Assembly (NCBI RefSeq): GCF_017309385.1
Contig: NZ_JAFJMJ010000004.1
Span: 62,001 to 126,000, forward strand
Direction: 5' to 3'
Source: Amycolatopsis sp. 195334CR
GTDB taxonomy: Bacteria; Actinomycetota; Actinomycetes; Mycobacteriales; Pseudonocardiaceae
Length of the DNA: 64,000 bases
The first letter of the stretch is position 1. Each line of letters begins with the position of its first letter. Shown here piece after piece: positions 1 through 64,000 of the stretch. The notes beneath the pieces are model-generated. The model worked only from the letters and a program-made list of their open reading frames with translations. It did no database searches and was not told the origin of the DNA. Position numbers and translations under genes: made by a program.

Positions 1-7
1 CGGTCAT
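1..7 (-). CDS. possible 5' end of a divergent gene (partial)
   Basis: An ATG on the minus strand lies at positions 7-5 with only two codons visible before the window edge. The palindromic operator at 44-58 lies between it and the SDR gene, which is the usual layout for a TetR-family regulator divergent from its target. This is inferred from the layout; the coding part itself cannot be judged. Confidence 0.25.
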
Positions 8-43
8 GGCGCCCAGCCTAGCGCCCTGGGTCTGAATTCCGTA

Positions 44-58
44 TGGTACTGAGTACCA
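44..58. promoter_or_regulatory. 15-bp palindromic operator, TetR-like
   Basis: TGGTACT-G-AGTACCA is a perfect 7-1-7 inverted repeat, followed at 62-67 by another GGTACC. It sits about 30 bp before the SDR start and between two divergent starts. Its size and symmetry fit a TetR-family dimer site; the cognate regulator is presumably encoded to the left of the window. Confidence 0.6.
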
Positions 59-86
59 CTAGGTACCAAATACCGGAGCGATTCCC

Positions 87-1007
87 ATGACCAGCACGAT
101 CCTGATGACCGGCGGCGGGCGCGGCCTCGGCCGCGTGGCCGCCGAACGCCTGCTCGCCACCCAGCCCGACCGCCACCTGCTGCTGCTCGCCCGTGACGGC
201 GACCGCCTCGTCCGCGAACTCCGGGAGCGCACCGGCCGCGCGAACGTCTCCGCGATCACCTGCGACCTGGCCTCGTTCGCCGACATCCGGGCCGCCGCCG
301 AGGAGATCGGCAGGCGGCTCGACGAGGGCGAGATCCCGCCGCTGCGCGACTTCCTCGGCAACGCGGGCCTCCAGATGGCGACGACCACCAGCACCACCGC
401 CGACGGGTTCGAGACCACCTTCGGCGTCAACGTGCTCGCGAACTACCTGCTGCTGCGGCTGCTGTTCGACCGCTTCGAGGCGCCCGGCCGCATCGTGGTG
501 GTGGGCAGCGGCGTGCACTTCGGCACGCTCCGGCACAACCTGGGCCTGGTGCCCGCGCCGAAGTGGGCGCCGGTGGGGAAGCTCGCCGAGCCGGGCACGC
601 GAACCGCCGCCACGGCCGGCCGCCGCGCCTACGCCACCAGCAAGCTCGCGGTCATCTACCTGGTGCACGCCCTCGCGCGCCGGTTGCCGGACGGGGTGGA
701 CGTCTACACCTACGACCCCGGGCTGGTGCCGGGCACCGGGCTCGTCCGCGACGCCGGGCCGGTGTCGCGGAGGGCCGCGGGGATCATCCTGCCGCTGTTC
801 CGCCTGACCCCGCTGGCGATGGGGCCCGAGGCCGCCGGACGGCTGCTCGCCGACACCATGACCGGACCCCGCCCCGGCCGCAGCGGTGCCTACCTCGACC
901 GGGGTCAGGAGGTTCCGTCGTCGCCCGACTCGCACGACGAAGCCCGTGAGGAAGAGTTGTGGCAGGTCGCCGCCCGCCTGTGCGCGCTGCCCGAGCTCTC
1001 TGTATAA
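87..1007 (+). CDS. short-chain dehydrogenase/reductase (SDR)
   Basis: A 306-residue cytosolic NAD(P)-dependent oxidoreductase. The nucleotide-binding glycine motif TGGGRGLG is at residues 8-15, an NAG motif follows near residue 93, and the catalytic YATSK (Tyr-x-x-x-Lys) is near residue 188. The length and the insertion between strands resemble the protochlorophyllide-reductase/retinol-dehydrogenase-like SDRs, but the substrate cannot be read from sequence. The start follows GGAG about 10 nt upstream. The palindrome at 44-58 just upstream suggests control by a TetR-type repressor, so it may be a detoxification or catabolic enzyme induced by a small ligand. Confidence 0.85.
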   Translation: MTSTILMTGGGRGLGRVAAERLLATQPDRHLLLLARDGDRLVRELRERTGRANVSAITCDLASFADIRAAAEEIGRRLDEGEIPPLRDFLGNAGLQMATTTSTTADGFETTFGVNVLANYLLLRLLFDRFEAPGRIVVVGSGVHFGTLRHNLGLVPAPKWAPVGKLAEPGTRTAATAGRRAYATSKLAVIYLVHALARRLPDGVDVYTYDPGLVPGTGLVRDAGPVSRRAAGIILPLFRLTPLAMGPEAAGRLLADTMTGPRPGRSGAYLDRGQEVPSSPDSHDEAREEELWQVAARLCALPELSV

Positions 1008-1073
1008 CGTCGAATACGGCGCGGCTCCGAAGTCGGTTATCGTAGTTGACCGGGTACGGAGAGGCAGGGAGCG

Positions 1074-2357
1074 ATGGCCGAGCGCGGAGGCATCCTCGCG
1101 CCCCTGCGGGTGCGCGAGTTCCGCGCGCTCTGGTTCGCCGAACTGCTCTCGGTCGCCGGTGACCAGCTGGCCAGGGTCGCGCTGGCGGTGCTGGTGTTCG
1201 ACCGGACCGACTCGGCCCTGCTGACCGCGCTCACCTACGCGCTGACCTTCGTGCCCTCGGTGCTCGGCGGCTTCCTGCTCGCCGGGCTGGCCGACCGGTT
1301 CCCGCGGCGCGCGGTGCTGGTGGTGACCGACTTCCTCCGCGCGGGCATCGCCCTGCTGATGGCGGTGCCGGGCTTGCCGCTGCCGGTGCTGTGGGCCTGC
1401 ATCGCCCTGCTGAGCGTGGCGTCCGGTCCCGTCAAAGCGGCGTCGATGGCGCTGTTGCCGCAGGTGGTGCCGGGGGAGGGGTACGCGCAGGCGCTCGCGT
1501 TGCGCCAGGTGACCGGGCAGAGCGCGCAGCTGGCGGGGTTCGCCGGCGGTGGTGCGCTGCTCGTCGTGCTCGAACCGCACCTCGCGCTCGGCCTGAACGC
1601 GCTGACGTTCCTGATCAGCGCGATCGTGGTCCGGTTCGGCGTCCGGCACCGGGAGGCGGCGGCGTCGGGGTCGGAGGCGGCCGAGGGGAGCGGCGGCACC
1701 GACCGCCGCAAGCTGGCCACCCTGTACGCGCTGGTGTCGCTGGTCGGGCTGTACGTCGTGCCGGAAGGGCTCGCCGCGCCCTACGCGGACGGGCTCGGGG
1801 CCGTCGCGGTCGCGGTCGGCCTGCTGCTCGCCGCCGATCCGCTGGGCAGCGCGGTGGGCGCCTGGCTGGTCGCGCGGTTCCGGGTGCCGTCCTCGCCCGC
1901 GATCGCGGCCGGGCTCGCCGCCGCGGGCGGGGTGCCGCTGGTGGTGTGCGGCCTCGCGCCGGGCCTGGCGCTGTCGATCCTATGCTGGGCGGCGTCGGGT
2001 GTTTTCTCGACGGCGTATCTGCTCCAGACTCAGAAGATGGTGGTGGAAGCGGTGCCGGACCACCGGCTCGGCACGGTGATGGGACGCATGGCGACGGTCC
2101 TCTACTGCTCACAGGGCGTAGCCGTACTGCTCGCCGGATTGGCCGCCGACGCGGCCGGTCCGGTGCGGGTGATCGCGGCCGCCGGCGCCCTCTCGGTGCT
2201 ACTGGCGGCCGCGATCGGTTTCGGTTCGGGCCGGGTCCGCCCCCGGCGCGGGGGCGGACCCGAATTCACGGCTCACCAGTCTTTGTTACCCATGGCGGGG
2301 ACCTCCTCACAGCGAATGGACTGCCGGGACGCAAGCGCACTCAGTATGAAGGTTTGA
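1074..2357 (+). CDS. MFS transporter, MFS_3/macrolide-efflux-like
   Basis: A 427-residue integral membrane protein with about 12 hydrophobic segments. The N-terminus (LRVREFRALWFAELLS) and the loop LADRFPRRAVL are typical of the MFS_3 exporters that include macrolide and siderophore efflux proteins. A purine-rich GGAGAGGCAGGGAG lies before the ATG. The last ~40 codons are unusual: they run through a perfect 14-bp hairpin (2232-2262) and over a minus-strand mini-ORF (2273-2293), so the C-terminal tail reads more like read-through of regulatory DNA than a conserved tail. Only 10 bp separate its stop from the diguanylate cyclase gene, suggesting co-transcription. Substrate unknown. Confidence 0.8.
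   Translation: MAERGGILAPLRVREFRALWFAELLSVAGDQLARVALAVLVFDRTDSALLTALTYALTFVPSVLGGFLLAGLADRFPRRAVLVVTDFLRAGIALLMAVPGLPLPVLWACIALLSVASGPVKAASMALLPQVVPGEGYAQALALRQVTGQSAQLAGFAGGGALLVVLEPHLALGLNALTFLISAIVVRFGVRHREAAASGSEAAEGSGGTDRRKLATLYALVSLVGLYVVPEGLAAPYADGLGAVAVAVGLLLAADPLGSAVGAWLVARFRVPSSPAIAAGLAAAGGVPLVVCGLAPGLALSILCWAASGVFSTAYLLQTQKMVVEAVPDHRLGTVMGRMATVLYCSQGVAVLLAGLAADAAGPVRVIAAAGALSVLLAAAIGFGSGRVRPRRGGGPEFTAHQSLLPMAGTSSQRMDCRDASALSMKV
2232..2262 (-). terminator. strong perfect hairpin, likely minus-strand terminator
   Basis: Arms 2232-2245 and 2249-2262 are perfect 14-bp complements with a 3-nt loop. The hairpin lies inside the 3' end of the plus-strand MFS gene and directly downstream of the minus-strand six-codon ORF, so it fits best as the end of a short minus-strand transcript. 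Confidence 0.5.
2273..2293 (-). CDS. six-codon mini-ORF (MGNKDW) with a strong ribosome binding site
   Basis: On the minus strand GAGGAGGT lies 7 nt before ATG; the frame reads Met-Gly-Asn-Lys-Asp-Trp-stop and is followed within about 10 nt by the perfect hairpin at 2232-2262. A near-consensus Shine-Dalgarno, a start, a very short frame and a terminator-like stem in that order look like a deliberate mini-gene or leader, antisense to the MFS 3' end. I do not recognise the peptide. It could be chance, so confidence is low. Confidence 0.3.
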   Translation of the reverse strand: MGNKDW

Positions 2358-2367
2358 GGTTCACCGG

Positions 2368-3645
2368 ATGACCGATCAGTCAGTTGCCGCTTCCCCTGGC
2401 AAAAGGCCCGGGAACTGGAAAGTGTGGACATTGCCGCGGCCCGTGCTCGGATATGTGCTCGGCGTGGAACTCGCCGCGCTGGCGGCGGTGGTGTTCTCCC
2501 TTTTCCGGCCGGAGGACTGGACCGAGGCGGCGCTCGCCGCGGCGCTGATCGCACTGGGCGTGACCTCGGCCGAGGTCACCCGCGGGGTCGAGCGCATGCG
2601 GCGCCAGTTCGCCGATGCGCCGCACGTGAACATGACCTCGGTCTGGACCATGGCCGCGGCGTTGCTGGTCTCACCGGCACTGGCCGCCGCGGTGACCGTG
2701 GCGCTCTATCTCCACCTGTGGTGGCGCAGTTGGCGCGAGGTCTCCGGAATGCACGCGTTCCGGGTGGTATTCAGCGCTTGTGTGGTGATCTTGTCGTGCA
2801 CCGCGATCGCGTTATTGATCACCGTTTTACCGGGCGGTGGAATTCCCGGCTTCGCCCGGCCGGAAGGACTGTTCTCGATCATCGCGATCATCGCGGTTTA
2901 CTGGCTGGTGAATTCCGCACTGGTGGGAATGGTCATCTGCCTGTCGCGCGGGGAGCGCTCGATCCGGCGGCTCGCCGGGGCGTGGAGCGAGAACAGCCTC
3001 GAAATCGCGACGCTCTGTGTCGGCGTGCTGGTGGCGGGGCTGGCGCTGTGGCGGCCGTGGCTGGTGGTGCTGGTGCTGCCGCCGTTGTACGTGCTGCACC
3101 GCAGCGTGCTGGTGCGGCAGCTGGAGTACGCGGCCACCACCGACCACAAGACCGGGCTGCTCAACGCGTCGAGCTGGCACAGCCTGGCCGCCACCGAGTT
3201 CGAGCGGGCGCGGCGGAGCGGGACCGAGATCAGCGTGCTGATGGTCGACCTCGACCACTTCAAGCACGTCAACGACGAACTCGGGCACCTGGTCGGGGAC
3301 CAGGTGCTGCGCGCGGTCGCGGACCTGATGCGCGGCCAGGTCCGGCGCTACGACCTGTGCGGCCGGTTCGGCGGTGAGGAGTTCGTGGTCCTGCTGCCGG
3401 AGACGGGGGTGGCGGGCGCGGCGGAGGTCGCCGAGCGGATCCGGGTGGCCATCCGCGACCACCGGATGGACGAGGCGGCGGTCGGGGAGCGGGCCGCGCG
3501 CCTGCGGCTGACGGTGTCGATCGGCGCGGCGGCGTGCCCGCAGGCGGGGGAGTCGGTGGAGGACGTGCTGCTGGCCGCGGACAACGCGCTGTTCGCCGCG
3601 AAGAGCGCGGGCCGGGACAAGGTGCTGTCGGTCGGGCTGCCCTGA
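2368..3645 (+). CDS. membrane-anchored diguanylate cyclase (GGDEF)
   Basis: A 425-residue protein. The N-terminal ~245 residues carry about six to seven hydrophobic segments (a membrane sensor region) and the C-terminal ~170 residues are a GGDEF domain that makes cyclic di-GMP from two GTP. The active-site signature GGEEF is intact, the Mg/GTP motif DLDHFKHVND is present, and RRYD sits five residues before GGEEF. That is the RxxD inhibitory site, so product feedback inhibition is expected. No EAL domain is present, so it should be synthesis-only. It starts 10 bp after the MFS stop with TGAGGT as a weak ribosome binding site, suggesting the two are co-transcribed. In filamentous actinomycetes c-di-GMP controls development; the ligand sensed here is unknown. 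Confidence 0.9.
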   Translation: MTDQSVAASPGKRPGNWKVWTLPRPVLGYVLGVELAALAAVVFSLFRPEDWTEAALAAALIALGVTSAEVTRGVERMRRQFADAPHVNMTSVWTMAAALLVSPALAAAVTVALYLHLWWRSWREVSGMHAFRVVFSACVVILSCTAIALLITVLPGGGIPGFARPEGLFSIIAIIAVYWLVNSALVGMVICLSRGERSIRRLAGAWSENSLEIATLCVGVLVAGLALWRPWLVVLVLPPLYVLHRSVLVRQLEYAATTDHKTGLLNASSWHSLAATEFERARRSGTEISVLMVDLDHFKHVNDELGHLVGDQVLRAVADLMRGQVRRYDLCGRFGGEEFVVLLPETGVAGAAEVAERIRVAIRDHRMDEAAVGERAARLRLTVSIGAAACPQAGESVEDVLLAADNALFAAKSAGRDKVLSVGLP

Positions 3646-3657
3646 GCGGCCGGGTTT

Positions 3658-3713
3658 TCCTGATCGGCGGGGCTGTCCTGATCGGCCGGGTCAGTCCTGA
3701 TCGGCCGGGTCAG
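3658..3713. repeat. 19-bp tandem repeat, about three copies
   Basis: Units start at 3658, 3676 and 3695 with consensus TCCTGATCGGCCGGGTCAG; the first unit is one base shorter and diverged. The array fills the gap between the convergent diguanylate cyclase and hxlR-type genes, and the last copy runs over the hxlR stop codon. Confidence 0.75.
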
Positions 3714-4117
3714 CCCGGTTGACCGATGTTCAGCTTGCGCAGGGCGGCCGCGTCGCCGCCCTCTTCGCTGTACTCGTGCGCCCACTCCAGCAGCGGCCGC
3801 ACCGCGCGCAGCAGGGCGCGGCCCTTCGGGGTGAGCCGGTACCAGACGGAGCTGAAGTTGCCGGTGCCCGCGCGGCGCTCGATCAGGTCGTGCTCGCGGG
3901 CGCGGCGCAGGGTGTCGGTGAGCACGCGGTCGGACAGCGGGCGGCGGGTGGCGTCGCCGGCGGAGCGGCGTTCGTTGTCGTTGATGGTGGCGAGGAGGTC
4001 GGTGTACTGGGTCTCGCGCAGGGCGAGGGTGGCCAGCACCGCGATGGTCCACCGGCCGCGGATGACCGCGACGGCGTCGTTGAGCCGCTGCTGGTAGGAC
4101 ACGTCGAACTCCGCCAC
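3710..4117 (-). CDS. HxlR-family winged-helix regulator
   Basis: A 135-residue protein with the HxlR winged-helix pattern: the RGRWTIAVLATLA helix near residues 20-33, the LSDRVLTDTLRRAREHDLIERR recognition-helix and wing region, and YRLTPKGRALL near residues 93-103. HxlR proteins are small dimeric DNA-binding regulators, often sensing electrophiles or redox stress. An unusual feature is a loop of about 15 residues (INDNERRSAGDATRR) between the first helices and the recognition helix, longer than normal. No divergent target sits next to it, so the regulon is unclear. Its C-terminal codons are built from the 19-bp repeat. Confidence 0.85.
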   Translation of the reverse strand: MAEFDVSYQQRLNDAVAVIRGRWTIAVLATLALRETQYTDLLATINDNERRSAGDATRRPLSDRVLTDTLRRAREHDLIERRAGTGNFSSVWYRLTPKGRALLRAVRPLLEWAHEYSEEGGDAAALRKLNIGQPG

Positions 4118-4179
4118 CGCCCCAGCTAATCACGACCGGCGCCGCGGGCCCCCGGGTGGCGGCCAAACGGGTGACAGCG

Positions 4180-4205
4180 GCCCACTGAGTGTGCCCTCAG
4201 TGGGC
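4180..4205 (-). terminator. hairpin terminator after the 4307-4828 gene
   Basis: Arms 4180-4189 and 4196-4205 are perfect 10-bp complements (GCCCACTGAG / CTCAGTGGGC) with a 6-nt loop, located between the 3' end of the minus-strand gene at 4307 and the start of the hxlR gene. There is no clear T run, as is common in actinomycetes. Confidence 0.6.
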
Positions 4206-4306
4206 GCCTTACCTTCCCCTCAGCCGGTCGGTACCCGGTATCCAAGGAGGTGGCGCCAGGAGCGGACTGCCTGGCGGCGCAAGGAACGGCGGCGGCCGGG
4301 TGCCCA

Positions 4307-4828
4307 TCATTCGGGGGGCTGATGGGATCGCAGACATCCGGCCGGCCGCCGTTCGGCGAAGGCGCTCACGCCGCTCTCGCGGCGCCCACCGCGCGCGGGG
4401 CCGAAGCCGCCGTCGCCGAAGCCGCCGCGGGACCCGCCTCGGATGTCGCCGAAGCCGTCGTCATCGAAGGCGCCATGGCCCGCCGCGAGATCGCCGTGGG
4501 TGTCGCCGAAGCCGTCGGTGCCGAAGGTGGGGCCGTCGTCGCCGAGGCCGTGGCGGACCTCGCCGAGGGGGTCGTCCGCGGCGTCCAGCGGGCTGAAGCC
4601 GTCCCCGTTCTCGCCGTGGACGGTGGGTTGCTTTCCCAGGCCGGCGGCGATCCGCCGGGTCAGTGTGCGCAGGTCGTCCTGAAGCCGGTCGAGTTCACGG
4701 GAGTGCTGGTCCAGCCGTCTCCCGTGCCGGGCGAGCTGACGGCCGTACTGGCCGATCTGGGTCCGCAACCCCTCGAGCGACTCGGGGGACGCGGCCGGCT
4801 CTCCCTGAGCGGCTTCGGGGTTCGTCAT
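4307..4828 (-). CDS. unknown protein, coiled-coil head and Gly/Asp-rich tail
   Basis: A 173-residue protein that I do not recognise. Residues about 15-65 form an amphipathic helical segment (repeated Leu/Gln/Arg heptads such as GRQLARHGRRLDQHSREL) likely to make a coiled coil. Residues about 85-155 are a low-complexity run of FGD/GFG/GDG units rich in Gly, Asp and Phe. The start is supported by GAGGT 8 nt before ATG. A GTTT-N16-GGGAAC element at 4872-4897 could be a SigB-type promoter. The long plus-strand frame over this region is treated as a mirror because it also runs across the MarR gene. Phe-Gly-rich tails can drive self-association; a function is not assignable. Confidence 0.55.
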   Translation of the reverse strand: MTNPEAAQGEPAASPESLEGLRTQIGQYGRQLARHGRRLDQHSRELDRLQDDLRTLTRRIAAGLGKQPTVHGENGDGFSPLDAADDPLGEVRHGLGDDGPTFGTDGFGDTHGDLAAGHGAFDDDGFGDIRGGSRGGFGDGGFGPARGGRRESGVSAFAERRPAGCLRSHQPPE

Positions 4829-4871
4829 CGGCGGGGACCTCGCAGTGGAACGGGCGCAAAACAGACACAGG

Positions 4872-4897
4872 GTTCCCCACCCCGGCCGGTCCTAAAC
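4872..4897 (-). promoter_or_regulatory. possible SigB-type promoter for the 4307-4828 gene
   Basis: On the minus strand GTTT (4897-4894), 16 bp, then GGGAAC (4877-4872). The -35 overlaps the stop codon of the MarR gene. It is one base off the GGGTAC -10, so weaker than the other elements of this type in the window. Confidence 0.35.
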
Positions 4898-5338
4898 CCG
4901 GGTCGCCGCGATGACCTTCGTCAGCACCGCGTGCAGCTCCTCCAGCTCGCCCAGCTCCATGCCCAGCTGCTCGACCACGCGGTACGGGATCTTCTCGGCC
5001 TCCGCCCGCAGCGCGCGCCCGGCCTCGGTCAGCTCGACCACCAGCTCCCGCTCGTTCCCGGCGTTCCGCCGCCGGGTCAGGTAGCCGATGCTCTCCAGCC
5101 GCTTCAGCAGCGGCGACAGCGTGGCCGAGTCGTGCCGCAGGGTGGCGCCGAGGTCCTTGACCGTGCGCGGCGAGCTGTCCCACAGCGCCAGCATCACCAG
5201 GTACTGGGGATGGGTGAGCCCGTGCGGTTCGAGCAGCGGGCGGTAGATCGCGATGACCGATCTCGACGCGATGGACAGCGCGAAGCAGACCTGCCGCTCC
5301 AGCGCGAGCGGGTTCGGTCCCAGGTCGATCTCGGCCAC
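4892..5338 (-). CDS. MarR-family regulator, OhrR-like
   Basis: A 148-residue winged-helix regulator. The N-terminus RQVCFALSIASRSVIAIYRPLL matches the OhrR subgroup, where the equivalent Cys (here Cys18) is the peroxide-sensing residue. The recognition helix and wing (SATLSPLLKRLESIGYLTRRR) follow. OhrR proteins release DNA when the Cys is oxidised by organic hydroperoxides. No ohr peroxidase is adjacent; the divergent neighbour is a small DUF5313 membrane protein, with a perfect palindrome between them that probably serves both genes. Peroxide sensing is inferred from the Cys only. Confidence 0.85.
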   Translation of the reverse strand: MAEIDLGPNPLALERQVCFALSIASRSVIAIYRPLLEPHGLTHPQYLVMLALWDSSPRTVKDLGATLRHDSATLSPLLKRLESIGYLTRRRNAGNERELVVELTEAGRALRAEAEKIPYRVVEQLGMELGELEELHAVLTKVIAATRV

Positions 5339-5356
5339 GGTGTTCCCTCCGGCACA

Positions 5357-5382
5357 CTAATGGTTAACGCACTAACCATTAG
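5357..5382. promoter_or_regulatory. MarR operator between divergent genes
   Basis: CTAATGGTTA and TAACCATTAG (5357-5366, 5373-5382) are perfect 10-bp arms around 6 bp. The site lies between the divergent MarR gene (start 5338) and the membrane-protein gene (start 5397), immediately upstream of a TACTCT -10-like element (5385-5390). Confidence 0.75.
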
Positions 5383-5396
5383 CGTACTCTACGACC

Positions 5397-5780
5397 ATGC
5401 GGAACCGACCGAACCCGGTGCTCTGGCTCTGGTACGCGCTCGGCGGGCGGCTGCCCGACCGGCATCGCGAATGGGTGCTGCACGACGTCACCGCGAAGAC
5501 CTGGATCCTGCGCCACGGCGCGCGCAGCACGGTGCTGATCCTGCCGCTGGTCTCGGTGTGGCTGCTCCTGCCTGGCCCGCTCGGCCTGCGGTTGTCGCTG
5601 GTGCTGATGGCCGCGCTGGTCGGCTACTTCTACTCCTTCGCCTACGTCGAGGAGAGCGGTGAACACCGGCTGGCCAAGCACGGCTACCCGCGCGGCACCG
5701 GCAGGCAACTCCGCGCGGAGGCCAAGGAAGCCGCCGAGGCCGAGGTCACGCGGCGCTATCTGGCGCGGTACCGCGACTGA
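5397..5780 (+). CDS. DUF5313-family membrane protein
   Basis: A 127-residue protein with the RPNPVLWLWYALGGRLP N-terminal pattern I associate with DUF5313, two transmembrane segments (about residues 42-60 and 62-80) and a charged C-terminal helix. TACTCT ends 6 nt before the ATG and there is no ribosome binding site, so the mRNA is probably leaderless. The operator of the divergent OhrR-like MarR covers its promoter, which suggests derepression by oxidative or membrane-active compounds. Biochemical role unknown. Confidence 0.75.
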   Translation: MRNRPNPVLWLWYALGGRLPDRHREWVLHDVTAKTWILRHGARSTVLILPLVSVWLLLPGPLGLRLSLVLMAALVGYFYSFAYVEESGEHRLAKHGYPRGTGRQLRAEAKEAAEAEVTRRYLARYRD

Positions 5781-5854
5781 CTAGCACTCCCTCACTTGGA
5801 GGGTGTTTGGGCCTTGTCGCTGCGGGGCGTGAACCCGTGTCGGAAAATAGGACT

Positions 5855-5992
5855 ATGGCAGTGCGTGAGGGGAAGCAGGGGACGGACGAAGAGCCGACAC
5901 CGATCTACGACTCGGTGGCGGGCGACAAGCGCGCCAAGGACGCCGACCGGTCGGACGAGCGGCGGCGCCAGGCGGGGGACAAGAGTTCGTAG
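5855..5992 (+). CDS. small hydrophilic protein, 45 residues
   Basis: Reads from ATG at 5855 to a stop at 5990-5992. It is strongly charged (many Asp, Glu, Lys, Arg), has no hydrophobic segment and is probably largely disordered. No Shine-Dalgarno is visible. An in-frame upstream extension exists but is not better supported. Small charged proteins of this type are common stress-associated unknowns in actinobacteria; that is the extent of what can be said. Confidence 0.45.
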   Translation: MAVREGKQGTDEEPTPIYDSVAGDKRAKDADRSDERRRQAGDKSS

Positions 5993-6029
5993 ACCTCGGT
6001 GACTTCGGGGAGCTAGTGCGTGCGGCGGG

Positions 6030-6746
6030 TCACCGGCGCCGCTGGTCGATCAGTGCTTCGATGCCGTCCAGGATCCGGTTCAGGCCGAACTCGACGTCGG
6101 TGTCCCGCATGCCTTCTTCGCCGTAGTCGGCTCCACTGAGCACCTCCGCGACCCGCGGGTAACCGCGTTCGCGCAACAACGGCTGCAGGAACTCGTTCAG
6201 CGCCTCCTGCTCGCTCTCGCGCACGTCGCGCACCAGCGCGGCCGTGCTGCGGACCCAGCCGTCGACCAGCAGGACGCAGCCGAGCACGTCTTCGGCGGCC
6301 AGCCCGGTATCGGCCATCGCCTCGAGGAAGACCTCCAGCCAGCGCAACATGTTCGGCGTGGTCGGCCCGCCGCGCACGGGCAGTTCGATCAGCCACGGGT
6401 GCCGCCGGCAGCGGTCGAGCTGGGCGTGCGCCCAGGTGGTCACCGCCGTGCGCCAGTCGCCGGTCAGCGGCTCCGGCGGCGGGCCCCAGCCCGCTTCGGC
6501 GGCCAGCACCAGCAGTTCCTCCTTGGAGCGCAGGTACCGGTAGAGCGCGTTCGCGGTGATGCCGAGGCGTTTGGCGATCGCGGGCATGGACAGGCCGTCG
6601 AAGCCCTCGGCGTCGGCCTGGGCGATCGCCGCGTCGACGATCTGCGCCACGGTGTAGGCCGGTTTCGGCCCGCGCCGGGGCGCCGGGGTGTACCCCCAGG
6701 CCAGCGCGGTGCCGGGGGGCAGCGACTCGATCCGGTCCTCGTTCAC
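6030..6746 (-). CDS. TetR-family regulator
   Basis: About 238 residues when started at the GTG at 6746, which has AAGGA 7 nt upstream. The frame also allows an ATG at 6797, but that lies inside the probable operator. The TetR N-terminal helix-turn-helix is clear (IAKRLGITANALYRYLRSKEELL), preceded by a proline/arginine-rich segment (PAPRRGPKP) common in this subgroup; the C-terminal ligand domain is of the TetR_C class with conserved helices. It is divergent from the carotenoid-oxygenase-type gene and most likely represses it and itself. Confidence 0.85.
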   Translation of the reverse strand: MNEDRIESLPPGTALAWGYTPAPRRGPKPAYTVAQIVDAAIAQADAEGFDGLSMPAIAKRLGITANALYRYLRSKEELLVLAAEAGWGPPPEPLTGDWRTAVTTWAHAQLDRCRRHPWLIELPVRGGPTTPNMLRWLEVFLEAMADTGLAAEDVLGCVLLVDGWVRSTAALVRDVRESEQEALNEFLQPLLRERGYPRVAEVLSGADYGEEGMRDTDVEFGLNRILDGIEALIDQRRR

Positions 6747-6783
6747 CGGGACATCCTTGCATTCGAAACTGGTAAAGGCATAA

Positions 6784-6806
6784 ACTGTTCGTGCCATACA
6801 CAGTTA
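6784..6806. promoter_or_regulatory. inverted repeat in the TetR/oxygenase promoter region
   Basis: AACTGT and ACAGTT form 6-bp arms separated by 11 bp between the two divergent starts (extending as TAAACTGT...ACAGTTAA with a mismatch). Position and symmetry suggest the operator of the neighbouring TetR-family protein. Confidence 0.45.
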
Positions 6807-6825
6807 ACGATCAGGGGGATCGACG

Positions 6826-8295
6826 ATGACGGAACCCACCAGGCGCAACGTGCTCCGCGGCGCGGCCGCGCTGGCCGCGGGCGGGGTCGCGGCGACCTAC
6901 ACGAGCGGCGCGGCCGCGCACGCCACGACGGGGGCGGCCGCCGCCGAGCGCCACCCGTTCCTCGAAGGGGCCTTCGCGCCGGTGCGGGAGGAGGTGACCG
7001 CGTTCGACCTGCCGGTCACCGGCCGCATCCCGCGTGAGCTGGCCGGGCGCTACCTGCGCACCGGGCCGAACGTGCTCGGCCTGGAAGACCCGCGCGCCCA
7101 CCACTGGATGCTCGGGGAGGGCATGGTGCACGGCGTCCGGCTGCGCGACGGCCGCGCCGAGTGGTACCGCAACCGCTGGGTGCGCTCGTCGGGCGTGGCG
7201 GCGAAACTCGGCGAGCCGTACCCGTGGCCGGTGCCCGCGGAGGACTTCGCGCCCAACACGCACGTGATCAGCCACCACGGCCGCATCCTCGCGCTGCAGG
7301 AGAGCGGCCCGCCGCCGTACGAACTGGACGGTGAGCTGAACACGCTGGGCCCGTACGACTTCGGCGGCTCGCTCGACGGCGCCTACACCGCGCACACCAA
7401 GTTCGACGCCCGTGCCGACGAACTGCACGCGGTGACCTACCACCCCACCTGGGACCACGTGCGGCACCTGGTGGTCGACCGCGGCGGCCGGGTGGTGCGG
7501 ACGCACCGCATCGAGGTCGCCGACAACCCGATGATGCACGACTTCGCGCTGACCGAGCGGTACGTGGTGGTCTTCGACGTGCCGGTCACCTTCGACCCCC
7601 AACCGGGCAAGGTGGTGCCCTACAAGTGGAACCTCAACCACCCCGCCAGGGTCGGCGTGATGAAGCGCTCGGGCGGACCGGTCCGCTGGTTCGGCGTGGA
7701 CCCGGTGTTCTACTCGCACACGCTCAACGCCTACGAGCACGGTTCCTCGGTGGTGGTCGACCTGACCACCATGCCGGCGCCGTTCGAGGTGTCCGGCAAG
7801 CTCGGTTACGGCGGCCCGTCGGCGTCCGGCCCGCCGGTGCTGGAGCGCTGGACGATCGACCTCGCGCGGGGTTCGGTGCGGCGGCGGGTGCTCGACGACC
7901 GGCCGCAGGAGTTCCCCAGGGTCAACGAAAGCCTGGTCTCGCGGCGGCACCGCTACGGGTACGCGGCCTCGCCGGGCGAGCTGCTCGACGTCTACCTGGA
8001 CAAGCCCGCCAACACCTTCGGCAACGCGCTGATCAAGCACGACTTCCGGGGCGGCCGGTCCGAGGTGCACCGGTTCGGGCCCGGCGCGGCGGCCAGTGAG
8101 GCGGTTTTTGTGCCCTCGGCGGGGAGCAAGGCCGAGGACGACGGGTACGCGCTGGCCTACGTGCACAACCCCGACCGGGGCGCTTCGGACCTGGTGATCC
8201 TGTCGGCACAGGACTTCACCGCGAAACCGCTGGCGCGCGTCCACCTGCCGAAGCCGGTGCCGCTGGGCTTCCACGGCAGCTGGGTCGCGGACTGA
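6826..8295 (+). CDS. carotenoid oxygenase-family protein with Tat signal
   Basis: A 489-residue protein. The N-terminus (RRNVLRGAAALAAGG, cleavage after ..AAAHA near residue 34) is a twin-arginine signal, so the enzyme should be exported folded. The body matches the carotenoid-cleavage/lignostilbene dioxygenase propeller. Candidate iron-ligand histidines are in THVISHHG, AYTAHTKFD, MMHDFALTE and the C-terminal GFHGSW. The family uses non-haem Fe(II) and O2 to cleave an alkene bond in carotenoids, apocarotenoids or stilbenes. An exported version suggests an external phenylpropanoid or stilbene substrate, which is inference. GGGGGA precedes the ATG. Confidence 0.85.
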   Translation: MTEPTRRNVLRGAAALAAGGVAATYTSGAAAHATTGAAAAERHPFLEGAFAPVREEVTAFDLPVTGRIPRELAGRYLRTGPNVLGLEDPRAHHWMLGEGMVHGVRLRDGRAEWYRNRWVRSSGVAAKLGEPYPWPVPAEDFAPNTHVISHHGRILALQESGPPPYELDGELNTLGPYDFGGSLDGAYTAHTKFDARADELHAVTYHPTWDHVRHLVVDRGGRVVRTHRIEVADNPMMHDFALTERYVVVFDVPVTFDPQPGKVVPYKWNLNHPARVGVMKRSGGPVRWFGVDPVFYSHTLNAYEHGSSVVVDLTTMPAPFEVSGKLGYGGPSASGPPVLERWTIDLARGSVRRRVLDDRPQEFPRVNESLVSRRHRYGYAASPGELLDVYLDKPANTFGNALIKHDFRGGRSEVHRFGPGAAASEAVFVPSAGSKAEDDGYALAYVHNPDRGASDLVILSAQDFTAKPLARVHLPKPVPLGFHGSWVAD

Positions 8296-8362
8296 CTCTC
8301 GGAAATTGCGCACTCCGGCGGCGCGGGTTGTCCCGCGCCGCCCGGGCTGGGACCGTTTCCCC

Positions 8363-8866
8363 GTGGAGCCCAGCATTTCGCGCAGTGTCGAGATCGACGC
8401 CCCGGCGGCGGCCGTGTGGGCGCTGGTCACCGATCTGCCGGGAATGGGCCGGTTCAGCCCGGAGAACGCGGGCGGGCGCTGGGTGGCCCCGGCGACCGGC
8501 CCGGCGGCGGGTGCCCGGTTCCGCGGCACCAACCGCAACGGTGAGCGCGAGTGGCACACGCGGGTGCGGGTGGTCGCCTGCGAGCCGGGCCGCCGGTTCA
8601 CCTTCGACGTGCGCACGCCGTTCGGGGTGCGGGTCTCGCGCTGGTCCTACGAACTCACCCCGGCCGGCGACGGCTGCGTGCTCACCGAGCACTGGTACCG
8701 CGTGGGCAACTGGTTCATCCGCCGCGTGATGGGCCCGAGGGTGACCGGCCGGGCCGACCGGCCCGGCTTCAACACCCATTCCATCGAGCACACGCTGCGC
8801 GCGGTCAAGCAGCACGCCGAGTCGGTCACCCCGGCAGCGAGGCCCGGCCCGCGAACCACTCCCTGA
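8363..8866 (+). CDS. SRPBCC (START-like) family protein
   Basis: About 167 residues from GTG at 8363; an upstream in-frame TTG gives a longer, low-complexity extension that I reject. The pattern (SRSVEIDAPAAAVWALVTDLPGMGRFSPE, then strands, then a long C-terminal helix) is the polyketide-cyclase/dehydrase type of ligand-binding fold. Such proteins bind hydrophobic small molecules and often act as cyclases, carriers or unknown binding proteins. It follows the oxygenase by 67 bp and may be co-transcribed. Its 3' end overlaps the convergent next gene by 41 bp. Confidence 0.75.
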   Translation: MEPSISRSVEIDAPAAAVWALVTDLPGMGRFSPENAGGRWVAPATGPAAGARFRGTNRNGEREWHTRVRVVACEPGRRFTFDVRTPFGVRVSRWSYELTPAGDGCVLTEHWYRVGNWFIRRVMGPRVTGRADRPGFNTHSIEHTLRAVKQHAESVTPAARPGPRTTP

Positions 8867-9248
8867 CCTCGGCCTTCATCAGCGACTGCAGGACCAGGAC
8901 GCCGAGCACGAGCGACAGGATGCCGGTCGGCACGGCGCCCTGGACCAGGCTCATCAGCAGGCCGAGCGCGCCGCTGGCCACGGTGATCCATTCGAAGACC
9001 AGCGCGGTGGTGCGCACCCACGGCAGCCGGTCGCGCAGTTTGATCGCGCACACCAGCAGCGGCAGGGCGAACAGGATGGACGCCACGCCCAGCAGGAGCA
9101 GCGCGGTGGTGTCCGCGCCGTCACCGAGCGAGGACACCGCCGCCACCAGGAGCACCCCGCCGAGGATGCTGAGCAGCGACTGGACGTACAACACGACGCG
9201 GGTCTGGCGCAGCACCTTCGGCAGGCGCTCCGGCGGCGGGACGGTCAT
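8826..9248 (-). CDS. small four-helix membrane protein, unknown
   Basis: 140 residues from the ATG at 9248; longer frames upstream have no support. Four transmembrane helices are visible (about residues 19-38, 47-68, 79-95 and 106-125) after a short basic N-terminus, with a charged C-terminal tail. I do not recognise the family. The 3' end overlaps the SRPBCC gene by 41 bp in convergent orientation. Confidence 0.65.
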   Translation of the reverse strand: MTVPPPERLPKVLRQTRVVLYVQSLLSILGGVLLVAAVSSLGDGADTTALLLLGVASILFALPLLVCAIKLRDRLPWVRTTALVFEWITVASGALGLLMSLVQGAVPTGILSLVLGVLVLQSLMKAEVREWFAGRASLPG

Positions 9249-9336
9249 CGGCTGGCTCCGCTTCGTCGGGGGGATCGGCCCACGATTCTTAGCAGGTTTC
9301 CGCCGGGAATCCCGTCCGGTGACAGGAAAGTGACTT

Positions 9337-9936
9337 TTACGCGCTGAGCAGCTGGTGGAAGAACGAGCGGTACTGGCGCAGGGCCAGCCGCAGGTCCTCG
9401 GTGGCGACCTCGCCGCCACGGCTCCACTGCCCCTCCAGCTCGCTCTTGTGCGCGGCGAAGGTGGCGGCCAGCGACTGGATCACCTTGGCCACCAGCTCGT
9501 CGGCTTCGCGGACCGCGCGCTGCGGGTCGTCGACGAAGGCGATCTGGATGGACTGCCAGTTCTCGCGATACCCGTCCACCTCGTCGGCGGCGAACAACGG
9601 CTGGCTCTGCTCTTCGTTGTCGTCGGATCCGGCACCTCTCCGGACGGCTTCCGACGTGGTGTCGGGAGAGGTTTCCGGCACCGGCGCCAAGGTGGCGTCG
9701 CCCGACCCCGTCGATTCGGTTTCCAACCCCGATTCCAGGGTGGTGTCCCCGGGCCTCACCGTCTCCGGTGTCGGGGTGGTGTCGCCTGGCCGGACCGTTT
9801 CCGGCCCACGGGTGTCCACAGTGTCCTTGTCGGACCCCGGGATGTCCCTCGGTTCGCCGGCGTGCCCGGGCTCACCGGGCAGCAGGTCCTGAGTGCTCAG
9901 GTTCTCCTTGCGGTCCACCATTTCCCTACCTGCCAT
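9337..9936 (-). CDS. unknown protein, paralogue of the upstream gene product
   Basis: 199 residues. The first ~105 are acidic, Pro/Thr/Gly-rich and probably disordered, with a near-repeat ETVRPGDTT occurring twice. The last ~90 form a helical domain (WQSIQIAFVDDPQRAVREADELV ... STEDLR-like VATEDLRLALRQYRSFFHQLL). This domain is shared with the product of the overlapping upstream gene (9926-10507). The start overlaps the upstream stop; a second ATG at 9921 with a better-spaced purine run is an alternative. Soluble, function unknown. Confidence 0.65.
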   Translation of the reverse strand: MAGREMVDRKENLSTQDLLPGEPGHAGEPRDIPGSDKDTVDTRGPETVRPGDTTPTPETVRPGDTTLESGLETESTGSGDATLAPVPETSPDTTSEAVRRGAGSDDNEEQSQPLFAADEVDGYRENWQSIQIAFVDDPQRAVREADELVAKVIQSLAATFAAHKSELEGQWSRGGEVATEDLRLALRQYRSFFHQLLSA

Positions 9937-10507
9937 TCCGTGCGTCGTGGTGTTCGCGCGTTTCGGTCTCGGCGTCCTCGTCCCCGAGCAGGTCCTCGAA
10001 AACCGTGCGGTAGCGGACCATCGCGTCCCGCAGGTCCTCAGTGGACTTCTGCTCGTGGTCGTGGCCGACCATGGTCTCGTGCGCGTGCCGGTAGTGGTCC
10101 AGCGTCTTCGAGTGGCGCACCGACAGATCGGCGAGCTGCTGGTCGTACCCCTCGGTGGGGTAACCGCGCTCGGCCATCAGTTCGGTGAGCAGCCGGTCCG
10201 CGTCGGCCACCGCGGGCGACGGGCGGTCGACGAACTTCGCCTGGATCTGCGCCCATTCCCGCGTGTAGCGCTCCTTGGCCTCCGGCGACAGCGGCCGGAT
10301 GTCGAGCTCGTGGTGCCGCTTCTCCCGCGCGGCCAGTTCACGCTGCGCCGCGCGCGGGCTGTCGTGGTCGGCGACCGCCCGTTCGTACTCGGGGCCGAAC
10401 CTGCGTTGCAGCCGTTTCCGCTGCAGTTCCTGCATGACCAGCCACGCCACCGCACCCGCGACCACGACCGCGGCGATGACGATCAGGACAACAACCCATG
10501 TGGGCAT
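9926..10507 (-). CDS. membrane-anchored protein with a conserved helical domain, unknown
   Basis: 193 residues from the ATG at 10507, which has GAGGAG 6 nt upstream. It has one N-terminal transmembrane helix (about residues 3-24) followed by a charged helical domain. The segment WAQIQAKFVDRPSPAVADADRLLTEL and the ending STEDLRDAMVRYRTVFEDLL align with the C-terminal domain of the next gene, so the two are tandem paralogues, one membrane-bound and one soluble. They overlap by 11 bp. A GTTT-N15-GGGCAC element lies upstream (10553-10577). Function unknown; I recall similar proteins near stress genes in actinobacteria, but only as an impression. Confidence 0.7.
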   Translation of the reverse strand: MPTWVVVLIVIAAVVVAGAVAWLVMQELQRKRLQRRFGPEYERAVADHDSPRAAQRELAAREKRHHELDIRPLSPEAKERYTREWAQIQAKFVDRPSPAVADADRLLTELMAERGYPTEGYDQQLADLSVRHSKTLDHYRHAHETMVGHDHEQKSTEDLRDAMVRYRTVFEDLLGDEDAETETREHHDARNGR

Positions 10508-10552
10508 CGTTTTCTCCTCGTGCTCTGGTGAGCTGACCCCCGCGTCACTGGA

Positions 10553-10577
10553 GTGCCCGGATTCGAGGTCAGGAAAC
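10553..10577 (-). promoter_or_regulatory. possible SigB-type promoter for the paralogue operon
   Basis: Minus strand: GTTT (10577-10574), 15 bp, GGGCAC (10558-10553), one base off GGGTAC; about 45 nt before the start at 10507. Confidence 0.35.
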
Positions 10578-10677
10578 CCTTGGGGGACAACAGCTTCCCG
10601 ATCTTGGGCCATCTGGCCGCAGCGGCGGGTCCGGATGCCGGTGGCGGTCGGCGACCTGTCGGTGTTCAACGCGGCCC

Positions 10678-10705
10678 TTGCCTGGATGTTCGGACTGTGC
10701 ATACT
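10678..10705 (+). promoter_or_regulatory. promoter of the MFS gene at 10739
   Basis: TTGCCT (10678-10683), 16 bp, CATACT (10700-10705), with TG just before the -10. Direct half-repeats GTGCATAC and GCGCATAC overlap and follow the -10 and could bind a regulator. Confidence 0.45.
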
Positions 10706-10738
10706 TGTGCGCATACCGAACGAGGCAAGGAGGCTTCG

Positions 10739-11947
10739 ATGACCGCTGAGCTGTCCGCCGACTCAGCCGTGGAGCACCGCCGGTGGGTGGTCCCGCTCGC
10801 CTGGACCGCCGTCCTGCTCGACGGCTTCGACCTGGTGGTGCTCGGCACCGTGCTGCCGGTCCTGCTGCGCGACCACGTCTGGGACATCACGCCGGCGTCG
10901 GCGGCCGCGGTGTCGACCGCGGGCCTGGTCGGCATGACGCTCGGCGCGCTGGCGATCGGCACCGTCACCGACGTGATCGGGCGGCGCAAGGCGCTGATCT
11001 TCGCGGTCGCGCTGTTCTCCGCGTGCACGCTGCTGTGCGCGCTCGCGCCGTCGATGTGGGTGTTCGGCCTGCTGCGCTTCGTCGCCGGCCTGGGCCTGGG
11101 CGGCTGCCTGCCCACGGCGATCGCGCTGGTCACCGAGCACGCCAGGGCGGGCCGCGCGGGCAGCGCCACCACCACCCTGATGACCGGCTACCACGTGGGC
11201 GCGGTGCTCACCGCGCTGCTGGGCATCTGGCTGATCCCGCTGCTGGGGTGGCGGTCGATGTTCGTGGCGGGCGCGCTGCCCGCGCTGGTGCTGGTACCGC
11301 TGATGGTCCGGTTCCTGCCGGAGTCCGCCGCCTTCGAGCGCACGCGGCCCGCCGAGACGGTCGCGGGCCTGTTCCGCGGCGGCGTGCTGCGGTCCACGCT
11401 GGCGTTCTGGGTGACCTCGTTCATGGGCCTGCTGCTGGTGTACGGGCTGAACACCTGGCTGCCGGAGATCATGCGGCAGGCCGGGTACCCGCTCGGCGCC
11501 GCGCTCGGGCTGCTGCTGACGCTGAACCTCGGGGGAGTGGCCGGCCTGGTCGTGGCCGGGCGGGTCGCCGACCGGGTGGGCGTACGGGGTTCCGCCATCG
11601 GCTGGTTCGCCGGGGCGGCGGTGTTCCTCGCCCTGCTGAGCGTGAAACTGCCCGGGCCCGCGCTGTACGTGGCGGTGTTCCTCACCGGCGGGTTCGTGTT
11701 CAGCGCGCAGGTGCTGGTCTACGCCTACGTCGGGCGCACCTACGGCGACGCGTTCCGGGCCACCGGCCTCGGCTGGGCCGCCGGGATCGGACGGCTGGGC
11801 GCCATCTCGGGCCCGCTGGTCGGCGGCGCCCTGCTGAGCGCGGGAATCGCGTACCCGTGGGGTTTCTACGCCTTCGCCGCGGTCGGGGTGCTGGGCGCGC
11901 TGGCCATCTCGGCGGCGGCCGGTGCCCGCGGTCAGGACGCGGGATAG
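10739..11947 (+). CDS. MFS transporter, aromatic acid:H+ symporter type
   Basis: A 402-residue, 12-helix transporter starting at ATG 10739 after AAGGAGG. The first helix LDGFDLVVLGTVLPVLL, with the acidic residue in helix 1, and the loop DVIGRRKALI are typical of the AAHS subfamily that imports 4-hydroxybenzoate and related aromatic acids (PcaK-like). No aromatic catabolic genes are next to it in the window. The 3' end overlaps the convergent flavodoxin-family gene by 16 bp. The substrate is inferred from subfamily resemblance only. Confidence 0.8.
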   Translation: MTAELSADSAVEHRRWVVPLAWTAVLLDGFDLVVLGTVLPVLLRDHVWDITPASAAAVSTAGLVGMTLGALAIGTVTDVIGRRKALIFAVALFSACTLLCALAPSMWVFGLLRFVAGLGLGGCLPTAIALVTEHARAGRAGSATTTLMTGYHVGAVLTALLGIWLIPLLGWRSMFVAGALPALVLVPLMVRFLPESAAFERTRPAETVAGLFRGGVLRSTLAFWVTSFMGLLLVYGLNTWLPEIMRQAGYPLGAALGLLLTLNLGGVAGLVVAGRVADRVGVRGSAIGWFAGAAVFLALLSVKLPGPALYVAVFLTGGFVFSAQVLVYAYVGRTYGDAFRATGLGWAAGIGRLGAISGPLVGGALLSAGIAYPWGFYAFAAVGVLGALAISAAAGARGQDAG

Positions 11948-12540
11948 GGGTGCGTCCGCAGGTGCTTGGCGAGGTGGACGGCGTTGCGGGCGAGCGTGGC
12001 GTTCGTCGAGGCGACCGCCTTCGGGGTCTCGTCGAGGTCGTTGTAGTCGCCGGGCGTCATCGCCTCGCCGTTCCAGTAGGTGCCGCCCTGGGCGGGCACG
12101 GTGAAGCCGGTGTCGTTGAGCGCCTGGAACAGGTCGGCGGTGATCTTGTGCGCGCCGTCCTCGTTGCCGACCACCGCGGTCACCGCGACCTTGCCGAACA
12201 TCAGCGGGCGGCCCTCGTCGTCCGTTTCGGACAGTTCGGCGTCCAGTCGCTCCAGCACCCGCTGCGCCACGCTGGACATGTGGCCGACCCAGGTCGGTGA
12301 CGCCAGCACCAGGATGTCCGCGCCGAGCACCTTGTCGCGAATGGACGGCCACTCGTCGCCGTCGCCCATGTCCTTCTCGGTGCCGGGCCGGACGTCGTGG
12401 TCGACCACGCGGATCGACTCGCCGTCGACCCCGTGCCCGCGCAGTTCGTCCAGCAACTGCGTGGCGATCAGCTCGGTGCTCGACGGGGCCGGGGACGGCT
12501 TGAGGCTGCAGGTCAGTGCCACTGCTCGTAGTGCGGTCAT
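11932..12540 (-). CDS. flavodoxin-family NAD(P)H-dependent oxidoreductase
   Basis: 202 residues with a flavodoxin-like fold: first strand and phosphate loop (ALTCSLKPSPAPSSTELIA, residues 8-26), then ILVLASPTWVGHMSSVAQRVLERLD near 80-105 contacting the flavin, and GGTYWNGEAMTPGDY near 155. Likely an FMN-dependent quinone or azo-type reductase. The start lies directly at the edge of a palindromic SigB-type promoter shared with the divergent SDR, so the mRNA is probably leaderless and stress-induced. Confidence 0.8.
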   Translation of the reverse strand: MTALRAVALTCSLKPSPAPSSTELIATQLLDELRGHGVDGESIRVVDHDVRPGTEKDMGDGDEWPSIRDKVLGADILVLASPTWVGHMSSVAQRVLERLDAELSETDDEGRPLMFGKVAVTAVVGNEDGAHKITADLFQALNDTGFTVPAQGGTYWNGEAMTPGDYNDLDETPKAVASTNATLARNAVHLAKHLRTHPYPAS

Positions 12541-12543
12541 GCG

Positions 12544-12578
12544 GACCGGTTACCCCGCCTGCCACGGGGTAACCGGTC
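12544..12578. promoter_or_regulatory. palindromic, bidirectional SigB-type promoter
   Basis: GACCGGTTACCCCG (12544-12557) and CGGGGTAACCGGTC (12565-12578) are perfect 14-bp arms around 7 bp, filling almost the whole 41-bp gap between two divergent starts. On each strand it reads GGTT-N15-GGGTAA, the GNNT-N14-16-GGGTA pattern of actinobacterial SigB/SigF promoters. The -35 of one direction is thus the complement of the -10 of the other. Each predicted start site falls within a few bases of the start codon. A palindromic repressor site is the alternative reading. Confidence 0.65.
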
Positions 12579-12581
12579 GGC

Positions 12582-13439
12582 ATGAGCAAAGAGCACAACC
12601 AGCCCCCGCAAGGACAGCGACCGCCGGGTGACACCGGGGACATGCGGCCGGAGCCCCGCGACGAAATGGCCGGCTACCAGGGCCGTGAGCTGCTGGCCGG
12701 CCGCCGCGCGCTGATCACCGGTGGTGACTCCGGCATCGGCCGCGCGGTCGCGGTGGCCTTCGCGAAGGAGGGCGCCGACGTCGCGATCGCCTACCTGGAG
12801 GAGGACGAGGACGCCAAGCACACCGCGGAACTCGTCCGCGCCGAAGGGCGCCGCTGCGAACTGCTGCCCGGTGATCTCGCCGAGGCCGCGCAGTGCTCGC
12901 GGGTGGTGGAGCGGACCGTGGAAGCGCTGGGCGGACTGGACATCCTGGTGAACAACGTGGCCACCCAGTGGCCGGTCGACTCGCCGGAGGAACTGACCGA
13001 GCAGCAGTGGATGCGCACCTTCGACGTCAACATCCACAGCTACTTCCGGGTCACCGCCGCCGCCCTGCCGCACCTCGGCGAAGGCGACGTCATCATCAAC
13101 ACCGGTTCGGTCAACGGCCTGCGCGGCAACAAGTCCCTGATCGACTACTCGGCCACCAAGGGGGCCGTGCACGCCTGGACCTACTCGATGGCGCAGGCGC
13201 TGGCGGACAAGGGGATCCGGATCAACTGCGTGGCGCCGGGTCCGGTGTGGACACCGCTGATCCCGTCCACCTTCGACGAGGAGAAGGTGGCGGAGTTCGG
13301 GCAGCAGGTGCCCTACCAGCGGGCGGCGCAGCCGGACGAGATCGCGCCGTCGTTCGTGTTCTTCGCGTCGAACCGGTTGTCCTCGTACTACACGGGCGAG
13401 GTGCTGGCCCCGCTCGGCGGCGAGACGACGCCGGGATGA
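12582..13439 (+). CDS. SDR-family oxidoreductase, general-stress (YdaD/YhdF-like)
   Basis: A 285-residue SDR. A polar N-terminal extension of about 45 residues (QPPQGQRPPGDTGDMRPEPRDEMAGYQG) precedes the Rossmann domain, as in the YdaD/YhdF/YghA subgroup. Motifs: TGGDSGIG (about 46-53), NNVA instead of NNAG near 123, and catalytic Tyr/Lys in YSATKGA near 188. Bacillus homologues of this subgroup belong to the SigB general-stress regulon, which fits the SigB-type promoter at 12544-12578. Substrate unknown; probably an NADP-dependent reductase of reactive carbonyls or sugars. Confidence 0.85.
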   Translation: MSKEHNQPPQGQRPPGDTGDMRPEPRDEMAGYQGRELLAGRRALITGGDSGIGRAVAVAFAKEGADVAIAYLEEDEDAKHTAELVRAEGRRCELLPGDLAEAAQCSRVVERTVEALGGLDILVNNVATQWPVDSPEELTEQQWMRTFDVNIHSYFRVTAAALPHLGEGDVIINTGSVNGLRGNKSLIDYSATKGAVHAWTYSMAQALADKGIRINCVAPGPVWTPLIPSTFDEEKVAEFGQQVPYQRAAQPDEIAPSFVFFASNRLSSYYTGEVLAPLGGETTPG

Positions 13440-13450
13440 GGCAGCGGGTG

Positions 13451-13478
13451 CCCCCGAGCGCTCACGTGCGCTCGGGGG
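13451..13478. terminator. bidirectional hairpin terminator
   Basis: Arms 13451-13461 (CCCCCGAGCGC) and 13468-13478 (GCGCTCGGGGG) are perfect with a 6-nt loop, between the convergent SDR and DUF4383 genes; the second arm overlaps the last codons of the latter. Confidence 0.65.
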
Positions 13479-13863
13479 TGCGGCGGGAGCTGAGCCACAT
13501 CGCCAGCCCGGCCAGTGCGGTCAGGCCGTGGAGCCAGTTGGCCGCCCAGTTCAGGTTCAGCACGTTGCCGGGCGTGTCCGCGCTGCTGGCCAGCACGCCG
13601 AACGCGGTCATGCCGATGAACACCACGAACAGCCCGATGCCGTAGATCCGGGCACCGGCCGCCCGGGTGGCCGCGGCCAGGCCGAGCAGGCCGACCGCCA
13701 CGTGCAGCACGTTCTGCACGGAACTCACGCTGAAGATCCACACCGTGTTCTCGGCACCGGGCCCGATCTGCCCGGGGTGCTCGGCCACGGTGAAGCCGAG
13801 CACGCCGAGCAGCAGGTAGATCAGCCCGATGGCGAGTGCCGCGAGCCTGACCACGGTGGTCAC
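13462..13863 (-). CDS. DUF4383-family membrane protein
   Basis: 133 residues from the GTG at 13863, which overlaps the stop of the upstream gene (GTGA); longer frames upstream have a poorer N-terminus. Four transmembrane helices are visible, with the DUF4383 pattern (SVQNVLHVAVGLLGLAAA in helix 2, NWLHGLTALAGLAMWL in helix 4). Function unknown. It is translationally coupled to an 86-residue unknown protein behind a possible SigB-type promoter, so a stress-linked membrane role is plausible but inferred. Confidence 0.75.
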   Translation of the reverse strand: MTTVVRLAALAIGLIYLLLGVLGFTVAEHPGQIGPGAENTVWIFSVSSVQNVLHVAVGLLGLAAATRAAGARIYGIGLFVVFIGMTAFGVLASSADTPGNVLNLNWAANWLHGLTALAGLAMWLSSRRTPERT

Positions 13864-14120
13864 ACCACCGGGTTCAGGCCGCGGCCGACGGCTGATGCCA
13901 GGAAGCACCAGCCACGCGACACCGACAAGCAGGGCAGGTGCCGATCGCGCAACCGCTTCATCGCGCTCGACGACCGGGTTTGCGCGGTCTGGTCGACCAC
14001 CGCGCACGCGGCCCCGTCATCGGAACTCTCCACGGCCTCGATGCCGTGCCGGTCGGCCCACTCGGAGAGTTCGCGCAGTGCGGGCGAGTTGCCGAGGTAA
14101 ACCACCTTGAGCGTGTCCAT
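13860..14120 (-). CDS. unknown protein, 86 residues
   Basis: ATG at 14120 with GGGGAGTGAG upstream. The N-terminal half (LKVVYLGNSPALRELSEWADRHGIEAVE) looks like a small alpha/beta segment; the rest is basic and ends in GLNPVV, overlapping the DUF4383 start by 4 nt. I do not recognise it. Confidence 0.5.
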   Translation of the reverse strand: MDTLKVVYLGNSPALRELSEWADRHGIEAVESSDDGAACAVVDQTAQTRSSSAMKRLRDRHLPCLSVSRGWCFLASAVGRGLNPVV

Positions 14121-14155
14121 TGTTCTCACTCCCCAAAACCTTTGCTCCTCAAGGG

Positions 14156-14180
14156 GTAACCGCTGCGACGAGGGTGAAAC
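14156..14180 (-). promoter_or_regulatory. possible SigB-type promoter for the 14120-13462 operon
   Basis: Minus strand: GTTT (14180-14177), 15 bp, GGTTAC (14161-14156), one base from GGGTAC; about 35 nt before the start codon. Confidence 0.4.
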
Positions 14181-14197
14181 CCCTGATGAGCATCGGG

Positions 14198-16222
14198 TCA
14201 CACCAGGTCGCGGGGGATCACGCGGTGCCAGTTCCGGGAGAACACGCGGTGGTCGCCTTCGTAGCCGTCCAACTCGGCGTGCAGGATGAACTCGGTGGGC
14301 GTGCAGGTCAGCACGGTGTGGGTCTCCGTGCGCGACTCCCACTCACCCCGCGCGAAGGTCATCGTCCACGCCGTCTCCCCGCGGGCCGACGAGAAGTCGT
14401 CGGCGAGCCAGCTGTAGCGCTCGTACGCCCGCCTGGCCACCCGCAGGTCGATGTCCTCGAAGTAGTCCTCACCGCTGTCCTTGACGATCTCCAGCGCCGA
14501 CTCGTAGTCCACCAGGTCACGGCTGACCGTCCACCGCTGCTCCCCGGGCCGCAGCTGGGTCACCGTCAGCGGCGGCGCGCCCTCCGGCTCGTCGAACGGC
14601 CGCAGCGGCAGCTCGTCCGGCTCGGCCACCGGCCGCACCGGCAACCGGACCGTGCTCGCCCCGGTGTACACCTTCACCCGGGTGCGGCTCGGCGGCGGCC
14701 ACGCCAGCGGCCAGTACGAAGTGGACAGTGACAACCGGATGCGGTGGCCGGGCGGGAACACCTGCGCCACCCCGTTCATTTCCACCGACACCCGGTACCG
14801 CCGCCCCGGCTCCAGCGGTTCGGGCGTCTCGTGCCCGTTCCGGTGGGTCAGGTTCAGCAGCCCGTAGGTGACCCGGGTGGCCCGGCCGTCGGGGTAGACG
14901 TCGGACAGCCGGACGGCGACCATCGCCACCGGCTCGCTCGCCTCCACCTCAAGCTCCACGCTGGGCGCACCCAGGATCTCGCAGCGCTCGGTCAGCGGAT
15001 CGGTCTCGAACACGAGCGAACCGCCGTCCTCCTCGCGCTGGTCGTACGGCAGGTCCGGCGGGGCGTTGTAGGAAGCCCACTTCCCGGAGAACTGCCCGAC
15101 CGACAGCGGTGACTCGATCTCCAGGCCACGCTCGGTGACCTCTTCGCCCGGCCGGGCGATCCGGTGTGCGTCGAGTGAGTGGACCGACGGCTCGATGTGC
15201 GGGGACGGCCAGCTCGGCTCACCGACCCAGCGGCCGGGCCGGGTCTCGTACGCGGTCGACGGCGGCACGCTGTCCTGCATCCACACGCGCAGCATCGGCT
15301 CGTCCATCACGTCGTTCTCGCGCCCCGCCAGCCAGTGGTCCCACCAGCGGACCACCTCCTGCAGGTACCCGATGGCCGGGCCGGGCGCGCCGAGGTGCGG
15401 GTACTTGTGCGACCACGGCCCGATCAGCCCCTTGCGCGGCACGTCGAGGTGGCGCATCAGCCGGAACACGCCGTTGGAGTACCCGTCGGCCCAGCCGCTG
15501 GAGGCCAGCACCGGGCACTGGACGTCGCTGTAGTTCTCGCACACCGACGCGTGCCGCCAGTAGTCGTCGCGCCGCTGGTGCGAGAGCCAGTTCTCGATCC
15601 ACAGGCCGCTGTCCTCCAGGCGTTCCCGCCACATCTCGCGCCAGCGGTCGCCGACCAGCGCCGGGTCCGGCGGCAGCGTCGAGTAGGCGAACATGGTGGA
15701 CGCCTCGGCGAGGTTGTCCGAGAGCAGGCAGCCGCCCATGTAGTGCATGTCGTCGCCGTAGCGGTCGTCGGTGAACGACGAGATGACGATCGCCTTGAGG
15801 CTCGGCGGTTTCCTGGCCGCGACCTGCAGCGCGGCGAAGCCACCCCAGGAAATGCCCATCATGCCGGTGCTCCCGGTGCACCAGGGCTGGTCGGCGATCC
15901 AGGCCAGCGCCTCCTCGGCGTCGAGCTGCTCCTGTTCGAGGTACTCGTCGGTGAGCACCCCGTCGGACTCGCCGGAACCGCGGATGTCCACCCGCACGCA
16001 GGCGTACCCGTGCCCGGCGAGGTACGGGTGGTGGATGGCGTCGCGGCCGGCGGTCAGATCCCGTTTCCGGTAGGGGATGTACTCCAGGATCCCGGGCACC
16101 GGGTGCTCGGCCGAATCGGCCGGGCGCCAGATCCGCGCGGCCAGGCGCTGCCCGTCCGGCAGCGGGATCCAGACGTTCTCCTCCTCGATGATCTGCTTCG
16201 GCAGTTGGGTCACCGTACGCAT
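14198..16222 (-). CDS. CocE/NonD-family serine hydrolase
   Basis: 674 residues from ATG at 16222. GAGGG is too close to that ATG, so the GTG at 16213 may be the true start. The N-terminal alpha/beta-hydrolase part carries the nucleophile elbow GISWGG (near residue 122) and the oxyanion-side IPYRKRD loop. The C-terminal ~220 residues are the beta-rich PepX_C domain (typical EMNGVAQVFPPGHRIRLSLSTSYWP). The family includes cocaine esterase, X-prolyl dipeptidyl aminopeptidases and acyl hydrolases. No signal peptide, so cytosolic. The much longer frame reaching 17896 is an artefact running into the antisense of the next gene. Confidence 0.85.
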   Translation of the reverse strand: MRTVTQLPKQIIEEENVWIPLPDGQRLAARIWRPADSAEHPVPGILEYIPYRKRDLTAGRDAIHHPYLAGHGYACVRVDIRGSGESDGVLTDEYLEQEQLDAEEALAWIADQPWCTGSTGMMGISWGGFAALQVAARKPPSLKAIVISSFTDDRYGDDMHYMGGCLLSDNLAEASTMFAYSTLPPDPALVGDRWREMWRERLEDSGLWIENWLSHQRRDDYWRHASVCENYSDVQCPVLASSGWADGYSNGVFRLMRHLDVPRKGLIGPWSHKYPHLGAPGPAIGYLQEVVRWWDHWLAGRENDVMDEPMLRVWMQDSVPPSTAYETRPGRWVGEPSWPSPHIEPSVHSLDAHRIARPGEEVTERGLEIESPLSVGQFSGKWASYNAPPDLPYDQREEDGGSLVFETDPLTERCEILGAPSVELEVEASEPVAMVAVRLSDVYPDGRATRVTYGLLNLTHRNGHETPEPLEPGRRYRVSVEMNGVAQVFPPGHRIRLSLSTSYWPLAWPPPSRTRVKVYTGASTVRLPVRPVAEPDELPLRPFDEPEGAPPLTVTQLRPGEQRWTVSRDLVDYESALEIVKDSGEDYFEDIDLRVARRAYERYSWLADDFSSARGETAWTMTFARGEWESRTETHTVLTCTPTEFILHAELDGYEGDHRVFSRNWHRVIPRDLV

Positions 16223-16264
16223 CCCTCGACGGTAACGCCGGTTTCGGCGGGCCGCAGGGCTCGG

Positions 16265-16288
16265 GTTTGATCTGGGGCGCGCGGGTAT
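16265..16288 (+). promoter_or_regulatory. SigB-type promoter before the Rieske-FAD oxidoreductase gene
   Basis: GTTT (16265-16268), 14 bp, GGGTAT (16283-16288), a full match to GTTT-N14-16-GGGTAT. The -10 ends 9 nt before the ATG at 16298, so the transcript should be leaderless or nearly so. Confidence 0.7.
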
Positions 16289-16297
16289 CCGGGAGCC

Positions 16298-17806
16298 ATG
16301 GACGCACCCAGCTTGCCCGCACCGCTGTCGGTGTGGATGGACTCCACCGCCGGTCCGGACCGAGGCGGGAACGCGCTGCCCGGTGCGGTCGAGGTGGTGG
16401 TGATCGGCGCCGGGATCGCCGGGCTGACCACCGCCTACGCGCTCGCGCGCGACGGGCGGTCGGTGCTGGTGGTGGACTCGGGACCGGTCGGCGGCGGGGT
16501 TTCCGGCCACACCACGGCGAAGCTGACCGCGCAGCACGCGGAGAAGTACGCCTCGCTGCGGGAGCACAAGGGGCCGGAGGCCGCCGCGCAGTACGGTCAG
16601 GACCAGAGCGCCGCGGTCGACTGGATCGAGCGCACCTCGGCGGAACTGGGCGTCGACTGCGGGTTCACCCGCACCGACAGCTACGTTTACACCACCGAAA
16701 CCCGGCGCGTGACCGATCTGCGGGCCGAAGCCGCCGCGGCCGCCGACGCCGGGCTGCCCGCGGAGTTCGTCGAGCAGATCGCGCTGGACGTACCCGCGGC
16801 CGGGGCGGTGCGCTTCGCCGGCCAGGCGCGCTTCCACCCCAGGCGGTGGCTGCTCGGCCTCGCTTCCGCGATCGAGGCGCTGGGCGGGCAGGTCTCCGAG
16901 AACGCCAGGGTGGTGCGCGTCGACGAGCGGCCGGTGCCGGTGGTGCACACCGAACGCGGCAAGGTCCGGGCCGAGGAGGTGGTGATCGCCACCCACTACC
17001 CGGTGCTGGACCGGGGTTTCTACTTCGCCAGGCTCGACCCGGTGCGGGACCTGGTGGTCGCCGGGCCGGTCGCCGGGAACCCCGCCGACGGCATGTTCCT
17101 CGACGCCGACACCCACCACTCCGTGCGTTACCTCGACCACAACGGCGAACGGCTGGCCATCGTCGGCGGTGAGCACTACCGCACCGGCGAGGAGGTCGAC
17201 GTCGAAGCCCGGTACGCGCGGCTGGCCGAATGGGCGGGCAGGCACGCGGGCGTGACCGGGGTGACCCACCGCTGGTCCGCGCACGATCTGTCCACTCTGG
17301 ACTCGGTGCCCTACGTCGGCCGCTACCACCCGGTTTCGCGGCACCTGTGGGTGGCGACCGGCTTCGGCCAGTGGGGGATGAGCGGCGGCACCGCCGCCGG
17401 GCTGCTGCTGGCCGACCTGATCGCCGGCCGCGAGAACCCGGGCGCCTGGCTGTACCACCCGGAGCGCTTCGACCTGCGGTCCGGGGTTTCCCTGGCCCGC
17501 AACAACTTCACCGTGGCCAAGCACCTGGTCGGCGACCACCTGCGCGCGGTCGGCGCGGACGCCGAGTTCGCCACCCTGGGGCTGGGGGAGGCCCGGGTGG
17601 CCACCTCGGGTGCCTCGGTGGTCGCCGCCTACCGCGACAGCGAGGGCGTGCTGCACCGCCGCAGCGCCCACTGCACGCACCTCGGCTGCGTGGTCGCCTT
17701 CAACAACGCCGAGAAGACCTGGGACTGCCCGTGCCACGCCTCGCGGTTCGGCGTCGACGGTTCGGTCATCCAGGGCCCGGCCACCCGGCCGCTGCCGGAG
17801 GCCTGA
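16298..17806 (+). CDS. FAD-dependent oxidoreductase with C-terminal Rieske domain
   Basis: 502 residues. The FAD-binding motif VIGAGIAGLTTAYALARDG starts at about residue 34, followed by the DAO-type oxidoreductase fold with GGHT-like VSGHTTAKLTAQH near 70. The C-terminal ~110 residues are a Rieske [2Fe-2S] domain with CTHLGC and CPCHASRF ligands intact. This DAO-Rieske fusion is common in bacteria (GlpA/DadA-like with Rieske); an electron-transfer amine or amino-acid oxidation is usually guessed but not shown. It has a strong SigB-type promoter and is followed 4 bp later by a cation/proton antiporter, suggesting a stress operon. Confidence 0.85.
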   Translation: MDAPSLPAPLSVWMDSTAGPDRGGNALPGAVEVVVIGAGIAGLTTAYALARDGRSVLVVDSGPVGGGVSGHTTAKLTAQHAEKYASLREHKGPEAAAQYGQDQSAAVDWIERTSAELGVDCGFTRTDSYVYTTETRRVTDLRAEAAAAADAGLPAEFVEQIALDVPAAGAVRFAGQARFHPRRWLLGLASAIEALGGQVSENARVVRVDERPVPVVHTERGKVRAEEVVIATHYPVLDRGFYFARLDPVRDLVVAGPVAGNPADGMFLDADTHHSVRYLDHNGERLAIVGGEHYRTGEEVDVEARYARLAEWAGRHAGVTGVTHRWSAHDLSTLDSVPYVGRYHPVSRHLWVATGFGQWGMSGGTAAGLLLADLIAGRENPGAWLYHPERFDLRSGVSLARNNFTVAKHLVGDHLRAVGADAEFATLGLGEARVATSGASVVAAYRDSEGVLHRRSAHCTHLGCVVAFNNAEKTWDCPCHASRFGVDGSVIQGPATRPLPEA

Positions 17807-17810
17807 GCCC

Positions 17811-19061
17811 GTGGAGCTGCTGCTGGGCCTGGCCGGTCTGCTCGCGCTGGCCGCGGCCCTGCTGCCGAAGCTGACCAGCAACCGGCCGCTGTCCATGCCG
17901 CTGGTGCTGTTGCTGCTCGGCGTGGTGGTCGGCCTGCTGCCGCTGCCCGCGCCCTACGGGCAGGTGTGGGCGAACCCGGTGCCGCACCTGGGCGCGTTGC
18001 AGGTGATCACCGAGTTCGGCCTGATCATCGCGCTGGTCGGGGCCGGGCTGAACAGCGACCGGGTGCTCGGCTGGCGGTCGTGGAACTCCACCTGGCGGCT
18101 GCTGCTGGTGGCCATGCCGTTGTTCATCGGCGTGGTTTTCCTGCTGGGGCAGTGGTTGCTGGCGCTGCCGGTGGCCGCGGCGCTGGCGCTGGCCGCCGCG
18201 CTCGCGCCGACCGACCCGGTGCTGGCCTCGGACGTCGGGGTGCCCGAACCCCACGCCGGTTCGGAACTGGCCGCGGGCAACGAAGTGCGGTTCACCCTGA
18301 CCACCGAGGCTGGGCTCAACGACGGCCTGGCGATGCCGTTCGTGATGCTGGCCGTCCTGCTCGCCGGTGGCCTGCCGGGGCCGGGGAAGCTCGCTGTCGA
18401 ACTGCTGCTGCCGCTGCCGGTCGGGGTGGCCGTCGGGGTGGCGATCGGGCTGCTGCTCGGCAGGCTGATCTTCCGCGCCGAGTCCGACCAGGTGCGGTTG
18501 TCCGAGTACTCGGACGGCATGGTGGTGCTGGCCATGGCGTTCCTGCCGTTCGCCGCGGCGGAACTGCTGCAGGGCAACGGTTTCCTCGCCGTGTTCGCGG
18601 CCGCGGTGACCCTGCGGGCACGGGAGCGCTCGCACGGTTACCACGCCGTGCTGCACGAGTTCGGTGACCAGCTGGAACGGTTGTTCGTCGCGGTCGCGCT
18701 GCTGGGCCTCGGCGTGGCGATCGGGGACGGGCTGCTGTCCGGCCTGCGCCCGCTGGAATTCGTGCTGGCCGCGGTGGCGGTTTTTGTGGTGCGCCCGCTC
18801 ACCGGCCTGCTCTCGCTGTTCGGCGCACCGCCGGGCCGTCGTGGTGCGGCGGCCATCTCGTTCTTCGGCGTGCGTGGGATCGGGACGCTGTTCTACGTCA
18901 CCTACGCGCTCGCGCACGGTGACTTCCCGCTGCCGGACGTGATCTGGCGGGTGGCCGCGCTGGCCGTGGCGCTGTCGGTGGTGGTGCACGGCATCACCGC
19001 GGAACCGGCGATGCGGCGGCTCGAACGCCTCGGCGCGCAGGGCAGGCGTGGGACCGCTTGA
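17811..19061 (+). CDS. cation:proton antiporter (CPA1/NhaP-like)
   Basis: 416 residues from GTG at 17811, 4 bp after the oxidoreductase stop. Twelve or so hydrophobic segments; LAPTDPVLASDV contains the TDP motif and LTTEAGLNDGLAMPFVM the (E/N)D ion-binding helix typical of Na+/H+ exchangers. Expected to exchange Na+ or K+ for H+ across the membrane and so regulate pH and salt tolerance. It shares the SigB-type promoter of the preceding gene, consistent with osmotic or alkaline stress induction. Confidence 0.85.
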   Translation: MELLLGLAGLLALAAALLPKLTSNRPLSMPLVLLLLGVVVGLLPLPAPYGQVWANPVPHLGALQVITEFGLIIALVGAGLNSDRVLGWRSWNSTWRLLLVAMPLFIGVVFLLGQWLLALPVAAALALAAALAPTDPVLASDVGVPEPHAGSELAAGNEVRFTLTTEAGLNDGLAMPFVMLAVLLAGGLPGPGKLAVELLLPLPVGVAVGVAIGLLLGRLIFRAESDQVRLSEYSDGMVVLAMAFLPFAAAELLQGNGFLAVFAAAVTLRARERSHGYHAVLHEFGDQLERLFVAVALLGLGVAIGDGLLSGLRPLEFVLAAVAVFVVRPLTGLLSLFGAPPGRRGAAAISFFGVRGIGTLFYVTYALAHGDFPLPDVIWRVAALAVALSVVVHGITAEPAMRRLERLGAQGRRGTA

Positions 19062-19093
19062 CACCCGCTCGCCCGCGTCACCAGGATGACGCC

Positions 19094-19807
19094 GTGCCCA
19101 CAGCGATCGTCACCGGGAGTTCCCGCGGCATCGGCCGCGCCATCGCCGAACGGCTCGCCGCGGACGGCGCGAAGGTGGTGGTCAACTACCGCAGTGACGG
19201 CGATGCGGCCGCGAAGGTGGTCCGGGCGATCGAAGAACGCGGTGGCGAGGCGGTCGCCGTGCAGGCCGACGTCACCGACCTCGCGCAGCTGCGAAGCCTG
19301 TTCGACACCGCCGGCGAGGTCGACGTCTTCGTCAGCAACGTGGGCGTGGCCCGGTTCGGCCCGCTCGCCGAAGTGACCGACGAGCAGTACGACTTCCTCT
19401 TCGAGACCAACACGCGCTCGACCTTCTACGCCCTGCGGGAGGCGGCGCGCCGGGTGCGCGACCACGGCCGGATCGTGGTGATCTCCAGCGCCGTGGTGGT
19501 GACGAACCGGCCGGGCACCGCGCTCTACGCGGCCACGAAGGCGGCGGGGGACCAGCTGGTCAAGGTCGCGGCGAAGGAACTCGGCGCACGCGGGATCACG
19601 GTCAACAGCGTGCTGCCGGGCGCGGTGCACACCGACGCGCTCGCCGCCGACGGACCGCCGGGCGTGGTGGAACGCACCATCGGGCAGGTGCCGCTGGGCC
19701 GCATCGCGGAACCCTCGGACATCGCCGACATCGTCGGCTTCCTCGCCTCGCACGACGGCCGCTGGATCACCGGCCAGACCCTGCACGCGGGCGGCGGGCA
19801 GTTCTAA
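19094..19807 (+). CDS. SDR-family 3-oxoacyl-ACP-reductase-like protein
   Basis: 237 residues from GTG at 19094, preceded by AGGA. Classical SDR: TGSSRGIGRAIA (residues 7-18), SNVGVA in the place of NNAG, catalytic Ser/Tyr/Lys in ISSAVV and YAATKAA, ending with TGQTLHAGGGQF. FabG-like but without a neighbouring fatty-acid operon, so a general ketone reductase is as likely. It follows the antiporter by 32 bp and may be part of that transcript. The 3' end overlaps the convergent methyltransferase by 4 bp. Confidence 0.8.
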   Translation: MPTAIVTGSSRGIGRAIAERLAADGAKVVVNYRSDGDAAAKVVRAIEERGGEAVAVQADVTDLAQLRSLFDTAGEVDVFVSNVGVARFGPLAEVTDEQYDFLFETNTRSTFYALREAARRVRDHGRIVVISSAVVVTNRPGTALYAATKAAGDQLVKVAAKELGARGITVNSVLPGAVHTDALAADGPPGVVERTIGQVPLGRIAEPSDIADIVGFLASHDGRWITGQTLHAGGGQF

Positions 19808-20427
19808 GCCGCGCAGCCGCTGCGGTCGGCGCGGATCACCAGCAGTTCCTCGAAGTCCTGGCCGGGTTCGAGCAGGCCGGTCCGTTCCAGGTAACGCCGG
19901 TGTCCACTGAGGACCGGGTCGAACGGCTGCAGCCGGCTGGCCACCACGCTCGCGCGCAGCCGCTGCCGCCGCAGTTCCTCCAGCGTGGCCTCCGGATCGC
20001 AGAGCGAGGAGTGCACCATCAGCAGGGTGCCCTGGCGCGCCAGGAGATCACGGGCCCGCGCGCACAGCGGATCCAGGTACCGCCGCCCGTCCGGGCCCGG
20101 CACGTACGGGGGATTCGCCAGCACGACGTCGAACCGGCCGGGCGAACCCCGCCCGGCCGGATCTCCGCGGAACGCGCGCACCGGCAGCCGCCGCAGCGAA
20201 CCGTGCACGCGGGCGCTGAGCACCGCGCGGCGGCAGCGTTCGATGGTCACCACCTCGGCCACCCGGCCGCGGGCGGCGGCGGCCGCGCCGGTGCCGAGGT
20301 CGAGCACGCGGGCACCCGGCCGGAACCGGGTTTCGGCCAGTGCGCCGGAGAGCAGGCGCGCGTCGGTCCTTCGCAGAGTTCGCACCCCGGTCCTGTACCA
20401 CCGGGGCGCGAACTCAAACCCGTCCAC
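19804..20427 (-). CDS. HemK/PrmC-like class I methyltransferase
   Basis: 207 residues from GTG at 20427, sharing one base with the sigB stop (TAGTG). SAM-binding motif VLDLGTGAAAAA near residues 40-51 and the catalytic NPPYVP near 105, which marks HemK-type N5-glutamine or N6-adenine methyltransferases. It lacks the N-terminal helical domain of PrmC, so it is probably not the housekeeping release-factor enzyme. Tight coupling to sigB suggests co-expression in the stress response. Target unknown. Confidence 0.8.
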   Translation of the reverse strand: MDGFEFAPRWYRTGVRTLRRTDARLLSGALAETRFRPGARVLDLGTGAAAAARGRVAEVVTIERCRRAVLSARVHGSLRRLPVRAFRGDPAGRGSPGRFDVVLANPPYVPGPDGRRYLDPLCARARDLLARQGTLLMVHSSLCDPEATLEELRRQRLRASVVASRLQPFDPVLSGHRRYLERTGLLEPGQDFEELLVIRADRSGCAA

Positions 20428-21215
20428 TATGGATCGGTCAGCAGTTTCCCCCGGAGTCGTTCCAGTGTCTGGGAAAGCAGCCGCGAGACGTGCATCTGCG
20501 AGATGCCGAGGCGGTCGGCGATCTGCGTCTGCGTCATGTTGCCGAAGAACCGCAGCCGCAGGATGGTGCGCTCGCGTTCGGGCAGTTCGGCCAGCAGCGG
20601 CCGCAGCGCCGCGTGGTTCTCCACCGCCTCCAGGTCGGAGTCCTCCTCACCGAGCGTCTCGGCCAGCGGCAGCCGCTCGCTGTCCGAGCTGACCGGCTTG
20701 TCCACCGACACCGCCTGGTAGGCGTTGCCCGCGATCAGCCCTTCGCGCACCTCTTCGGGATCCATCCCGAGCTTCTCGGCGATCTCCGACGGGGTCGGCG
20801 CGCGGCCGAGCGTCTGCGCCAGTTCGCCGGTGGCGTGGCTGATCTGCAGGTGCAGCTCCTTGAGCCGCCGCGGTACCCGCACCGACCAGCTGCTGTCGCG
20901 GAAGTAGCGCCGGACCTCGCCCATCACCGTCGGCACGGCGAAGGACAGGAACTCCGATCCGCGGGCCGCGTCGAAGCGGTCCACCGCGTTGATCAGCCCG
21001 AGCCGGGCGACCTGGAGCAGGTCGTCGAAGGTCTCGCCGCGCCCGGAGAACCGGCGCGCGATGTGCTCGGCGACCGGGAGGAACTCGGTCACCAGGCGAT
21101 CGCGCAGCTCGTCGCGCTTGCGATCGCCTTCGGGAAGCGCGGCCAGCTCGGCGAACAGCGGCACGCAGTGCGCGTACTGCTCACCCCTGGACTTGGAAGC
21201 CGGTTCCCTGCTCAC
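20427..21215 (-). CDS. sigB: SigB/SigF/SigG-family RNA polymerase sigma factor
   Basis: 262 residues from GTG at 21215 (overlaps the upstream stop as GTGA). Region 2 is clear (FDDLLQVARLGLINAVDRFDAARGSEFLSFAVPTVMGEVRRYFRD, given here in two runs: FDDLLQVARLGLI, FAVPTVMGEVRRYFRD), then region 3 (APTPSEIAEKLGM) and region 4 (MTQTQIADRLGISQMHVSRLL). This is the group 3 stress/sporulation type. The gene is second in an operon with an anti-sigma-type kinase and ahead of a methyltransferase. A matching SigB-type promoter at 21682-21706 indicates autoregulation. The gene name is by family; the strain may carry several paralogues. Confidence 0.9.
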   Translation of the reverse strand: MSREPASKSRGEQYAHCVPLFAELAALPEGDRKRDELRDRLVTEFLPVAEHIARRFSGRGETFDDLLQVARLGLINAVDRFDAARGSEFLSFAVPTVMGEVRRYFRDSSWSVRVPRRLKELHLQISHATGELAQTLGRAPTPSEIAEKLGMDPEEVREGLIAGNAYQAVSVDKPVSSDSERLPLAETLGEEDSDLEAVENHAALRPLLAELPERERTILRLRFFGNMTQTQIADRLGISQMHVSRLLSQTLERLRGKLLTDP

Positions 21216-21637
21216 CCGCGACCAGTCCTCGCCGCCATCACCAGGTCGATGGTCACCACCCGGCCGCCCTGCTCGGTCACCCGGTAGGAGGCGGAATCGG
21301 TCACGGTCTTCACCACGTGCCAGCCGAACCCGTCGGTCTCGGGCACGGCCTGGTCGGCGGTCGGCGCGGACACCGACACCGACAGCTCCCCGGCGGAGAG
21401 CCGGTAGCGGCAGCTCACGCTGCTCCCCACGTCGGCGTGGTGGACCAGCCAGGACGCGACCTCGTCCACCGCGATCTTGAAGTCGGCGATCGAGTCGAGG
21501 TCGAAGTCCTCCTTGGTGGCCACCGCCTCGGCCAGCATCCGCAGCAGCGGCAGGTGCTCCAGCCGGGCGGGCACGCTGAGTTCGACGTGCTCGGTGAGCA
21601 GGGCGTCGATCTGCCCGCTCAGATCAATCTCGGCCAT
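21212..21637 (-). CDS. rsbW: anti-sigma factor, RsbW-like ATP-binding (HATPase) protein
   Basis: 141 residues from ATG at 21637, with GGGGAG 7 nt upstream. The GHKL ATPase fold is visible: FKIAVDEVASWLVHHA supplies the N-box helix (Glu, though the usual Asn is replaced by Ser/Trp here) and ETDGFGWHVVKTVTDS the glycine-containing G-box. It lies immediately before sigB with a GTGA overlap, the standard arrangement for a serine-kinase anti-sigma factor that holds the sigma factor until an antagonist is dephosphorylated. No anti-anti-sigma gene is adjacent. Confidence 0.8.
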   Translation of the reverse strand: MAEIDLSGQIDALLTEHVELSVPARLEHLPLLRMLAEAVATKEDFDLDSIADFKIAVDEVASWLVHHADVGSSVSCRYRLSAGELSVSVSAPTADQAVPETDGFGWHVVKTVTDSASYRVTEQGGRVVTIDLVMAARTGRG

Positions 21638-21681
21638 CGTCGTACTCCCCATGGTGGATCGCCGTTGCCATGACTTGGGGA

Positions 21682-21706
21682 GTACCCGCCGGGGTGCCCG
21701 GCACAC
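21682..21706 (-). promoter_or_regulatory. SigB-type promoter of the rsbW-sigB operon
   Basis: Minus strand: GTGT (21706-21703), 15 bp, GGGTAC (21687-21682). This places the transcript start about 40 nt before rsbW and implies SigB autoregulation. Confidence 0.7.
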
Positions 21707-21726
21707 ACGCGATTTCCGTGTGCGCT

Positions 21727-21752
21727 GTGTAACGCTCCACCCGGCCGGGTAC
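21727..21752 (+). promoter_or_regulatory. SigB-type promoter of the ppx-like operon
   Basis: GTGT (21727-21730), 16 bp, GGGTAC (21747-21752); the -10 ends 9 nt before the ATG at 21762, so the transcript is predicted to be leaderless. It is back-to-back with the promoter of rsbW-sigB. Confidence 0.7.
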
Positions 21753-21761
21753 CCGGGATGG

Positions 21762-22787
21762 ATGAAATTGGGTGTGCTGGACATCGGGTCGAACTGCGCC
21801 CAGCTCCAGATCGTGGACGCGACGCCGGGGGCGCCGCCGCTTCCCGCGCTGGCCATCAAGGAGCCGACGCGCCTGGCCGAGGAACTCGAGGACGGGGCGC
21901 TGAGCGAGGCCGGGACCGAGCGGGTCGTCCACGCGGTCTGCCAGGCGATGGTCGCGGCGCGCCAGAACCACGTGGAGGAGCTGTTCGTCTACGCGACCTC
22001 CGCCATCCGCGACGCGTCGAACCGCGACTCGGTGCTCGACCGGATCGAAGCCGAGGCCGGGATCCGGCCGCAGTTCCTCACCGGCGAGGACGAGGCGCGG
22101 CTCACCTACGCCGCCGCCCACCGGTGGTACGGCTGGGCAGCCGGGCGCATCCTCCTGCTCGACATCGGCGGTGGCTCGCTGGAGATCGCGCTGGGCCGCG
22201 ATGCCAAGCCCGAGCTGGCGCTGTCCCTCCCGCTCGGCGCGGGCAGGCTGACCAGGGCGTTCCTGCCGGACGACCCGCCGAGCCGCGCTCAGCTGCGCGA
22301 CCTGCGCCGGCACGTGCGCTCCACCCTGCGCGAGATCTCGGATCGACTGCGCTGGGAAGGTCACCCCGCGCGGGTGGTGGCCACCTCGAAGACGTTCAAG
22401 CAGCTGGCGCGCGTGTGCGGGGCGGCGCCGCAGCGCAAGGGCCCGTTCGTGCACCGGGAGCTCCAGGCCGCGGACCTGCGGAGACTGGTCCCCGAACTGG
22501 CTGCGAGACCGGCGGCGAAGCGCGCGAAGCTGCGCGGGATCTCGGCGGGCCGGGCGGGCCAGATCGTGGCCGGTGCGGTGGTGGCCGAGCAGGCGATGAA
22601 GGCCTTCGACCTGCGGTCGGTGGAGCTGTGCCCGTGGGCGCTGCGGGAGGGCGTGATCCTGCGGTACCTGGCCGGGCTGCCGGACCAGGTGCCGGACCTG
22701 CACCTGCAGCCGGTCCGCGGGGCCGCGCGCCCGGACGACGCGGTGCCGCTGAGACCGGTGGCGGACAGCGCGTTGCCGACATCCTGA
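21762..22787 (+). CDS. Ppx/GppA-family exopolyphosphatase-like protein
   Basis: 341 residues. Actin-like ASKHA fold: phosphate-1 motif GVLDIGSNCAQLQIVD at residues 4-19, YATSAIRDASNRD and the catalytic-Glu region FLTGEDEARLTY, then the second glycine loop LLDIGGGSLEIALGRD. It should hydrolyse polyphosphate and/or pppGpp. Smaller than two-domain E. coli Ppx and like the short actinobacterial Ppx1/2. The SigB-type leaderless promoter suggests a link to stress-related polyphosphate or ppGpp turnover. It is followed 17 bp later by a phosphoribosyltransferase gene. Confidence 0.85.
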   Translation: MKLGVLDIGSNCAQLQIVDATPGAPPLPALAIKEPTRLAEELEDGALSEAGTERVVHAVCQAMVAARQNHVEELFVYATSAIRDASNRDSVLDRIEAEAGIRPQFLTGEDEARLTYAAAHRWYGWAAGRILLLDIGGGSLEIALGRDAKPELALSLPLGAGRLTRAFLPDDPPSRAQLRDLRRHVRSTLREISDRLRWEGHPARVVATSKTFKQLARVCGAAPQRKGPFVHRELQAADLRRLVPELAARPAAKRAKLRGISAGRAGQIVAGAVVAEQAMKAFDLRSVELCPWALREGVILRYLAGLPDQVPDLHLQPVRGAARPDDAVPLRPVADSALPTS

Positions 22788-22804
22788 CCGGTGAGGAGGT
22801 CCTT

Positions 22805-23425
22805 GTGTTCACCGATCGCCGGGACGCCGGACGGCAACTGGCCGCACGGCTGACCGGTCCCTGGCAGGAGCCGCTGGTGCTGGGCCTGGCGCGCGGCGGC
22901 GTACCGGTGGCGGCGGTGGTCGCCGCCGGGCTCGACGCCCCGCTGGAGGTGGCGGTGGCACGCAAGATCGGCGCGCCCGGCCAGCCGGAGTGGGGGATCG
23001 GCGCGGTGACCGCCGAGGGGCCGCCGATCTACGACGCCGCCAGCACGTCACGCCTGGGCCTGACCGCCCAGCAGTTGGCGGAGCTGTGCGAACCGGAACG
23101 CACCGAAGCCGCCCGGCGGGTGGAGTTGTACGAAGACGGCCGGACACCCGCCTCCCGCGTGGGCCGGGACGTGATCGTGGTGGACGATGGCCTGGCCACC
23201 GGCGTCACCGCGATCGCCGCGCTGCGGGCCGCTCGCGCGGAAGCCCCGCGCTCCCTCACGTTCGCGGCTCCCGTGGGCGCCCCGGAAGCCGTCGAACGGG
23301 TGCGGCGGGAAGCCGATGAGGTGGTCTGCGTGGAGGCCCCGCGCGACTTCACCGCCGTCGGCCGCTGGTACGAGGACTTCGACCAAACCAGCGACACCGA
23401 GGTCATCCGGTTGCTGAAGTCCTGA
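22805..23425 (+). CDS. phosphoribosyltransferase-family protein
   Basis: 206 residues from GTG at 22805 with GAGGAGGT 4 nt upstream. Type I PRTase fold with the PRPP loop VIVVDDGLATGVTAIAALRA near residue 122 and an N-terminal LVLGLARGGVPVAAVVA segment. The family includes stand-alone bacterial PRTases found fused to or near dienelactone-hydrolase-like proteins; the acceptor base is unknown. It is probably co-transcribed with the Ppx-like gene under SigB-type control. Confidence 0.8.
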   Translation: MFTDRRDAGRQLAARLTGPWQEPLVLGLARGGVPVAAVVAAGLDAPLEVAVARKIGAPGQPEWGIGAVTAEGPPIYDAASTSRLGLTAQQLAELCEPERTEAARRVELYEDGRTPASRVGRDVIVVDDGLATGVTAIAALRAARAEAPRSLTFAAPVGAPEAVERVRREADEVVCVEAPRDFTAVGRWYEDFDQTSDTEVIRLLKS

Positions 23426-23445
23426 CGCCACACGCCGCCCCGTCC

Positions 23446-23919
23446 TCAATTCAGGATCACGATCGACACGGTCAGCGCCGACGCGTAAAGAATCCACACC
23501 AGATACGGCACCTGCAACCACGCCGCCAGCCGAGACCGTCGCCAGAACAGGATGATCGAAGCGACCACCGCCACGTCCAGCAGCACGATGTCCACCAGCG
23601 CCAGCTCATACGCCCCAGCCGCGAAGAACAACGGCGTCCAGGCGAGGTTGAGCACCAATCCGACCCCGTAAACCCCGAGCCCGCGCCGATCGCCGCCCGC
23701 GCGCCAGTACAGCCATCCCGAAACCGCGATCATCGCGTACAGCACCGTCCAAACCGGACCGAACAGCCACGGCGGCGGCGCCCAGCCCGGCAACTCCAGC
23801 GACTCGTACACCGAACGCGCGTTCATCGAGGACAGCGCCCCCGCCACGGCCACCACCGCCACGGCCGCGACGAAGCCGGCGAGGGCGAGCGGGGCGCGAG
23901 GGCTCGCGGTGGTCGTCAT
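23446..23919 (-). CDS. TspO/MBR-family membrane protein
   Basis: 157 residues from ATG at 23919. Five transmembrane helices and the family signature LPGWAPPPWLFGPVWTVLYAMIAVSG, with LNLAWTPLFFAAGAYELALVDI in helix 3-4. TspO binds porphyrins and tetrapyrroles or cholesterol-like ligands and is tied to oxidative stress. It is divergent, with a 30-bp gap, from the SRPBCC gene. Confidence 0.85.
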   Translation of the reverse strand: MTTTASPRAPLALAGFVAAVAVVAVAGALSSMNARSVYESLELPGWAPPPWLFGPVWTVLYAMIAVSGWLYWRAGGDRRGLGVYGVGLVLNLAWTPLFFAAGAYELALVDIVLLDVAVVASIILFWRRSRLAAWLQVPYLVWILYASALTVSIVILN

Positions 23920-23949
23920 CGAAGCACTCCCGGGTGAGAAGATGAATAC

Positions 23950-24453
23950 GTGCGCAACGCGGAAACCTCCTGCGATCTGGTCATCGACGCCGAACCCCAC
24001 CGGGTGTGGCGGCAGGTCGCGGACATCACCGCGCCCGCCCGCTTCAGCCCCGAACTCCAGCGCGTGCGCTGGCTCGACGCCACCACCCCGGCCCCCGGTG
24101 CGCGGTTCGAGGGGTACAACGAGAACAAGGTGCTCGGCACCTGGCGCACCATCGCCACCATCGTCGAGTGCGACGAGCCACGCGCCTTCGCCTGGACCGT
24201 CGCCGATCCCGACGGCCGGTTCGGCGAGGTCACCGGCGACCCCATGGCAACCTGGCGCTTCGACCTCGAAGACACCGGCAACGGCGTGCGGCTGATCCAC
24301 TCGGTGCGGATCGGACCCGCGCGCTCCGGCCTCAGCCTGGCCATCGACCGGTTCCCGGACCAGGCGGACGCCTTCCTCCGCCACCGCCTCGCCGACCTGC
24401 GCACCGGCATGCTCGAAACCCTGCGCGGCATCAAAACCCTCGCGGAGCGCTGA
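23950..24453 (+). CDS. SRPBCC-family protein
   Basis: 167 residues from GTG at 23950. START-like fold (SCDLVIDAEPHRVWRQVADITAPARFSPELQRVRWLD at the N-terminus, given as family pattern: VIDAEPHRVWRQVADI). It presumably binds a hydrophobic ligand; no catalytic assignment. Its 3' end overlaps the molybdenum-hydroxylase large-subunit gene by 23 bp in convergent orientation. Confidence 0.75.
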   Translation: MRNAETSCDLVIDAEPHRVWRQVADITAPARFSPELQRVRWLDATTPAPGARFEGYNENKVLGTWRTIATIVECDEPRAFAWTVADPDGRFGEVTGDPMATWRFDLEDTGNGVRLIHSVRIGPARSGLSLAIDRFPDQADAFLRHRLADLRTGMLETLRGIKTLAER

Positions 24454-26470
24454 CCAGCAGCTTGTCCAGGGTGACCGGCAGGTCCCGCACCCGCACCCCG
24501 GTCGCCCGGTGCACCGCGTTCACCACGGCCGCCGCCGCGCCCACGATGCCGATCTCCCCGACTCCCTTGGCGCCCATGGCGTTCACGTGCGGGTCGTGCT
24601 CGTCGAGCCACTCCGCGGTGATCTGCCCGGCGTCGGCGTTGGCCGCCACGTGGTACTCGGCGAGGTCGTGGTTGACCACGTGCCCGAACCGCGGATCGAG
24701 CACGCTCTGCTCGTGCAGCGCCATCGACAACCCCATGGTCATGCCGCCGACCAGCTGGGACCGCGTGGTGCGCGGGTTGATCACCCGGCCGACCGCGAAC
24801 ACCCCGTGCATCCGGGGCACCCGCACCTCACCGGTGTCGGCGTGCACCCGCGCCTCGACGAACTGCGCGCCGAACGCGGACATCGCGAAGTGCTCCTCCT
24901 CGGGGTTCTCGCTCACCGACCCCTCGGCCTCGTCGCCGTCGGCCGGATCGGTGCCGAACTTCTCCCGGAACACCGCCGCCGCGTCGAGCACCGCCGAACC
25001 CCAGGTGATCATCCCCGAGGAACCACCGGCCACCGACGCGTGCGGGTAGTCGGTGTCGCCGATGCGCACCTCGACCTCGTCCACCGGCACGCCGAGCGCG
25101 TCCGCGGCGATCTGCGGCAGCGTGGTCCAGGTACCGGTACCGAGATCGGCCGCGCCGATGTCGACGGTGTAGCGGCCGCCGGCGAACCGGATCACCGCGG
25201 TCGACTCCGGCATCCGGTTCACCGGGTACACCGACGCCGCCACGCCGCAGCCGACCAGCCAGCGGCCGTCACGCCGGGGACCGCGGTCCGCCCAGCCGAA
25301 CCGCTCGGCGCCGGTGCGCAGGCACTCGGCCAGGTTCCGGCTGGAGAACGGCTTGCCGGACTCCGGGTCCTCGGCCGGATCGTTGACCAGGCGCAGCTCG
25401 ATCGGATCCATGCCCAGCCGATCGGCCAGTTCGTCCATCGCCACCTCGGGACCGAACATGCCCGGGCACTCACCCGGCGCCCGCATCCACGAGGTCACCG
25501 GCACGTCGAGCGCGGCCAGCCGGTGCGCGATCCGCCGGTTCGGCGCCGCGTACATGGTCCGGGACGGTTTCCCGCTCTCCTCGGCGAACTCCTTGACCTT
25601 CGAGGTCTGCTCGGCCACGTCGAACGCGATCGCGGACAGCCGCCCGTCCCGGCCGGCGGCCAGCCGGGTGCGCTGGATGGTCGGGGTGCGGTACCCGGTC
25701 AGCGAGAACATCTGCTGCCGTGTCACCGCGAGCTTGACCGGCCTGCCCGGCAGCGCCCTGGCGGCCATCGCGGCCAGCACCACGTTGGCGTGCGGCATGC
25801 CCTTCGACCCGAACCCACCGCCGACGTACGGGCAGACCACCCGGATCCGCGAGGTGTCGAGCCCGAAGACCTCGGCCACCGAGGACCGCGTCGGGTGCAC
25901 GCCCTGCGTGGATTCCCACAGCGTCAGCGTGCCGTCCTGCCACAGCGCGGTCGTGGCGTGCGGTTCCATCGGGTTGTTGTGGTACATCGCGGTCGTGTAC
26001 GTCTGGTCGACCACGAACTCCGCTTCCGCGAAGGCCGATTCCACATCACCGGTGGTGTCGGCGTCGTACGAACCGTCGGCCGTCAGCTCCGTCTCGTGGT
26101 CCTCTTCGGCATAGGAGACCTCGACCAGATCCGCCGCCTGCCGCGCGATTTCCGAGGTTTCCGCGACCACGCAGCCGATCAGCTGGCCCCGGAACGCGAC
26201 CTCGGCCGACTGCAGCACGGCCAGTTCACCGTCCTCTGTGGACGCAAGCCGCTCGGCATTGGCCTCGGTGAGCACGGTGAGCACACCGGGCAGCGCCGCG
26301 GCCGCGGTGGTGTCCAGGCGCGTCACGCGCCCGCGGGCGATGGTGGCCTGGACGGGGTGGCAGTAGGCGGGGTGCTCGACCGCGGTCTCGTAGGCGTAGG
26401 TGGCGGTTCCGGTGACCTTCGCGGGCCCGTCGCGGCGGGCCAGGTCCAGTCCGATCGAGCGCGGGGTCAC
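24431..26470 (-). CDS. xanthine-dehydrogenase-family molybdopterin-binding subunit
   Basis: 679 residues from GTG at 26470, which overlaps the stop of the FAD-subunit gene (GTGA). Motifs of the aldehyde/xanthine dehydrogenase large subunit are present: an N-terminal a/b hammerhead, CPYVGGGFGSKGMPHANVVLAA (molybdopterin-binding glycine loop), RAPGECPGMFGPEVAMDELA, and the C-terminal GAKGVGEIGIVGAAAAVVNAV with the catalytic Glu (motifs split here for length). It forms a heterotrimer with the two upstream products and hydroxylates an aldehyde or heterocycle. Sequence alone does not fix the substrate. Confidence 0.9.
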   Translation of the reverse strand: MTPRSIGLDLARRDGPAKVTGTATYAYETAVEHPAYCHPVQATIARGRVTRLDTTAAAALPGVLTVLTEANAERLASTEDGELAVLQSAEVAFRGQLIGCVVAETSEIARQAADLVEVSYAEEDHETELTADGSYDADTTGDVESAFAEAEFVVDQTYTTAMYHNNPMEPHATTALWQDGTLTLWESTQGVHPTRSSVAEVFGLDTSRIRVVCPYVGGGFGSKGMPHANVVLAAMAARALPGRPVKLAVTRQQMFSLTGYRTPTIQRTRLAAGRDGRLSAIAFDVAEQTSKVKEFAEESGKPSRTMYAAPNRRIAHRLAALDVPVTSWMRAPGECPGMFGPEVAMDELADRLGMDPIELRLVNDPAEDPESGKPFSSRNLAECLRTGAERFGWADRGPRRDGRWLVGCGVAASVYPVNRMPESTAVIRFAGGRYTVDIGAADLGTGTWTTLPQIAADALGVPVDEVEVRIGDTDYPHASVAGGSSGMITWGSAVLDAAAVFREKFGTDPADGDEAEGSVSENPEEEHFAMSAFGAQFVEARVHADTGEVRVPRMHGVFAVGRVINPRTTRSQLVGGMTMGLSMALHEQSVLDPRFGHVVNHDLAEYHVAANADAGQITAEWLDEHDPHVNAMGAKGVGEIGIVGAAAAVVNAVHRATGVRVRDLPVTLDKLLVSAPRGF

Positions 26471-27465
26471 TTCGCCTCCCGGGTGAGGTCGCGCAGCGTG
26501 GCGGCCAAGGTGTTGGCCAGCAACGGGATCTTGAACCCGTTCCCGCCGTCGATCCCGTCGACCGCGACGGCACCGGCGAGTTCCGCTTCGGCGGCTTCGC
26601 GATAGGTGGCTTCGGTGGCCGGGGCGTCCAGCAGCACTTCCTCGGCCCGGCTCGCGCGCCACGGCTTGTGCGCCACCCCGCCGAACGCGATCCGGGAATC
26701 ACGCACGATCCCGCTCTCCACCCGCAGCGCGGCCGCCACGGAAACCAGCGCGAACGCGTACGACGCGCGGTCGCGGACCTTGCGGTACGCCGAATTCCGC
26801 GCGATCGGCACCTCCGGCAGATCGATCGCGGTGATCAGTTCACCGTGCTCGAGCACGGTGTCCCGATCGGGCCGGTCGCCGGGCAACCGGTGCAGGTCCC
26901 CGAAACCGAGGGTGCGTTCGCCGTCCGGCCCGAGCACCTGGACCTCCGCGTCGAGCGCGGTGAGCGCGACCGCGAGATCGGACGGGTGCGTGGCGATGCA
27001 CTCCGGCGAGGCGCCGAGCACGGCGTGGTGCCGGGTGTACCCGCCGATCGCCGAGCAACCGCTGCCGGGCGACCGCTTGTTGCACGGCGTGGTGACGTCC
27101 TGGAAGTACACGCAGCGCGTGCGCTGCAAGGGGTTCCCGCCGGTGGTGGCCATGTTCCGCAGTTGCCCGGACGCACCGGCGAGCAGCGCCTGCGCGAGCA
27201 CCGGGTACCGCTCGCGGACCCGGCGGTCGGCGGCCAGGTCGCTGTTGCGCACGGCCGCGCCGATCCGGAGACCCCCGTTGTGGTCGGTGATTTCCGCGGA
27301 CGTCAGCGAAGTCACGTCGACCACCAGGCCCGGCGTGCGCACGCCCAGCTTCAGGTGGTCGACCAGGTTGGTGCCGCCGCCGAGGAAGACCGCGGACGGA
27401 TCGGCGGCCACCGTCCGCACGGCCGTGGCGGCGTCGCCGGGACGGCGGTAGTCGAAGGGTTCCAT
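26467..27465 (-). CDS. xanthine-dehydrogenase-family FAD-binding subunit
   Basis: 332 residues from ATG at 27465. The FAD-binding PCMH fold shows AVFLGGGTNLVDHLKLGV (residues 32-49) and LRNMATTGGNPLQRTRCVYF near 105. The cysteines in CVYFQDVTTPCNKRSPGSGCSA match the subgroup that carries an additional [4Fe-4S] cluster (as in 4-hydroxybenzoyl-CoA reductase and PaoB-type aldehyde oxidoreductases). Middle gene of the 2Fe-2S / FAD / Mo operon; 2 bp separate it from the previous gene. Confidence 0.9.
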   Translation of the reverse strand: MEPFDYRRPGDAATAVRTVAADPSAVFLGGGTNLVDHLKLGVRTPGLVVDVTSLTSAEITDHNGGLRIGAAVRNSDLAADRRVRERYPVLAQALLAGASGQLRNMATTGGNPLQRTRCVYFQDVTTPCNKRSPGSGCSAIGGYTRHHAVLGASPECIATHPSDLAVALTALDAEVQVLGPDGERTLGFGDLHRLPGDRPDRDTVLEHGELITAIDLPEVPIARNSAYRKVRDRASYAFALVSVAAALRVESGIVRDSRIAFGGVAHKPWRASRAEEVLLDAPATEATYREAAEAELAGAVAVDGIDGGNGFKIPLLANTLAATLRDLTREAK

Positions 27466-27467
27466 GC

Positions 27468-27971
27468 CTATCCGGCCGCCTCCTCGATCGCGGCGACGAT
27501 CCCCGGGTACGCACCGCAGCGGCACAGGTTGCCGCTCATCCGCTCGGCGATCTCCGCGCGGCTCGGGGTGGGGGAGGAGGCCACGTCGGTGGTCGCGTGG
27601 CTCGGCCAGCCCCGGTCGAGTTCGTCGAGCACCCCGACGGCCGAGCAGACCTGGCCCGGGGTGCAGTACCCGCACTGGAACGCGTCGTGCTCGATGAACG
27701 CCTTCTGCACCGGGTGGAGTTCACCGGCCGGGGCCAGCCCCTTCGCCGTGGTGATCTCGGTGCCTTCGGCGGCGACGGCCAGCGTCAGGCAGCTCAGCAC
27801 CCGGCGGCCGTCGGCGAGCACCGTGCACGCGCCGCACTGGCCGTGGTCGCAGCCCTTCTTCGGGCTCGGGTTGCCGAGGCGCTCGCGCAGCGCGTCGAGC
27901 AGCGTGGTGCGCGGGTCGGCGGGCAGCCGGTGGTCCTGCCCGTCGACCCGCAGCGTGATCTCGGCCGCCAT
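27468..27971 (-). CDS. xanthine-dehydrogenase-family (2Fe-2S) small subunit
   Basis: 167 residues from ATG at 27971, overlapping the PfpI stop as TGATG. Two [2Fe-2S] sites: the plant-ferredoxin-type GCDHGQCGACTVLADG...LSC and the helical-type CGYCTPGQ...GNLCRCGAYP. It transfers electrons from the molybdenum subunit to FAD. No Tat signal is visible, so unlike PaoA it should be cytosolic. Confidence 0.92.
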   Translation of the reverse strand: MAAEITLRVDGQDHRLPADPRTTLLDALRERLGNPSPKKGCDHGQCGACTVLADGRRVLSCLTLAVAAEGTEITTAKGLAPAGELHPVQKAFIEHDAFQCGYCTPGQVCSAVGVLDELDRGWPSHATTDVASSPTPSRAEIAERMSGNLCRCGAYPGIVAAIEEAAG

Positions 27972-28549
27972 CAGGCCGTGGCGCCTTCGTCGTGCACCGG
28001 GTGCTTGCCCTCGGCGAACTCCTCGACGATCTTCGCGCAGAACGCGGGCAGGTCGTCGGGGTTGCGGCTGGACACCAGCCCCCGGTCGGTGACCACTTCC
28101 TCATCGACCACGTTCGCCCCGGCGTTGCGCAGGTCGGTGCGGATGCTCGGGTACGAGGTGAGCGTGCGGCCCTTGGCCACCCCGGCCTCGATCAGCGTGA
28201 TCGGCCCGTGGCAGATCACCCCGACCGGCTTGCCTGCCGCGAAGAAGTCGCGGACGAAGCCGACCGCGGCCTCGTCCATCCGCAGCTTGTCCGGGTTGAT
28301 CGTGCCGCCGGGCAGGATCAGGGCGTCGAACTCGCCCGCCGAGGCGTCGGAGACCACCCGGTCCACCGGGAACCTGTCCGCCGGGTTGAGGTCGGAGTTC
28401 ATCGCCTGGATCTCGCCGGAGTCGAGGGAGAGCAGGGTCACCGTCGCGCCCTCGGCCTCGACCGCCTTGCGCGGTTCGACCAATTCGACCTGCTCGACCC
28501 CGTCGGCGGCGAGCATGGCGACGGCACGTCCGGTCAGTGTGGAGCCCAT
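27971..28549 (-). CDS. DJ-1/PfpI-family protein
   Basis: 192 residues from ATG at 28549, with AAAGGA upstream. DJ-1/PfpI fold: FDALILPGGTINPDKLR (near residue 75-91) and the nucleophile elbow VGVICHGPITL with Cys about 109 followed by His. The family covers glyoxalase/deglycase-like and protease-like stress proteins. First gene of the operon leading to the molybdenum hydroxylase, with a SigB-type element upstream. This suggests the hydroxylase removes reactive aldehydes made under stress. Confidence 0.88.
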   Translation of the reverse strand: MGSTLTGRAVAMLAADGVEQVELVEPRKAVEAEGATVTLLSLDSGEIQAMNSDLNPADRFPVDRVVSDASAGEFDALILPGGTINPDKLRMDEAAVGFVRDFFAAGKPVGVICHGPITLIEAGVAKGRTLTSYPSIRTDLRNAGANVVDEEVVTDRGLVSSRNPDDLPAFCAKIVEEFAEGKHPVHDEGATA

Positions 28550-28584
28550 TCGGGAGTCCTTTCGCGTGGTGATCTCCCGGGCGG

Positions 28585-28609
28585 TTACCACGGTGACCGG
28601 GCGGCAAAC
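28585..28609 (-). promoter_or_regulatory. SigB-type promoter of the pfpI-molybdenum hydroxylase operon
   Basis: Minus strand: GTTT (28609-28606), 15 bp, TGGTAA (28590-28585), one base from GGGTAA, about 35 nt before the start at 28549. Confidence 0.5.
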
Positions 28610-28638
28610 CTCGGCGGGCAACGGCTGCACCGACGACG

Positions 28639-28664
28639 GTTTCGGCTGGTGGCGGCGTGGGTAC
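28639..28664 (+). promoter_or_regulatory. SigB-type promoter of the 28701 gene
   Basis: GTTT (28639-28642), 16 bp, GGGTAC (28659-28664), 36 bp before the ATG. Confidence 0.6.
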
Positions 28665-28700
28665 CCACCGGCGACTCCCCCGCGAGTGAGGACCGAGCCG

Positions 28701-29084
28701 ATGGATACGACGCGCGGCGACAACCTGGGTGGCGGACTGGTCTCGCTGGCCACCCGAGCAGAAGAACTGACCCGTTGCCTCTACTACCGCACGGTGGACC
28801 CGCACGGCGGCTCCCCGGTCGGCGACGCCGAGGAGCTGAGCGTGCTGCTGGGGCACCTGCGCTCGCTCACCGACAACGTCGCCCGCACCCTGCCCGGCCT
28901 CGGCGGCTGGCTCGAAGAACGCCTGCTCGCCGGCGAACTCGGGAACGAGCGGGAGTTCGAAGCGCTCACCCAGTCGGTGGTCGAGGTCACCTCGGCACTG
29001 GCCTGCGCCCGGGAATCGGCCGCCCGCCTCGGCCGCCAGCTCGACATCGCCGAGAACGTCAGCCGCACGCTGTCCGCCTCCTGA
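28701..29084 (+). CDS. unknown helical protein, 127 residues
   Basis: ATG at 28701, preceded by GAGGACCGAG. Predicted almost entirely alpha-helical and soluble, with Leu/Ala/Glu-rich amphipathic stretches (VSLATRAEELTRCLYY, EFEALTQSVVEVTSALACARESAARLG). I do not recognise a family. It has a good SigB-type promoter and is divergent from the pfpI operon, so it is likely a small stress protein. Confidence 0.65.
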   Translation: MDTTRGDNLGGGLVSLATRAEELTRCLYYRTVDPHGGSPVGDAEELSVLLGHLRSLTDNVARTLPGLGGWLEERLLAGELGNEREFEALTQSVVEVTSALACARESAARLGRQLDIAENVSRTLSAS

Positions 29085-29099
29085 TCCGCCCGCGCCACC

Positions 29100-29133
29100 A
29101 GCCGGTCGTAACCCGTCCCGGGGACGACCGGCT
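29100..29133 (+). terminator. intrinsic terminator after the 28701 gene
   Basis: Arms 29100-29109 (AGCCGGTCGT) and 29124-29133 (ACGACCGGCT) are perfect and followed by TTT (29134-29136), a classical stem plus T run. Confidence 0.75.
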
Positions 29134-29264
29134 TTTCCTCACGCGCACGTCAGGCGGGTCGCGGCAGGATGGTCCCGACCACGTTTTCCGGGGTCCGGGA
29201 ACCAGCCGCGACCGGGAGACGACCAGAATGGCGGAACCAGATCGTCTCGGAAGGTGTCAGCCGG

Positions 29265-30017
29265 ATGTCGCGCAGTACTCGGAACAGCAATCCCGTCACG
29301 GCCAAGCGGGGGCTCTCCCCGAACGTCGTGGTCACCCTGGTGATCGTGGTGGTGGCCGCGCTCGTGCTCGGCGGGATCCTGTTGTTCAGCGGCGGTGACG
29401 ACGGCGAGGGCGGCGGCACCGACCAGCCCCGCGTCTCGGCCGAACTGCTGCGCAAACCGGACAGCCACACGCTGACCGAGGCCCCCGACGGCAAGGTCAC
29501 CCTGGTCGAGTTCCTCGACTACCAGTGCCCGGCCTGCGCGTCGTACTACAAGAACATCACCAGCAAGATCGAGCAGGACTACGCCGGGCGGATCACCTTC
29601 GTCACGCGGAACTTCCCGCTGGAGATGCACCCGCTCGCGGTGCCCGCCGCCCAGGCCGCCGAAGCCGCCGCGCTGCAGGGCAAGTACCAGGAGATGTACC
29701 ACGCGCTGTACGACAACTTCCAGCAGTGGGCGATCACCGCGGACGGCCAGAACGTCAACACCGACGAGGCCGCGGCCAAGAACCTGTTCCAGGGCTACGC
29801 CACCCAGCTCGGCCTGGACGTGGCGAAGTACCAGGCGGATCTGACCTCCCCGCCGGTGCAGGCGGCCATCGACCAGGGCCGTGCCGACGGCCAGCAGGCC
29901 GGGGTGACCAGCACGCCGACGCTGTTCGTGAACGGCATCAAGTTCGAGCCCAAGGGGGACACCTTCGGGGCGGTGGACAAGGAACTGCGCGACCTGCTCG
30001 ACAAGGAACTCGGCTGA
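29265..30017 (+). CDS. DsbA-like thioredoxin-fold thiol oxidoreductase, membrane anchored
   Basis: 250 residues from ATG at 29265 (GAAGGTG upstream). One N-terminal transmembrane helix (about residues 19-41) is followed by an extracytoplasmic thioredoxin domain with active site CPAC in DYQCPACASYY near residue 88 and the cis-Pro loop TSTPTLFVNG near 221. It introduces disulphides into exported proteins. It overlaps the VKOR gene by TGATG, and the pair forms the actinobacterial equivalent of DsbA/DsbB. The many exported, Cys-containing CBM2 enzymes in this window are plausible clients. Confidence 0.9.
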   Translation: MSRSTRNSNPVTAKRGLSPNVVVTLVIVVVAALVLGGILLFSGGDDGEGGGTDQPRVSAELLRKPDSHTLTEAPDGKVTLVEFLDYQCPACASYYKNITSKIEQDYAGRITFVTRNFPLEMHPLAVPAAQAAEAAALQGKYQEMYHALYDNFQQWAITADGQNVNTDEAAAKNLFQGYATQLGLDVAKYQADLTSPPVQAAIDQGRADGQQAGVTSTPTLFVNGIKFEPKGDTFGAVDKELRDLLDKELG

Positions 30018-30559
30018 TGGCGGACCGCCGCGGGCTGGCCTGGCTCTACACCGTCGGCGGCGGCATCGGGCTGCTCGCCGCCGCCGCGCTGATGCTGGAG
30101 AAGCTGGCCAAGCTCAAGGACCCGGACTACGTGCCGACCTGCTCGCTGAACCCGGTCGTCTCGTGCGGTTCAGTGATGGACAGCAGCCAGGCCGCGGCGT
30201 TCGGCTTCCCGAACCCGTTGCTGGGCATCGCCGCCTTCGCCGTGGTCACCACCACCGGCGTGGTGATGCTGGCCGGGTTCGAACCACCGCGCTGGTACCG
30301 GATCGGCATGCAGGCCGGGGCCACCTTCGGCGTGCTCTTCGTGCACTGGCTGGTCTTCGCCAGCCTGTACCAGATCCACGCGCTGTGCCCGTACTGCATG
30401 GTGGTGTGGGCGGTGACCATCCCGATCTTCTGGTATACCACGCTCGACACGGTGCGCAGCCCGCGGCTGTCCCGCTGGCACACCGCGGTGCTCGCCGCCT
30501 GGTACGCGCTGATCGCCGCGCTCATCCTCCAGGCGTTCTGGGACTACTGGACCTCCTAG
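30017..30559 (+). CDS. vitamin K epoxide reductase (VKOR)-family protein
   Basis: 180 residues, start ATG 30017 overlapping the previous stop. Four to five transmembrane helices. Loop cysteines are in CSLNPVVSCGSVM (near residues 41-49) and the CXXC active site ALCPYCMVVW near 130. VKOR reoxidises the DsbA-like partner and passes electrons to menaquinone. The tight coupling with the DsbA-like gene supports this pairing. Confidence 0.92.
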   Translation: MADRRGLAWLYTVGGGIGLLAAAALMLEKLAKLKDPDYVPTCSLNPVVSCGSVMDSSQAAAFGFPNPLLGIAAFAVVTTTGVVMLAGFEPPRWYRIGMQAGATFGVLFVHWLVFASLYQIHALCPYCMVVWAVTIPIFWYTTLDTVRSPRLSRWHTAVLAAWYALIAALILQAFWDYWTS

Positions 30560-31017
30560 CGGTCTCGCGCCAGCTTGGTGAGCATGCGGCCGAACAGTTC
30601 CCCGAGCTGGGCGGTCTCCTCGGCCGAGAGCGGGTCGAAGAAGTAGCGGCGCACGGTCGCCACGTGCTCCGGCGCGGCGGCCTCGATGGCTTCGCGGCCC
30701 GCCGCGGTGAGCCGGATCATCGAGCCGCGGGCGTCGTCCGGGCACTCCTCCCGGACGACCAGCCCGCGCTTGGTCATCCGGCTCACCTGGTGGGAGAGCC
30801 GGCTGCGCTCCCAGCCCGCCATCCGCGCCAGTTCCCGCGCGCGCAGCAGCCCGTCCGGCGCCTCGGACAGCGGCGCCAGCAGCGTGTAGTCCGCTGTGGA
30901 CAGTCCGGAATCCCGTTCCAGCTGGCGTTCCTGCGCGCCCTGCAACTCCCGCTGCAGGGCGAGGTAAGCCTGCCAGACGTGCTGCTCGTCCTCGGTCAGC
31001 CAGCGCGGTTCGGTCAT
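30556..31017 (-). CDS. MarR-family regulator
   Basis: 153 residues. Winged helix with LARMAGWERSRLSHQVSRMTKRGLVVREEC and the wing residues DARGSMIRLTAAGREAIE. It is divergent from the luciferase-like monooxygenase gene across a 59-bp gap and so probably controls it. The 3' end overlaps the VKOR gene by 4 bp. Confidence 0.88.
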   Translation of the reverse strand: MTEPRWLTEDEQHVWQAYLALQRELQGAQERQLERDSGLSTADYTLLAPLSEAPDGLLRARELARMAGWERSRLSHQVSRMTKRGLVVREECPDDARGSMIRLTAAGREAIEAAAPEHVATVRRYFFDPLSAEETAQLGELFGRMLTKLARDR

Positions 31018-31040
31018 CGGGTCACGCTAACACGGTTTTG

Positions 31041-31069
31041 TTGACGCATCATCATCTCCGGCGTACGTT
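31041..31069 (+). promoter_or_regulatory. housekeeping promoter of the LLM oxidoreductase gene
   Basis: TTGACG (31041-31046), 17 bp, TACGTT (31064-31069); the ATG at 31077 is where transcription should start, so the message is leaderless. AACA and TGTT half-repeats (around 31029-31042) overlap the -35 and may be part of the MarR site. Confidence 0.65.
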
Positions 31070-31076
31070 GGGCCGC

Positions 31077-32114
31077 ATGGAATTGGGGATCTACAGCTTC
31101 GCCGACCGCCACCCCGACCCGCGCACCGGCGAGCAGCTGCCGGTCTCGCGGGCGCTGAAGAACACCGTCGAGCGCATCAAGCTGGCCGACGAGCTGGGGT
31201 TGGGCTTCTACGGGGTGGGCGAGCACCACCTGGAGAACTACGCCAGCTCCAACCCGGCCACCGTGCTGGCGGCCGCGGCGAGCGTCACCGGGCAGATCAC
31301 CCTCAGCAGTGCGGTCACCGTGCTCAGCACCGAGGATCCGGTGCGGGTGTACCAGCAGTTCACCACGCTCGACCAGCTGAGCGAGGGCCGCGCGGAACTG
31401 CTCGCCGGCCGCGGCTCGTTCACCGAGTCCTTCCCGCTCTTCGGCGCCGAGCTCACCGACTACGACGACCTGTTCGAGGAGAAGCTCGCGCTGCTGCTGC
31501 GGATCGACCGCGAGGACCCGATCACCTGGTCGGGCCGGTTCCGGCCGCCACTGGAGAACGCGCGGGTGCTGCCCCGGCCGTACCGGCGGCGGCTGCGGGT
31601 CAGCATCGGCACCGGCGGCAACCCCGAGTCCTCGATCCGGGCCGGCCTGCTCGGCCTGCCGGTGGTCTACGCGATCATCGGCGGCCGTCCCGAGCGGTTC
31701 GCGCCGCTGGTGGACCTGTACCGGCAGGCGGGCGAGTCCGGCGGGCACACGCCGGACGAGCTGAACGTCACGATGAGCGCCATCGGCCTGATCACCCGCG
31801 ACTCGCAGGACGCCAAGGAGGCGTTCTACCCGTACTGGCTGGAGACGATGAAGTACGGCGCGCGGGCCCGCGGCTGGCAGGTGCCCACGCGCGGTGAGTA
31901 CGACGAGTTCGCCCGCGGTGCGCAGTCGATCTTCGCGGGCAGCCCGGACGAGGTGGCCGAGCGGCTGATCACCGTGGGCAGGCTGGTCGGTGCCGACCGG
32001 TACGCGTTGCAGATGGACTGGGCCGGGGTGCCGCACGCGCGGGTGATGACCGCGATCGAGTTGCTCGGTACCGAGGTGCTGCCGCAGGTGCGCAAGGAAC
32101 TGGCCGATTCATGA
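31077..32114 (+). CDS. LLM-class (luciferase-like) flavin-dependent oxidoreductase
   Basis: 345 residues. TIM-barrel luciferase-like monooxygenase features: ELGIYSFADRH at the N-terminus, GVGEHHLENY near residue 43, FTTLDQLSEGRAELLAGRG near 100, and VSIGTGGNPESSIRAG near 180. Uses FMNH2 or F420 and O2 to oxidise small substrates. MarR-regulated LLM enzymes often serve detoxification; no further assignment. Leaderless start as described for its promoter. Confidence 0.88.
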   Translation: MELGIYSFADRHPDPRTGEQLPVSRALKNTVERIKLADELGLGFYGVGEHHLENYASSNPATVLAAAASVTGQITLSSAVTVLSTEDPVRVYQQFTTLDQLSEGRAELLAGRGSFTESFPLFGAELTDYDDLFEEKLALLLRIDREDPITWSGRFRPPLENARVLPRPYRRRLRVSIGTGGNPESSIRAGLLGLPVVYAIIGGRPERFAPLVDLYRQAGESGGHTPDELNVTMSAIGLITRDSQDAKEAFYPYWLETMKYGARARGWQVPTRGEYDEFARGAQSIFAGSPDEVAERLITVGRLVGADRYALQMDWAGVPHARVMTAIELLGTEVLPQVRKELADS

Positions 32115-32270
32115 TCGCGCTGGGTGACGATCCACTTCGGACGCGTCACCCCGGCCCGGTCCGGTTACGCACAACCGGTGATCTCGTGCGGTAACCCACC
32201 GCCGATCTCTGGCGTTTCCGGCGCCGGCGTGGTTTGGTCGATGCCCCAAGGGCCGGACCACGGAGTTGTG

Positions 32271-32861
32271 ATGGGTGCGCACAAGAAATCCTCGTTGTGG
32301 TCCGGCATGTCCCAGCTGTCCTTCGGCGGGTGGGGTGATTACCAGCAGTGGGCGGATCACGACTTCCAGCCCAAGCCGGTGGACGAGCCGCCACCGTCAC
32401 AGCCGGTGACCGAAGCGGCCCCGCCGCCCGCGCCCGAGCCGGAACCCGAGCCCGTGCCGGTGTCCCAGCCGGAACCCGAGCCGGTCGAGGAGTTCGACGG
32501 CGGCGAGGACGCCAGGGACTACATCCGCGCCCGGCCGTACGTGCGCACCGGCGGCCGCACCGGCACCAAGCACGACCTGCGGGTCGAGGTGATGGTGAGC
32601 ACCAAGCGCGGGGTCCGGCTGGACCGCGCCCGGCTCTCGCGCGACCACCTGCTGATCTGCGAGCTGTGCCGTCACCCGCTCTCGGTCGCCGAACTGGCCA
32701 CGCACCTGCGCAGCCCGCTCGGCGCGGCCAGGGTGCTGATCGGGGACGCGCTCGACCTCGGCCTGCTGGAAATGCGCGCCAACCAGCAGTTGACCGCCAA
32801 CGGCCGCCCGCCGATGGACCTGATGTACCGGGTGCTGGAGGGCCTGCACCGGCTCACCTGA
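32271..32861 (+). CDS. DUF742-domain protein, orphan
   Basis: 196 residues from ATG at 32271 with GGAG 5 nt upstream; the upstream in-frame extension is unsupported. Residues 30-85 are a Pro/Glu-rich spacer (repeated PEPEPEP units). The C-terminal ~110 residues are a DUF742 winged-helix-like domain (RPYVRTGGRTG ... LICELCRHPLSVAELATHL ... LLEMR). DUF742 proteins are the CvnC members of the actinobacterial conservons, normally with a histidine kinase, a roadblock/LC7 protein and a small GTPase. None of these is nearby, which is unusual. Probable role in GTPase-linked signalling, by family only. Confidence 0.8.
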   Translation: MGAHKKSSLWSGMSQLSFGGWGDYQQWADHDFQPKPVDEPPPSQPVTEAAPPPAPEPEPEPVPVSQPEPEPVEEFDGGEDARDYIRARPYVRTGGRTGTKHDLRVEVMVSTKRGVRLDRARLSRDHLLICELCRHPLSVAELATHLRSPLGAARVLIGDALDLGLLEMRANQQLTANGRPPMDLMYRVLEGLHRLT

Positions 32862-32863
32862 GA

Positions 32864-32898
32864 AAATCGCATGCGATTTCGCTCGATCGCATGCGATC
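32864..32898. promoter_or_regulatory. double palindromic GntR operator
   Basis: Two perfect copies of ATCGCATGCGAT at 32866-32877 and 32886-32897 are centred 20 bp apart; the first extends to a 16-bp palindrome (32864-32879), the second to 14 bp (32885-32898). They lie just before the lyase-gntR operon (start 32907), so autoregulation by the downstream GntR protein is likely. Confidence 0.75.
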
Positions 32899-32906
32899 CT
32901 GGGCGC

Positions 32907-33989
32907 ATGCACCTGAGAGACGATCCGGGGTGGCGCGCGGACACCCGGTTCCTGTCCCACCACGAGCGGCGCTCGGCCGCCGAATGGCTCGACCGGCTGC
33001 GGGAAGCACCCGGCGTGGACGCGCTGCCGGACGTCTACAACGAGGGGCCCGGGCTGCGTGAGCTGGAGACCGAGGTGGCCGGGCTGCTCGGCAAGCCCGC
33101 GGCCCGGTTCGTGCCCAAGGGCGTGATCGCGCAGCAGGCGATGCTGCGGGTGTGGACCGAGCGCAGCGGCACGCCGGCGGTCGCGCTGCACAGCCGCAGC
33201 CACCTCGAACTGGACGAGGACGGCGGTTACCAGCGGCTGCACGGGCTGGTCCCGGTGCGGCTGGGCACCTGGGACCCGTTCACCGCCGCCGAACTGGACG
33301 CGGTCGCCGAGCGGCTCGGCGTGGTGGTGGTCGAACTGCCGATCCGGCGGTCCGGGCACAAGCTGCCGTCGTGGGACGAGCTGACCGCCATTTCCGCGTG
33401 GTGCCGCGAGCGCGGGGTGCCGTTGCACTTCGACGGCGCCCGGCTCTGGGAAAGCGCGCCGTACTACGGCCGTACGCTCGCGGAGATCGCGGCGCTGGCG
33501 GATTCGGTCTACGTGTCGCTGTACAAGACCATCGGCGGTCTCGGCGGCTGCGTGCTCGCGGGGGAGCCGACGCCGATCGCCCGGACGCGGCCGTGGACCA
33601 CCCGGCACGGCGGCAACCTCTACACCGTCTTCCCGTACGTGCTCGCCGCGCGTGCCGGATTGCGCGAACACCTGCCGAGAATGGCGGAATACCGCGAACG
33701 CGCGCTGAGCCTCGCCGCCGCGCTGGCGCGTGTCCCCGGGGTGCGGATCGCGCCGGAACCACCGCACACCAACGCTTTCCAGGTCTACCTGCCGGGCACG
33801 CCGGACCGGCTCACCGCGGCGAACCGGGTCCTGCTGGAACGGGAGAACGTGTGGTTGTTCGCCCACTTCACCGAAAGCCAGGTGCCCGGGCTCGCCATGG
33901 CCGAGGTCGGGGTGGGCAGTGCCACCGCCGCGTTCACCGACGACGAGGCCGCCGCCCTGCTCGCGCGGCTGCTCGACGAGGCGCGATGA
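32907..33989 (+). CDS. threonine aldolase/beta-eliminating lyase family PLP enzyme
   Basis: 360 residues from ATG at 32907; upstream in-frame codons lie inside the operators. PLP fold type I: LHFDGARLWESAPYYG (the Asp contacting the PLP ring) near residue 175 and the Schiff-base Lys in VSLYKTIGGLGG near 210. Resembles low-specificity L-threonine aldolases, which split threonine or other beta-hydroxy amino acids into glycine and an aldehyde. The gntR gene overlaps its stop (ATGA) and carries the likely repressor. Confidence 0.85.
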   Translation: MHLRDDPGWRADTRFLSHHERRSAAEWLDRLREAPGVDALPDVYNEGPGLRELETEVAGLLGKPAARFVPKGVIAQQAMLRVWTERSGTPAVALHSRSHLELDEDGGYQRLHGLVPVRLGTWDPFTAAELDAVAERLGVVVVELPIRRSGHKLPSWDELTAISAWCRERGVPLHFDGARLWESAPYYGRTLAEIAALADSVYVSLYKTIGGLGGCVLAGEPTPIARTRPWTTRHGGNLYTVFPYVLAARAGLREHLPRMAEYRERALSLAAALARVPGVRIAPEPPHTNAFQVYLPGTPDRLTAANRVLLERENVWLFAHFTESQVPGLAMAEVGVGSATAAFTDDEAAALLARLLDEAR

Positions 33990-34597
33990 CGCGGGACGAA
34001 CTCGAAGCGTTGCTGCGCACCAGGATCCTGGCCGCGGAGATCGCGCCGGGGGAGCGGATCAACGAAAGCGCGGTCGCGGCGGAACTCGGGGTCAGCCGCA
34101 CGCCGGTGCGGGAAGCGTTGCTGCGTATGGAAGGTGGTGGCCTGGTCCGGTTCGAGCGCGGCCGCGGTTTCCTCGCCGCACCGCTCGACGCCGCGCAGGT
34201 GCGCCAGACCTATCCGATCATCGCGCACCTCGAAGAGCTGGCGGTGACCGGGGCCGGGCCCGCTTTGCGTGGCCTGGCACCGGAACTCGCCGAGACCAAC
34301 ACCGCGTTCGCCGCCGCGGGCACGGCCGCCGAAGCACACGAACTCGACGCGGAGTTCCACCGGATCCTGGTTTCCCGCTGCGGGAACCGGCGGCTGATCG
34401 GCCTGATCGGCGACCTGTGGCTCGACATCCGCCGGTACGAGCACGTCTACTTCACCGCTGACGGTGACCGCCACCGGTCCGCCGCCCGGCACGCGGCGAT
34501 CGTCGAGGCGGTGGCCGCCGGTGAGGTCGCCGTCGCGGCGCGGGCCGTCGCGGACAACACCACGGAGTCGATGCACCTTCTGCTCGACCGGCTGTGA
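33986..34597 (+). CDS. GntR-family regulator, FCD subfamily
   Basis: 203 residues. N-terminal winged helix with GERINESAVAAELGVSRTPVREALLRMEGGGLV typical of GntR; C-terminal all-helical FCD-like ligand domain (EFHRILVSRCGNRRLIGLI, RHAAIVEAVAAGEVAVAARAV, with metal-binding His residues). It overlaps the lyase gene by 4 nt and probably binds the double palindrome at 32864-32898, sensing an amino-acid-derived ligand. Confidence 0.88.
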   Translation: MTRDELEALLRTRILAAEIAPGERINESAVAAELGVSRTPVREALLRMEGGGLVRFERGRGFLAAPLDAAQVRQTYPIIAHLEELAVTGAGPALRGLAPELAETNTAFAAAGTAAEAHELDAEFHRILVSRCGNRRLIGLIGDLWLDIRRYEHVYFTADGDRHRSAARHAAIVEAVAAGEVAVAARAVADNTTESMHLLLDRL

Positions 34598-34610
34598 AAG
34601 CGCTTCCCCT

Positions 34611-34645
34611 GATCGGCCTATTCGAAAGTTTCGAATAGGCCGATC
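34611..34645. terminator. long hairpin after gntR, with CGAAA-G-TTTCG at its apex
   Basis: Arms 34611-34627 and 34629-34645 are perfect 17-bp complements with one central base. The middle, CGAAAGTTTCG, matches the GAAANTTTC operator motif described for actinomycete xylanase promoters. The element may therefore be terminator, operator or both; it lies 40 bp upstream of the ABC-operon promoter. Confidence 0.55.
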
Positions 34646-34683
34646 GGCTATTCGCGCACCTCACGCGGTGATTGTCCGAATCC

Positions 34684-34712
34684 TTGACGCGGCTGGACGC
34701 GCCGGTTAGTTT
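34684..34712 (+). promoter_or_regulatory. promoter of the aldouronate-type ABC operon
   Basis: TTGACG (34684-34689), 17 bp, TAGTTT (34707-34712). Start site expected near 34719, immediately before the operator repeats at 34720-34747. Confidence 0.7.
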
Positions 34713-34719
34713 TTGGTCG

Positions 34720-34747
34720 CGATAGTTTCCGATAGTTTCTGGAAACT
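34720..34747 (+). promoter_or_regulatory. LacI-type operator repeats at the transcription start
   Basis: Two direct copies of CGATAGTTTC (34720-34729, 34730-34739) followed by GGAAACT, so that AGTTTC-TG-GAAACT also forms an inverted repeat (34734-34747). The same half-site recurs before the Gfo/Idh gene, the LacI gene and the xylanase. Confidence 0.6.
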
Positions 34748-34764
34748 GCCTCGAGGAGGACGGC

Positions 34765-35691
34765 GTGACCGCACGAACCGGACCCAGCCGCCGCCAGCGG
34801 TTCGCGCGGGACCGGTTCCTGGTGTTCGCCGCGCTGCCCGGCATCGTGCTGCTGGTGGTGTTCCACTACGTGCCGCTGCTCGGCAACGTGATCGCGTTCA
34901 AGGACTACCAGCCCTACCTCGGCATCCTGGAGAGCCCGTGGGTCGGCCTGGCGAACTTCGAAGGTGTGTTCACCGGCGACCCGGTCTTCCTCAACGCGCT
35001 GAGCAACACCCTGGTGATCACCCTGCTCCAGGTGGTCGTGGTGTTCCCGGTGCCGATCGCGCTGGCGCTGCTGCTGGACAGCCTGGTCTCCGAGCGGCTC
35101 AAGCGGATCGTGCAGAGCGTGCTCTACCTGCCGCACTTCCTGTCCTGGGTGATCGTGGTGGCCATCTTCCAGCAGATGCTCGGGGATTCGGGGCTGCTCA
35201 ACGGTTTCCTGCGCGAGCACGACCTCGGCTCGGTGAGCGTGATCGGCTCGCCGGAACTGTTCAAGGCGCTGATCACCAGCCAGGTGCTGTGGAAGGACGC
35301 GGGCTGGGCGACCATCCTGTTCCTCGCCGCACTGTCGCGAATAGACACCACGCTGTACGAGGCGTCGGCGATGGACGGGGCCGGGCGGTGGCGCCAGCTG
35401 TGGCACGTCACCCTGCCCGGCCTGCGCGGGATCATCGTGCTGCTGCTCATCCTGCGCCTCGGCGACGCGCTGACCGTCGGCTTCGAGCAGATCATCCTGC
35501 AGCAGGCCGCGGTCGGCACCGAAGCCAGCGAGGTGCTCGACACCTACGTCTACAACAACGGCATCCTGGCCGGCAGCTGGGGCGTCAGCGCGGCGGTCGG
35601 CCTGGTCAAGGGGCTGGTCGGAGTGGCGCTGGTGCTGGGCGCGAACAAGCTGGCGCACCGGTTCGGCGAGCAGGGGGTCTACCAGCGATGA
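34765..35691 (+). CDS. ABC sugar permease, LplB type (aldouronate-like importer)
   Basis: 308 residues from GTG at 34765 with GAGGAGGA upstream. Six transmembrane helices and the permease EAA loop YEASAMDGAGRWRQLWHVTLPGL. It resembles LplB/YteP permeases, the group annotated as aldouronate or oligosaccharide importers. It should pair with the next permease and the lipoprotein; no ATPase is encoded here, so a shared MsiK-type ATPase elsewhere is likely. The operator repeats and the nearby GH10 xylanase suggest xylan fragments as substrate. Confidence 0.88.
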   Translation: MTARTGPSRRQRFARDRFLVFAALPGIVLLVVFHYVPLLGNVIAFKDYQPYLGILESPWVGLANFEGVFTGDPVFLNALSNTLVITLLQVVVVFPVPIALALLLDSLVSERLKRIVQSVLYLPHFLSWVIVVAIFQQMLGDSGLLNGFLREHDLGSVSVIGSPELFKALITSQVLWKDAGWATILFLAALSRIDTTLYEASAMDGAGRWRQLWHVTLPGLRGIIVLLLILRLGDALTVGFEQIILQQAAVGTEASEVLDTYVYNNGILAGSWGVSAAVGLVKGLVGVALVLGANKLAHRFGEQGVYQR

Positions 35692-36563
35692 GCGCGCTCG
35701 AAGAACCGTCGGCACTGGCCAAGGCGGTCAAGGCGGTGGTGCTCACGGTGTGCTGCGCCGCGGTGGTGGTGCCGTTCCTCGGCATCGTGGCGACCAGCCT
35801 GGCCACCCGCGAGGACGTGACCGCCGCGGGCGGGTTCGTGTTGTTCCCCCGCTCGATCAACTTCGATGCCTACCAGGCGATCCTGTCCGGGGGAGTGGTG
35901 ACCAGGGCGGTGCTGGTCAGCCTGTTCGTCACGGTGACGGGCACGCTGCTGAGCCTGACCGCGACCACCCTGCTCGCCTACGGGCTGAGCCGCCGCGGGA
36001 CCGTGCTGCACCGGCCGTTCCTGCTGCTGGTGCTGATGCCGCTGCTGTTCACCCCGGGCATCATCCCGAGCTACCTGATCGTGAAGAACCTAGGGCTGCT
36101 GGACAGCTACTGGTCGCTCATCCTGCCGGTGCTGGTGAATGTGTTCAACGTGATCGTGCTGCGCGCGTTCTTCATGGAACTGCCCGGCGAGATCATCGAC
36201 AGCGCGCGCGTGGACGGCGCCGGGGACGGGCTGATCCTCTGGCGGATCGTGCTGCCGATGAGCAAGGCGGTGCTCGCGGTGATCGCGTTGTTCTACGCGG
36301 TGGCGTACTGGAACTCGTTCTTCAGCGCGTTGCTCTACCTCAACGACACCGCGAAGTGGCCGCTGCAGCTGGTGCTGCGGACCTACGTGGTCAACCAGTC
36401 CCAGCTCGGGGTGGACCAGCTCGGCGCCGGCGCGGAACTACCGCCGGCCGAGGCGGTGCAGATGGCCATCCTGGTGCTTTCGATCGTGCCGGTCCTGCTG
36501 GTCTATCCGTTCGTGCAGCGCCATTTCACCAAGGGGGTGCTGATCGGCGCGGTGAAGGGCTGA
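35688..36563 (+). CDS. ABC sugar permease, YtcP/CUT1 type
   Basis: 291 residues from ATG 35688, overlapping the previous stop (ATGA). Six transmembrane helices; EAA loop IDSARVDGAGDGLILWRIVLPMSKAV. Second permease of the importer, with the long extracytoplasmic loop before the last helix (NQSQLGVDQLGAGAELPPAEAVQ) typical of the YtcP group. Confidence 0.88.
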   Translation: MSALEEPSALAKAVKAVVLTVCCAAVVVPFLGIVATSLATREDVTAAGGFVLFPRSINFDAYQAILSGGVVTRAVLVSLFVTVTGTLLSLTATTLLAYGLSRRGTVLHRPFLLLVLMPLLFTPGIIPSYLIVKNLGLLDSYWSLILPVLVNVFNVIVLRAFFMELPGEIIDSARVDGAGDGLILWRIVLPMSKAVLAVIALFYAVAYWNSFFSALLYLNDTAKWPLQLVLRTYVVNQSQLGVDQLGAGAELPPAEAVQMAILVLSIVPVLLVYPFVQRHFTKGVLIGAVKG

Positions 36564-36583
36564 ACCCACCGAAGGAGAATCCG

Positions 36584-38215
36584 ATGAACGCGATGAACCG
36601 CCGGTTGTTCCTCTCCGGCACCCTCGCCACCGTCGCCGCGCCCGCGCTGCTGGGCGCGTGCAGCAGCGGCGGCAACGGGGCGGCCACGCAGCAGACCGTG
36701 GCCGACACGAAGCTGCCCGCGTACCTGCCCTACACCGGCGTCAAACCGGATCTGCCCGGCAACGAGCAGGGGCTGCTGAACGGCTTCCTCAACTACCCCG
36801 ACCCGCCGGTGCGGGCGTTCAGCGCGCCGCCGGGGGACGGCTCGCCGGTTTCGGCCTTCGTGCTGACGAGTTCACCGGTACCACCGACGGTGGACCAGAA
36901 CCCGTACTGGCAGGAGCTGAACAAGCGCCTCAACGTCGATCTGCGGTTGACCATCGTGCCGAACTCGGACATGCCGACGAAGTTCGCCACCCTGGTCGCC
37001 GGGGACGACCTGCCCGACTTCATCGTGCCCGCGCTGTACACCCCGAACGGCCTGCCCGCCGGGGTGGCGAACCTGCCCGCCTGGCTGTCGGGCAAGTGCC
37101 AGGACCTCACCCCGTTCCTCGGCGGGGACGCGATCAAGGAGTACCCGTTCCTGGCGAACCTGCCGACCGCGGCGTGGAAGGACTGCCGGTACAACGGCGG
37201 CATCTACGGCCTGCCGGTGGCGCGCGGGGTGGCCGGCAGCCTGATGTTCCGCCGCGACGACCTGTTCGCGCAGCTCGGCGCGAACCCGAATCCGGCGAAC
37301 TTCGCCGAGTTCCGCGCCCTGTGCCGTCAGGTGACCGACGAGAAGGCCGGGCGGTGGGCGCTCGCGGGCGGGGCGCAGGACTTCATCTCGCAGATGCTCG
37401 GGCTGCCGTTCCGCTGGCGCGACGAGGGCGGGAAGCTGAAGGCCAAGTTCGAGTACGAGGAGTACAAGCAGGTGCTGGCGGACGCGGCGCAGCTGTTCAC
37501 CGACGGCGTGGTGCACCCGGACAGCACGACGAACAACGCGCCGGTGAAGAAGTGGTTCAACGCGGGCAGCGCACTGATGCACACCGACCGGTACACCGCC
37601 TGGCCGCAGTACTACGCGGAAAACGTGGCGGGGCCGGGGTTCAGGATCTCCGGGATGCGGCCGCCGCTGTATCACGGGGGCGGGTTCGCCGGGACCTGGC
37701 AGGCCCAGGCGACGAACAACTTCACCGTGCTGAAGAAGGCCGACGAGGGCCGGATCCGGCAGCTCCTGAAGCTGGCGGACTGGCTGGCCGCGCCGTTCGG
37801 CACCGAGGAGTACCTGTTCCGCAAGTACGGCACCGCCGGCACGCACTACACCATGCAGGACGGCGGGCCGCGGCAGACGCAGGCCGGGGTCTCGCAGACC
37901 GTGCTCGGCATCCGGTACATAGTGGACTCACCGGACGTGTTGTTCGTGCCGGGCAATCCGGAAGCGACGAAGGCGTGTTACGACTACCAGGCCTCGGTGG
38001 TGCCGACCTCGGTGCCGGACCCGACGCTGAGCCTGTTCTCGGACACCTGGTCGCGCAAGCAGGGCCAGCTGGGCACCATGATCAACGACGCGCAGAACGA
38101 CATCCTGGCCGGGCGGAAACCGGTGTCCTCCTGGGACGAGGTGGTCACCCAGTGGCGCGCCACCGGCGGTGACAAGGTCCGCACCGAATTCGAAGAGGCA
38201 CTGGCGGCGCAGTAG
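36584..38215 (+). CDS. extracellular solute-binding lipoprotein (LplA-like)
   Basis: 543 residues, ATG 36584 after AAGGAG. N-terminus MNRRLFLSGTLATVAAPALLGACSSG shows a Tat-like RR plus a lipobox LGAC (Cys about 28); first run MNAMNRRLFLSG, second ALLGACSSG. The size is that of large LplA-type oligosaccharide-binding proteins rather than ~420-residue monosaccharide binders. It delivers sugar to the two permeases upstream. Substrate inferred as aldouronate or xylo-oligosaccharide from family and context; no binding data can be read here. Confidence 0.87.
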   Translation: MNAMNRRLFLSGTLATVAAPALLGACSSGGNGAATQQTVADTKLPAYLPYTGVKPDLPGNEQGLLNGFLNYPDPPVRAFSAPPGDGSPVSAFVLTSSPVPPTVDQNPYWQELNKRLNVDLRLTIVPNSDMPTKFATLVAGDDLPDFIVPALYTPNGLPAGVANLPAWLSGKCQDLTPFLGGDAIKEYPFLANLPTAAWKDCRYNGGIYGLPVARGVAGSLMFRRDDLFAQLGANPNPANFAEFRALCRQVTDEKAGRWALAGGAQDFISQMLGLPFRWRDEGGKLKAKFEYEEYKQVLADAAQLFTDGVVHPDSTTNNAPVKKWFNAGSALMHTDRYTAWPQYYAENVAGPGFRISGMRPPLYHGGGFAGTWQAQATNNFTVLKKADEGRIRQLLKLADWLAAPFGTEEYLFRKYGTAGTHYTMQDGGPRQTQAGVSQTVLGIRYIVDSPDVLFVPGNPEATKACYDYQASVVPTSVPDPTLSLFSDTWSRKQGQLGTMINDAQNDILAGRKPVSSWDEVVTQWRATGGDKVRTEFEEALAAQ

Positions 38216-38230
38216 ACGGGCACTGGTGCA

Positions 38231-38277
38231 GTGAATGTGGCTTTCACAGCGAAATCTGCAGTGAAAGCCACATTCAC
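38231..38277. terminator. long bidirectional hairpin terminator
   Basis: Arms 38231-38247 and 38261-38277 are perfect 17-bp complements with a 13-nt loop, between the convergent binding-protein and DUF6807 genes. Confidence 0.75.
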
Positions 38278-38287
38278 AGCATCTCGC

Positions 38288-39154
38288 CTACCAAGTGTAG
38301 GAGGCGGCGCGGGTTTCCAACTGGTCCCGTGACCACGAACCGTTGCCCACCAGGAGGCGGTATCGCAGACGCAGCGTCTCCCCGGCGGCCAGGAACAACG
38401 GCTCGTGGAAGGCCACCGAAGGGTTCACCACGGCGTACGGCGAGTTCCGCACGAACCACCGCCATTCCGGGTTCCCCGGGTCCGGGGTGAACAGCAGCGT
38501 CGAGGTGTGGTCGACCTCGTCGTGCGTGCCGACGTAGGCGAGCCACGACGCCGCCCGGCCCATCATCTCCGGGCCCGACTGCCCGTCCGAGGCGAGCACC
38601 TCGCCGTGTTCGAAGGAACGCGGGCCCCGCCAGAAGAAACCGCAGTACCCGGCCAGTTCCCGCCCGTGCACGGTCGGGCTGCTGAACTCCAGCGCGGTCT
38701 CGCGCGCGTTCCGCAGTTCCGAGGTGAAGTCCAGGGTCCACGCCCCGGCCTCGGCGGTGAACGACATCGTCCGCCGCTCGGTGATCCACTTCTGCCCAGC
38801 GGCGGTCAGCCAGTCGATCTCCTCGACCACGTTTTCCGTTGCCAGCGCGAGGAAATCCCGGTGCACCAGTGAACCCACGTTCGGCAGCACCTGGTATCCC
38901 CGGTCGCGGACGTAGCTCACCCCGCCCCAGAAGTTCTGGTCGTCCAGGTGGGACGCCGTCATCGCCAGGCCCTTGTGCCAGCGGTGGTCGTGCGGCCGGT
39001 TGCCGGTGACCACGTCGCCGTCGAGGGTGCGCAGCGGGTGGAAGCTCGGGCTCGGGCACTCGAACGCGGCGATGTCCGGCCGGTAGGTGTAGCGCAGCAG
39101 CTCCACGCCGCCTTCGGACACGGTGAACACGCCATCGCCGTCGGCCAGCTTCAC
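38288..39154 (-). CDS. DUF6807 (PmoA-like) family protein
   Basis: 288 residues from GTG at 39154, overlapping the previous stop (GTGA). Beta-rich protein with conserved His/Asp/Trp runs (NRPHDHRWHKGLAMTASHL, NFWGG, GYCGFFWRGPRSFEHGEV) and a galactose-mutarotase-like look. Called PmoA/DUF6807 in automatic annotation; the link to methane oxidation is only a name. It is translationally coupled to a Gfo/Idh/MocA oxidoreductase, a pairing seen in sugar-catabolic loci. No signal peptide. Likely acts on or binds a sugar intermediate; reaction unknown. Confidence 0.78.
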   Translation of the reverse strand: MKLADGDGVFTVSEGGVELLRYTYRPDIAAFECPSPSFHPLRTLDGDVVTGNRPHDHRWHKGLAMTASHLDDQNFWGGVSYVRDRGYQVLPNVGSLVHRDFLALATENVVEEIDWLTAAGQKWITERRTMSFTAEAGAWTLDFTSELRNARETALEFSSPTVHGRELAGYCGFFWRGPRSFEHGEVLASDGQSGPEMMGRAASWLAYVGTHDEVDHTSTLLFTPDPGNPEWRWFVRNSPYAVVNPSVAFHEPLFLAAGETLRLRYRLLVGNGSWSRDQLETRAASYTW

Positions 39155-40233
39155 AGTTTCACGTCCCCGTTCATCCGGTGGTAGAACACGTCGCCGGGCC
39201 GCAGTTGGTCCCGGGTGACCGGCGCTCCGGTGAACGCCGACCGGTACAGCGCGGTGATCAGTTCGAGGGCTTCCCGTCCCTGCGGCCCGGACAGCGGCGG
39301 CCGCTGCCCCTGGTCCATGGCGTCCAGCAGGTACGGCAACTGCGCCGAATGCGAGCTGCCCACGTCCTCCGGTATTTCGGACCAGGACGAGATCAGCCGT
39401 TCGTCGGTCACGTGCGGGGCGGGCGTGTAGCGCCAGTCGGCGTTGCGATAGCCGTACAGGTGGGTCACCTCGACCGTGGCGTCGGTCAGGTCGAGCCGGA
39501 GGTAGCTCTCCTCGCGCGGGGAAAGCACACTGTTCACAATGGACGCCATCGCCCCGCTGGCGAACCGCACGATCGCCATCGACACGTCCTCGGTCTCCAT
39601 CACGCGGTCCAGCCTGCCCACCATCGCGCGCACCTCGGTCCACTCGCCGAGCAGCGCCAGCAGCAGGTCGATCTGGTGGATGCCGTGGCCCATCGTCGGC
39701 CCGCCGCCCTCGGTGGCCCACTTCCCGCGCCACGGAACGTCGAAATAGGACTGATCGCGGAACCAGGTGGTGTGGCACACCGCGACGAGCGGCCGCCCGA
39801 GCGCGCCGCTCCCGATCAGTTCCCGCGCGTGCCGCGCCCCGGAACCGAAGCGGTGCTGGAAAACCACGCTCGCGTACGGCCCGCCGTCGCGTTCGGCGGC
39901 GGTGATCCGGTCGTACTCGGCCAGCGACAGCGCGGGCGGTTTCTCCAGCAGCACCCAGGCACCGGCGTCCAGGCAGGCGACCGCGATGCCGGCGTGCGTG
40001 GCCGGGGGTGTGCACACCTGCACCAGATCCGGTTTTTCGGTGCGCAGCATGGACTTCAGCGACTGGTATGCCACCGGGACCCCGGTTTTCTGCTGGAACA
40101 CCGCCAACCGGGCGGGATCGGTGTCCACCGCGGTGATGAGTTTCGCGCGGTCACCGGCGGCCCGGATGGCCGGGACGTGAGCTGCTTCGGCGATACTGCC
40201 GGTACCGACCACGGCCACCCGGTAGGTCCGCAT
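39151..40233 (-). CDS. Gfo/Idh/MocA-family sugar oxidoreductase
   Basis: 360 residues from ATG at 40233 with GAGGG upstream. Rossmann motif VAVVGTGSIAEAAHVPAI (residues 6-23), the EKPPALSLAEYD motif near 97-108 carrying the conserved Lys, and the substrate-side GHGIHQIDLLLAL with the catalytic His. It uses NAD(P) to oxidise or reduce a sugar, inositol or glycoside hydroxyl. First gene of the oxidoreductase-DUF6807 pair. The operator in its leader shows it belongs to the LacI-controlled xylan module. Confidence 0.88.
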   Translation of the reverse strand: MRTYRVAVVGTGSIAEAAHVPAIRAAGDRAKLITAVDTDPARLAVFQQKTGVPVAYQSLKSMLRTEKPDLVQVCTPPATHAGIAVACLDAGAWVLLEKPPALSLAEYDRITAAERDGGPYASVVFQHRFGSGARHARELIGSGALGRPLVAVCHTTWFRDQSYFDVPWRGKWATEGGGPTMGHGIHQIDLLLALLGEWTEVRAMVGRLDRVMETEDVSMAIVRFASGAMASIVNSVLSPREESYLRLDLTDATVEVTHLYGYRNADWRYTPAPHVTDERLISSWSEIPEDVGSSHSAQLPYLLDAMDQGQRPPLSGPQGREALELITALYRSAFTGAPVTRDQLRPGDVFYHRMNGDVKL

Positions 40234-40246
40234 CGAGCCCTCATTT

Positions 40247-40257
40247 CGATAGTTTCG
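40247..40257 (-). promoter_or_regulatory. LacI-type operator in the leader of the Gfo/Idh gene
   Basis: CGATAGTTTCG, one base from the palindrome CGAAAGTTTCG, between the predicted start site (~40272) and the ATG at 40233. Confidence 0.6.
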
Positions 40258-40278
40258 AAGCGGTGCCCTGTCCATTCG

Positions 40279-40307
40279 ACCCTAGAATGGGCTCGAATCC
40301 CCGTCAA
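40279..40307 (-). promoter_or_regulatory. promoter of the Gfo/Idh-DUF6807 operon
   Basis: Minus strand: TTGACG (40307-40302), 17 bp, TAGGGT (40284-40279). Confidence 0.6.
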
Positions 40308-40334
40308 GACTGGTGAATGGCGGGAATACGCCGT

Positions 40335-40347
40335 CGAAACAGTTTCG
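40335..40347. promoter_or_regulatory. perfect LacI-type palindrome CGAAAC-A-GTTTCG
   Basis: A 13-bp perfect 6-1-6 palindrome, 26 bp past the lacI-type stop codon and just upstream (-65 region) of the Gfo/Idh promoter. The best-conserved copy of the shared motif. Confidence 0.65.
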
Positions 40348-40372
40348 AAAACCCGTGCGCCGGTACTGCTGT

Positions 40373-41425
40373 TTACCGGTGCTCCGCCGGGGGTGCGGTG
40401 CTCTGCCGCACCACCAGGCTGGTCGCCAGTTCCACCCGCCGGTGCTCGGCCTCCTCGCCGCGCGCCAGTGCCAGCAGCAGGCGCGTGCCCGCGGCGGCCA
40501 TCTCCTGCAGCGGCTGCCGGATGGTGGTCAGCGGCGGCCCGACCCAGCCCGCCACCGGCAGGTCGTCGAAGCCGATCACGCTGAGGTCCTCCGGAATGCG
40601 CAGGCCGGCCGCGCGGGCGGCCTCGTACACCCCGAACGCCTGCAGGTCGCTGCCCGCGAACACGGCGGTCGGCCGGTCGCCCAGCTTCAGCAGTTCGGTC
40701 AGCTGCGCGCGCCCGGCTTCGACGTGGAAGTCGCCGTAGCGCACCAGTGCCGGGTCCACCGGCACCCCGGCGGTCTCCAGCGCGGCGCGGTAGCCGTCCA
40801 CGCGGGCGCGGCTGCACAGCACCCGCTCCGGCCCGCCGATCACCGCGATCCGGCGGTGGCCCAGTTCGAGCAGGTGCCGGGTGGCGATCAGCCCGCCGTT
40901 CCAGTTGGTGGCCCCGATCGAGTAGGTGCGCTCACCCGGTTCCCCGACCGGGTCGACCACCACCACCGGGATGTTGCGCGACTCCAGCTTCGCCAGCTGG
41001 TCGGCGCTGAGGTCGGAGAACACCGACACCACCCCGATCGGCCGCCGCGCCAGCACCTTCTCCAGCCAGCCGCGGCCGGGGGTGAGCCTGCCCTGTGACT
41101 CCGAGAGCACCACCGCCAGGTCGTGCTCGCTGGCCACCTGCTCCACCCCGCGCATGATCTCCAGCGCCCAGATGCTCTCCAGCTCGTGGAACATCAGCTC
41201 CAGCAGGTTGGACCGCCGGGCCCGCTCGTCGCTGCGCCGCTGGTAGCCGTGGCGGCGGATGATCTCCTCCACCCGTTCCCTGGTCGCCGCGGCCACGTCG
41301 GTGCGCCCGTTGACCACCTTCGAAACTGTCGGGATGGAAACCCCGGCCTCCACCGCGATCTGCGCGATGGTGACCTTGCCCTGGACGGGCTCGCTGGCCG
41401 GCTTCCGCTCGGATTCCACTGGCAT
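40373..41425 (-). CDS. LacI-family regulator of the xylan/aldouronate module
   Basis: 350 residues from ATG at 41425. HTH and hinge: VTIAQIAVEAGVSIPTVSKVVNGRTDVAAATRERV (residues 18-52; in short TIAQIAVEAGVSIPTVSKVV), followed by a periplasmic-binding-like sensor domain (VVVVDPVG, IAVIGGPERV, TAVFAGSDLQAFGVYEAA, VIGFDDLPVAGWVGPPLTT). A TAGACT -10 (41438-41433) ends 7 nt before the ATG, so the message is probably leaderless, and an operator overlaps its -35, indicating autorepression. It is divergent from the GH10 xylanase and its half-sites recur before the ABC and Gfo/Idh operons. Confidence 0.9.
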   Translation of the reverse strand: MPVESERKPASEPVQGKVTIAQIAVEAGVSIPTVSKVVNGRTDVAAATRERVEEIIRRHGYQRRSDERARRSNLLELMFHELESIWALEIMRGVEQVASEHDLAVVLSESQGRLTPGRGWLEKVLARRPIGVVSVFSDLSADQLAKLESRNIPVVVVDPVGEPGERTYSIGATNWNGGLIATRHLLELGHRRIAVIGGPERVLCSRARVDGYRAALETAGVPVDPALVRYGDFHVEAGRAQLTELLKLGDRPTAVFAGSDLQAFGVYEAARAAGLRIPEDLSVIGFDDLPVAGWVGPPLTTIRQPLQEMAAAGTRLLLALARGEEAEHRRVELATSLVVRQSTAPPAEHR

Positions 41426-41432
41426 GGCGGGC

Positions 41433-41515
41433 AGTCTACGCGCCTTTCCGGTTTCCGATACTTTCGGCGGTTAATTCGAAAGTTCTTGACCACCCAGTGG
41501 GTGATCTGCCAACAT
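41433..41515. promoter_or_regulatory. divergent lacI/xylanase promoter region with two operators
   Basis: CCGATACTTTCGG (41455-41467) covers the -35 region of the lacI promoter; TTCGAAAGTTC (41475-41485) abuts TTGACC (41486-41491), the -35 of the xylanase promoter, whose -10 is CAACAT (41510-41515, 18-bp spacer). Both sites match the CGAAA-N-TTTCG theme with one or two mismatches. Confidence 0.6.
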
Positions 41516-41561
41516 CGGGGGACCGCCACCGTTTTTGCCCCGACAACGAGGAGCAACGACG

Positions 41562-42590
41562 ATGTTGCGAGCGAAACGAGTCACCGGCGGCCTCCGCCGG
41601 TGGGGCGCGGTGCTGGCGCTCAGCGCCGGCCTGGTGGCGTGGCAGGCGGCCCCGGCCTCGGCGGCGCCCCCGCTGAAGGACATCACCAGCCGCTACGTCG
41701 GCAGTGCCGTACCCGCCTCGGCACTGGCGAACGAGGCCGACTTCCGCACCACGCTGACCCGCGAATTCGACAGCGTGACACCGGAAAACGAGATGAAGTG
41801 GGCCAGCCTCGAACCGAACCGCGGCCAGTACAACTGGTCCGGTGCGGACGCCATCGTGAACTACGCGCAGCAGAACGGGAAAACCGTGCGCGGCCACACG
41901 CTGGTCTGGCACAACCAGTACCCCGGGTGGTTGAACAACCTGTCCGCCACCGACCTGCGCACCGCGCTGCAGAACCACATCACCACGGTGATGACCAGGT
42001 ACAAGGGCAAGATCCGGGCCTGGGACGTGGTGAACGAGGTGTTCAACGAGGACGGCAGCCGCCGCAACTCGATCTTCCAGCAGAAGCTCGGCGCCAACTA
42101 CATCGCCGACGCGTTCCGCTGGGCGAAGCAGGTCGATCCCGGCGCGAAGCTGTACATCAACGACTACAACGTCGAATGGCAGGGCGCCAAGAGCAACGCC
42201 ATGTACGAGCTGGTGAAATCCCTGCGGCAGCAAGGGGTTCCGGTGGAGGGCGCGGGCTTCCAGACGCACCTGTCCACGCAGTACGGCTTCCCCGGCGGGT
42301 TCCAGGCGAACCTGCAGCGCTTCGCCGACCTCGGCGTGGACGTGGCGATCACCGAGGCCGACGTCCGCGTCCAGCTGCCCGCCGACTCGGCGAAGCTGGC
42401 CAAGCAGGCCGACTACTTCGACCAGGCCTGGGACGGCTGCCACGCGGTGAGCCGCTGCGTGGAGTTCACCACCTGGGGCTTCACCGACCGGCACTCGTGG
42501 GTGCCGGGCACCTTCCCCGGTGAAGGCGCGGCCTGCCTGTTCGATGCGAACCTGCAACCGAAACCCGCCTACACCCGCATCAACCCGTAA
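41562..42590 (+). CDS. GH10 endo-1,4-beta-xylanase, secreted
   Basis: 342 residues from ATG 41562 with GAGGAG upstream. Signal peptide about 1-34 (cleavage after ASA, before APPLKD). A single GH10 barrel: SVTPENEMKWASLEP, GHTLVWHNQ, acid/base Glu in WDVVNEVFNE, nucleophile Glu in ITEADVRVQLP. The usual ITELDI has Ala-Asp here, a tolerated variant. No carbohydrate-binding module, unlike many actinomycete GH10 enzymes, so it probably acts on soluble or amorphous xylan. It releases xylo-oligosaccharides and aldouronates, matching the importer under the same operators. Confidence 0.93.
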   Translation: MLRAKRVTGGLRRWGAVLALSAGLVAWQAAPASAAPPLKDITSRYVGSAVPASALANEADFRTTLTREFDSVTPENEMKWASLEPNRGQYNWSGADAIVNYAQQNGKTVRGHTLVWHNQYPGWLNNLSATDLRTALQNHITTVMTRYKGKIRAWDVVNEVFNEDGSRRNSIFQQKLGANYIADAFRWAKQVDPGAKLYINDYNVEWQGAKSNAMYELVKSLRQQGVPVEGAGFQTHLSTQYGFPGGFQANLQRFADLGVDVAITEADVRVQLPADSAKLAKQADYFDQAWDGCHAVSRCVEFTTWGFTDRHSWVPGTFPGEGAACLFDANLQPKPAYTRINP

Positions 42591-42591
42591 G

Positions 42592-42645
42592 GACACGAAG
42601 GTGGCTTTCGGGGCGCTCACCGTGCCCCGAAAGCCCCTTCGTGTC
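42592..42645. terminator. long bidirectional hairpin terminator
   Basis: A 22-bp stem with one bulged base at 42602: arms 42592-42614 and 42624-42645, loop 9 nt. It overlaps the stop codon of the convergent GH3 gene. Confidence 0.75.
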
Positions 42646-44944
42646 ATCCGATTTCGGGGGAGAGGACGCGGTCGAAGCCGACCTCGCGCCGCGGTCCGGT
42701 CAGCACGCGGGCCAGCGTCGCCCGGATGTCGGTGCTGGACGCCCCCACCCGCAGTTCCACCTCACCCGGATCCACCTGCCGCTGCCCGGCGCGGCCGGTG
42801 TAGCAGGTCAGGTCCGCGTGCAGGCCGAACCGTACGGTCTGCGCCTCACCCGGCGCCAGGTCCACCCTGGCCGCGGCGATCAGCCGCTGCACCGGCCGCA
42901 CGCATTCGGCCACCGGGTCGTGCAGGTACACCTGGACCACCTCGCTGCTCGCGCGATCGGTCTCGTTGCGCAGCGGGACGGTCAGCTCGAACACCCCGTC
43001 GGTGCGCCACTCCTCGCCGCCGGTGACCTCGCCCCAGCTCAGCGGCGCGTAGGAAAGCCCGTGCCCGAACCCGTACAACGCCGTCGGGTCGACCGTGCTC
43101 ACCTCGCTGCGGGTGGCCAGCGGCGCGGCGAGATAGGTGGCGGGCTGGTTCGCCCCGGCCGCCGGGAAGCTGACCGGCAGCCGTCCCGACGGGTTCACCC
43201 GCCCGCTGAGCACGTCCGCCAGCGCCACCCCGCCCTCCTCGCCGGGGAAGAACCCGCAGACGATGGCGGCGAGCCGGTCGGCCTGCCGCGAAAGCTCGTA
43301 CGGGCGCCCGCTCAGCAGCACCAGCACCACCGGGGTTCCGGTGCCCAGCAAGGCTTCCAGCAGTTCCTCCTGCCGCCCCGGCAGGCGCAGATCGGCGACG
43401 TCGCAGCCTTCACCGGAGGTGCCACCACCGAACAACCCGGCGCGATCGCCCAGCACCACCACGCAGATCTCGGCGTCGGCGGCCACCCGGACCGCGTCGG
43501 CGATCCCGGCGTCGTCACCGCCTTCGACCGGGCAGCCCTGCGCGTAGGTCACGTCGTGGTCGGCGCCGAGCGCCTCCAGCACGGTGGGCACCTCGATGCC
43601 CAGCGGCACGTCCGGGTGGTGCACCCCGACGTGCATCGGGAACGAGTAGCAGCCGAACATCGCGCCGGGGTCGTCGGCCCGCGGGCCGATCACGGCGAGC
43701 CGCTTGCCGGGGGCCAGCGGCAGCACGTCTTCGTTGCGCAGCAACACGATCGATCGCTGGGCCAGTTCACGCGCGAGGGCACGGGACTCGTCGTCGTCGA
43801 GGTCGGCGCGGCCGTCGGCGAGCACCTCGGGATCGGGCGACCAGCCGGGGTCGAGTAACCCGAGCTCGCACTTCTGCCGCAGCACCCGCTCCAGCGCGCG
43901 GTCCACCAGCGCGACGTCGGCCTCCCCGGACTCCAGCGCCATCAGCAACGGCGCGCCGAAGCAGTCGACGGTCGGCAGTTCGACGTCGATCCCGGCGGCC
44001 AGCGCCTGCGCGGCGGCTTCGGCCCGCGTGCCGGCCACCCCGTGCAGCGTGCGCAGGAACGAGACGGAGAAGTAGTCGGCCACCACCGTGCCGGTGAAGC
44101 CGTAGACCTCGCGCAGCCGCGTGGTGAGCAGTTCGGGATCGGCGGCCGCGGGCACGCCGTCGTTGTCGTTGTAGCCGTTCATCACCGAACGGGCACCCGC
44201 GCGCAGCGCCATTTCGAACGGCGGCAGCAGCACGTCGGCCAGTTCCCGCGCGCCGATCGACACCGGCGCCAGGTTGCGGCCCGCCTTCGACGCGGAGTAC
44301 CCGGCGAAGTGCTTCAGCGTGGCCACCACCCCGGCCGACTCCAGCCCGCGCACGTACGCCGAGCCGATCGTGCCGACCAGGTACGGGTCCTCGGCGATGG
44401 TCTCCTCGATCCGGCCCCACCGCAGATCGCGGGCCACGTCGAGCACCGGCGCCATGCCCTGGTGCACCCCGAGCCGCCGCATCGACCGTCCGATGTGGAC
44501 ACCCATCCGCTCGACCAGCCCCGGGTCGAAGGTGGCGCCCCAGCACAGCGGCGACGGGTACACCGTGGCGCGCCAGGCGGCCAGCCCGGTCAGGCACTCC
44601 TCGTGCACCTGCGCCGGGATGCCGAACCGGCTGGCGGCCATCACCTCGCGCTGCGTGCGGGCCAGCCCGCGCGCGCCGATCAGCGGCTCCACCGGCCGGG
44701 TGCCGAACACCCGGGTCAGCTGGCCGATGCCGGAGCCGACCAGCCGGTCCCAGTCGCCCGGTTCGATGGCGAAGTCGTGCTGGTGCGGCGCCATCTCGCC
44801 GGCCGCGTCGATGCCGACCCAGACGCCGAACAACTGCGCCAGTTTCTCGCGCGTGTTCATCCTGGCCATCAGGTCGGCCACCCGGTCGGCGGGGGCGGCG
44901 GCGGGATCGCGCCAGAGTTCGGTGCGCGCGGGGTCGAGGGTCAC
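42644..44944 (-). CDS. GH3 beta-xylosidase/beta-glucosidase (BxlA-like)
   Basis: 766 residues from GTG at 44944, which overlaps the lacI-type stop (GTGA); the longer upstream frame is antisense noise. GH3 N-terminal barrel with ATLKHFAGYSASKAGRNLAPV and the nucleophile Asp in GTVVADYFSV; the C-terminal (alpha/beta)6 domain has SGEGCDVADLRLPGRQEEL around the acid/base Glu; a fibronectin-III-like domain ends the protein. No signal peptide, so it cleaves imported oligosaccharides in the cytosol. The VADYFSV nucleophile and the regulator-importer context favour xylosidase, but beta-glucosidase is not excluded. Confidence 0.9.
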   Translation of the reverse strand: MTLDPARTELWRDPAAAPADRVADLMARMNTREKLAQLFGVWVGIDAAGEMAPHQHDFAIEPGDWDRLVGSGIGQLTRVFGTRPVEPLIGARGLARTQREVMAASRFGIPAQVHEECLTGLAAWRATVYPSPLCWGATFDPGLVERMGVHIGRSMRRLGVHQGMAPVLDVARDLRWGRIEETIAEDPYLVGTIGSAYVRGLESAGVVATLKHFAGYSASKAGRNLAPVSIGARELADVLLPPFEMALRAGARSVMNGYNDNDGVPAAADPELLTTRLREVYGFTGTVVADYFSVSFLRTLHGVAGTRAEAAAQALAAGIDVELPTVDCFGAPLLMALESGEADVALVDRALERVLRQKCELGLLDPGWSPDPEVLADGRADLDDDESRALARELAQRSIVLLRNEDVLPLAPGKRLAVIGPRADDPGAMFGCYSFPMHVGVHHPDVPLGIEVPTVLEALGADHDVTYAQGCPVEGGDDAGIADAVRVAADAEICVVVLGDRAGLFGGGTSGEGCDVADLRLPGRQEELLEALLGTGTPVVLVLLSGRPYELSRQADRLAAIVCGFFPGEEGGVALADVLSGRVNPSGRLPVSFPAAGANQPATYLAAPLATRSEVSTVDPTALYGFGHGLSYAPLSWGEVTGGEEWRTDGVFELTVPLRNETDRASSEVVQVYLHDPVAECVRPVQRLIAAARVDLAPGEAQTVRFGLHADLTCYTGRAGQRQVDPGEVELRVGASSTDIRATLARVLTGPRREVGFDRVLSPEIG

Positions 44945-45957
44945 GGCTGCTCCACCTGTCGGGTCGACGAGCGCACGACGAGCCGGGTCTCCAGCGTGAC
45001 GTGCGTGGTTTCCGGGGTTTCCCGGTTGATCAGCGGGATGAGGAGTTCGATGGCGCGGCGGCCCATCTCGCGGATGGGCTGCTCGACGGTGGTCAGCGGC
45101 GGCACGCACAGCACCGACTCCGGGATGTTGTCGAAGCCGACCACCGACAGGTCCTCCGGCACGCGCAGGCCGAGCGCCTGCGCCGCCTCGACGGTGGCGA
45201 TGGCCGACAGGTCGTTCGCCGCGAAGATCGCGGTGGGCCGGGCGGGGGAGTCCAGCAGGCGGCGCGCCGAGGCCGCGGAGATCTCCGGGTCGTAGGCGCC
45301 GACCTGCACCAGGTCCTCGTCCACCGGCACCCCGGCCGCGGCCAGCGCACGCCGGTAACCGGTCTCGCGCAGCTGCGCCGACTGCAGGTCCGGCCGGCCG
45401 GTGAGCAGGGCGATCCGGCGGTGGCCCAGCGCCAGCAGGTGCTCCACGGCCAGCTGCGCGCCACGAAGGTTGTCCGAGTCGATGGTGGGCAGCTCGGCGG
45501 AACCGGTGTGCGGGTCGACCGCGACCACCGGCGTGCCCTCGCGGGGTTCGGGGGAGGCGGCCGGGGTGACCAGCAGCGCGCCGTCGACCAGGGTGCCGCT
45601 CAACCGCGAGAGGTACCGGCGTTCCCAGCCCGCCTTGTCGTCCGTGCGCCCGCCCGCCGAGTAGACGACCAGCTCGAAACCCGAGCCGCGGATCGCGTCG
45701 GCCGCGCCCTTGAGCAACTCGGTGCTGAACGGTTCGAGATCGGCCACCAGGATGCCGATCACGTTGGTGCGGTGGTTGCGCAGGCTCTGGGCGACCAGGC
45801 TGGCTTCGTAGCCCAGCTCCTCGATCACCGAGCGCACGCGGGCGGAGGTGGCGGCGGCGACGCCGTAGCGCTGATTGAGCACTTTGGACACGGTCGCCAC
45901 CGAGACGCCGGCGCGTTCGGCGACGTCCCTGATGGTCACACGGGAGCTTGGCTGCAC
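44941..45957 (-). CDS. LacI-family regulator (BxlR-like)
   Basis: 338 residues from GTG at 45957; a TTG at 45993 is possible but overlaps the promoter. TTGTCG (45993-45988), 17 bp, TACGCT (45970-45965) ends 7 nt before the GTG, so the mRNA should be leaderless. HTH: VTIRDVAERAGVSVATVSKVL; sensor domain with VVGFDNIPESVLCVPPLTTVEQP. First gene of an operon with the GH3 gene and divergent from a CUT1 importer, matching the Streptomyces bxlR-bxlEFGA arrangement, though here bxlA travels with the regulator. Confidence 0.88.
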   Translation of the reverse strand: MQPSSRVTIRDVAERAGVSVATVSKVLNQRYGVAAATSARVRSVIEELGYEASLVAQSLRNHRTNVIGILVADLEPFSTELLKGAADAIRGSGFELVVYSAGGRTDDKAGWERRYLSRLSGTLVDGALLVTPAASPEPREGTPVVAVDPHTGSAELPTIDSDNLRGAQLAVEHLLALGHRRIALLTGRPDLQSAQLRETGYRRALAAAGVPVDEDLVQVGAYDPEISAASARRLLDSPARPTAIFAANDLSAIATVEAAQALGLRVPEDLSVVGFDNIPESVLCVPPLTTVEQPIREMGRRAIELLIPLINRETPETTHVTLETRLVVRSSTRQVEQP

Positions 45958-45981
45958 GGGGCTCAGCGTAGCTCTGTAAAA

Positions 45982-45995
45982 CGTTATCGACAACG
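45982..45995. promoter_or_regulatory. operator of the BxlR-like regulator
   Basis: CGTTATCGACAACG, a 14-bp near-perfect palindrome (one mismatch pair), overlapping the -35 of the leaderless lacI-type promoter and lying next to the -35 of the importer promoter. Confidence 0.6.
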
Positions 45996-45996
45996 A

Positions 45997-46025
45997 TTGA
46001 CACGGCCTTGACCTCGGGCCAGACT
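45997..46025 (+). promoter_or_regulatory. promoter of the CUT1 importer operon
   Basis: TTGACA (45997-46002), 17 bp, CAGACT (46020-46025); start site expected near 46032. Confidence 0.6.
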
Positions 46026-46098
46026 TTCAAGCCAACCTGGGCTGCGGTGCCTCGCCAGCCCGGTCCAGCTCGGCCGAAGTCGTCAGGAGTGGACCACC

Positions 46099-47388
46099 AT
46101 GCGCCGAATCCGGAACGTTTGCGCCTTCCTCCTCGCCGCGGTCACCGCCGCCGCCCTCACCGCCTGCGGTGGTGGGGACGACACGGCGGGCAACGCGGAC
46201 GGACCCGTCACCTTCACCTGGTGGCACAACGGCACCACCGATACGCGGAAGGCGCTGTGGGAGCAGATCGCCGCCGACTACCAGGCGGCCAATCCCGGGG
46301 TGAGCTTCAAGATCGAGCCGGTGCAGAACGAGCAGTTCCAGACCAAGATCCCGCTGGCGCTGCAGTCGGACAGCCCGCCGGACATCTACCAGCAGTGGGG
46401 CGGCGGCCAGGGCGCGGGCCAGCTGGCGTCGGGCAAGGTCGCCGACATCACCGGGCAGGCCTCGCCGTGGATCGGCCAGCTCGGCCCGATCGCCCAGGAC
46501 TGGGCGGCCGACGGCAAGCAGTACGGCGTGCCCTACGTCGGGCACACGGTGGGGTTCTGGTACCGCAAGGACATCTTCGCCAACGCCGGCATCACCACGC
46601 CCCCGACCACGATGGAGCAGCTGAACGAGGCGGTGGCCAAGCTCAAGGGCGCCGGGGTGGCGCCGATCGCGGTCGGCGGCAAGGACCGCTGGCCGGACGC
46701 GTTCTACTGGGGTTACCTCGCCACCCGGCACTGCGCGCCGGAAGAGCTGAAGAAGGCCGTCGAGTCCGTGCGGATGGAACACCCGTGCTGGCTCCGGGCC
46801 GGTCAGGACCTCAAGGCGTTCCTGGACACCCAGCCGTTCCAGACCGGTTTCGTCGGGACCCCGGCCCAGCAGGGCGCGGGCAGTTCGGCCGGGATGGTGG
46901 CCAACGGACAGGCCGCGATGGAACTGCAGGGCGACTGGTCGCCGGACACGATGGCCTCGCTCACCTCGGACAAGGACCTGAACTCGAAGCTCGGCTGGTT
47001 CCCGTTCCCGTCCGTGGCCGGTGGGGCCGGCGCGCCGGGCGCGATCCTCGCCGGTGGTGACGGCTTCTCGTGCACCCAGCGCACGGGCGCGGCCTGCGCG
47101 AAGTTCCTGCAGTACCTGACCACCCCGCCGGTGCAGGAGAAGCTCGCCGCGATCGGCGCCGGCCTGCCGGTGAACCCGGCCGCGGCCCCGGCGCTGGGCA
47201 CCGATTCGCTCAAGTCGGTGTTCGAGCACACCCAGCAGGCCCCGCACCGGCAGACCTACTTCGACATCGCCCTGCCGACCAGCGTCGGCCAGGCGCTCAA
47301 CGACGCGATCGCGAACTTCTTCGCCGGGCAGGGCACGCCGGAGTCGATCGTGCAGGCCGTGAACTCGGCGGCGGCGGGGAACAAGTGA
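46099..47388 (+). CDS. bxlE: sugar-binding lipoprotein of a CUT1 importer (BxlE-like)
   Basis: 429 residues; lipobox LTAC at Cys23 after a short signal peptide. Type 1 extracellular sugar-binding fold (VTFTWWHNGTTDTRKALWEQIA, then SDSPPDIYQQWGGGQGAGQL, GVPYVGHTVGFWYRKDIF, MELQGDWSPDTM). Similar in order and context to BxlE, which binds xylobiose in Streptomyces. The symbol is tentative; cellobiose- or glucose-oligomer binding is possible. Confidence 0.85.
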   Translation: MRRIRNVCAFLLAAVTAAALTACGGGDDTAGNADGPVTFTWWHNGTTDTRKALWEQIAADYQAANPGVSFKIEPVQNEQFQTKIPLALQSDSPPDIYQQWGGGQGAGQLASGKVADITGQASPWIGQLGPIAQDWAADGKQYGVPYVGHTVGFWYRKDIFANAGITTPPTTMEQLNEAVAKLKGAGVAPIAVGGKDRWPDAFYWGYLATRHCAPEELKKAVESVRMEHPCWLRAGQDLKAFLDTQPFQTGFVGTPAQQGAGSSAGMVANGQAAMELQGDWSPDTMASLTSDKDLNSKLGWFPFPSVAGGAGAPGAILAGGDGFSCTQRTGAACAKFLQYLTTPPVQEKLAAIGAGLPVNPAAAPALGTDSLKSVFEHTQQAPHRQTYFDIALPTSVGQALNDAIANFFAGQGTPESIVQAVNSAAAGNK

Positions 47389-47389
47389 C

Positions 47390-48328
47390 ATGCTGCGTTC
47401 GCGCGGGCGAGGTGCCCGGCCACGGGGGAGCGCGGTCTCCTCGGGGCTGCGCCGGAAGCTCGAACTGACCCTGTTCCTCGGCCCGGCCCTGCTGTTGTTC
47501 GTCGGGTTCGTGCTGGTGCCGATGGTGCTGGCGGTGTACTACAGCCTGTACGACTGGACCGGTTTCGGCTCGCTCGGGGACTTCGCCGGGTTCAAGAACT
47601 ACCTGGACGCGCTGACCGGCTCGGTGTTCCAGAACGCGGTGTGGCACAACGTGGTCATCGCCGTGCTGTCGCTGGTGGTGCAACTGCCGCTGAGCATCGG
47701 GCTGGCCCTGCTGCTCAACCGGCGGCTGCGCGGGCGGGCCTTCCTGCGGGTGATCGTCTTCGCGCCGTACGTGCTCTCGGAGGCGATCACCGCGGTGATC
47801 TGGCTGCTCATCCTGCAGCCGGGCGGGTTCGCCGACCAGGTGCTGCGCGCGGCCGGGCTCGGCGGGCTGGTGCGGCAGTGGCTGGCCGATCCCGGGCTGG
47901 TGCTGTTCACCCTGTTCGTGGTGATCACCTGGAAGTACATCGGCTTCGGCATCATCCTGCTGCTGGCCGGGCTCCAGGGGATTCCGCCGGAGGTGAAGGA
48001 GGCCGCCGCGCTGGACGGGGCGACGGCGTGGCAGACCACCCGGCACGTGGTGCTGCCGCTGCTCGGCCCGACCGTGCGGATCTGGATCTTCCTGTCGGTG
48101 ATCGGCTCGCTGCAGTTGTTCGACCTGGTGTGGATCATGACGCTGGGCGGGCCTGCCAACGCCTCCACCACGATGGCGACCTACCTGATCGACCACGGGT
48201 TCAAGCGGTACGAGTTCGGCTTCGGCAGTGCGGTGGCGGTGTTGCTGTTCATCATCTGCTTCACCTTCGCCCTGCTGTACCAGCGATTCGCGCTGCGGCG
48301 CGACACCGAGGGGGCGGTGACCGGATGA
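47390..48328 (+). CDS. bxlF: ABC sugar permease (BxlF-like)
   Basis: 312 residues, ATG 1 bp after the previous stop. MalF-type permease with six helices and EAA loop VKEAAALDGATAWQTTRHVVLPLLGP. Second gene of the importer; no ATPase gene, again implying a shared MsiK-type ATPase. Confidence 0.88.
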   Translation: MLRSRGRGARPRGSAVSSGLRRKLELTLFLGPALLLFVGFVLVPMVLAVYYSLYDWTGFGSLGDFAGFKNYLDALTGSVFQNAVWHNVVIAVLSLVVQLPLSIGLALLLNRRLRGRAFLRVIVFAPYVLSEAITAVIWLLILQPGGFADQVLRAAGLGGLVRQWLADPGLVLFTLFVVITWKYIGFGIILLLAGLQGIPPEVKEAAALDGATAWQTTRHVVLPLLGPTVRIWIFLSVIGSLQLFDLVWIMTLGGPANASTTMATYLIDHGFKRYEFGFGSAVAVLLFIICFTFALLYQRFALRRDTEGAVTG

Positions 48329-49137
48329 AGCGGCAGTCGCTGGCCTACCTGGTGGCGATCCTGATCGTCGGCATCACCGTGGTGCCGCTGATCTTCGTCA
48401 TCCTCGGCGGGTTCCGCACCACCGGCCAGATCAACGCCGATCCGGCCGGGCTGCCGGGGCCGTGGGTGTGGGACAACTACCGGGAGATCCTGACCGCGCC
48501 GGAGTTCTGGACCTTTCTCGGCAACAGCCTGCTGATCGCGGTGGTGGCCACCACGCTCGCGGTGGCGCTGGGCTCGATGGCGGCGTTCGCCCTGTCGCGG
48601 TACCAGTTCCGCGGGCGGGAGGGGTGGTACACGCTGTTCACCCTGGGGCTGCTGTTCCCGCTCGGGGTGGCCACGCTGCCGTTGTACCTGTTGCTGCGGC
48701 AGCTGGACATGCTGGAGAACCCGCTGGGCGTGGCCCTGCCGGAGGCGGCGTTCTCGCTGCCGGTGACCATCGTGATCCTGCGGCCGTTCATGCGGGCCAT
48801 CCCGGCGGAGATCGAGGACGCCGCGGTGCTCGACGGCGCCACCCGGATCGGTTTTTTCTGGCGGATCCTGCTGCCGCTGTCGATGCCCGCGCTGACCACG
48901 GTGGCGGTGCTGGCCTTCGTCACCAGCTGGAACGCGTACCTGTTGCCACTGCTGGTGTTCAACGACTCGGGCAACTTCACCCTGCCGCTGGGCGTGGCCA
49001 CCTTCCAGTCGCAGTACTCCCAGGACACGGCGCGGGTGCTGGCGTTCACCGCGTTGTCGATGATCCCGGCACTGGGCTTCTTCATGCTCGCCGAACGCCG
49101 GATCGTGGGCGGGCTGACAGGATCGGTGAAGGGGTAG
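48325..49137 (+). CDS. bxlG: ABC sugar permease (BxlG-like)
   Basis: 270 residues, ATG 48325 overlapping the previous stop (ATGA). MalG-type permease; EAA loop IEDAAVLDGATRIGFFWRILLPLSMPAL. Completes the importer. Convergent with the GyrI-like gene 11 bp downstream. Confidence 0.88.
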   Translation: MKRQSLAYLVAILIVGITVVPLIFVILGGFRTTGQINADPAGLPGPWVWDNYREILTAPEFWTFLGNSLLIAVVATTLAVALGSMAAFALSRYQFRGREGWYTLFTLGLLFPLGVATLPLYLLLRQLDMLENPLGVALPEAAFSLPVTIVILRPFMRAIPAEIEDAAVLDGATRIGFFWRILLPLSMPALTTVAVLAFVTSWNAYLLPLLVFNDSGNFTLPLGVATFQSQYSQDTARVLAFTALSMIPALGFFMLAERRIVGGLTGSVKG

Positions 49138-49148
49138 GCGGTGTCCGG

Positions 49149-49619
49149 CTAGCGGGGTGTGATCGGCAACTGCAGTTCGGTCCGCCAGTGGTCGTCCGCG
49201 TCGGGGTGGGCGACGAGGTGGACCTCGCGGGCGGTGCCGTCGGTGCGGTAGCCGTTGTCCTCGATCCAGGTGGTCAGGATCCGGTAGCTGGCGTCGATCG
49301 TGGCCATCGTCCCGTGGTGGACGTAGCAGGCGGCCTGGCCGATGCCGTCGAGCACGGTGAGCTGGACGCCGTCGACGGTGTCTTCGCCGACCGGGCAGGC
49401 CGCCGTCACCGTGAGCCGGGCCCCGCCGGCCGGCGCGTACGTGGCGAGCGGCGTGCCGGCCGGCGGAACCCCGTCCCGTTCCAGCGCGCCGAACAACCGC
49501 TCGAACAACGCCTGCGCCACCGGCCCGACGTGCTCGTGGGCGTCGCTCTCCGCGATTCCGCTCACCGAAGCCACCCGCACCGGCGGGACCGCCTTGACCG
49601 TGACGTCGTTCGTGCTCAT
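49149..49619 (-). CDS. GyrI-like small-molecule-binding protein
   Basis: 156 residues, SHS2/GyrI-like effector-binding domain (VRVASVSGIAESDAHEHVGPVAQALFERLF ... ACYVHHGTMATIDASYRILTTWIEDNGY ... DDHWRTELQLPI; given as separate short matches). Stand-alone versions bind drugs or hydrolyse cyclopropyl-type compounds. It follows the kinase-like gene by about 10 bp, so an arsR - kinase-like - gyrI operon is likely. Confidence 0.8.
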   Translation of the reverse strand: MSTNDVTVKAVPPVRVASVSGIAESDAHEHVGPVAQALFERLFGALERDGVPPAGTPLATYAPAGGARLTVTAACPVGEDTVDGVQLTVLDGIGQAACYVHHGTMATIDASYRILTTWIEDNGYRTDGTAREVHLVAHPDADDHWRTELQLPITPR

Positions 49620-49629
49620 GGGTGCCTTT

Positions 49630-50523
49630 CTAGTGCGTGCCGGAAAAGGTGTCGAGCAGGAGGCGGCACCGGACCGGCTCCTCCGTGTAGCCCGCCGCCA
49701 GGCCGGTCAGGAGGTGGTCGGCCGCGCGCACCACGGTCCACGACCGCGCGAGGTCGCGGTCCAGGCCCGCCGCCACCGCCAGGCGGCGGAACTGCCGCAG
49801 CACCGCGGTGCGCCTGCCGATCTCGTCGAGGCGGGTCCACAGCAACGGCGCCACCTGGTACTCCAGTTGCCCGGCGACCGCGCGCGGGCTGATCACCAGC
49901 CACGGTTCGCGGTCCGCAGCGAGCACCTTGCCGTAGGACAGTTCGCGGTTGACCAGGTAGGGGTCGTCCAGCTCGCTCAACTCACCGGCCAGGTGCTCCA
50001 CGCGCGCGGCCAGCGACGGCGGGAAGGGCCGTCCGGCGGCGTCCCACCGGGCGGTGAGGGTGTCGCGGATTTCCCCGGCCACGTCCGAAATCCGGCGCAG
50101 GCCGTCCGGTGCGGGGACCGCCATCCGGCGCAGCAGGCCGCCCAGCAGGGGGACCGCGTCCTCGACCCGGATGGACTGGGCCGACCGGGTCGGGGACGCG
50201 CGTTCCAGCAGGAGCGCGTGGTCCTCCGGAGCGGCCTCCAACAGGCGCACCGCGTCACGTCCGTCCCAGATGGACAGTGCGCGGGCCTCGCTGTCGACGT
50301 CCTCGTCCGGCCAGGAGACCTTGAGCGCCAACGGCTCGCCGTCACGCCGCACCGGTTGCACCATCGCGTGGTAACCGTGCCGGGCCTCGCCGTCGGGGGT
50401 GAGCGACCACCGCGCGCGCAACCGCTCGAAGGTTCTCGGCAGTTCTTCCACCCAGTGGCGGCCCGCCGGGCCCGCGCGTTGCCAGGCTCCGGAGGCCAGC
50501 AACCCGGCGGGGACGGCGGTCAT
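49630..50523 (-). CDS. aminoglycoside/hydroxyurea-kinase-like protein, catalytic motif lost
   Basis: 297 residues from ATG 50523, overlapping the arsR stop (ATGA). Overall it follows the APH(6)/hydroxyurea-kinase layout (LTPDGEARHGYHAMVQPVRRDGEPLALKVSWPDEDVDSEARAL is the N-lobe, here quoted as ALKVSWPDEDVDSEARAL with Lys and Glu). In the C-lobe, where the family has HGDLHxGNVL and IDPK, this protein has NRELSYGKVL and ISPR. The catalytic Asp is Glu, the Mg-binding Asn is Lys and the second Mg-binding Asp is Ser. It is otherwise intact, so it looks like a pseudokinase rather than a broken gene. Confidence 0.8.
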   Translation of the reverse strand: MTAVPAGLLASGAWQRAGPAGRHWVEELPRTFERLRARWSLTPDGEARHGYHAMVQPVRRDGEPLALKVSWPDEDVDSEARALSIWDGRDAVRLLEAAPEDHALLLERASPTRSAQSIRVEDAVPLLGGLLRRMAVPAPDGLRRISDVAGEIRDTLTARWDAAGRPFPPSLAARVEHLAGELSELDDPYLVNRELSYGKVLAADREPWLVISPRAVAGQLEYQVAPLLWTRLDEIGRRTAVLRQFRRLAVAAGLDRDLARSWTVVRAADHLLTGLAAGYTEEPVRCRLLLDTFSGTH

Positions 50524-50822
50524 CAGGTCTCGGCGTTGAGCACGGCGTCGAGCAGACCGGGGAAGCGGGCGTCGAGGTCCTCCCGCCGCAGCGAGAGCAG
50601 GTTCTCCCGGCCGTAGGGCCGCTGCCAGATCACCCCGCTGTCCCGCAGCACCCGCCAGTGCCTGGTCAGCGTGGACTTCGACATCCCGTCGATGATCTTG
50701 CCGCAGCTGCGCTCCGAGCCGTCCGCGAGCACCCGCACGATCTGCAGCCGGATGGGATTGCCCAGGGTCGAGAGCACCTGGTCCAGCCGGATCTGCTCGC
50801 GCTCGGGGTGCGGGGTGAACAC
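50523..50822 (-). CDS. ArsR-family winged-helix regulator
   Basis: 99 residues. LSTLGNPIRLQIVRVLADG and KSTLTRHWRVLRDSGVIWQR are the ArsR HTH; no CVC metal-binding motif is seen, though one Cys (RSCGKII) is present, so it is probably not a metal sensor of the classical type. Leads the operon with the kinase-like and GyrI-like genes and is divergent from an MFS exporter. Confidence 0.88.
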   Translation of the reverse strand: MFTPHPEREQIRLDQVLSTLGNPIRLQIVRVLADGSERSCGKIIDGMSKSTLTRHWRVLRDSGVIWQRPYGRENLLSLRREDLDARFPGLLDAVLNAET

Positions 50823-50861
50823 GGCACCATCCTACCCTTTGATACGACTGTTGACGTACAG

Positions 50862-50874
50862 ACGTACAGTACGT
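50862..50874. promoter_or_regulatory. ArsR-type operator
   Basis: ACGTAC-A-GTACGT, a perfect 6-1-6 palindrome, partly repeated as GACGTACA twice (50853-50868). It lies between the divergent arsR (start 50822) and MFS (start 50879) genes; TTGACG at 50851-50856 is a candidate -35. Confidence 0.6.
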
Positions 50875-50878
50875 GTTT

Positions 50879-52249
50879 ATGCGTACTATCGAATCTGGGG
50901 AACGCGCCCGGCTCCGCTGGAGCCTGGTGCTGCTGGCGCTGGCACAGCTGATCTTTTCGCTGGACCTGAACATCGTTTTCGTGGCGCTGCCGGAGATCGG
51001 CGCGGAGCTGGGCTTCACCGGGCAGACGCAGCAGTGGGTGGTCAGCGCCTACGTGGTCTTCGCCGGTGGCTTCCTGCTGCTCGGCGGCCGCGCGGCGGAC
51101 CTGCTGGGCCGCCGCCGGATCTTCGTCACCGCGCTCGCGCTGTACGCGGTGTCCTCGCTGGCCGGCGGGCTCGCCACCAGCCCGGCGCTGATCGTGGTGG
51201 CCAGGGCGGTGCAGGGCGTCGGCGGCGCGTTGCTGCTGCCGTCCACGCTGTCGCTGATCGGCACGCTGTTCGAAGAGGGACCGCGGCGCAACCGCGCGCT
51301 GGCCGTCTGGGGTGGCGCGGGGGCGAGCGGGCTGACCGTCGGCGCGCTGCTCGGCGGGGTGCTCACCGAGGCGTTCGGCTGGCCCGCGGTGTTCCTGGTC
51401 AACGTGCCGCTGGCGGGCGCGGTGGCCGTCGCCGCGCTGGTGGTGATCCCGCGTGACGTCGCCTCGCGGGCCGGTCGCCGGTTCGACCTGCCCGGCGCGG
51501 TCGCCGTGACCGCGGGCGCCACGCTGCTGGTGTTCGCGCTCGTACAGGGGCCGGAAATCGGCTGGGCGTCACCGGTGATCGTGCTGGCCGCGATCGCCGC
51601 GGTGGGGCTGCTGGCGTTGTTCGCACGGCTGGAAGCACGCGGACGCGATCCGCTGCTTCCGTTGCGGTTGCTGAAGAATCGCAGTCTGGTGGTGGCCGTC
51701 GTGGTGACCTTCCTGTTCATGGGCACGTTCGGCACGCTGCCGTACTTCCTGACCGTGTTGCTGCAGACCGTGCACGGGCTGAGCGCGCTGCAGACCGGGC
51801 TGCTGTTCCTGGTGCCGTCGATCGCGATCGCCACCGGCACGCAACTCGGCGAGCGGATGACGAACCGGCTCGGGGTGCGGACCACGCTGCTGGCCGCGTT
51901 CGCCGTGGGCGCGGTGGGGACCGCGGTGCTGGCGTGGGGTGCGGACGAGGGCAGTTCGGTGGCCGCCGCGCTGCCCGGGCTGGTGGTTTCCGGGGTGGGG
52001 CAGGGCGTGGTCTGGACGGCGATGTGGATCGCCGCGGCCACCGGGACCCCGGCGGGGGAGCAGGGCGTGGCTTCGGGCCTGGCGTCGACGACGCTGAACG
52101 TGGGGAACGCGGTGGGCCTGGCGGTGCTGATCGCCGTCTCGCACGCGGGCGCGGTTTCACTGGCCGACGGCGGCGCACTGGCGATCCTGCTGGCCGCCGG
52201 GGGCATGCTGCTGGGCGTGCTCGTCACCGCCACCCTGCCGCGCTGCTGA
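50879..52249 (+). CDS. MFS drug exporter, EmrB/QacA (DHA2) type
   Basis: 456 residues from ATG 50879. About 14 hydrophobic segments; motif ALAQLIFSLDLNIVFVALPEI (first helix with Asp), GGRAADLLGRRRIFV (MFS motif A) and GVGGALLLPSTLSLIGTLF (motif C of exporters). Expected to extrude hydrophobic drugs with H+ antiport. Divergent from arsR, with an operator in between; the ArsR - kinase-like - GyrI - exporter set resembles a drug-response cassette. Confidence 0.88.
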   Translation: MRTIESGERARLRWSLVLLALAQLIFSLDLNIVFVALPEIGAELGFTGQTQQWVVSAYVVFAGGFLLLGGRAADLLGRRRIFVTALALYAVSSLAGGLATSPALIVVARAVQGVGGALLLPSTLSLIGTLFEEGPRRNRALAVWGGAGASGLTVGALLGGVLTEAFGWPAVFLVNVPLAGAVAVAALVVIPRDVASRAGRRFDLPGAVAVTAGATLLVFALVQGPEIGWASPVIVLAAIAAVGLLALFARLEARGRDPLLPLRLLKNRSLVVAVVVTFLFMGTFGTLPYFLTVLLQTVHGLSALQTGLLFLVPSIAIATGTQLGERMTNRLGVRTTLLAAFAVGAVGTAVLAWGADEGSSVAAALPGLVVSGVGQGVVWTAMWIAAATGTPAGEQGVASGLASTTLNVGNAVGLAVLIAVSHAGAVSLADGGALAILLAAGGMLLGVLVTATLPRC

Positions 52250-52308
52250 ATGCTATGAGTGGGGCATTACTTGCGGTGAATGCAAGTAATGCCCCACTCA
52301 TAGCATTC
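52248..52308. terminator. very long bidirectional hairpin terminator
   Basis: Arms 52248-52274 and 52282-52308 are perfect 27-bp complements with a 7-nt loop, filling the gap between the convergent MFS and mannanase genes and including the MFS stop. Confidence 0.8.
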
Positions 52309-52309
52309 G

Positions 52310-53917
52310 TCAGGCCGCCGAGCAGGTGGCGCCGTTCAGGGCGAACGAGGCCGGGGCCGGATTGCTGCCGGTCCACGAGCCGGTGAAGCCGATCTTCACC
52401 GAACCGCCCGCCGCGAGGACCTTGTTGTACGCGGCGTTGGTGACCACCACCGACGCCCCGGTCTGCACCGGCACGCCGTGCCACAGGTTCGTGATGGTCT
52501 GCCCGCCGGTGAAGGTCCAGCCGAGTTGCCAGCCGTCGAGCGCGCTGGTGCCGGTGTTGGTCAGGGTGACCTCCGCCTGGTAGCCGCCGGACCACTGCCC
52601 GGTCACCTGGTAGCCGACCGTGCAGGCGCCCGCGCCCGCCGGGCCGGTGGTCACCGCGACCGTGCCCGAGCGCGCCGAGCGGTTGCCCGCCGCGTCGCGG
52701 GCGTAGACGGCGAAGGTGTACGCCGTGACGGGGGAGAGGCCGGTGACCGTCGCGGTGTTCGTGCTCGCCGAAACCGCCGCCGCCTCGGTGGTGCCGCTGA
52801 TCCGGACCACGTCGTACCCGGTCACGCCGGTGTTGTCGGTGGACGCCGTCCAGTCCAGTTTCACGCTGGTGGCGGTCACCCCGGAGGCCGTCGGCGTGCC
52901 CGGGGTGGTCGGCGCCTGGGTGTCAACGTTGTCACCACCGAAGACGGTGGCCTCCTTGGCGGTCTGCTTGATCCCGTTGGCCCCGTTGAAGATCCGCTGT
53001 CCCCAGGAGGTCAGCGCGGCGGGGTTGAAGCTGGTGACCATGTCGAGGTACTCCACGCCGCCGCCGTTGCCGCTCCACGACCAGCCGAGGTAGCCGAGCC
53101 GCTCCGCCTGCGTGGTGGCGAGAATGGTGTCCTCGTCGGGATTGCCGTCGGAGTGGTTGTGCCCGAACTCGCCGACCAGGATCGGCAGCCCGGCGGAGGT
53201 GAACCGGCCGAGGTAGTCGGTGATCTCCGCGGCGGTGTCGAACACGCCGTACATGTGCACCGAGAACATCGTGTTCTTCTGCGTGTCCGCGGCGAACACG
53301 GCGGCCGCGTTGTCGCGCATGGTGAACGACCAGTCCTGGCCCCAGTTGGGGGCGTCGACCATCAGGGTGTGCGTCAGCCCGCCCGCGCGCAGCTTTCCGA
53401 TGGCGGACTTCGTCGCGTCGGTCCAGCCCGCGTAGCCGGTGTTGCCCCACGGCTCGTTGCCGATGTTGACGATGACGTACTGCTCCTGGCCGATGATCGA
53501 GTTCTTCACCTCCAGCCAGTAGTTCGCCGCGGCGTCCAGCGAGACGGCGGCACCCTGCTCGCCGTAGCCGGTGGTGTCGTGGACCTCGAGCACGCAGATG
53601 AGCCGGTTCTGCTTGCAGCGCGAGACCACAGTGGACACGTCGGCGGCGTCGTTCTTGGTCCACTGGTGGCCGGAGGAGAGCACCACGCGGACGGTGTTGG
53701 CGCCGAGCGCCTTGATGTTGGCGAACGAGCTGGTCTCGCTGCGGTACCAGGTGTGCGCGTGGTTGACCCCGCGCATGACGAACTCGGCGCCGTTGGCCTC
53801 GTACAACCGCCCGTTCTGGACGTGGAACCCCGGCGCCGGGGCGGCGGCGCTCGCGGGAACCGCCAGTCCCGCCAGCGCCGCCAGCAACGCACTGATCAGA
53901 GCCAGTCTCTTTTTCAT
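52310..53917 (-). CDS. GH5 beta-mannanase with FnIII and CBM2
   Basis: 535 residues from ATG 53917 with AGAGAGGTG upstream. Signal peptide 1-25 (ASA). Residues ~28-335 GH5 (subfamily 8-like): MRGVNHAHTWYR, acid/base Glu in IVNIGNEPWGN, nucleophile Glu in ILVGEFGHNHSD, WSWSGNGGG. Then FnIII (~345-430) and CBM2 (~437-535, GACTVGYQVTGQWSGGYQAEVTLTN). Hydrolyses beta-1,4-mannan. It has no CebR-type palindrome upstream and is cut off from GH48 by a hairpin at 54009-54044, so its expression may be separate from the cellulases. Confidence 0.92.
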   Translation of the reverse strand: MKKRLALISALLAALAGLAVPASAAAPAPGFHVQNGRLYEANGAEFVMRGVNHAHTWYRSETSSFANIKALGANTVRVVLSSGHQWTKNDAADVSTVVSRCKQNRLICVLEVHDTTGYGEQGAAVSLDAAANYWLEVKNSIIGQEQYVIVNIGNEPWGNTGYAGWTDATKSAIGKLRAGGLTHTLMVDAPNWGQDWSFTMRDNAAAVFAADTQKNTMFSVHMYGVFDTAAEITDYLGRFTSAGLPILVGEFGHNHSDGNPDEDTILATTQAERLGYLGWSWSGNGGGVEYLDMVTSFNPAALTSWGQRIFNGANGIKQTAKEATVFGGDNVDTQAPTTPGTPTASGVTATSVKLDWTASTDNTGVTGYDVVRISGTTEAAAVSASTNTATVTGLSPVTAYTFAVYARDAAGNRSARSGTVAVTTGPAGAGACTVGYQVTGQWSGGYQAEVTLTNTGTSALDGWQLGWTFTGGQTITNLWHGVPVQTGASVVVTNAAYNKVLAAGGSVKIGFTGSWTGSNPAPASFALNGATCSAA

Positions 53918-54008
53918 CGGGCACCTCTCTCGATTCTCTTGGGGGCACAAAGAGCAAATGCACCACGCGCGACCTCGCCCGCCCTGCCGGAGGCGGGGCA
54001 GAAAACGC

Positions 54009-54044
54009 GGCCAGGCCCGCCACCGGCGGATGGCGGGCCTGGCC
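54009..54044 (-). terminator. hairpin terminator after the GH48 gene
   Basis: Arms 54009-54022 and 54031-54044 are perfect 14-bp complements with an 8-nt loop. Confidence 0.7.
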
Positions 54045-54099
54045 TCGCGGCCGCGAACGGCGATGTAGCGACCGCGTCTAGGGTTGTCCGGTTAGGTTC

Positions 54100-57042
54100 T
54101 CAACCACCTGAACCGAACAACTGCACATGGGTCGAGAACGCCGTGGCGATCTCGGCCTGCGCCCAGAACCGGTGGTAGGTCAGCGTCGGCGCCGGTCCGC
54201 CGTCCAAATAGTCCTGGACCTTCGGCCACTGCGGGTCGTCGGTGTAGAACGACCGGATGGACAGGAAGTCCGCACCCGCGGCGATCTGGTCGCCGTTGGG
54301 CATCTCCCCGGTCCAGCCCGGCGGCACGTACACGCCCTCGCCGCTGGTCGCGTTGTACTCGTCGTCGAAGCGGTTGTAGTCCGCCCGCGTCTCCGGCACC
54401 GCGATCCCGATCTCGTCGGTGTGCGCCAGCATCGCGTCGAGCAGGCCCTCACCCACGGTCCTGGCCTCGGCGTTGCCGGACTTCGCCGCGTAGTTCAGCA
54501 GGATCTTCGCGTACGCGGCCGCCACGCCGACATCCTGGCTGTGGTTGAGCACGGTGACGTGCAGCCCGGAGTTCGCCCCCGGCGAGGACGGGTTCCAGGT
54601 GTCCGGGTTCCCGGTCCACTGCAGGTCGTTCGGGATGGCGAACTGGCCACCGGTGCCGACGGTGGTGTTGTCGATCGCCCACGGCACCCACTTGTCCAGG
54701 ATCTTCTTCGCCCGCGCGTCCCCGGTCTGCTGGTACAGCGCGGCCACCCGCTCCAGCCCCCACGCCTGGAAGCCGAACCAACGGTTGCTCGGCGGGTCGT
54801 GCCAGACCGGCTGGTAGTCGTAGTACATGCCGTAGAAGGTCGGCAGCCCGGCCGGCGGGGTGCCGTAGTTGCCCTCCCAGCTGTTCGTCGCGCCACCGGC
54901 GATACCGCCTTCGGACGACTGCAGCCACTGCAGGAACTCCAGCTGCCGCTCCAGGCTCTTGGCCCAGTCCTGCGCGCCGGTGGCCGAGATCGGCTTGAGC
55001 GCCGGGTCGTTGGCCAGCGCGTGCGCGGCGAGCGGGTTCTGGTAACCCTGGTGGGCCGCGCCGTCGCCGATGCGCCACGCCCAGCCCGCCGAGGTGTCGG
55101 TCGCGCCACCCCAGGCGTAGTACCAGGACATCAGGTAGTGCTCGCTGTTCTTGCCGCTGCCCGCCGGGCAGCTGCTCGGGCCGACGCAGTTGCCGATCTT
55201 CTTGAAGTACTTGTCGAACATGGCGTACCGCAGGTAGTCGCCCATCTTCGACGCCTTCTTCACGGTGTCGGCGATCTGCGCGCCCTTGCCCTGCGCGGTG
55301 GCCCACTGGTTGGCCAGGTGCGCCACCTGCACCGCGCGCGCGTCGGCGTCGGGGGCGTTGGTGTACTTCCACTGCTTGGCGTAGCTGGCGTCCTTGGTGA
55401 ACAGGTCGAGGTACCCGTTCGGGCCGCCGTGCGCGAAGGTGTCGCACGAGGGCTGCGGGATGGTCTCCCACACCGACTCGCTGGACCCGCGCTGGTAGGT
55501 GTTCATGTACGCCGGGGCGGTGGTGCCGTCCCCGCAGCGGCCGAAGCCGTAGGTGTTGTCGACGTCGATCAGCCAGTGCATGCCGTAGATGTCGTCGGTG
55601 CCGTAGGCGGCCTTCAGCTCGGCCGCGATCGGGTCGGCCCCGACCGGCACCGAGCTCTCCAGCTGCGACGGGTACTTGTCCATCCGCGGGTGTTCCGGCG
55701 CGTACGTCGCGGGCTTGCTCGCGTTGTACTTGTCGTTGGTGGGCTGGTCGGCCTTCGCCGGGATGATGTACTTCTCCATCGACGCCCAGGCCGCGTTGAA
55801 CGGGGCCCAGTCACCCTGCAGCTGACCGTAGGCGGCCTCCAGCCACAGGTAGTAGCTGAACGCCTCCGAGGTGGTCTGGTGCCCGTGGTCCGGTGCCTCC
55901 ACCAGCAGCGTCTCCACCGAGTGGTACGGCACCAGCAGCCCGCCGAAATTGCGGAAGTAGCCGCTGTCCGGGTCCTTGATCTTGTTGTACTGCTCCAGGA
56001 ACGCCGCCTGGTAGTCGGAGGCGGCCGGGTCCAGTTCGGTCACGTCGATCGGCGCCGCGGTCAGGCCCGGCGCGGTGACCGAGAAGCTGGCCGTGGCCGG
56101 GGCGCCGCCGTTGGCCGCCGAGCTGATCGTCACCGGCTGGCCGACGTTCCAGTTGGCCGTGGTGAACGAGAGCGTGGCCGGGCTGGCGGTCAGGTCCGTG
56201 CTGCCCGACGCCCTGGCCACGGTCACCGTGACCGGGCCGCTGGGCTGCACCGCCAGCTTGACGTCCACCGTGGTGGTGCCGCCCTGCTTGACGTTGACCT
56301 TCGACGGCGTGGTGACCACCGCGGGGGCGGCGAGCACCTTCACCGCGACCGGGGTGGACATCGAGGTCGCGCCCTTGTTGTCGAAGGCCTTGGCGGTCAC
56401 CGAGTACTCACCGGCGGCCGCGCCGGTCCAGTTGTACTGGTACGGCGCGGTGGTGTCCGTGCCGAGCAGCTGCGTCCCGGCGTAGAACTCCACCTTCTGC
56501 ACCGTGCCGTCGGAGTCGCTGGCGCTGGCTTCGAGCGGGATCTCGGCCGGGACCGCGTAGGAGGAGTTCGCGGCGGGCTTGGTCAGCTGCACGCCGGGGG
56601 CCTTGTTCGCCCCGGTGCACGCCGTGCCGTTGACCGCGAAGTCGGCAGGCACCCGGTTCTGCGCGCCCTTGCTGGCGTTGAAGCCGAACTGCGCGGTGGC
56701 ACCGGTGGCCAGCGTCCGGTTCCAGTTCACCCCGCGCACGCTCACCGCGGACCCGGTCTGGGTGTGCGTGCCGTTCCACAGCTGGGTGATCTGCTGGCCG
56801 TCGGGGAAGGTCCAGGTGAGATTCCAGTCCAGCGCCTCGGTGCCTTCGTTGCGCACGTCCACGGTGGCGCCGAAGCCGTTGCCCCACTCACTGCCCACCT
56901 TGTAGGTCACCGTGCAGGCCACGTCGGCGGCGGTGGCCGCGGGCGTCAGCCCCACCGTGGCCGCGGCGCCCATCAGGGCCACCGCGGCCAGCGCGGGCAG
57001 CGGCCGCGCCCGCCTCGGCCTGGCGAATAGTCGTGATCTCAA
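54100..57042 (-). CDS. GH48 reducing-end-acting exocellulase (cellobiohydrolase) with CBM2
   Basis: 980 residues. Start is TTG at 57042, decided by AGGAGG 5 nt upstream and by the good signal peptide (1-39, cleavage after ATAA). Domains: CBM2 ~41-137; Ig-like ~145-240 (ASDSDGTVQKVEFYAGTQLLG); a second beta domain ~241-335; GH48 ~338-980 (FLEQYNKIKDP, HGHQTTSEAFSYYLWLEA with the catalytic Glu, GMHWLIDVDNTYGFG). GH48 enzymes run processively along cellulose releasing cellobiose and act with GH9 enzymes. The gene follows GH9-CBM3c by 99 bp with no CebR site of its own and is probably co-transcribed; a weak hairpin (57087-57114) in the gap may tune the ratio. Confidence 0.94.
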   Translation of the reverse strand: MRSRLFARPRRARPLPALAAVALMGAAATVGLTPAATAADVACTVTYKVGSEWGNGFGATVDVRNEGTEALDWNLTWTFPDGQQITQLWNGTHTQTGSAVSVRGVNWNRTLATGATAQFGFNASKGAQNRVPADFAVNGTACTGANKAPGVQLTKPAANSSYAVPAEIPLEASASDSDGTVQKVEFYAGTQLLGTDTTAPYQYNWTGAAAGEYSVTAKAFDNKGATSMSTPVAVKVLAAPAVVTTPSKVNVKQGGTTTVDVKLAVQPSGPVTVTVARASGSTDLTASPATLSFTTANWNVGQPVTISSAANGGAPATASFSVTAPGLTAAPIDVTELDPAASDYQAAFLEQYNKIKDPDSGYFRNFGGLLVPYHSVETLLVEAPDHGHQTTSEAFSYYLWLEAAYGQLQGDWAPFNAAWASMEKYIIPAKADQPTNDKYNASKPATYAPEHPRMDKYPSQLESSVPVGADPIAAELKAAYGTDDIYGMHWLIDVDNTYGFGRCGDGTTAPAYMNTYQRGSSESVWETIPQPSCDTFAHGGPNGYLDLFTKDASYAKQWKYTNAPDADARAVQVAHLANQWATAQGKGAQIADTVKKASKMGDYLRYAMFDKYFKKIGNCVGPSSCPAGSGKNSEHYLMSWYYAWGGATDTSAGWAWRIGDGAAHQGYQNPLAAHALANDPALKPISATGAQDWAKSLERQLEFLQWLQSSEGGIAGGATNSWEGNYGTPPAGLPTFYGMYYDYQPVWHDPPSNRWFGFQAWGLERVAALYQQTGDARAKKILDKWVPWAIDNTTVGTGGQFAIPNDLQWTGNPDTWNPSSPGANSGLHVTVLNHSQDVGVAAAYAKILLNYAAKSGNAEARTVGEGLLDAMLAHTDEIGIAVPETRADYNRFDDEYNATSGEGVYVPPGWTGEMPNGDQIAAGADFLSIRSFYTDDPQWPKVQDYLDGGPAPTLTYHRFWAQAEIATAFSTHVQLFGSGG

Positions 57043-57086
57043 CTTTTCCTCCTAGTCCAGCGGAAAACCGAAGGTTGGAGACCGGA

Positions 57087-57114
57087 CCGGGACGGCGCAC
57101 GTCAGCCGCCCCGG
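57087..57114 (-). other. imperfect hairpin between GH9 and GH48 genes
   Basis: Arms 57087-57096 and 57105-57114 pair with one mismatch around an 8-nt loop. Could be a partial terminator or mRNA-processing site between two co-transcribed cellulase genes. Confidence 0.35.
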
Positions 57115-57141
57115 GCCGGGGGTTCGGGGAAGGGGGCCACC

Positions 57142-59199
<2,058 letters not shown>

Positions 59200-59214
59200 C
59201 TACGGTGGTGGTTC

Positions 59215-59228
59215 TGGAAGCGCTCCCA
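59215..59228. promoter_or_regulatory. CebR-type operator before the lipoprotein gene
   Basis: TGGAAGCGCTCCCA, one base from the perfect palindrome, 20 bp before the lipoprotein start and 112 bp centre-to-centre from the GH9 site. Confidence 0.8.
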
Positions 59229-59248
59229 AAGCTGGGGTTGGAGGCCGC

Positions 59249-59797
59249 ATGAACCGGGTCGGTGCCGCCGTGCTCGCCGCACTGGTCGGGCTCACCGGGT
59301 GCTCGGCGGACGGCCGGGAGGAGCCGTCCGCCGAGCGCGGTTCGGCCGCGCTGACCGCGCGGCTGGACACGATGGACCAGGTGATCGGCTGGGTCGAGGA
59401 CAAAGCCGGGGAATGCACGCGGGTGGTCCGGGAAAAGCCCGCCGATCTGCGGGCTTTCGTCGGTTCCGATATCGCCGCGCTCTACGAACCGTTCGTCAGT
59501 GAATGGGCCAGCTGCGCGGTCTCGGCCGAATACCCCAGGGTCGGCCTGCTGTTGTTCGGCGGTGATCGGCAACTGGAGTTCCAGCGTTCGTGGCAGCGCG
59601 CGATGGCCGGGGGAACGATCGGGGACGGGCCCACCTTCGCCTTCGGCAACGGGTTCGCGGTTTCCGCCGGTTTTCTCGGGGTGAGCGCGCTCGATCTCTA
59701 CTACTTCCGGTGCGACTACCACGACGACCGGGTCCCGCAGGTGCCCGCCGACGTCGACGGCTGCGTGTACGCCGATCCCGAGCACGGGCATCACTGA
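59249..59797 (+). CDS. unknown lipoprotein in the CebR regulon
   Basis: 182 residues from ATG 59249 (GGAGG upstream). Lipobox LTGC with Cys18, then a polar linker. The mature part contains three more cysteines (ECTRVV, SCAVSA, RCDYHDD plus GCVYAD at the end) that could form disulphides, a Trp-containing helix and a hydrophobic GNGFAVSAGFLGVSALDLYYF segment. I recognise no family. The CebR-type site 20 bp upstream, divergent from a cellulase and convergent with an LPMO gene, strongly suggests induction by cello-oligosaccharides. A cell-surface role in cellulose sensing, enzyme retention or copper/redox supply to the LPMO is conceivable but not shown. Confidence 0.7.
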   Translation: MNRVGAAVLAALVGLTGCSADGREEPSAERGSAALTARLDTMDQVIGWVEDKAGECTRVVREKPADLRAFVGSDIAALYEPFVSEWASCAVSAEYPRVGLLLFGGDRQLEFQRSWQRAMAGGTIGDGPTFAFGNGFAVSAGFLGVSALDLYYFRCDYHDDRVPQVPADVDGCVYADPEHGHH

Positions 59798-59824
59798 GGC
59801 CGCCGCCTCAATGATGCGCGCGGG

Positions 59825-60859
59825 CTACGGGCTCTGGCAGGTGACCGCCGGGACCACCGGTGTGCTGCCCGGCGAGTTCACCGACAGCCCGAACTTCGCG
59901 GACCCGTTGGCCGCCACACCGGCGTTCCAGTCCACGTTGCGCACCGTCACCTGATCACCGGACTGGGTCTGCGTGCCGTTCCACACGCTGTTGACCGTCT
60001 GCCCGGCGGGCAGCGTCCAGTTCGCCCGCCAGCCCGACAGCGGGGTGGTGCCCTGGTTCTTCACCGTCACCTCGGCCTGGTGTCCGCCGTTCCAGGTGCT
60101 GGTGACCGCGTACTCGGCCACGCAGCTCCCGGTGGCCGGTGGCGTGCCCGTGCTGTCCTTGACCCCGGTGACCTCGCCGTTCCCGCCGTCGAAGGTGACG
60201 TCGGAGCAGCCGTAGAAGGTCTCCGCGCTGTCCGAGCGCTTCCACACCGAGTAGATGATGTGGCGTCCGCTCTTGCCCGACGGGAGCGCGCCGGACCACT
60301 TGTACTGCGCCTCCACGCTGCCCACCGAGCCGGTCACCGGCGGGTGGTCCACGGTCAGGAACGGCTGGTCCTCCAGGTCGTCCCAGCGCAGCGGGGCGTC
60401 GGGGTTCCAGCCGTTCTTGGTCACGTAGAGGTAGAACCAGCCGGGGTGGGCGGCCCAGGCGTTGTAGGAGAAGTTGAAGTTCGCCCCGGAGGTCAGGTGC
60501 GTCAGCGGCCAGTTCCCGGTCCCGTTGAAGCCGGAGAAGCTGGGGTTGCCGCCGGAGCAGAGCTGCCCGTCGGGGATGAAGCCGCGGGTCCGGCCCGCCC
60601 CGTCGGACCGGAGCACAGAGAACCAGTTGTAGAGCGAATTCGCCCCGCTCTGGTTCACCGCCGCCGAGCAGGCGGGGTTGATCGGCACGATGTTGCCCTG
60701 CGGACTGAGCCCGTCCTGCCAGCAGAGGAAGGTCCGGCTGCCCGCTTTCATCAGCGCGCCGTGCGCCGACGCCCCCGGCGCGCCCAGCACCATGGTGAGC
60801 AAACCGGCCACCAGAGCGGTGACGGCGGCGAGTGCGGTACCCGCCCTTTTCTTTGTCAC
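59825..60859 (-). CDS. AA10 lytic polysaccharide monooxygenase with CBM2
   Basis: 344 residues from GTG at 60859 (GAAGGAAGCGAAGA upstream). Signal 1-32; cleavage after ASA exposes His33, the N-terminal copper-brace residue (HGALMKAGSRTFLCWQDG). The second brace His is in NAWAAHPGWFYLYV. The layout (NPACSAAVNQSGANSLYNWFSVL, PDGQLCSGG, CSDVTFDGG) is that of the cellulose-active C1-oxidising AA10 group such as CelS2. CBM2 covers ~245-344. It cuts crystalline cellulose oxidatively and boosts GH48/GH9. A CebR-type site lies 58 bp upstream. Confidence 0.94.
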   Translation of the reverse strand: MTKKRAGTALAAVTALVAGLLTMVLGAPGASAHGALMKAGSRTFLCWQDGLSPQGNIVPINPACSAAVNQSGANSLYNWFSVLRSDGAGRTRGFIPDGQLCSGGNPSFSGFNGTGNWPLTHLTSGANFNFSYNAWAAHPGWFYLYVTKNGWNPDAPLRWDDLEDQPFLTVDHPPVTGSVGSVEAQYKWSGALPSGKSGRHIIYSVWKRSDSAETFYGCSDVTFDGGNGEVTGVKDSTGTPPATGSCVAEYAVTSTWNGGHQAEVTVKNQGTTPLSGWRANWTLPAGQTVNSVWNGTQTQSGDQVTVRNVDWNAGVAANGSAKFGLSVNSPGSTPVVPAVTCQSP

Positions 60860-60917
60860 TCTTCGCTTCCTTTCTTCCTGCTCCCCGCCGGCGCCGATGC
60901 CGGTGGGGAAATCCGTG

Positions 60918-60931
60918 TGGAAGCGCTCCCA
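60918..60931. promoter_or_regulatory. CebR-type operator before the LPMO gene
   Basis: TGGAAGCGCTCCCA, the same one-base variant as at 59215. The 348-bp gap 60860-61207 between the divergent LPMO and GH9 genes holds this site, the one at 61107 and no convincing ORF. Confidence 0.85.
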
Positions 60932-61106
60932 AGCGGAGGAAAACCATAGCGCGAACGGACTGGCCGGGGGAATAGGCTGGTCGGCGCCCCCGCCCGATGT
61001 GGCCAGCGTGCTGGGCCAATGGGGTGAGACTCGCGTGGTGCGGGTGATACGGACCGTCCCGGTGGTGCGGCCACCTTCCCAAAACCGGCGCGGCCCGGGT
61101 ACCTTC

Positions 61107-61120
61107 TGGGAGCGCTCCTA
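61107..61120. promoter_or_regulatory. CebR-type operator before the CBM4-GH9-CBM2 gene
   Basis: TGGGAGCGCTCCTA, one base from the perfect palindrome, 87 bp before the start. Confidence 0.85.
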
Positions 61121-61207
61121 GTCGCCGTTTCCCGAGGTCATCGCTCGGTCCGAGGTGGACACTTACGGCGGCCATCCAGCTTATTCCCAGCAAAGGAGAT
61201 CGTCTCG

Positions 61208-63784
61208 ATGGGGAACAGAGCACGACGGCGTGCGCTGACGGCCACCGGCGCGGTACTGGCCGCCGGTCTGCTGGCACTGCCACCCGCCGCGGCCGCGGCG
61301 GCCTACGAACGCGTGGTGAACGGGGACTTCGCCAGTGGTGAGGTCAACCCGTGGTGGAACGGTTCGGGCACCACCGGTTCGGTGGTGGGCGGCGAGTTCT
61401 GCACCAAGGTCACCGGCGGCACGGTCAACGGCTACGACGCGCTCGCCGGGCAGAACGGCGTGGCCTTCGAAGCCGGGCAGTCCTACACGCTGAAGTTCGA
61501 CGCGCGCGCGACCACCGCCCAGCCGATCTCGGCGGTGGCCGGGGAGTCGGTCGCGCCGTACCGGCAGATCGCCAGGACGGACGTGGCGCTCACCCCGGAA
61601 CGGCAGAGCTTCACCTACACCTTCGAGTCCACATTGGACTTCCCGGGCGCCGGGAACGGGCAGCTGGCCTTCTGGTTCGGCGGCCAGTCCTTCGACAACA
61701 CCATCTGCGTGGACAACGTCTCACTGGTCGGCGGGGTGAAACCACCGGCCGGGCTCGAACCCGCCGCGCCGGTGCGGGTCAACCAGGTCGGGTACCTGCC
61801 GGGGCTGCCCAAGCAGGCGAGCGTGGCGAACGAGGCCACGACGCCGGTTCCGTGGACGCTGAAGAACTCGGCGGGAACGGCGGTCGCGAGCGGGCAGAGC
61901 ACCCCGAAGGGGCTGGACCCGCTGTCCGGGGAGAACGTGCACCTGGTCGACTTCTCCTCGTACGAAACGGTCGGCACCGGCTACACGCTCACCGTCGGCG
62001 CGGACACGAGCCACCCGTTCGACATCTCGCCGGACGTGCTCAAGGACCTGCGCTACGACTCGCTGGCGTTCTTCTACCACCAGCGCAGCGGGACGCCGAT
62101 CGAGGCCGAGTACGTGGGTGCGGAGTACGCGCGGCCGGCCGGGCACCTGAACGTGGCGCCGAACCAGGGCGACAACGACGTGCCGTGCCTGGCCGGGGTC
62201 GCCTGCGGGTACACCTTGGACGTGCCGGGCGGCTGGTACGACGCGGGTGATCACGGCAAGTACGTGGTCAACGGCGGGATCTCGGTCTGGCAGCTGCTCA
62301 ACGAGTACGAGCGGGCGCTGCGCGTCGGCGACGCGGCGGCGCTGGGCGACGGCAAGCTGGCCATCCCGGAAAGCGGCAACGGGGTGCCGGACATCCTGGA
62401 CGAAGCCCGGTGGGAGGTCGAGTTCCTGCTGAAGATGCAGGTGCCGGACGGCAATCCGCTCGCGGGCATGGCGCACCACAAGATCCACGACGCGCAGTGG
62501 ACCGGGCTGCCGTTGCTGCCGCACCTCGATCCGCAGGTCCGGCGGCTGTCCGCGCCGAGCACGGCGGCGACGTTGAACCTGGCCGCGGTGGCGGCGCAGG
62601 CCGCGAGGTTGTGGAAGGACATCGACCCGGCGTTCTCCGCGCAGGCGCTGACCGCGGCGGAGAAGGCGTACCAGGCGGCGCGGGCCAATCCGGCGAAGCT
62701 GGCCGATCCCGCCGACGGGACCGGGGGCGGTGCCTACAGCGACGGCACGGTGACCGACGAGTTCTACTGGGCGGCGGCGGAGTTGTTCGCGACCACGGGT
62801 TCTCATCAAAGTGATGTCACCGGTTCGCCGCTGTACAAGGGCGCGAGCTTCAACACCCGCGGGTTCGACTGGGGTTCGACGGGTGCGCTCGGCGACATCA
62901 CCCTGGCGCTGGTGCCGACCGCGCTGCCCGCCGCGGACGTGGCCGCGATCAAGCAGGCGATCACCACCACCGCGGACGGGCACCTGACGCAGATGGCCAC
63001 GCAGGGGCACCCGGCGCCGTACCGCACGCAGGACGGTTCGTACGAATGGGGTTCCAACGGGCTGGTCGCGAACAACGGGGTCGTGCTGGCGCTGGCGTAC
63101 GACTTCACGAAGCAGGCGAAGTACCGGGAGGGCGCGTTCGGCGTGATGAACTACCTGCTCGGGCGGAATCCGGTGAACTACTCGTACGTTTCGGGCTGGG
63201 GTGACCAGCCGGTGCGGAACGTGCACCACCGGCACTGGGCGAACCAGCTCGACCCGTCGCTGCCGATCGCGCCGGCGGGCGCGTTGTCGGGCGGGCCGAA
63301 CAGCGCGCTGCAGGACCCGATCTCGGCGGGACTGCTGCAGGGTTGCCCGGCGCAGCGGTGCTTCGTCGACCACATCGAGGCGTACTCGGTCAACGAGGTG
63401 ACGGTGAACTGGAACTCGGCGCTGGCCTGGCTGGCGAACTGGACGGCGGAGAAGTCCGTTGTGGAGGCTCCGGCGTCGTGCTCGGTGGCGTATGCGGCGA
63501 ACGGGTGGGGGTCCGGTCTTTCGGCGTCGGTGACGGTGAAGAACGAGAGTGCGACGGCGTGGAACGGGTGGACGTTGAAGTTCTCGTTCGCGGGGAATGA
63601 GAAGTTGCAGCATGGGTGGTCGGCGACGTGGTCGCAGCAGGGGAAGGACGTGACGGCGGTGAATCTGCCGTGGAATGCGTCGGTGGCGCCTGGGAAGTCG
63701 GTGACTATCGGTTTTAACGCGTCGAACTCTGGTCCTGCTACGACGCCGGCTTCTTTTGCGGTGAATGGGGCGGTATGTAAGTAG
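61208..63784 (+). CDS. GH9 cellulase CBM4-Ig-GH9-CBM2 (Cel9B-type)
   Basis: 858 residues, AAAGGAG upstream. Signal 1-32. CBM4 ~33-180 (VVNGDFASGEVNPWWNGSG); Ig-like CelD_N ~192-280 (VRVNQVGYLPGLPKQASVAN); GH9 ~285-735 with catalytic Asp pair in GGWYDAGDHGKY and acid Glu in YSVNEVTVNWNSAL; CBM2 ~757-858 (ASCSVAYAANGWGSGLSASVTV, quoted in part). Architecture of Thermobifida Cel9B, here without an FnIII domain between GH9 and CBM2. The CBM2-coding part uses many G- and T-ending codons, unlike the C-rich rest of the gene, suggesting that the module was acquired separately. Confidence 0.93.
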   Translation: MGNRARRRALTATGAVLAAGLLALPPAAAAAAYERVVNGDFASGEVNPWWNGSGTTGSVVGGEFCTKVTGGTVNGYDALAGQNGVAFEAGQSYTLKFDARATTAQPISAVAGESVAPYRQIARTDVALTPERQSFTYTFESTLDFPGAGNGQLAFWFGGQSFDNTICVDNVSLVGGVKPPAGLEPAAPVRVNQVGYLPGLPKQASVANEATTPVPWTLKNSAGTAVASGQSTPKGLDPLSGENVHLVDFSSYETVGTGYTLTVGADTSHPFDISPDVLKDLRYDSLAFFYHQRSGTPIEAEYVGAEYARPAGHLNVAPNQGDNDVPCLAGVACGYTLDVPGGWYDAGDHGKYVVNGGISVWQLLNEYERALRVGDAAALGDGKLAIPESGNGVPDILDEARWEVEFLLKMQVPDGNPLAGMAHHKIHDAQWTGLPLLPHLDPQVRRLSAPSTAATLNLAAVAAQAARLWKDIDPAFSAQALTAAEKAYQAARANPAKLADPADGTGGGAYSDGTVTDEFYWAAAELFATTGSHQSDVTGSPLYKGASFNTRGFDWGSTGALGDITLALVPTALPAADVAAIKQAITTTADGHLTQMATQGHPAPYRTQDGSYEWGSNGLVANNGVVLALAYDFTKQAKYREGAFGVMNYLLGRNPVNYSYVSGWGDQPVRNVHHRHWANQLDPSLPIAPAGALSGGPNSALQDPISAGLLQGCPAQRCFVDHIEAYSVNEVTVNWNSALAWLANWTAEKSVVEAPASCSVAYAANGWGSGLSASVTVKNESATAWNGWTLKFSFAGNEKLQHGWSATWSQQGKDVTAVNLPWNASVAPGKSVTIGFNASNSGPATTPASFAVNGAVCK

Positions 63785-63815
63785 GGGGCCGCCATCCCGA
63801 TTTTTTAGTGTGACT

Positions 63816-63874
63816 ACGGCGAAGGCCCCGATGTCAAGGCGGGAAAGATGCCTTGACATCGGGGCCTTCGCCGT
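63816..63874 (+). terminator. very long hairpin terminator after the GH9 gene
   Basis: Arms 63816-63840 and 63850-63874 are perfect 25-bp complements with a 9-nt loop, followed by GTTTTG. A T6 run (63801-63806) precedes it. Confidence 0.8.
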
Positions 63875-63959
63875 GTTTTGGCTGGGGATCGGGATGGGGG
63901 AGGGGTGGATGGGTGGGTGGTTTCGTTTTGCTGCCCGGTCACCCGCCCCTCCCCGTTGA

Positions 63960-64000
63960 TTATTTGGTGGTGCTGATTCGTTCGCCGGTTACGGGGTGGA
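63960..64000 (-). CDS. 3' end of a convergent gene (partial)
   Basis: The minus-strand frame from the window edge to TAA at 63962-63960 reads HPVTGERISTTK. It is convergent with the GH9 gene and shares its terminator, so a real gene end is plausible, but 12 codons are too few to identify it. Confidence 0.3.
   Translation of the reverse strand, partial: HPVTGERISTTK

Follow-up and report, generated by a model that had tools for sequence, protein, structure and literature searches.

A small lipoprotein that is encoded beside an AA10 LPMO gene in a cellulase cluster of Amycolatopsis sp. 195334CR belongs to a family with no Pfam entry and no significant match among solved folds, a family that we delimit here along with its genomic context. 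The association between the lipoprotein genes and AA10 genes is well supported. The lipoprotein may be an exported copper-handling partner of the LPMO, a plausible reading that falls a little short of probable, and in which copper as the ligand, physical contact between the two proteins and the direction of transfer are the parts that we infer. LPMOs depend on a single copper ion; how those secreted by bacteria obtain and retain it is an open question, as stated for LpmP (PMC9040799). A co-regulated partner with a candidate metal site would make the copper supply of LPMOs testable using two purified proteins, and it could be of practical use if the reading is true, since LPMOs are limited by copper release and oxidative damage (PMC12703677, accessible text).

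The lipoprotein gene and its CebR-type operators

The window is the whole stretch of DNA that was analysed, 64,000 nucleotides in length. The features discussed below are as follows, the last two being located in the same genome beyond the window.

54100..57042, - strand: GH48-CBM2 cellulase (Pfam)
57142..59064, - strand: GH9-CBM3 cellulase, divergent neighbour of the lipoprotein gene (Pfam)
59103..59116, no strand: TGGGAGCGCTCCCA, a perfect CebR palindrome, before the divergent GH9 gene (site scan)
59215..59228, no strand: CebR-type site TGGAAGCGCTCCCA for the lipoprotein gene, one mismatch, located 20 bp ahead of the ATG
59249..59797, + strand: lipoprotein gene, 182 aa, no Pfam family (ORF, ATG start)
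59291..59302, + strand: lipobox LTGC, residues 15-18, with Cys18 (read from the sequence)
59777..59794, + strand: C-terminal PEHGHH tail (residues 177-182), a candidate metal site (from the His count in homologues)
59825..60859, - strand: AA10 LPMO with CBM2, convergent neighbour and proposed partner (Pfam LPMO_10 and CBM_2)
60918..60931, no strand: CebR-type palindrome TGGAAGCGCTCCCA upstream of the AA10 gene (site scan)
61107..61120, no strand: CebR-type palindrome TGGGAGCGCTCCTA of the second GH9 gene (site scan)
61208..63784, + strand: GH9-CBM2 cellulase, the second GH9 (Pfam)
C4:130329-131666 of the same genome: cellobiose-type binding protein gene (L010) with its own palindrome, 4.3 kb past the window end
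C4:131764-132897 of the same genome: LacI regulator gene (L011), also with a palindrome of its own, about 5.8 kb beyond the window

The preliminary description of this DNA had called the product a 182-residue lipoprotein of an unrecognised family, and this was borne out. The protein has the signal peptide and lipobox cysteine of a bacterial lipoprotein, and comparison with Pfam up to E 10 returned 0 families, with no domain of the known copper-chaperone families, no sugar-binding family, no redox domain and no CBM_2 domain. The best NCBIfam model, the SCO4651 lipoprotein family (NF053532), reached 13.7 bits over residues 4-55 only, below its curated membership cut-off of 65 bits. Membership of DUF3558 (PF12079) is unsupported: the window protein gave no match, 1 of the 10 homologues scanned gave a weak one (E 0.039, 14.3 bits; gathering cut-off 34.1), and hhalign of the lipoprotein against 11 DUF3558 proteins of its own genome gave values of 3-6%, compared with 0.1% for a reversed decoy.

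The structure prediction and remote-homology search that had been suggested as a check were performed. The resulting model has a confident core (mean pLDDT 89.4) and no significant match among solved structures, and a sequence search of solved structures with the 26-row alignment A1 produced chance-level matches only (E at least 0.26). Cys18, Cys56, Cys89, Cys155 and Cys172 are invariant in all rows of A1; in the broader 36-row alignment A2, this is still true of Cys89, Cys155 and Cys172, and Cys18 and Cys56 are conserved in 90% or more of the rows. Two disulphides are probably formed from four of the conserved cysteines. No Met-rich site was seen in the lipoprotein.

The perfect palindrome TGGGAGCGCTCCCA is the published CebR element (PMC4898821, text available in part). 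An operator before the lipoprotein start, the same variant on the LPMO side and a GH9 cellulase as divergent neighbour had all been described previously, and each was found at the positions listed above. When up to 2 mismatches were allowed, the window contained 5 sites against 0.48 expected, a number reached in 0 of 100 shuffles; the site at 18621 may be a chance match. In the whole genome, 13 TGGNAGCGCTNCCA palindromes were counted, against 4 for the reversed control pattern, and one of the 13, which lies inside a coding ORF (L002), is probably due to chance. It had also been claimed that every other gene with a CebR site is a cellulose-degrading enzyme. This holds within the window and is too broad genome-wide, where the sites outside the window precede genes for an AA10 protein and a GH5 cellulase and also for a GH62, a CE2 esterase, two GSDH-family (PQQ-dehydrogenase-like) proteins, the cellobiose-type sugar-binding protein, the LacI regulator and a 379-aa protein.

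The two GSDH-family genes (L006:269-1465:-, C2, site 2816567; L013:6-1472:-, C4, site 433815) are located directly behind their palindromes, and one of the products is fused to ThuA. The 379-aa protein (L003:1545-2681:+, C2, site 102751) looks secreted and is encoded behind a perfect CebR palindrome; neither Pfam nor NCBIfam contains a match for it, and its best solved protein is found only at E 0.011. It is a candidate for another uncharacterised member of the regulon.

The regulon reading is strengthened because the likely regulator gene is located close to the window, beyond its end. The best solved match of the LacI regulator is 5ysz (E 1.3e-101; the next is at 8.4e-42), which we take to be Thermobifida CelR. 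The adjacent binding protein matches solved solute-binding proteins, the second of which is the secreted cellobiose-binding protein 8bfy, and the two genes are likely to be a CebE/CebR pair beside the cluster. The lipoprotein gene has two marks of a CebR/CelR regulon member, a promoter palindrome of the TGGGAGCGCTCCCA type with one mismatch and a LacI-type regulator gene in the genome.

Occurrence of the family and pairing with AA10 genes

A protein-database search returned 63 homologous proteins at E up to 0.01, and a second search returned 34 among the 7999 scored candidates sharing most words. Homologues came from Amycolatopsis, Actinophytocola, Crossiella, Actinoalloteichus and Actinokineospora, all Pseudonocardiaceae, a range that rests on the rows with an organism name, as many rows carry none. 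When 396 genomes drawn from the phylum were searched with the A2 profile, the single match was the genome of the window itself, and among 390 genomes of the family Pseudonocardiaceae the lipoprotein was found in 72. A literature search by title or abstract found no published account of such a protein family.

To describe the gene context, 83 homologue loci (L046-L129 minus L087) were fetched, one for each match in the 390-genome search, and 80 were retained. The excluded loci were L129, where only a fragment is present at the end of a contig, and the distant homologues L098 and L099 (44-52 bits); L014 and L015 come from the same genomes as L048 and L050 and were not counted. Contig ends cut L073, L112, L125 and some other loci. 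In the two distant homologues (L098:9267-9842:-, 52 bits; L099:8709-9302:-, 44 bits), no AA10 gene adjoins the lipoprotein gene, and a second small lipoprotein-like gene comes next on the same strand in each.

The tie between the lipoprotein and the LPMO that had been proposed from the window alone is supported across these loci. The distance from the lipoprotein gene to an AA10 gene is at most 220 bp in 61 of the 80 loci and at most 2.1 kb in 65. The 65 pairs are arranged in three layouts: convergent as in the window (9), divergent (8) and tandem with the AA10 gene upstream (48). In the tandem layout the gaps range from -13 to 64 bp, and the frames abut or overlap in some loci, the starts being predicted ones. 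Two types of AA10 serve as partner, a CelS2-type (nearest solved chain 4oy7), to which the window AA10 (locus L086) belongs, and an fn3-CBM2 type (nearest 6if7 and 8c5n). The genome of the window has 6 AA10 matches. Within the convergent group the AA10 side is constant, and the divergent neighbour is a GH9 gene in six loci and a GH48 gene in three (L049-L051). No GH48 or GH9 gene is present in the fetched stretch (about 9 kb on each side, contig allowing) of 25 of the 65 pairs, and the pair is therefore independent of a large cellulase cluster there. On the protein tree without L127, at least 4 changes of linkage and 6 of layout are needed; the numbers are 5 and 7 when L127 is included as unlinked, the score given to this locus at a contig end, where an AA10 gene begins another contig.

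In 14 of the 80 loci there is no AA10 gene nearby. These include a paralogue clade (L075-L078, L080, L081, L088) beside genes like tig, clpP and clpX, which we name so from the starts of their products. The clade lacks both the palindrome and AA10, and its proteins have HH ends and, in most cases, His-rich N-terminal linkers. In one g2 genome, the lipoprotein gene adjoins a gene for a BNR-repeat protein (L064:7109-9313:-) that presumably resembles GH74 xyloglucanase, and the neighbouring gene in L067 and L069 is similar to it in size. In L058 (9259-9687:-) and L061 (8783-9238:-), where a palindrome is present and AA10 is absent, the gene that comes after the lipoprotein gene in the same orientation encodes a small membrane protein, which is DoxX-like in L058 and FxsA in L061.

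In terms of operators, a palindrome with at most 1 mismatch was found within 220 bp of the lipoprotein start in 13 of the 80 loci and further upstream, within 5 kb, in an additional 46, which gives 59 in total; that the 46 distal palindromes act on the lipoprotein gene is an operon assumption. At the tandem loci the palindrome precedes the AA10 gene or the gene run, at an upstream distance of about 1.3-1.4 kb or 4.2 kb. Simulated sequences gave 0 sites in 796,970 bases. L058, L061 and L068 have no AA10 gene in the fetched stretch and carry a perfect palindrome that starts 35-43 bp before the start codon; in L050 and L051 there is a palindrome at -102 with two mismatches. The 21 loci with no palindrome within 5 kb upstream include L064, L065, L067, L069 and the seven of the tig-clpP clade, in which none was seen in about 19 kb.

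The proposed survey of co-occurrence with AA10 and GH48 genes was carried out in the 390 family genomes. AA10 is present in 262 of them and in 72 of the 72 with the lipoprotein, and GH48 is present in 113 and in 71 of the 72, the one exception (G184) having only the tig-clpP-type paralogue. In the other direction, 42 of the 113 GH48 genomes have no lipoprotein. The lipoprotein and GH48 sets nest within varying genera: genomes with both and with neither number 19 and 6 in g8, 22 and 2 in g25, 4 and 4 in g22, and 1 and 15 in g4, and g1 has 7 with both, 32 with GH48 only and 41 with neither. The genus-stratified chi2 for lipoprotein against GH48 is 47.3, in which the strata lessen but do not abolish shared ancestry. 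Homologues that are widespread in genomes without cellulases and that lack the palindrome had been named as the pattern that would speak against a place in the cellulose regulon. The counts for GH48 and for the palindrome mostly run the other way, and the pattern is seen in part, in the loci without a palindrome and in the tig-clpP clade.

The histidine tail and the MMH motif

At least two His are present in the last eight residues of 78 of the 80 homologues. For comparison, a simple script was used to call control ORFs in 59 of the loci, and such a tail was found in 7 of 835 other ORFs and in 0 of 30 other lipobox-like ORFs; these counts speak against a compositional artefact. Two homologues, L061 and L068, lack the tail, and both are rich in His in linkers close to the N-terminus. 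The lipobox cysteine has been replaced in 15 of the 21 members of clade g25 (for example GSVAF for GSVAC; starts uncertain), and all 21 have the HH end; the tail therefore outlasts the anchor. The earlier view of a surface-anchored protein stands for most clades, which have the lipobox, but anchoring does not define the family. In addition to copper, other metals can also be ligands of His tails.

Some CBM2s on cellulose-active AA10s bind Cu(I) via a Met-Met-His (MMH) motif, according to the available text of PMC12703677. The CBM2 of the window AA10 is without MMH, and the motif is present in only 2 of the 65 lipoprotein-linked AA10s (L048 and L053). For comparison, 39 of the 42 GH48 genomes without the lipoprotein were fetched (minus G043, G220 and G227), plus G377, which has no GH48, and the best AA10 match of each genome was read; MMH is present in 35 of 39, or 35 of 40 with G377. 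When only CelS2-type AA10s are considered, MMH is found in 2 of 17 linked against 46 of 50 unlinked proteins, and within the window's genus in 1 of 7 against 31 of 32. The four unlinked CelS2-type AA10s without the motif are L151, L187, L206 and L207. In lipoprotein-bearing genomes a further 20 AA10 genes were read, of which 11 have MMH (ten of ten in g8, and one in g42) and nine, all from other genera, do not.

This contrast is what would be expected if the lipoprotein acts in trans as MMH does in cis, and it is a lead, not proof. As proof of complementarity it was downgraded: the counts are striking but the independent events are few. On the catalytic-domain tree, linkage changes only 3 times and MMH 5 times, and a test of independent pairs cannot reach significance. 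The fn3-type partners are a different type of AA10, and the missing motif therefore reflects which paralogue is paired; an LPMO may also do without both, since 4 of the 39 lipoprotein-free genomes likewise have no MMH in the AA10.

Candidate functions and related systems

The preliminary description had offered a sensor, an enzyme anchor, or a copper or electron partner for the LPMO. Among these options the copper partner fits best because the His tail is conserved. The process may be envisaged as follows. Cello-oligosaccharides would relieve a CebR-type repressor, and the lipoprotein would then be made with the LPMO and the cellulases, as their shared operators suggest. The lipoprotein would be positioned on the outer side of the membrane, the place where the LPMO comes out and its N-terminal His is freed by signal cleavage, and the C-terminal His tail would bind copper and load it into the new apo-LPMO. 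Alternatively, the tail might hold or cap the copper so that the LPMO neither loses it nor performs damaging redox chemistry when substrate is absent. It is possible, but rather doubtful, that this is the first family of copper delivery or copper guarding dedicated to LPMOs, in which the His tail in trans replaces the MMH CBM2 and the partner LPMOs can lose MMH.

The observations that favour a copper-handling partner are the adjacency to AA10 in three layouts and with two AA10 types, the co-occurrence with GH48, the His tail and the MMH contrast; the perfect palindromes kept by L058, L061 and L068 without AA10 were also counted in its favour. Against it stand the 42 GH48 genomes without the lipoprotein, the 14 loci without AA10, the two linked LPMOs that keep MMH, the four unlinked CelS2-type LPMOs that lack it, the probable use of the conserved cysteines in disulphides, the absence of a Met-rich site and the ability of His tails to bind other metals. 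The constant AA10 neighbour and the lipid anchor of most clades would be explained as well by an accessory that does not handle metal and that helps the LPMO in folding, surface retention, recruitment or export, with the His tail used for contact. There is a precedent in Streptomyces, where the cell-surface lipoprotein CslZ interacts with the LPMO LpmP (PMC9040799, available part). This explanation is nevertheless fairly unlikely, as g25 loses the lipobox cysteine and retains the tail, which a plain anchor leaves unexplained. A general metal buffer or envelope lipoprotein for copper, zinc or another metal, recruited to the cellulose regulon and not acting on the LPMO, would agree with the His-rich ends that the tig-clpP paralogues keep in the absence of AA10 and the palindrome. 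The 61 loci with AA10 within 220 bp, in all layouts, with both types and with some frames abutting or overlapping, make it unlikely.

The CebR-type sites and the lipoprotein nature could also point to a sensor or binding protein for cello-oligosaccharides or the substrate surface. We consider this role very unlikely given that the protein belongs to no sugar-binding family and that a cellobiose-type binding protein, with a palindrome of its own, is separately encoded just past the window. An electron donor would account for the pairing with the LPMO and is the most improbable of the functions considered: no cofactor motif is visible, CxxCH, the mark of a c-type cytochrome, occurs in 0 of 80 homologues, and no known redox domain was matched. 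Better candidates for a donor are the two GSDH-family proteins that the same genome encodes behind CebR-type sites; as PQQ-type dehydrogenases, they could supply LPMOs with electrons.

In comparison with known systems, the lipoprotein resembles the DUF3558 or PknH-like extracytoplasmic domains in being a small actinobacterial lipoprotein, and one homologue has the sub-threshold DUF3558 match. Like the CebR/CelR cellulose regulons, as described in the accessible text of PMC4898821, the cluster has this 14-bp palindrome and, close by, a LacI regulator that carries a site of its own; the difference is that the lipoprotein is neither a CAZyme nor a transporter. It is also similar to CslZ in being a surface lipoprotein paired with an LPMO, but CslZ is a hydrolase (PMC9040799, in the part available), whereas the window lipoprotein matches no hydrolase family. 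Sco, PCuAC, CopC and YcnI are likewise exported and have been proposed to bind copper or deliver it to a secreted cuproenzyme (PMC9040799, PMC10952591 and PMC8424229, each as partly accessible). In contrast to these proteins, the lipoprotein has no Pfam match and is tied to LPMO genes and a cellulose regulator; if a copper-handling role holds, it would work like the extracytoplasmic copper chaperones, yet outside all the families tested. The MMH CBM2 would have the same purpose, in that it binds copper next to the active site of the LPMO, which counters copper loss and off-pathway chemistry, and delivery of copper by this domain to the apo-LPMO has also been suggested by the authors (PMC12703677, available text). 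The lipoprotein differs from it in being a separate protein that would act in trans, with no CBM2 domain and with a His tail in place of Met-Met-His.
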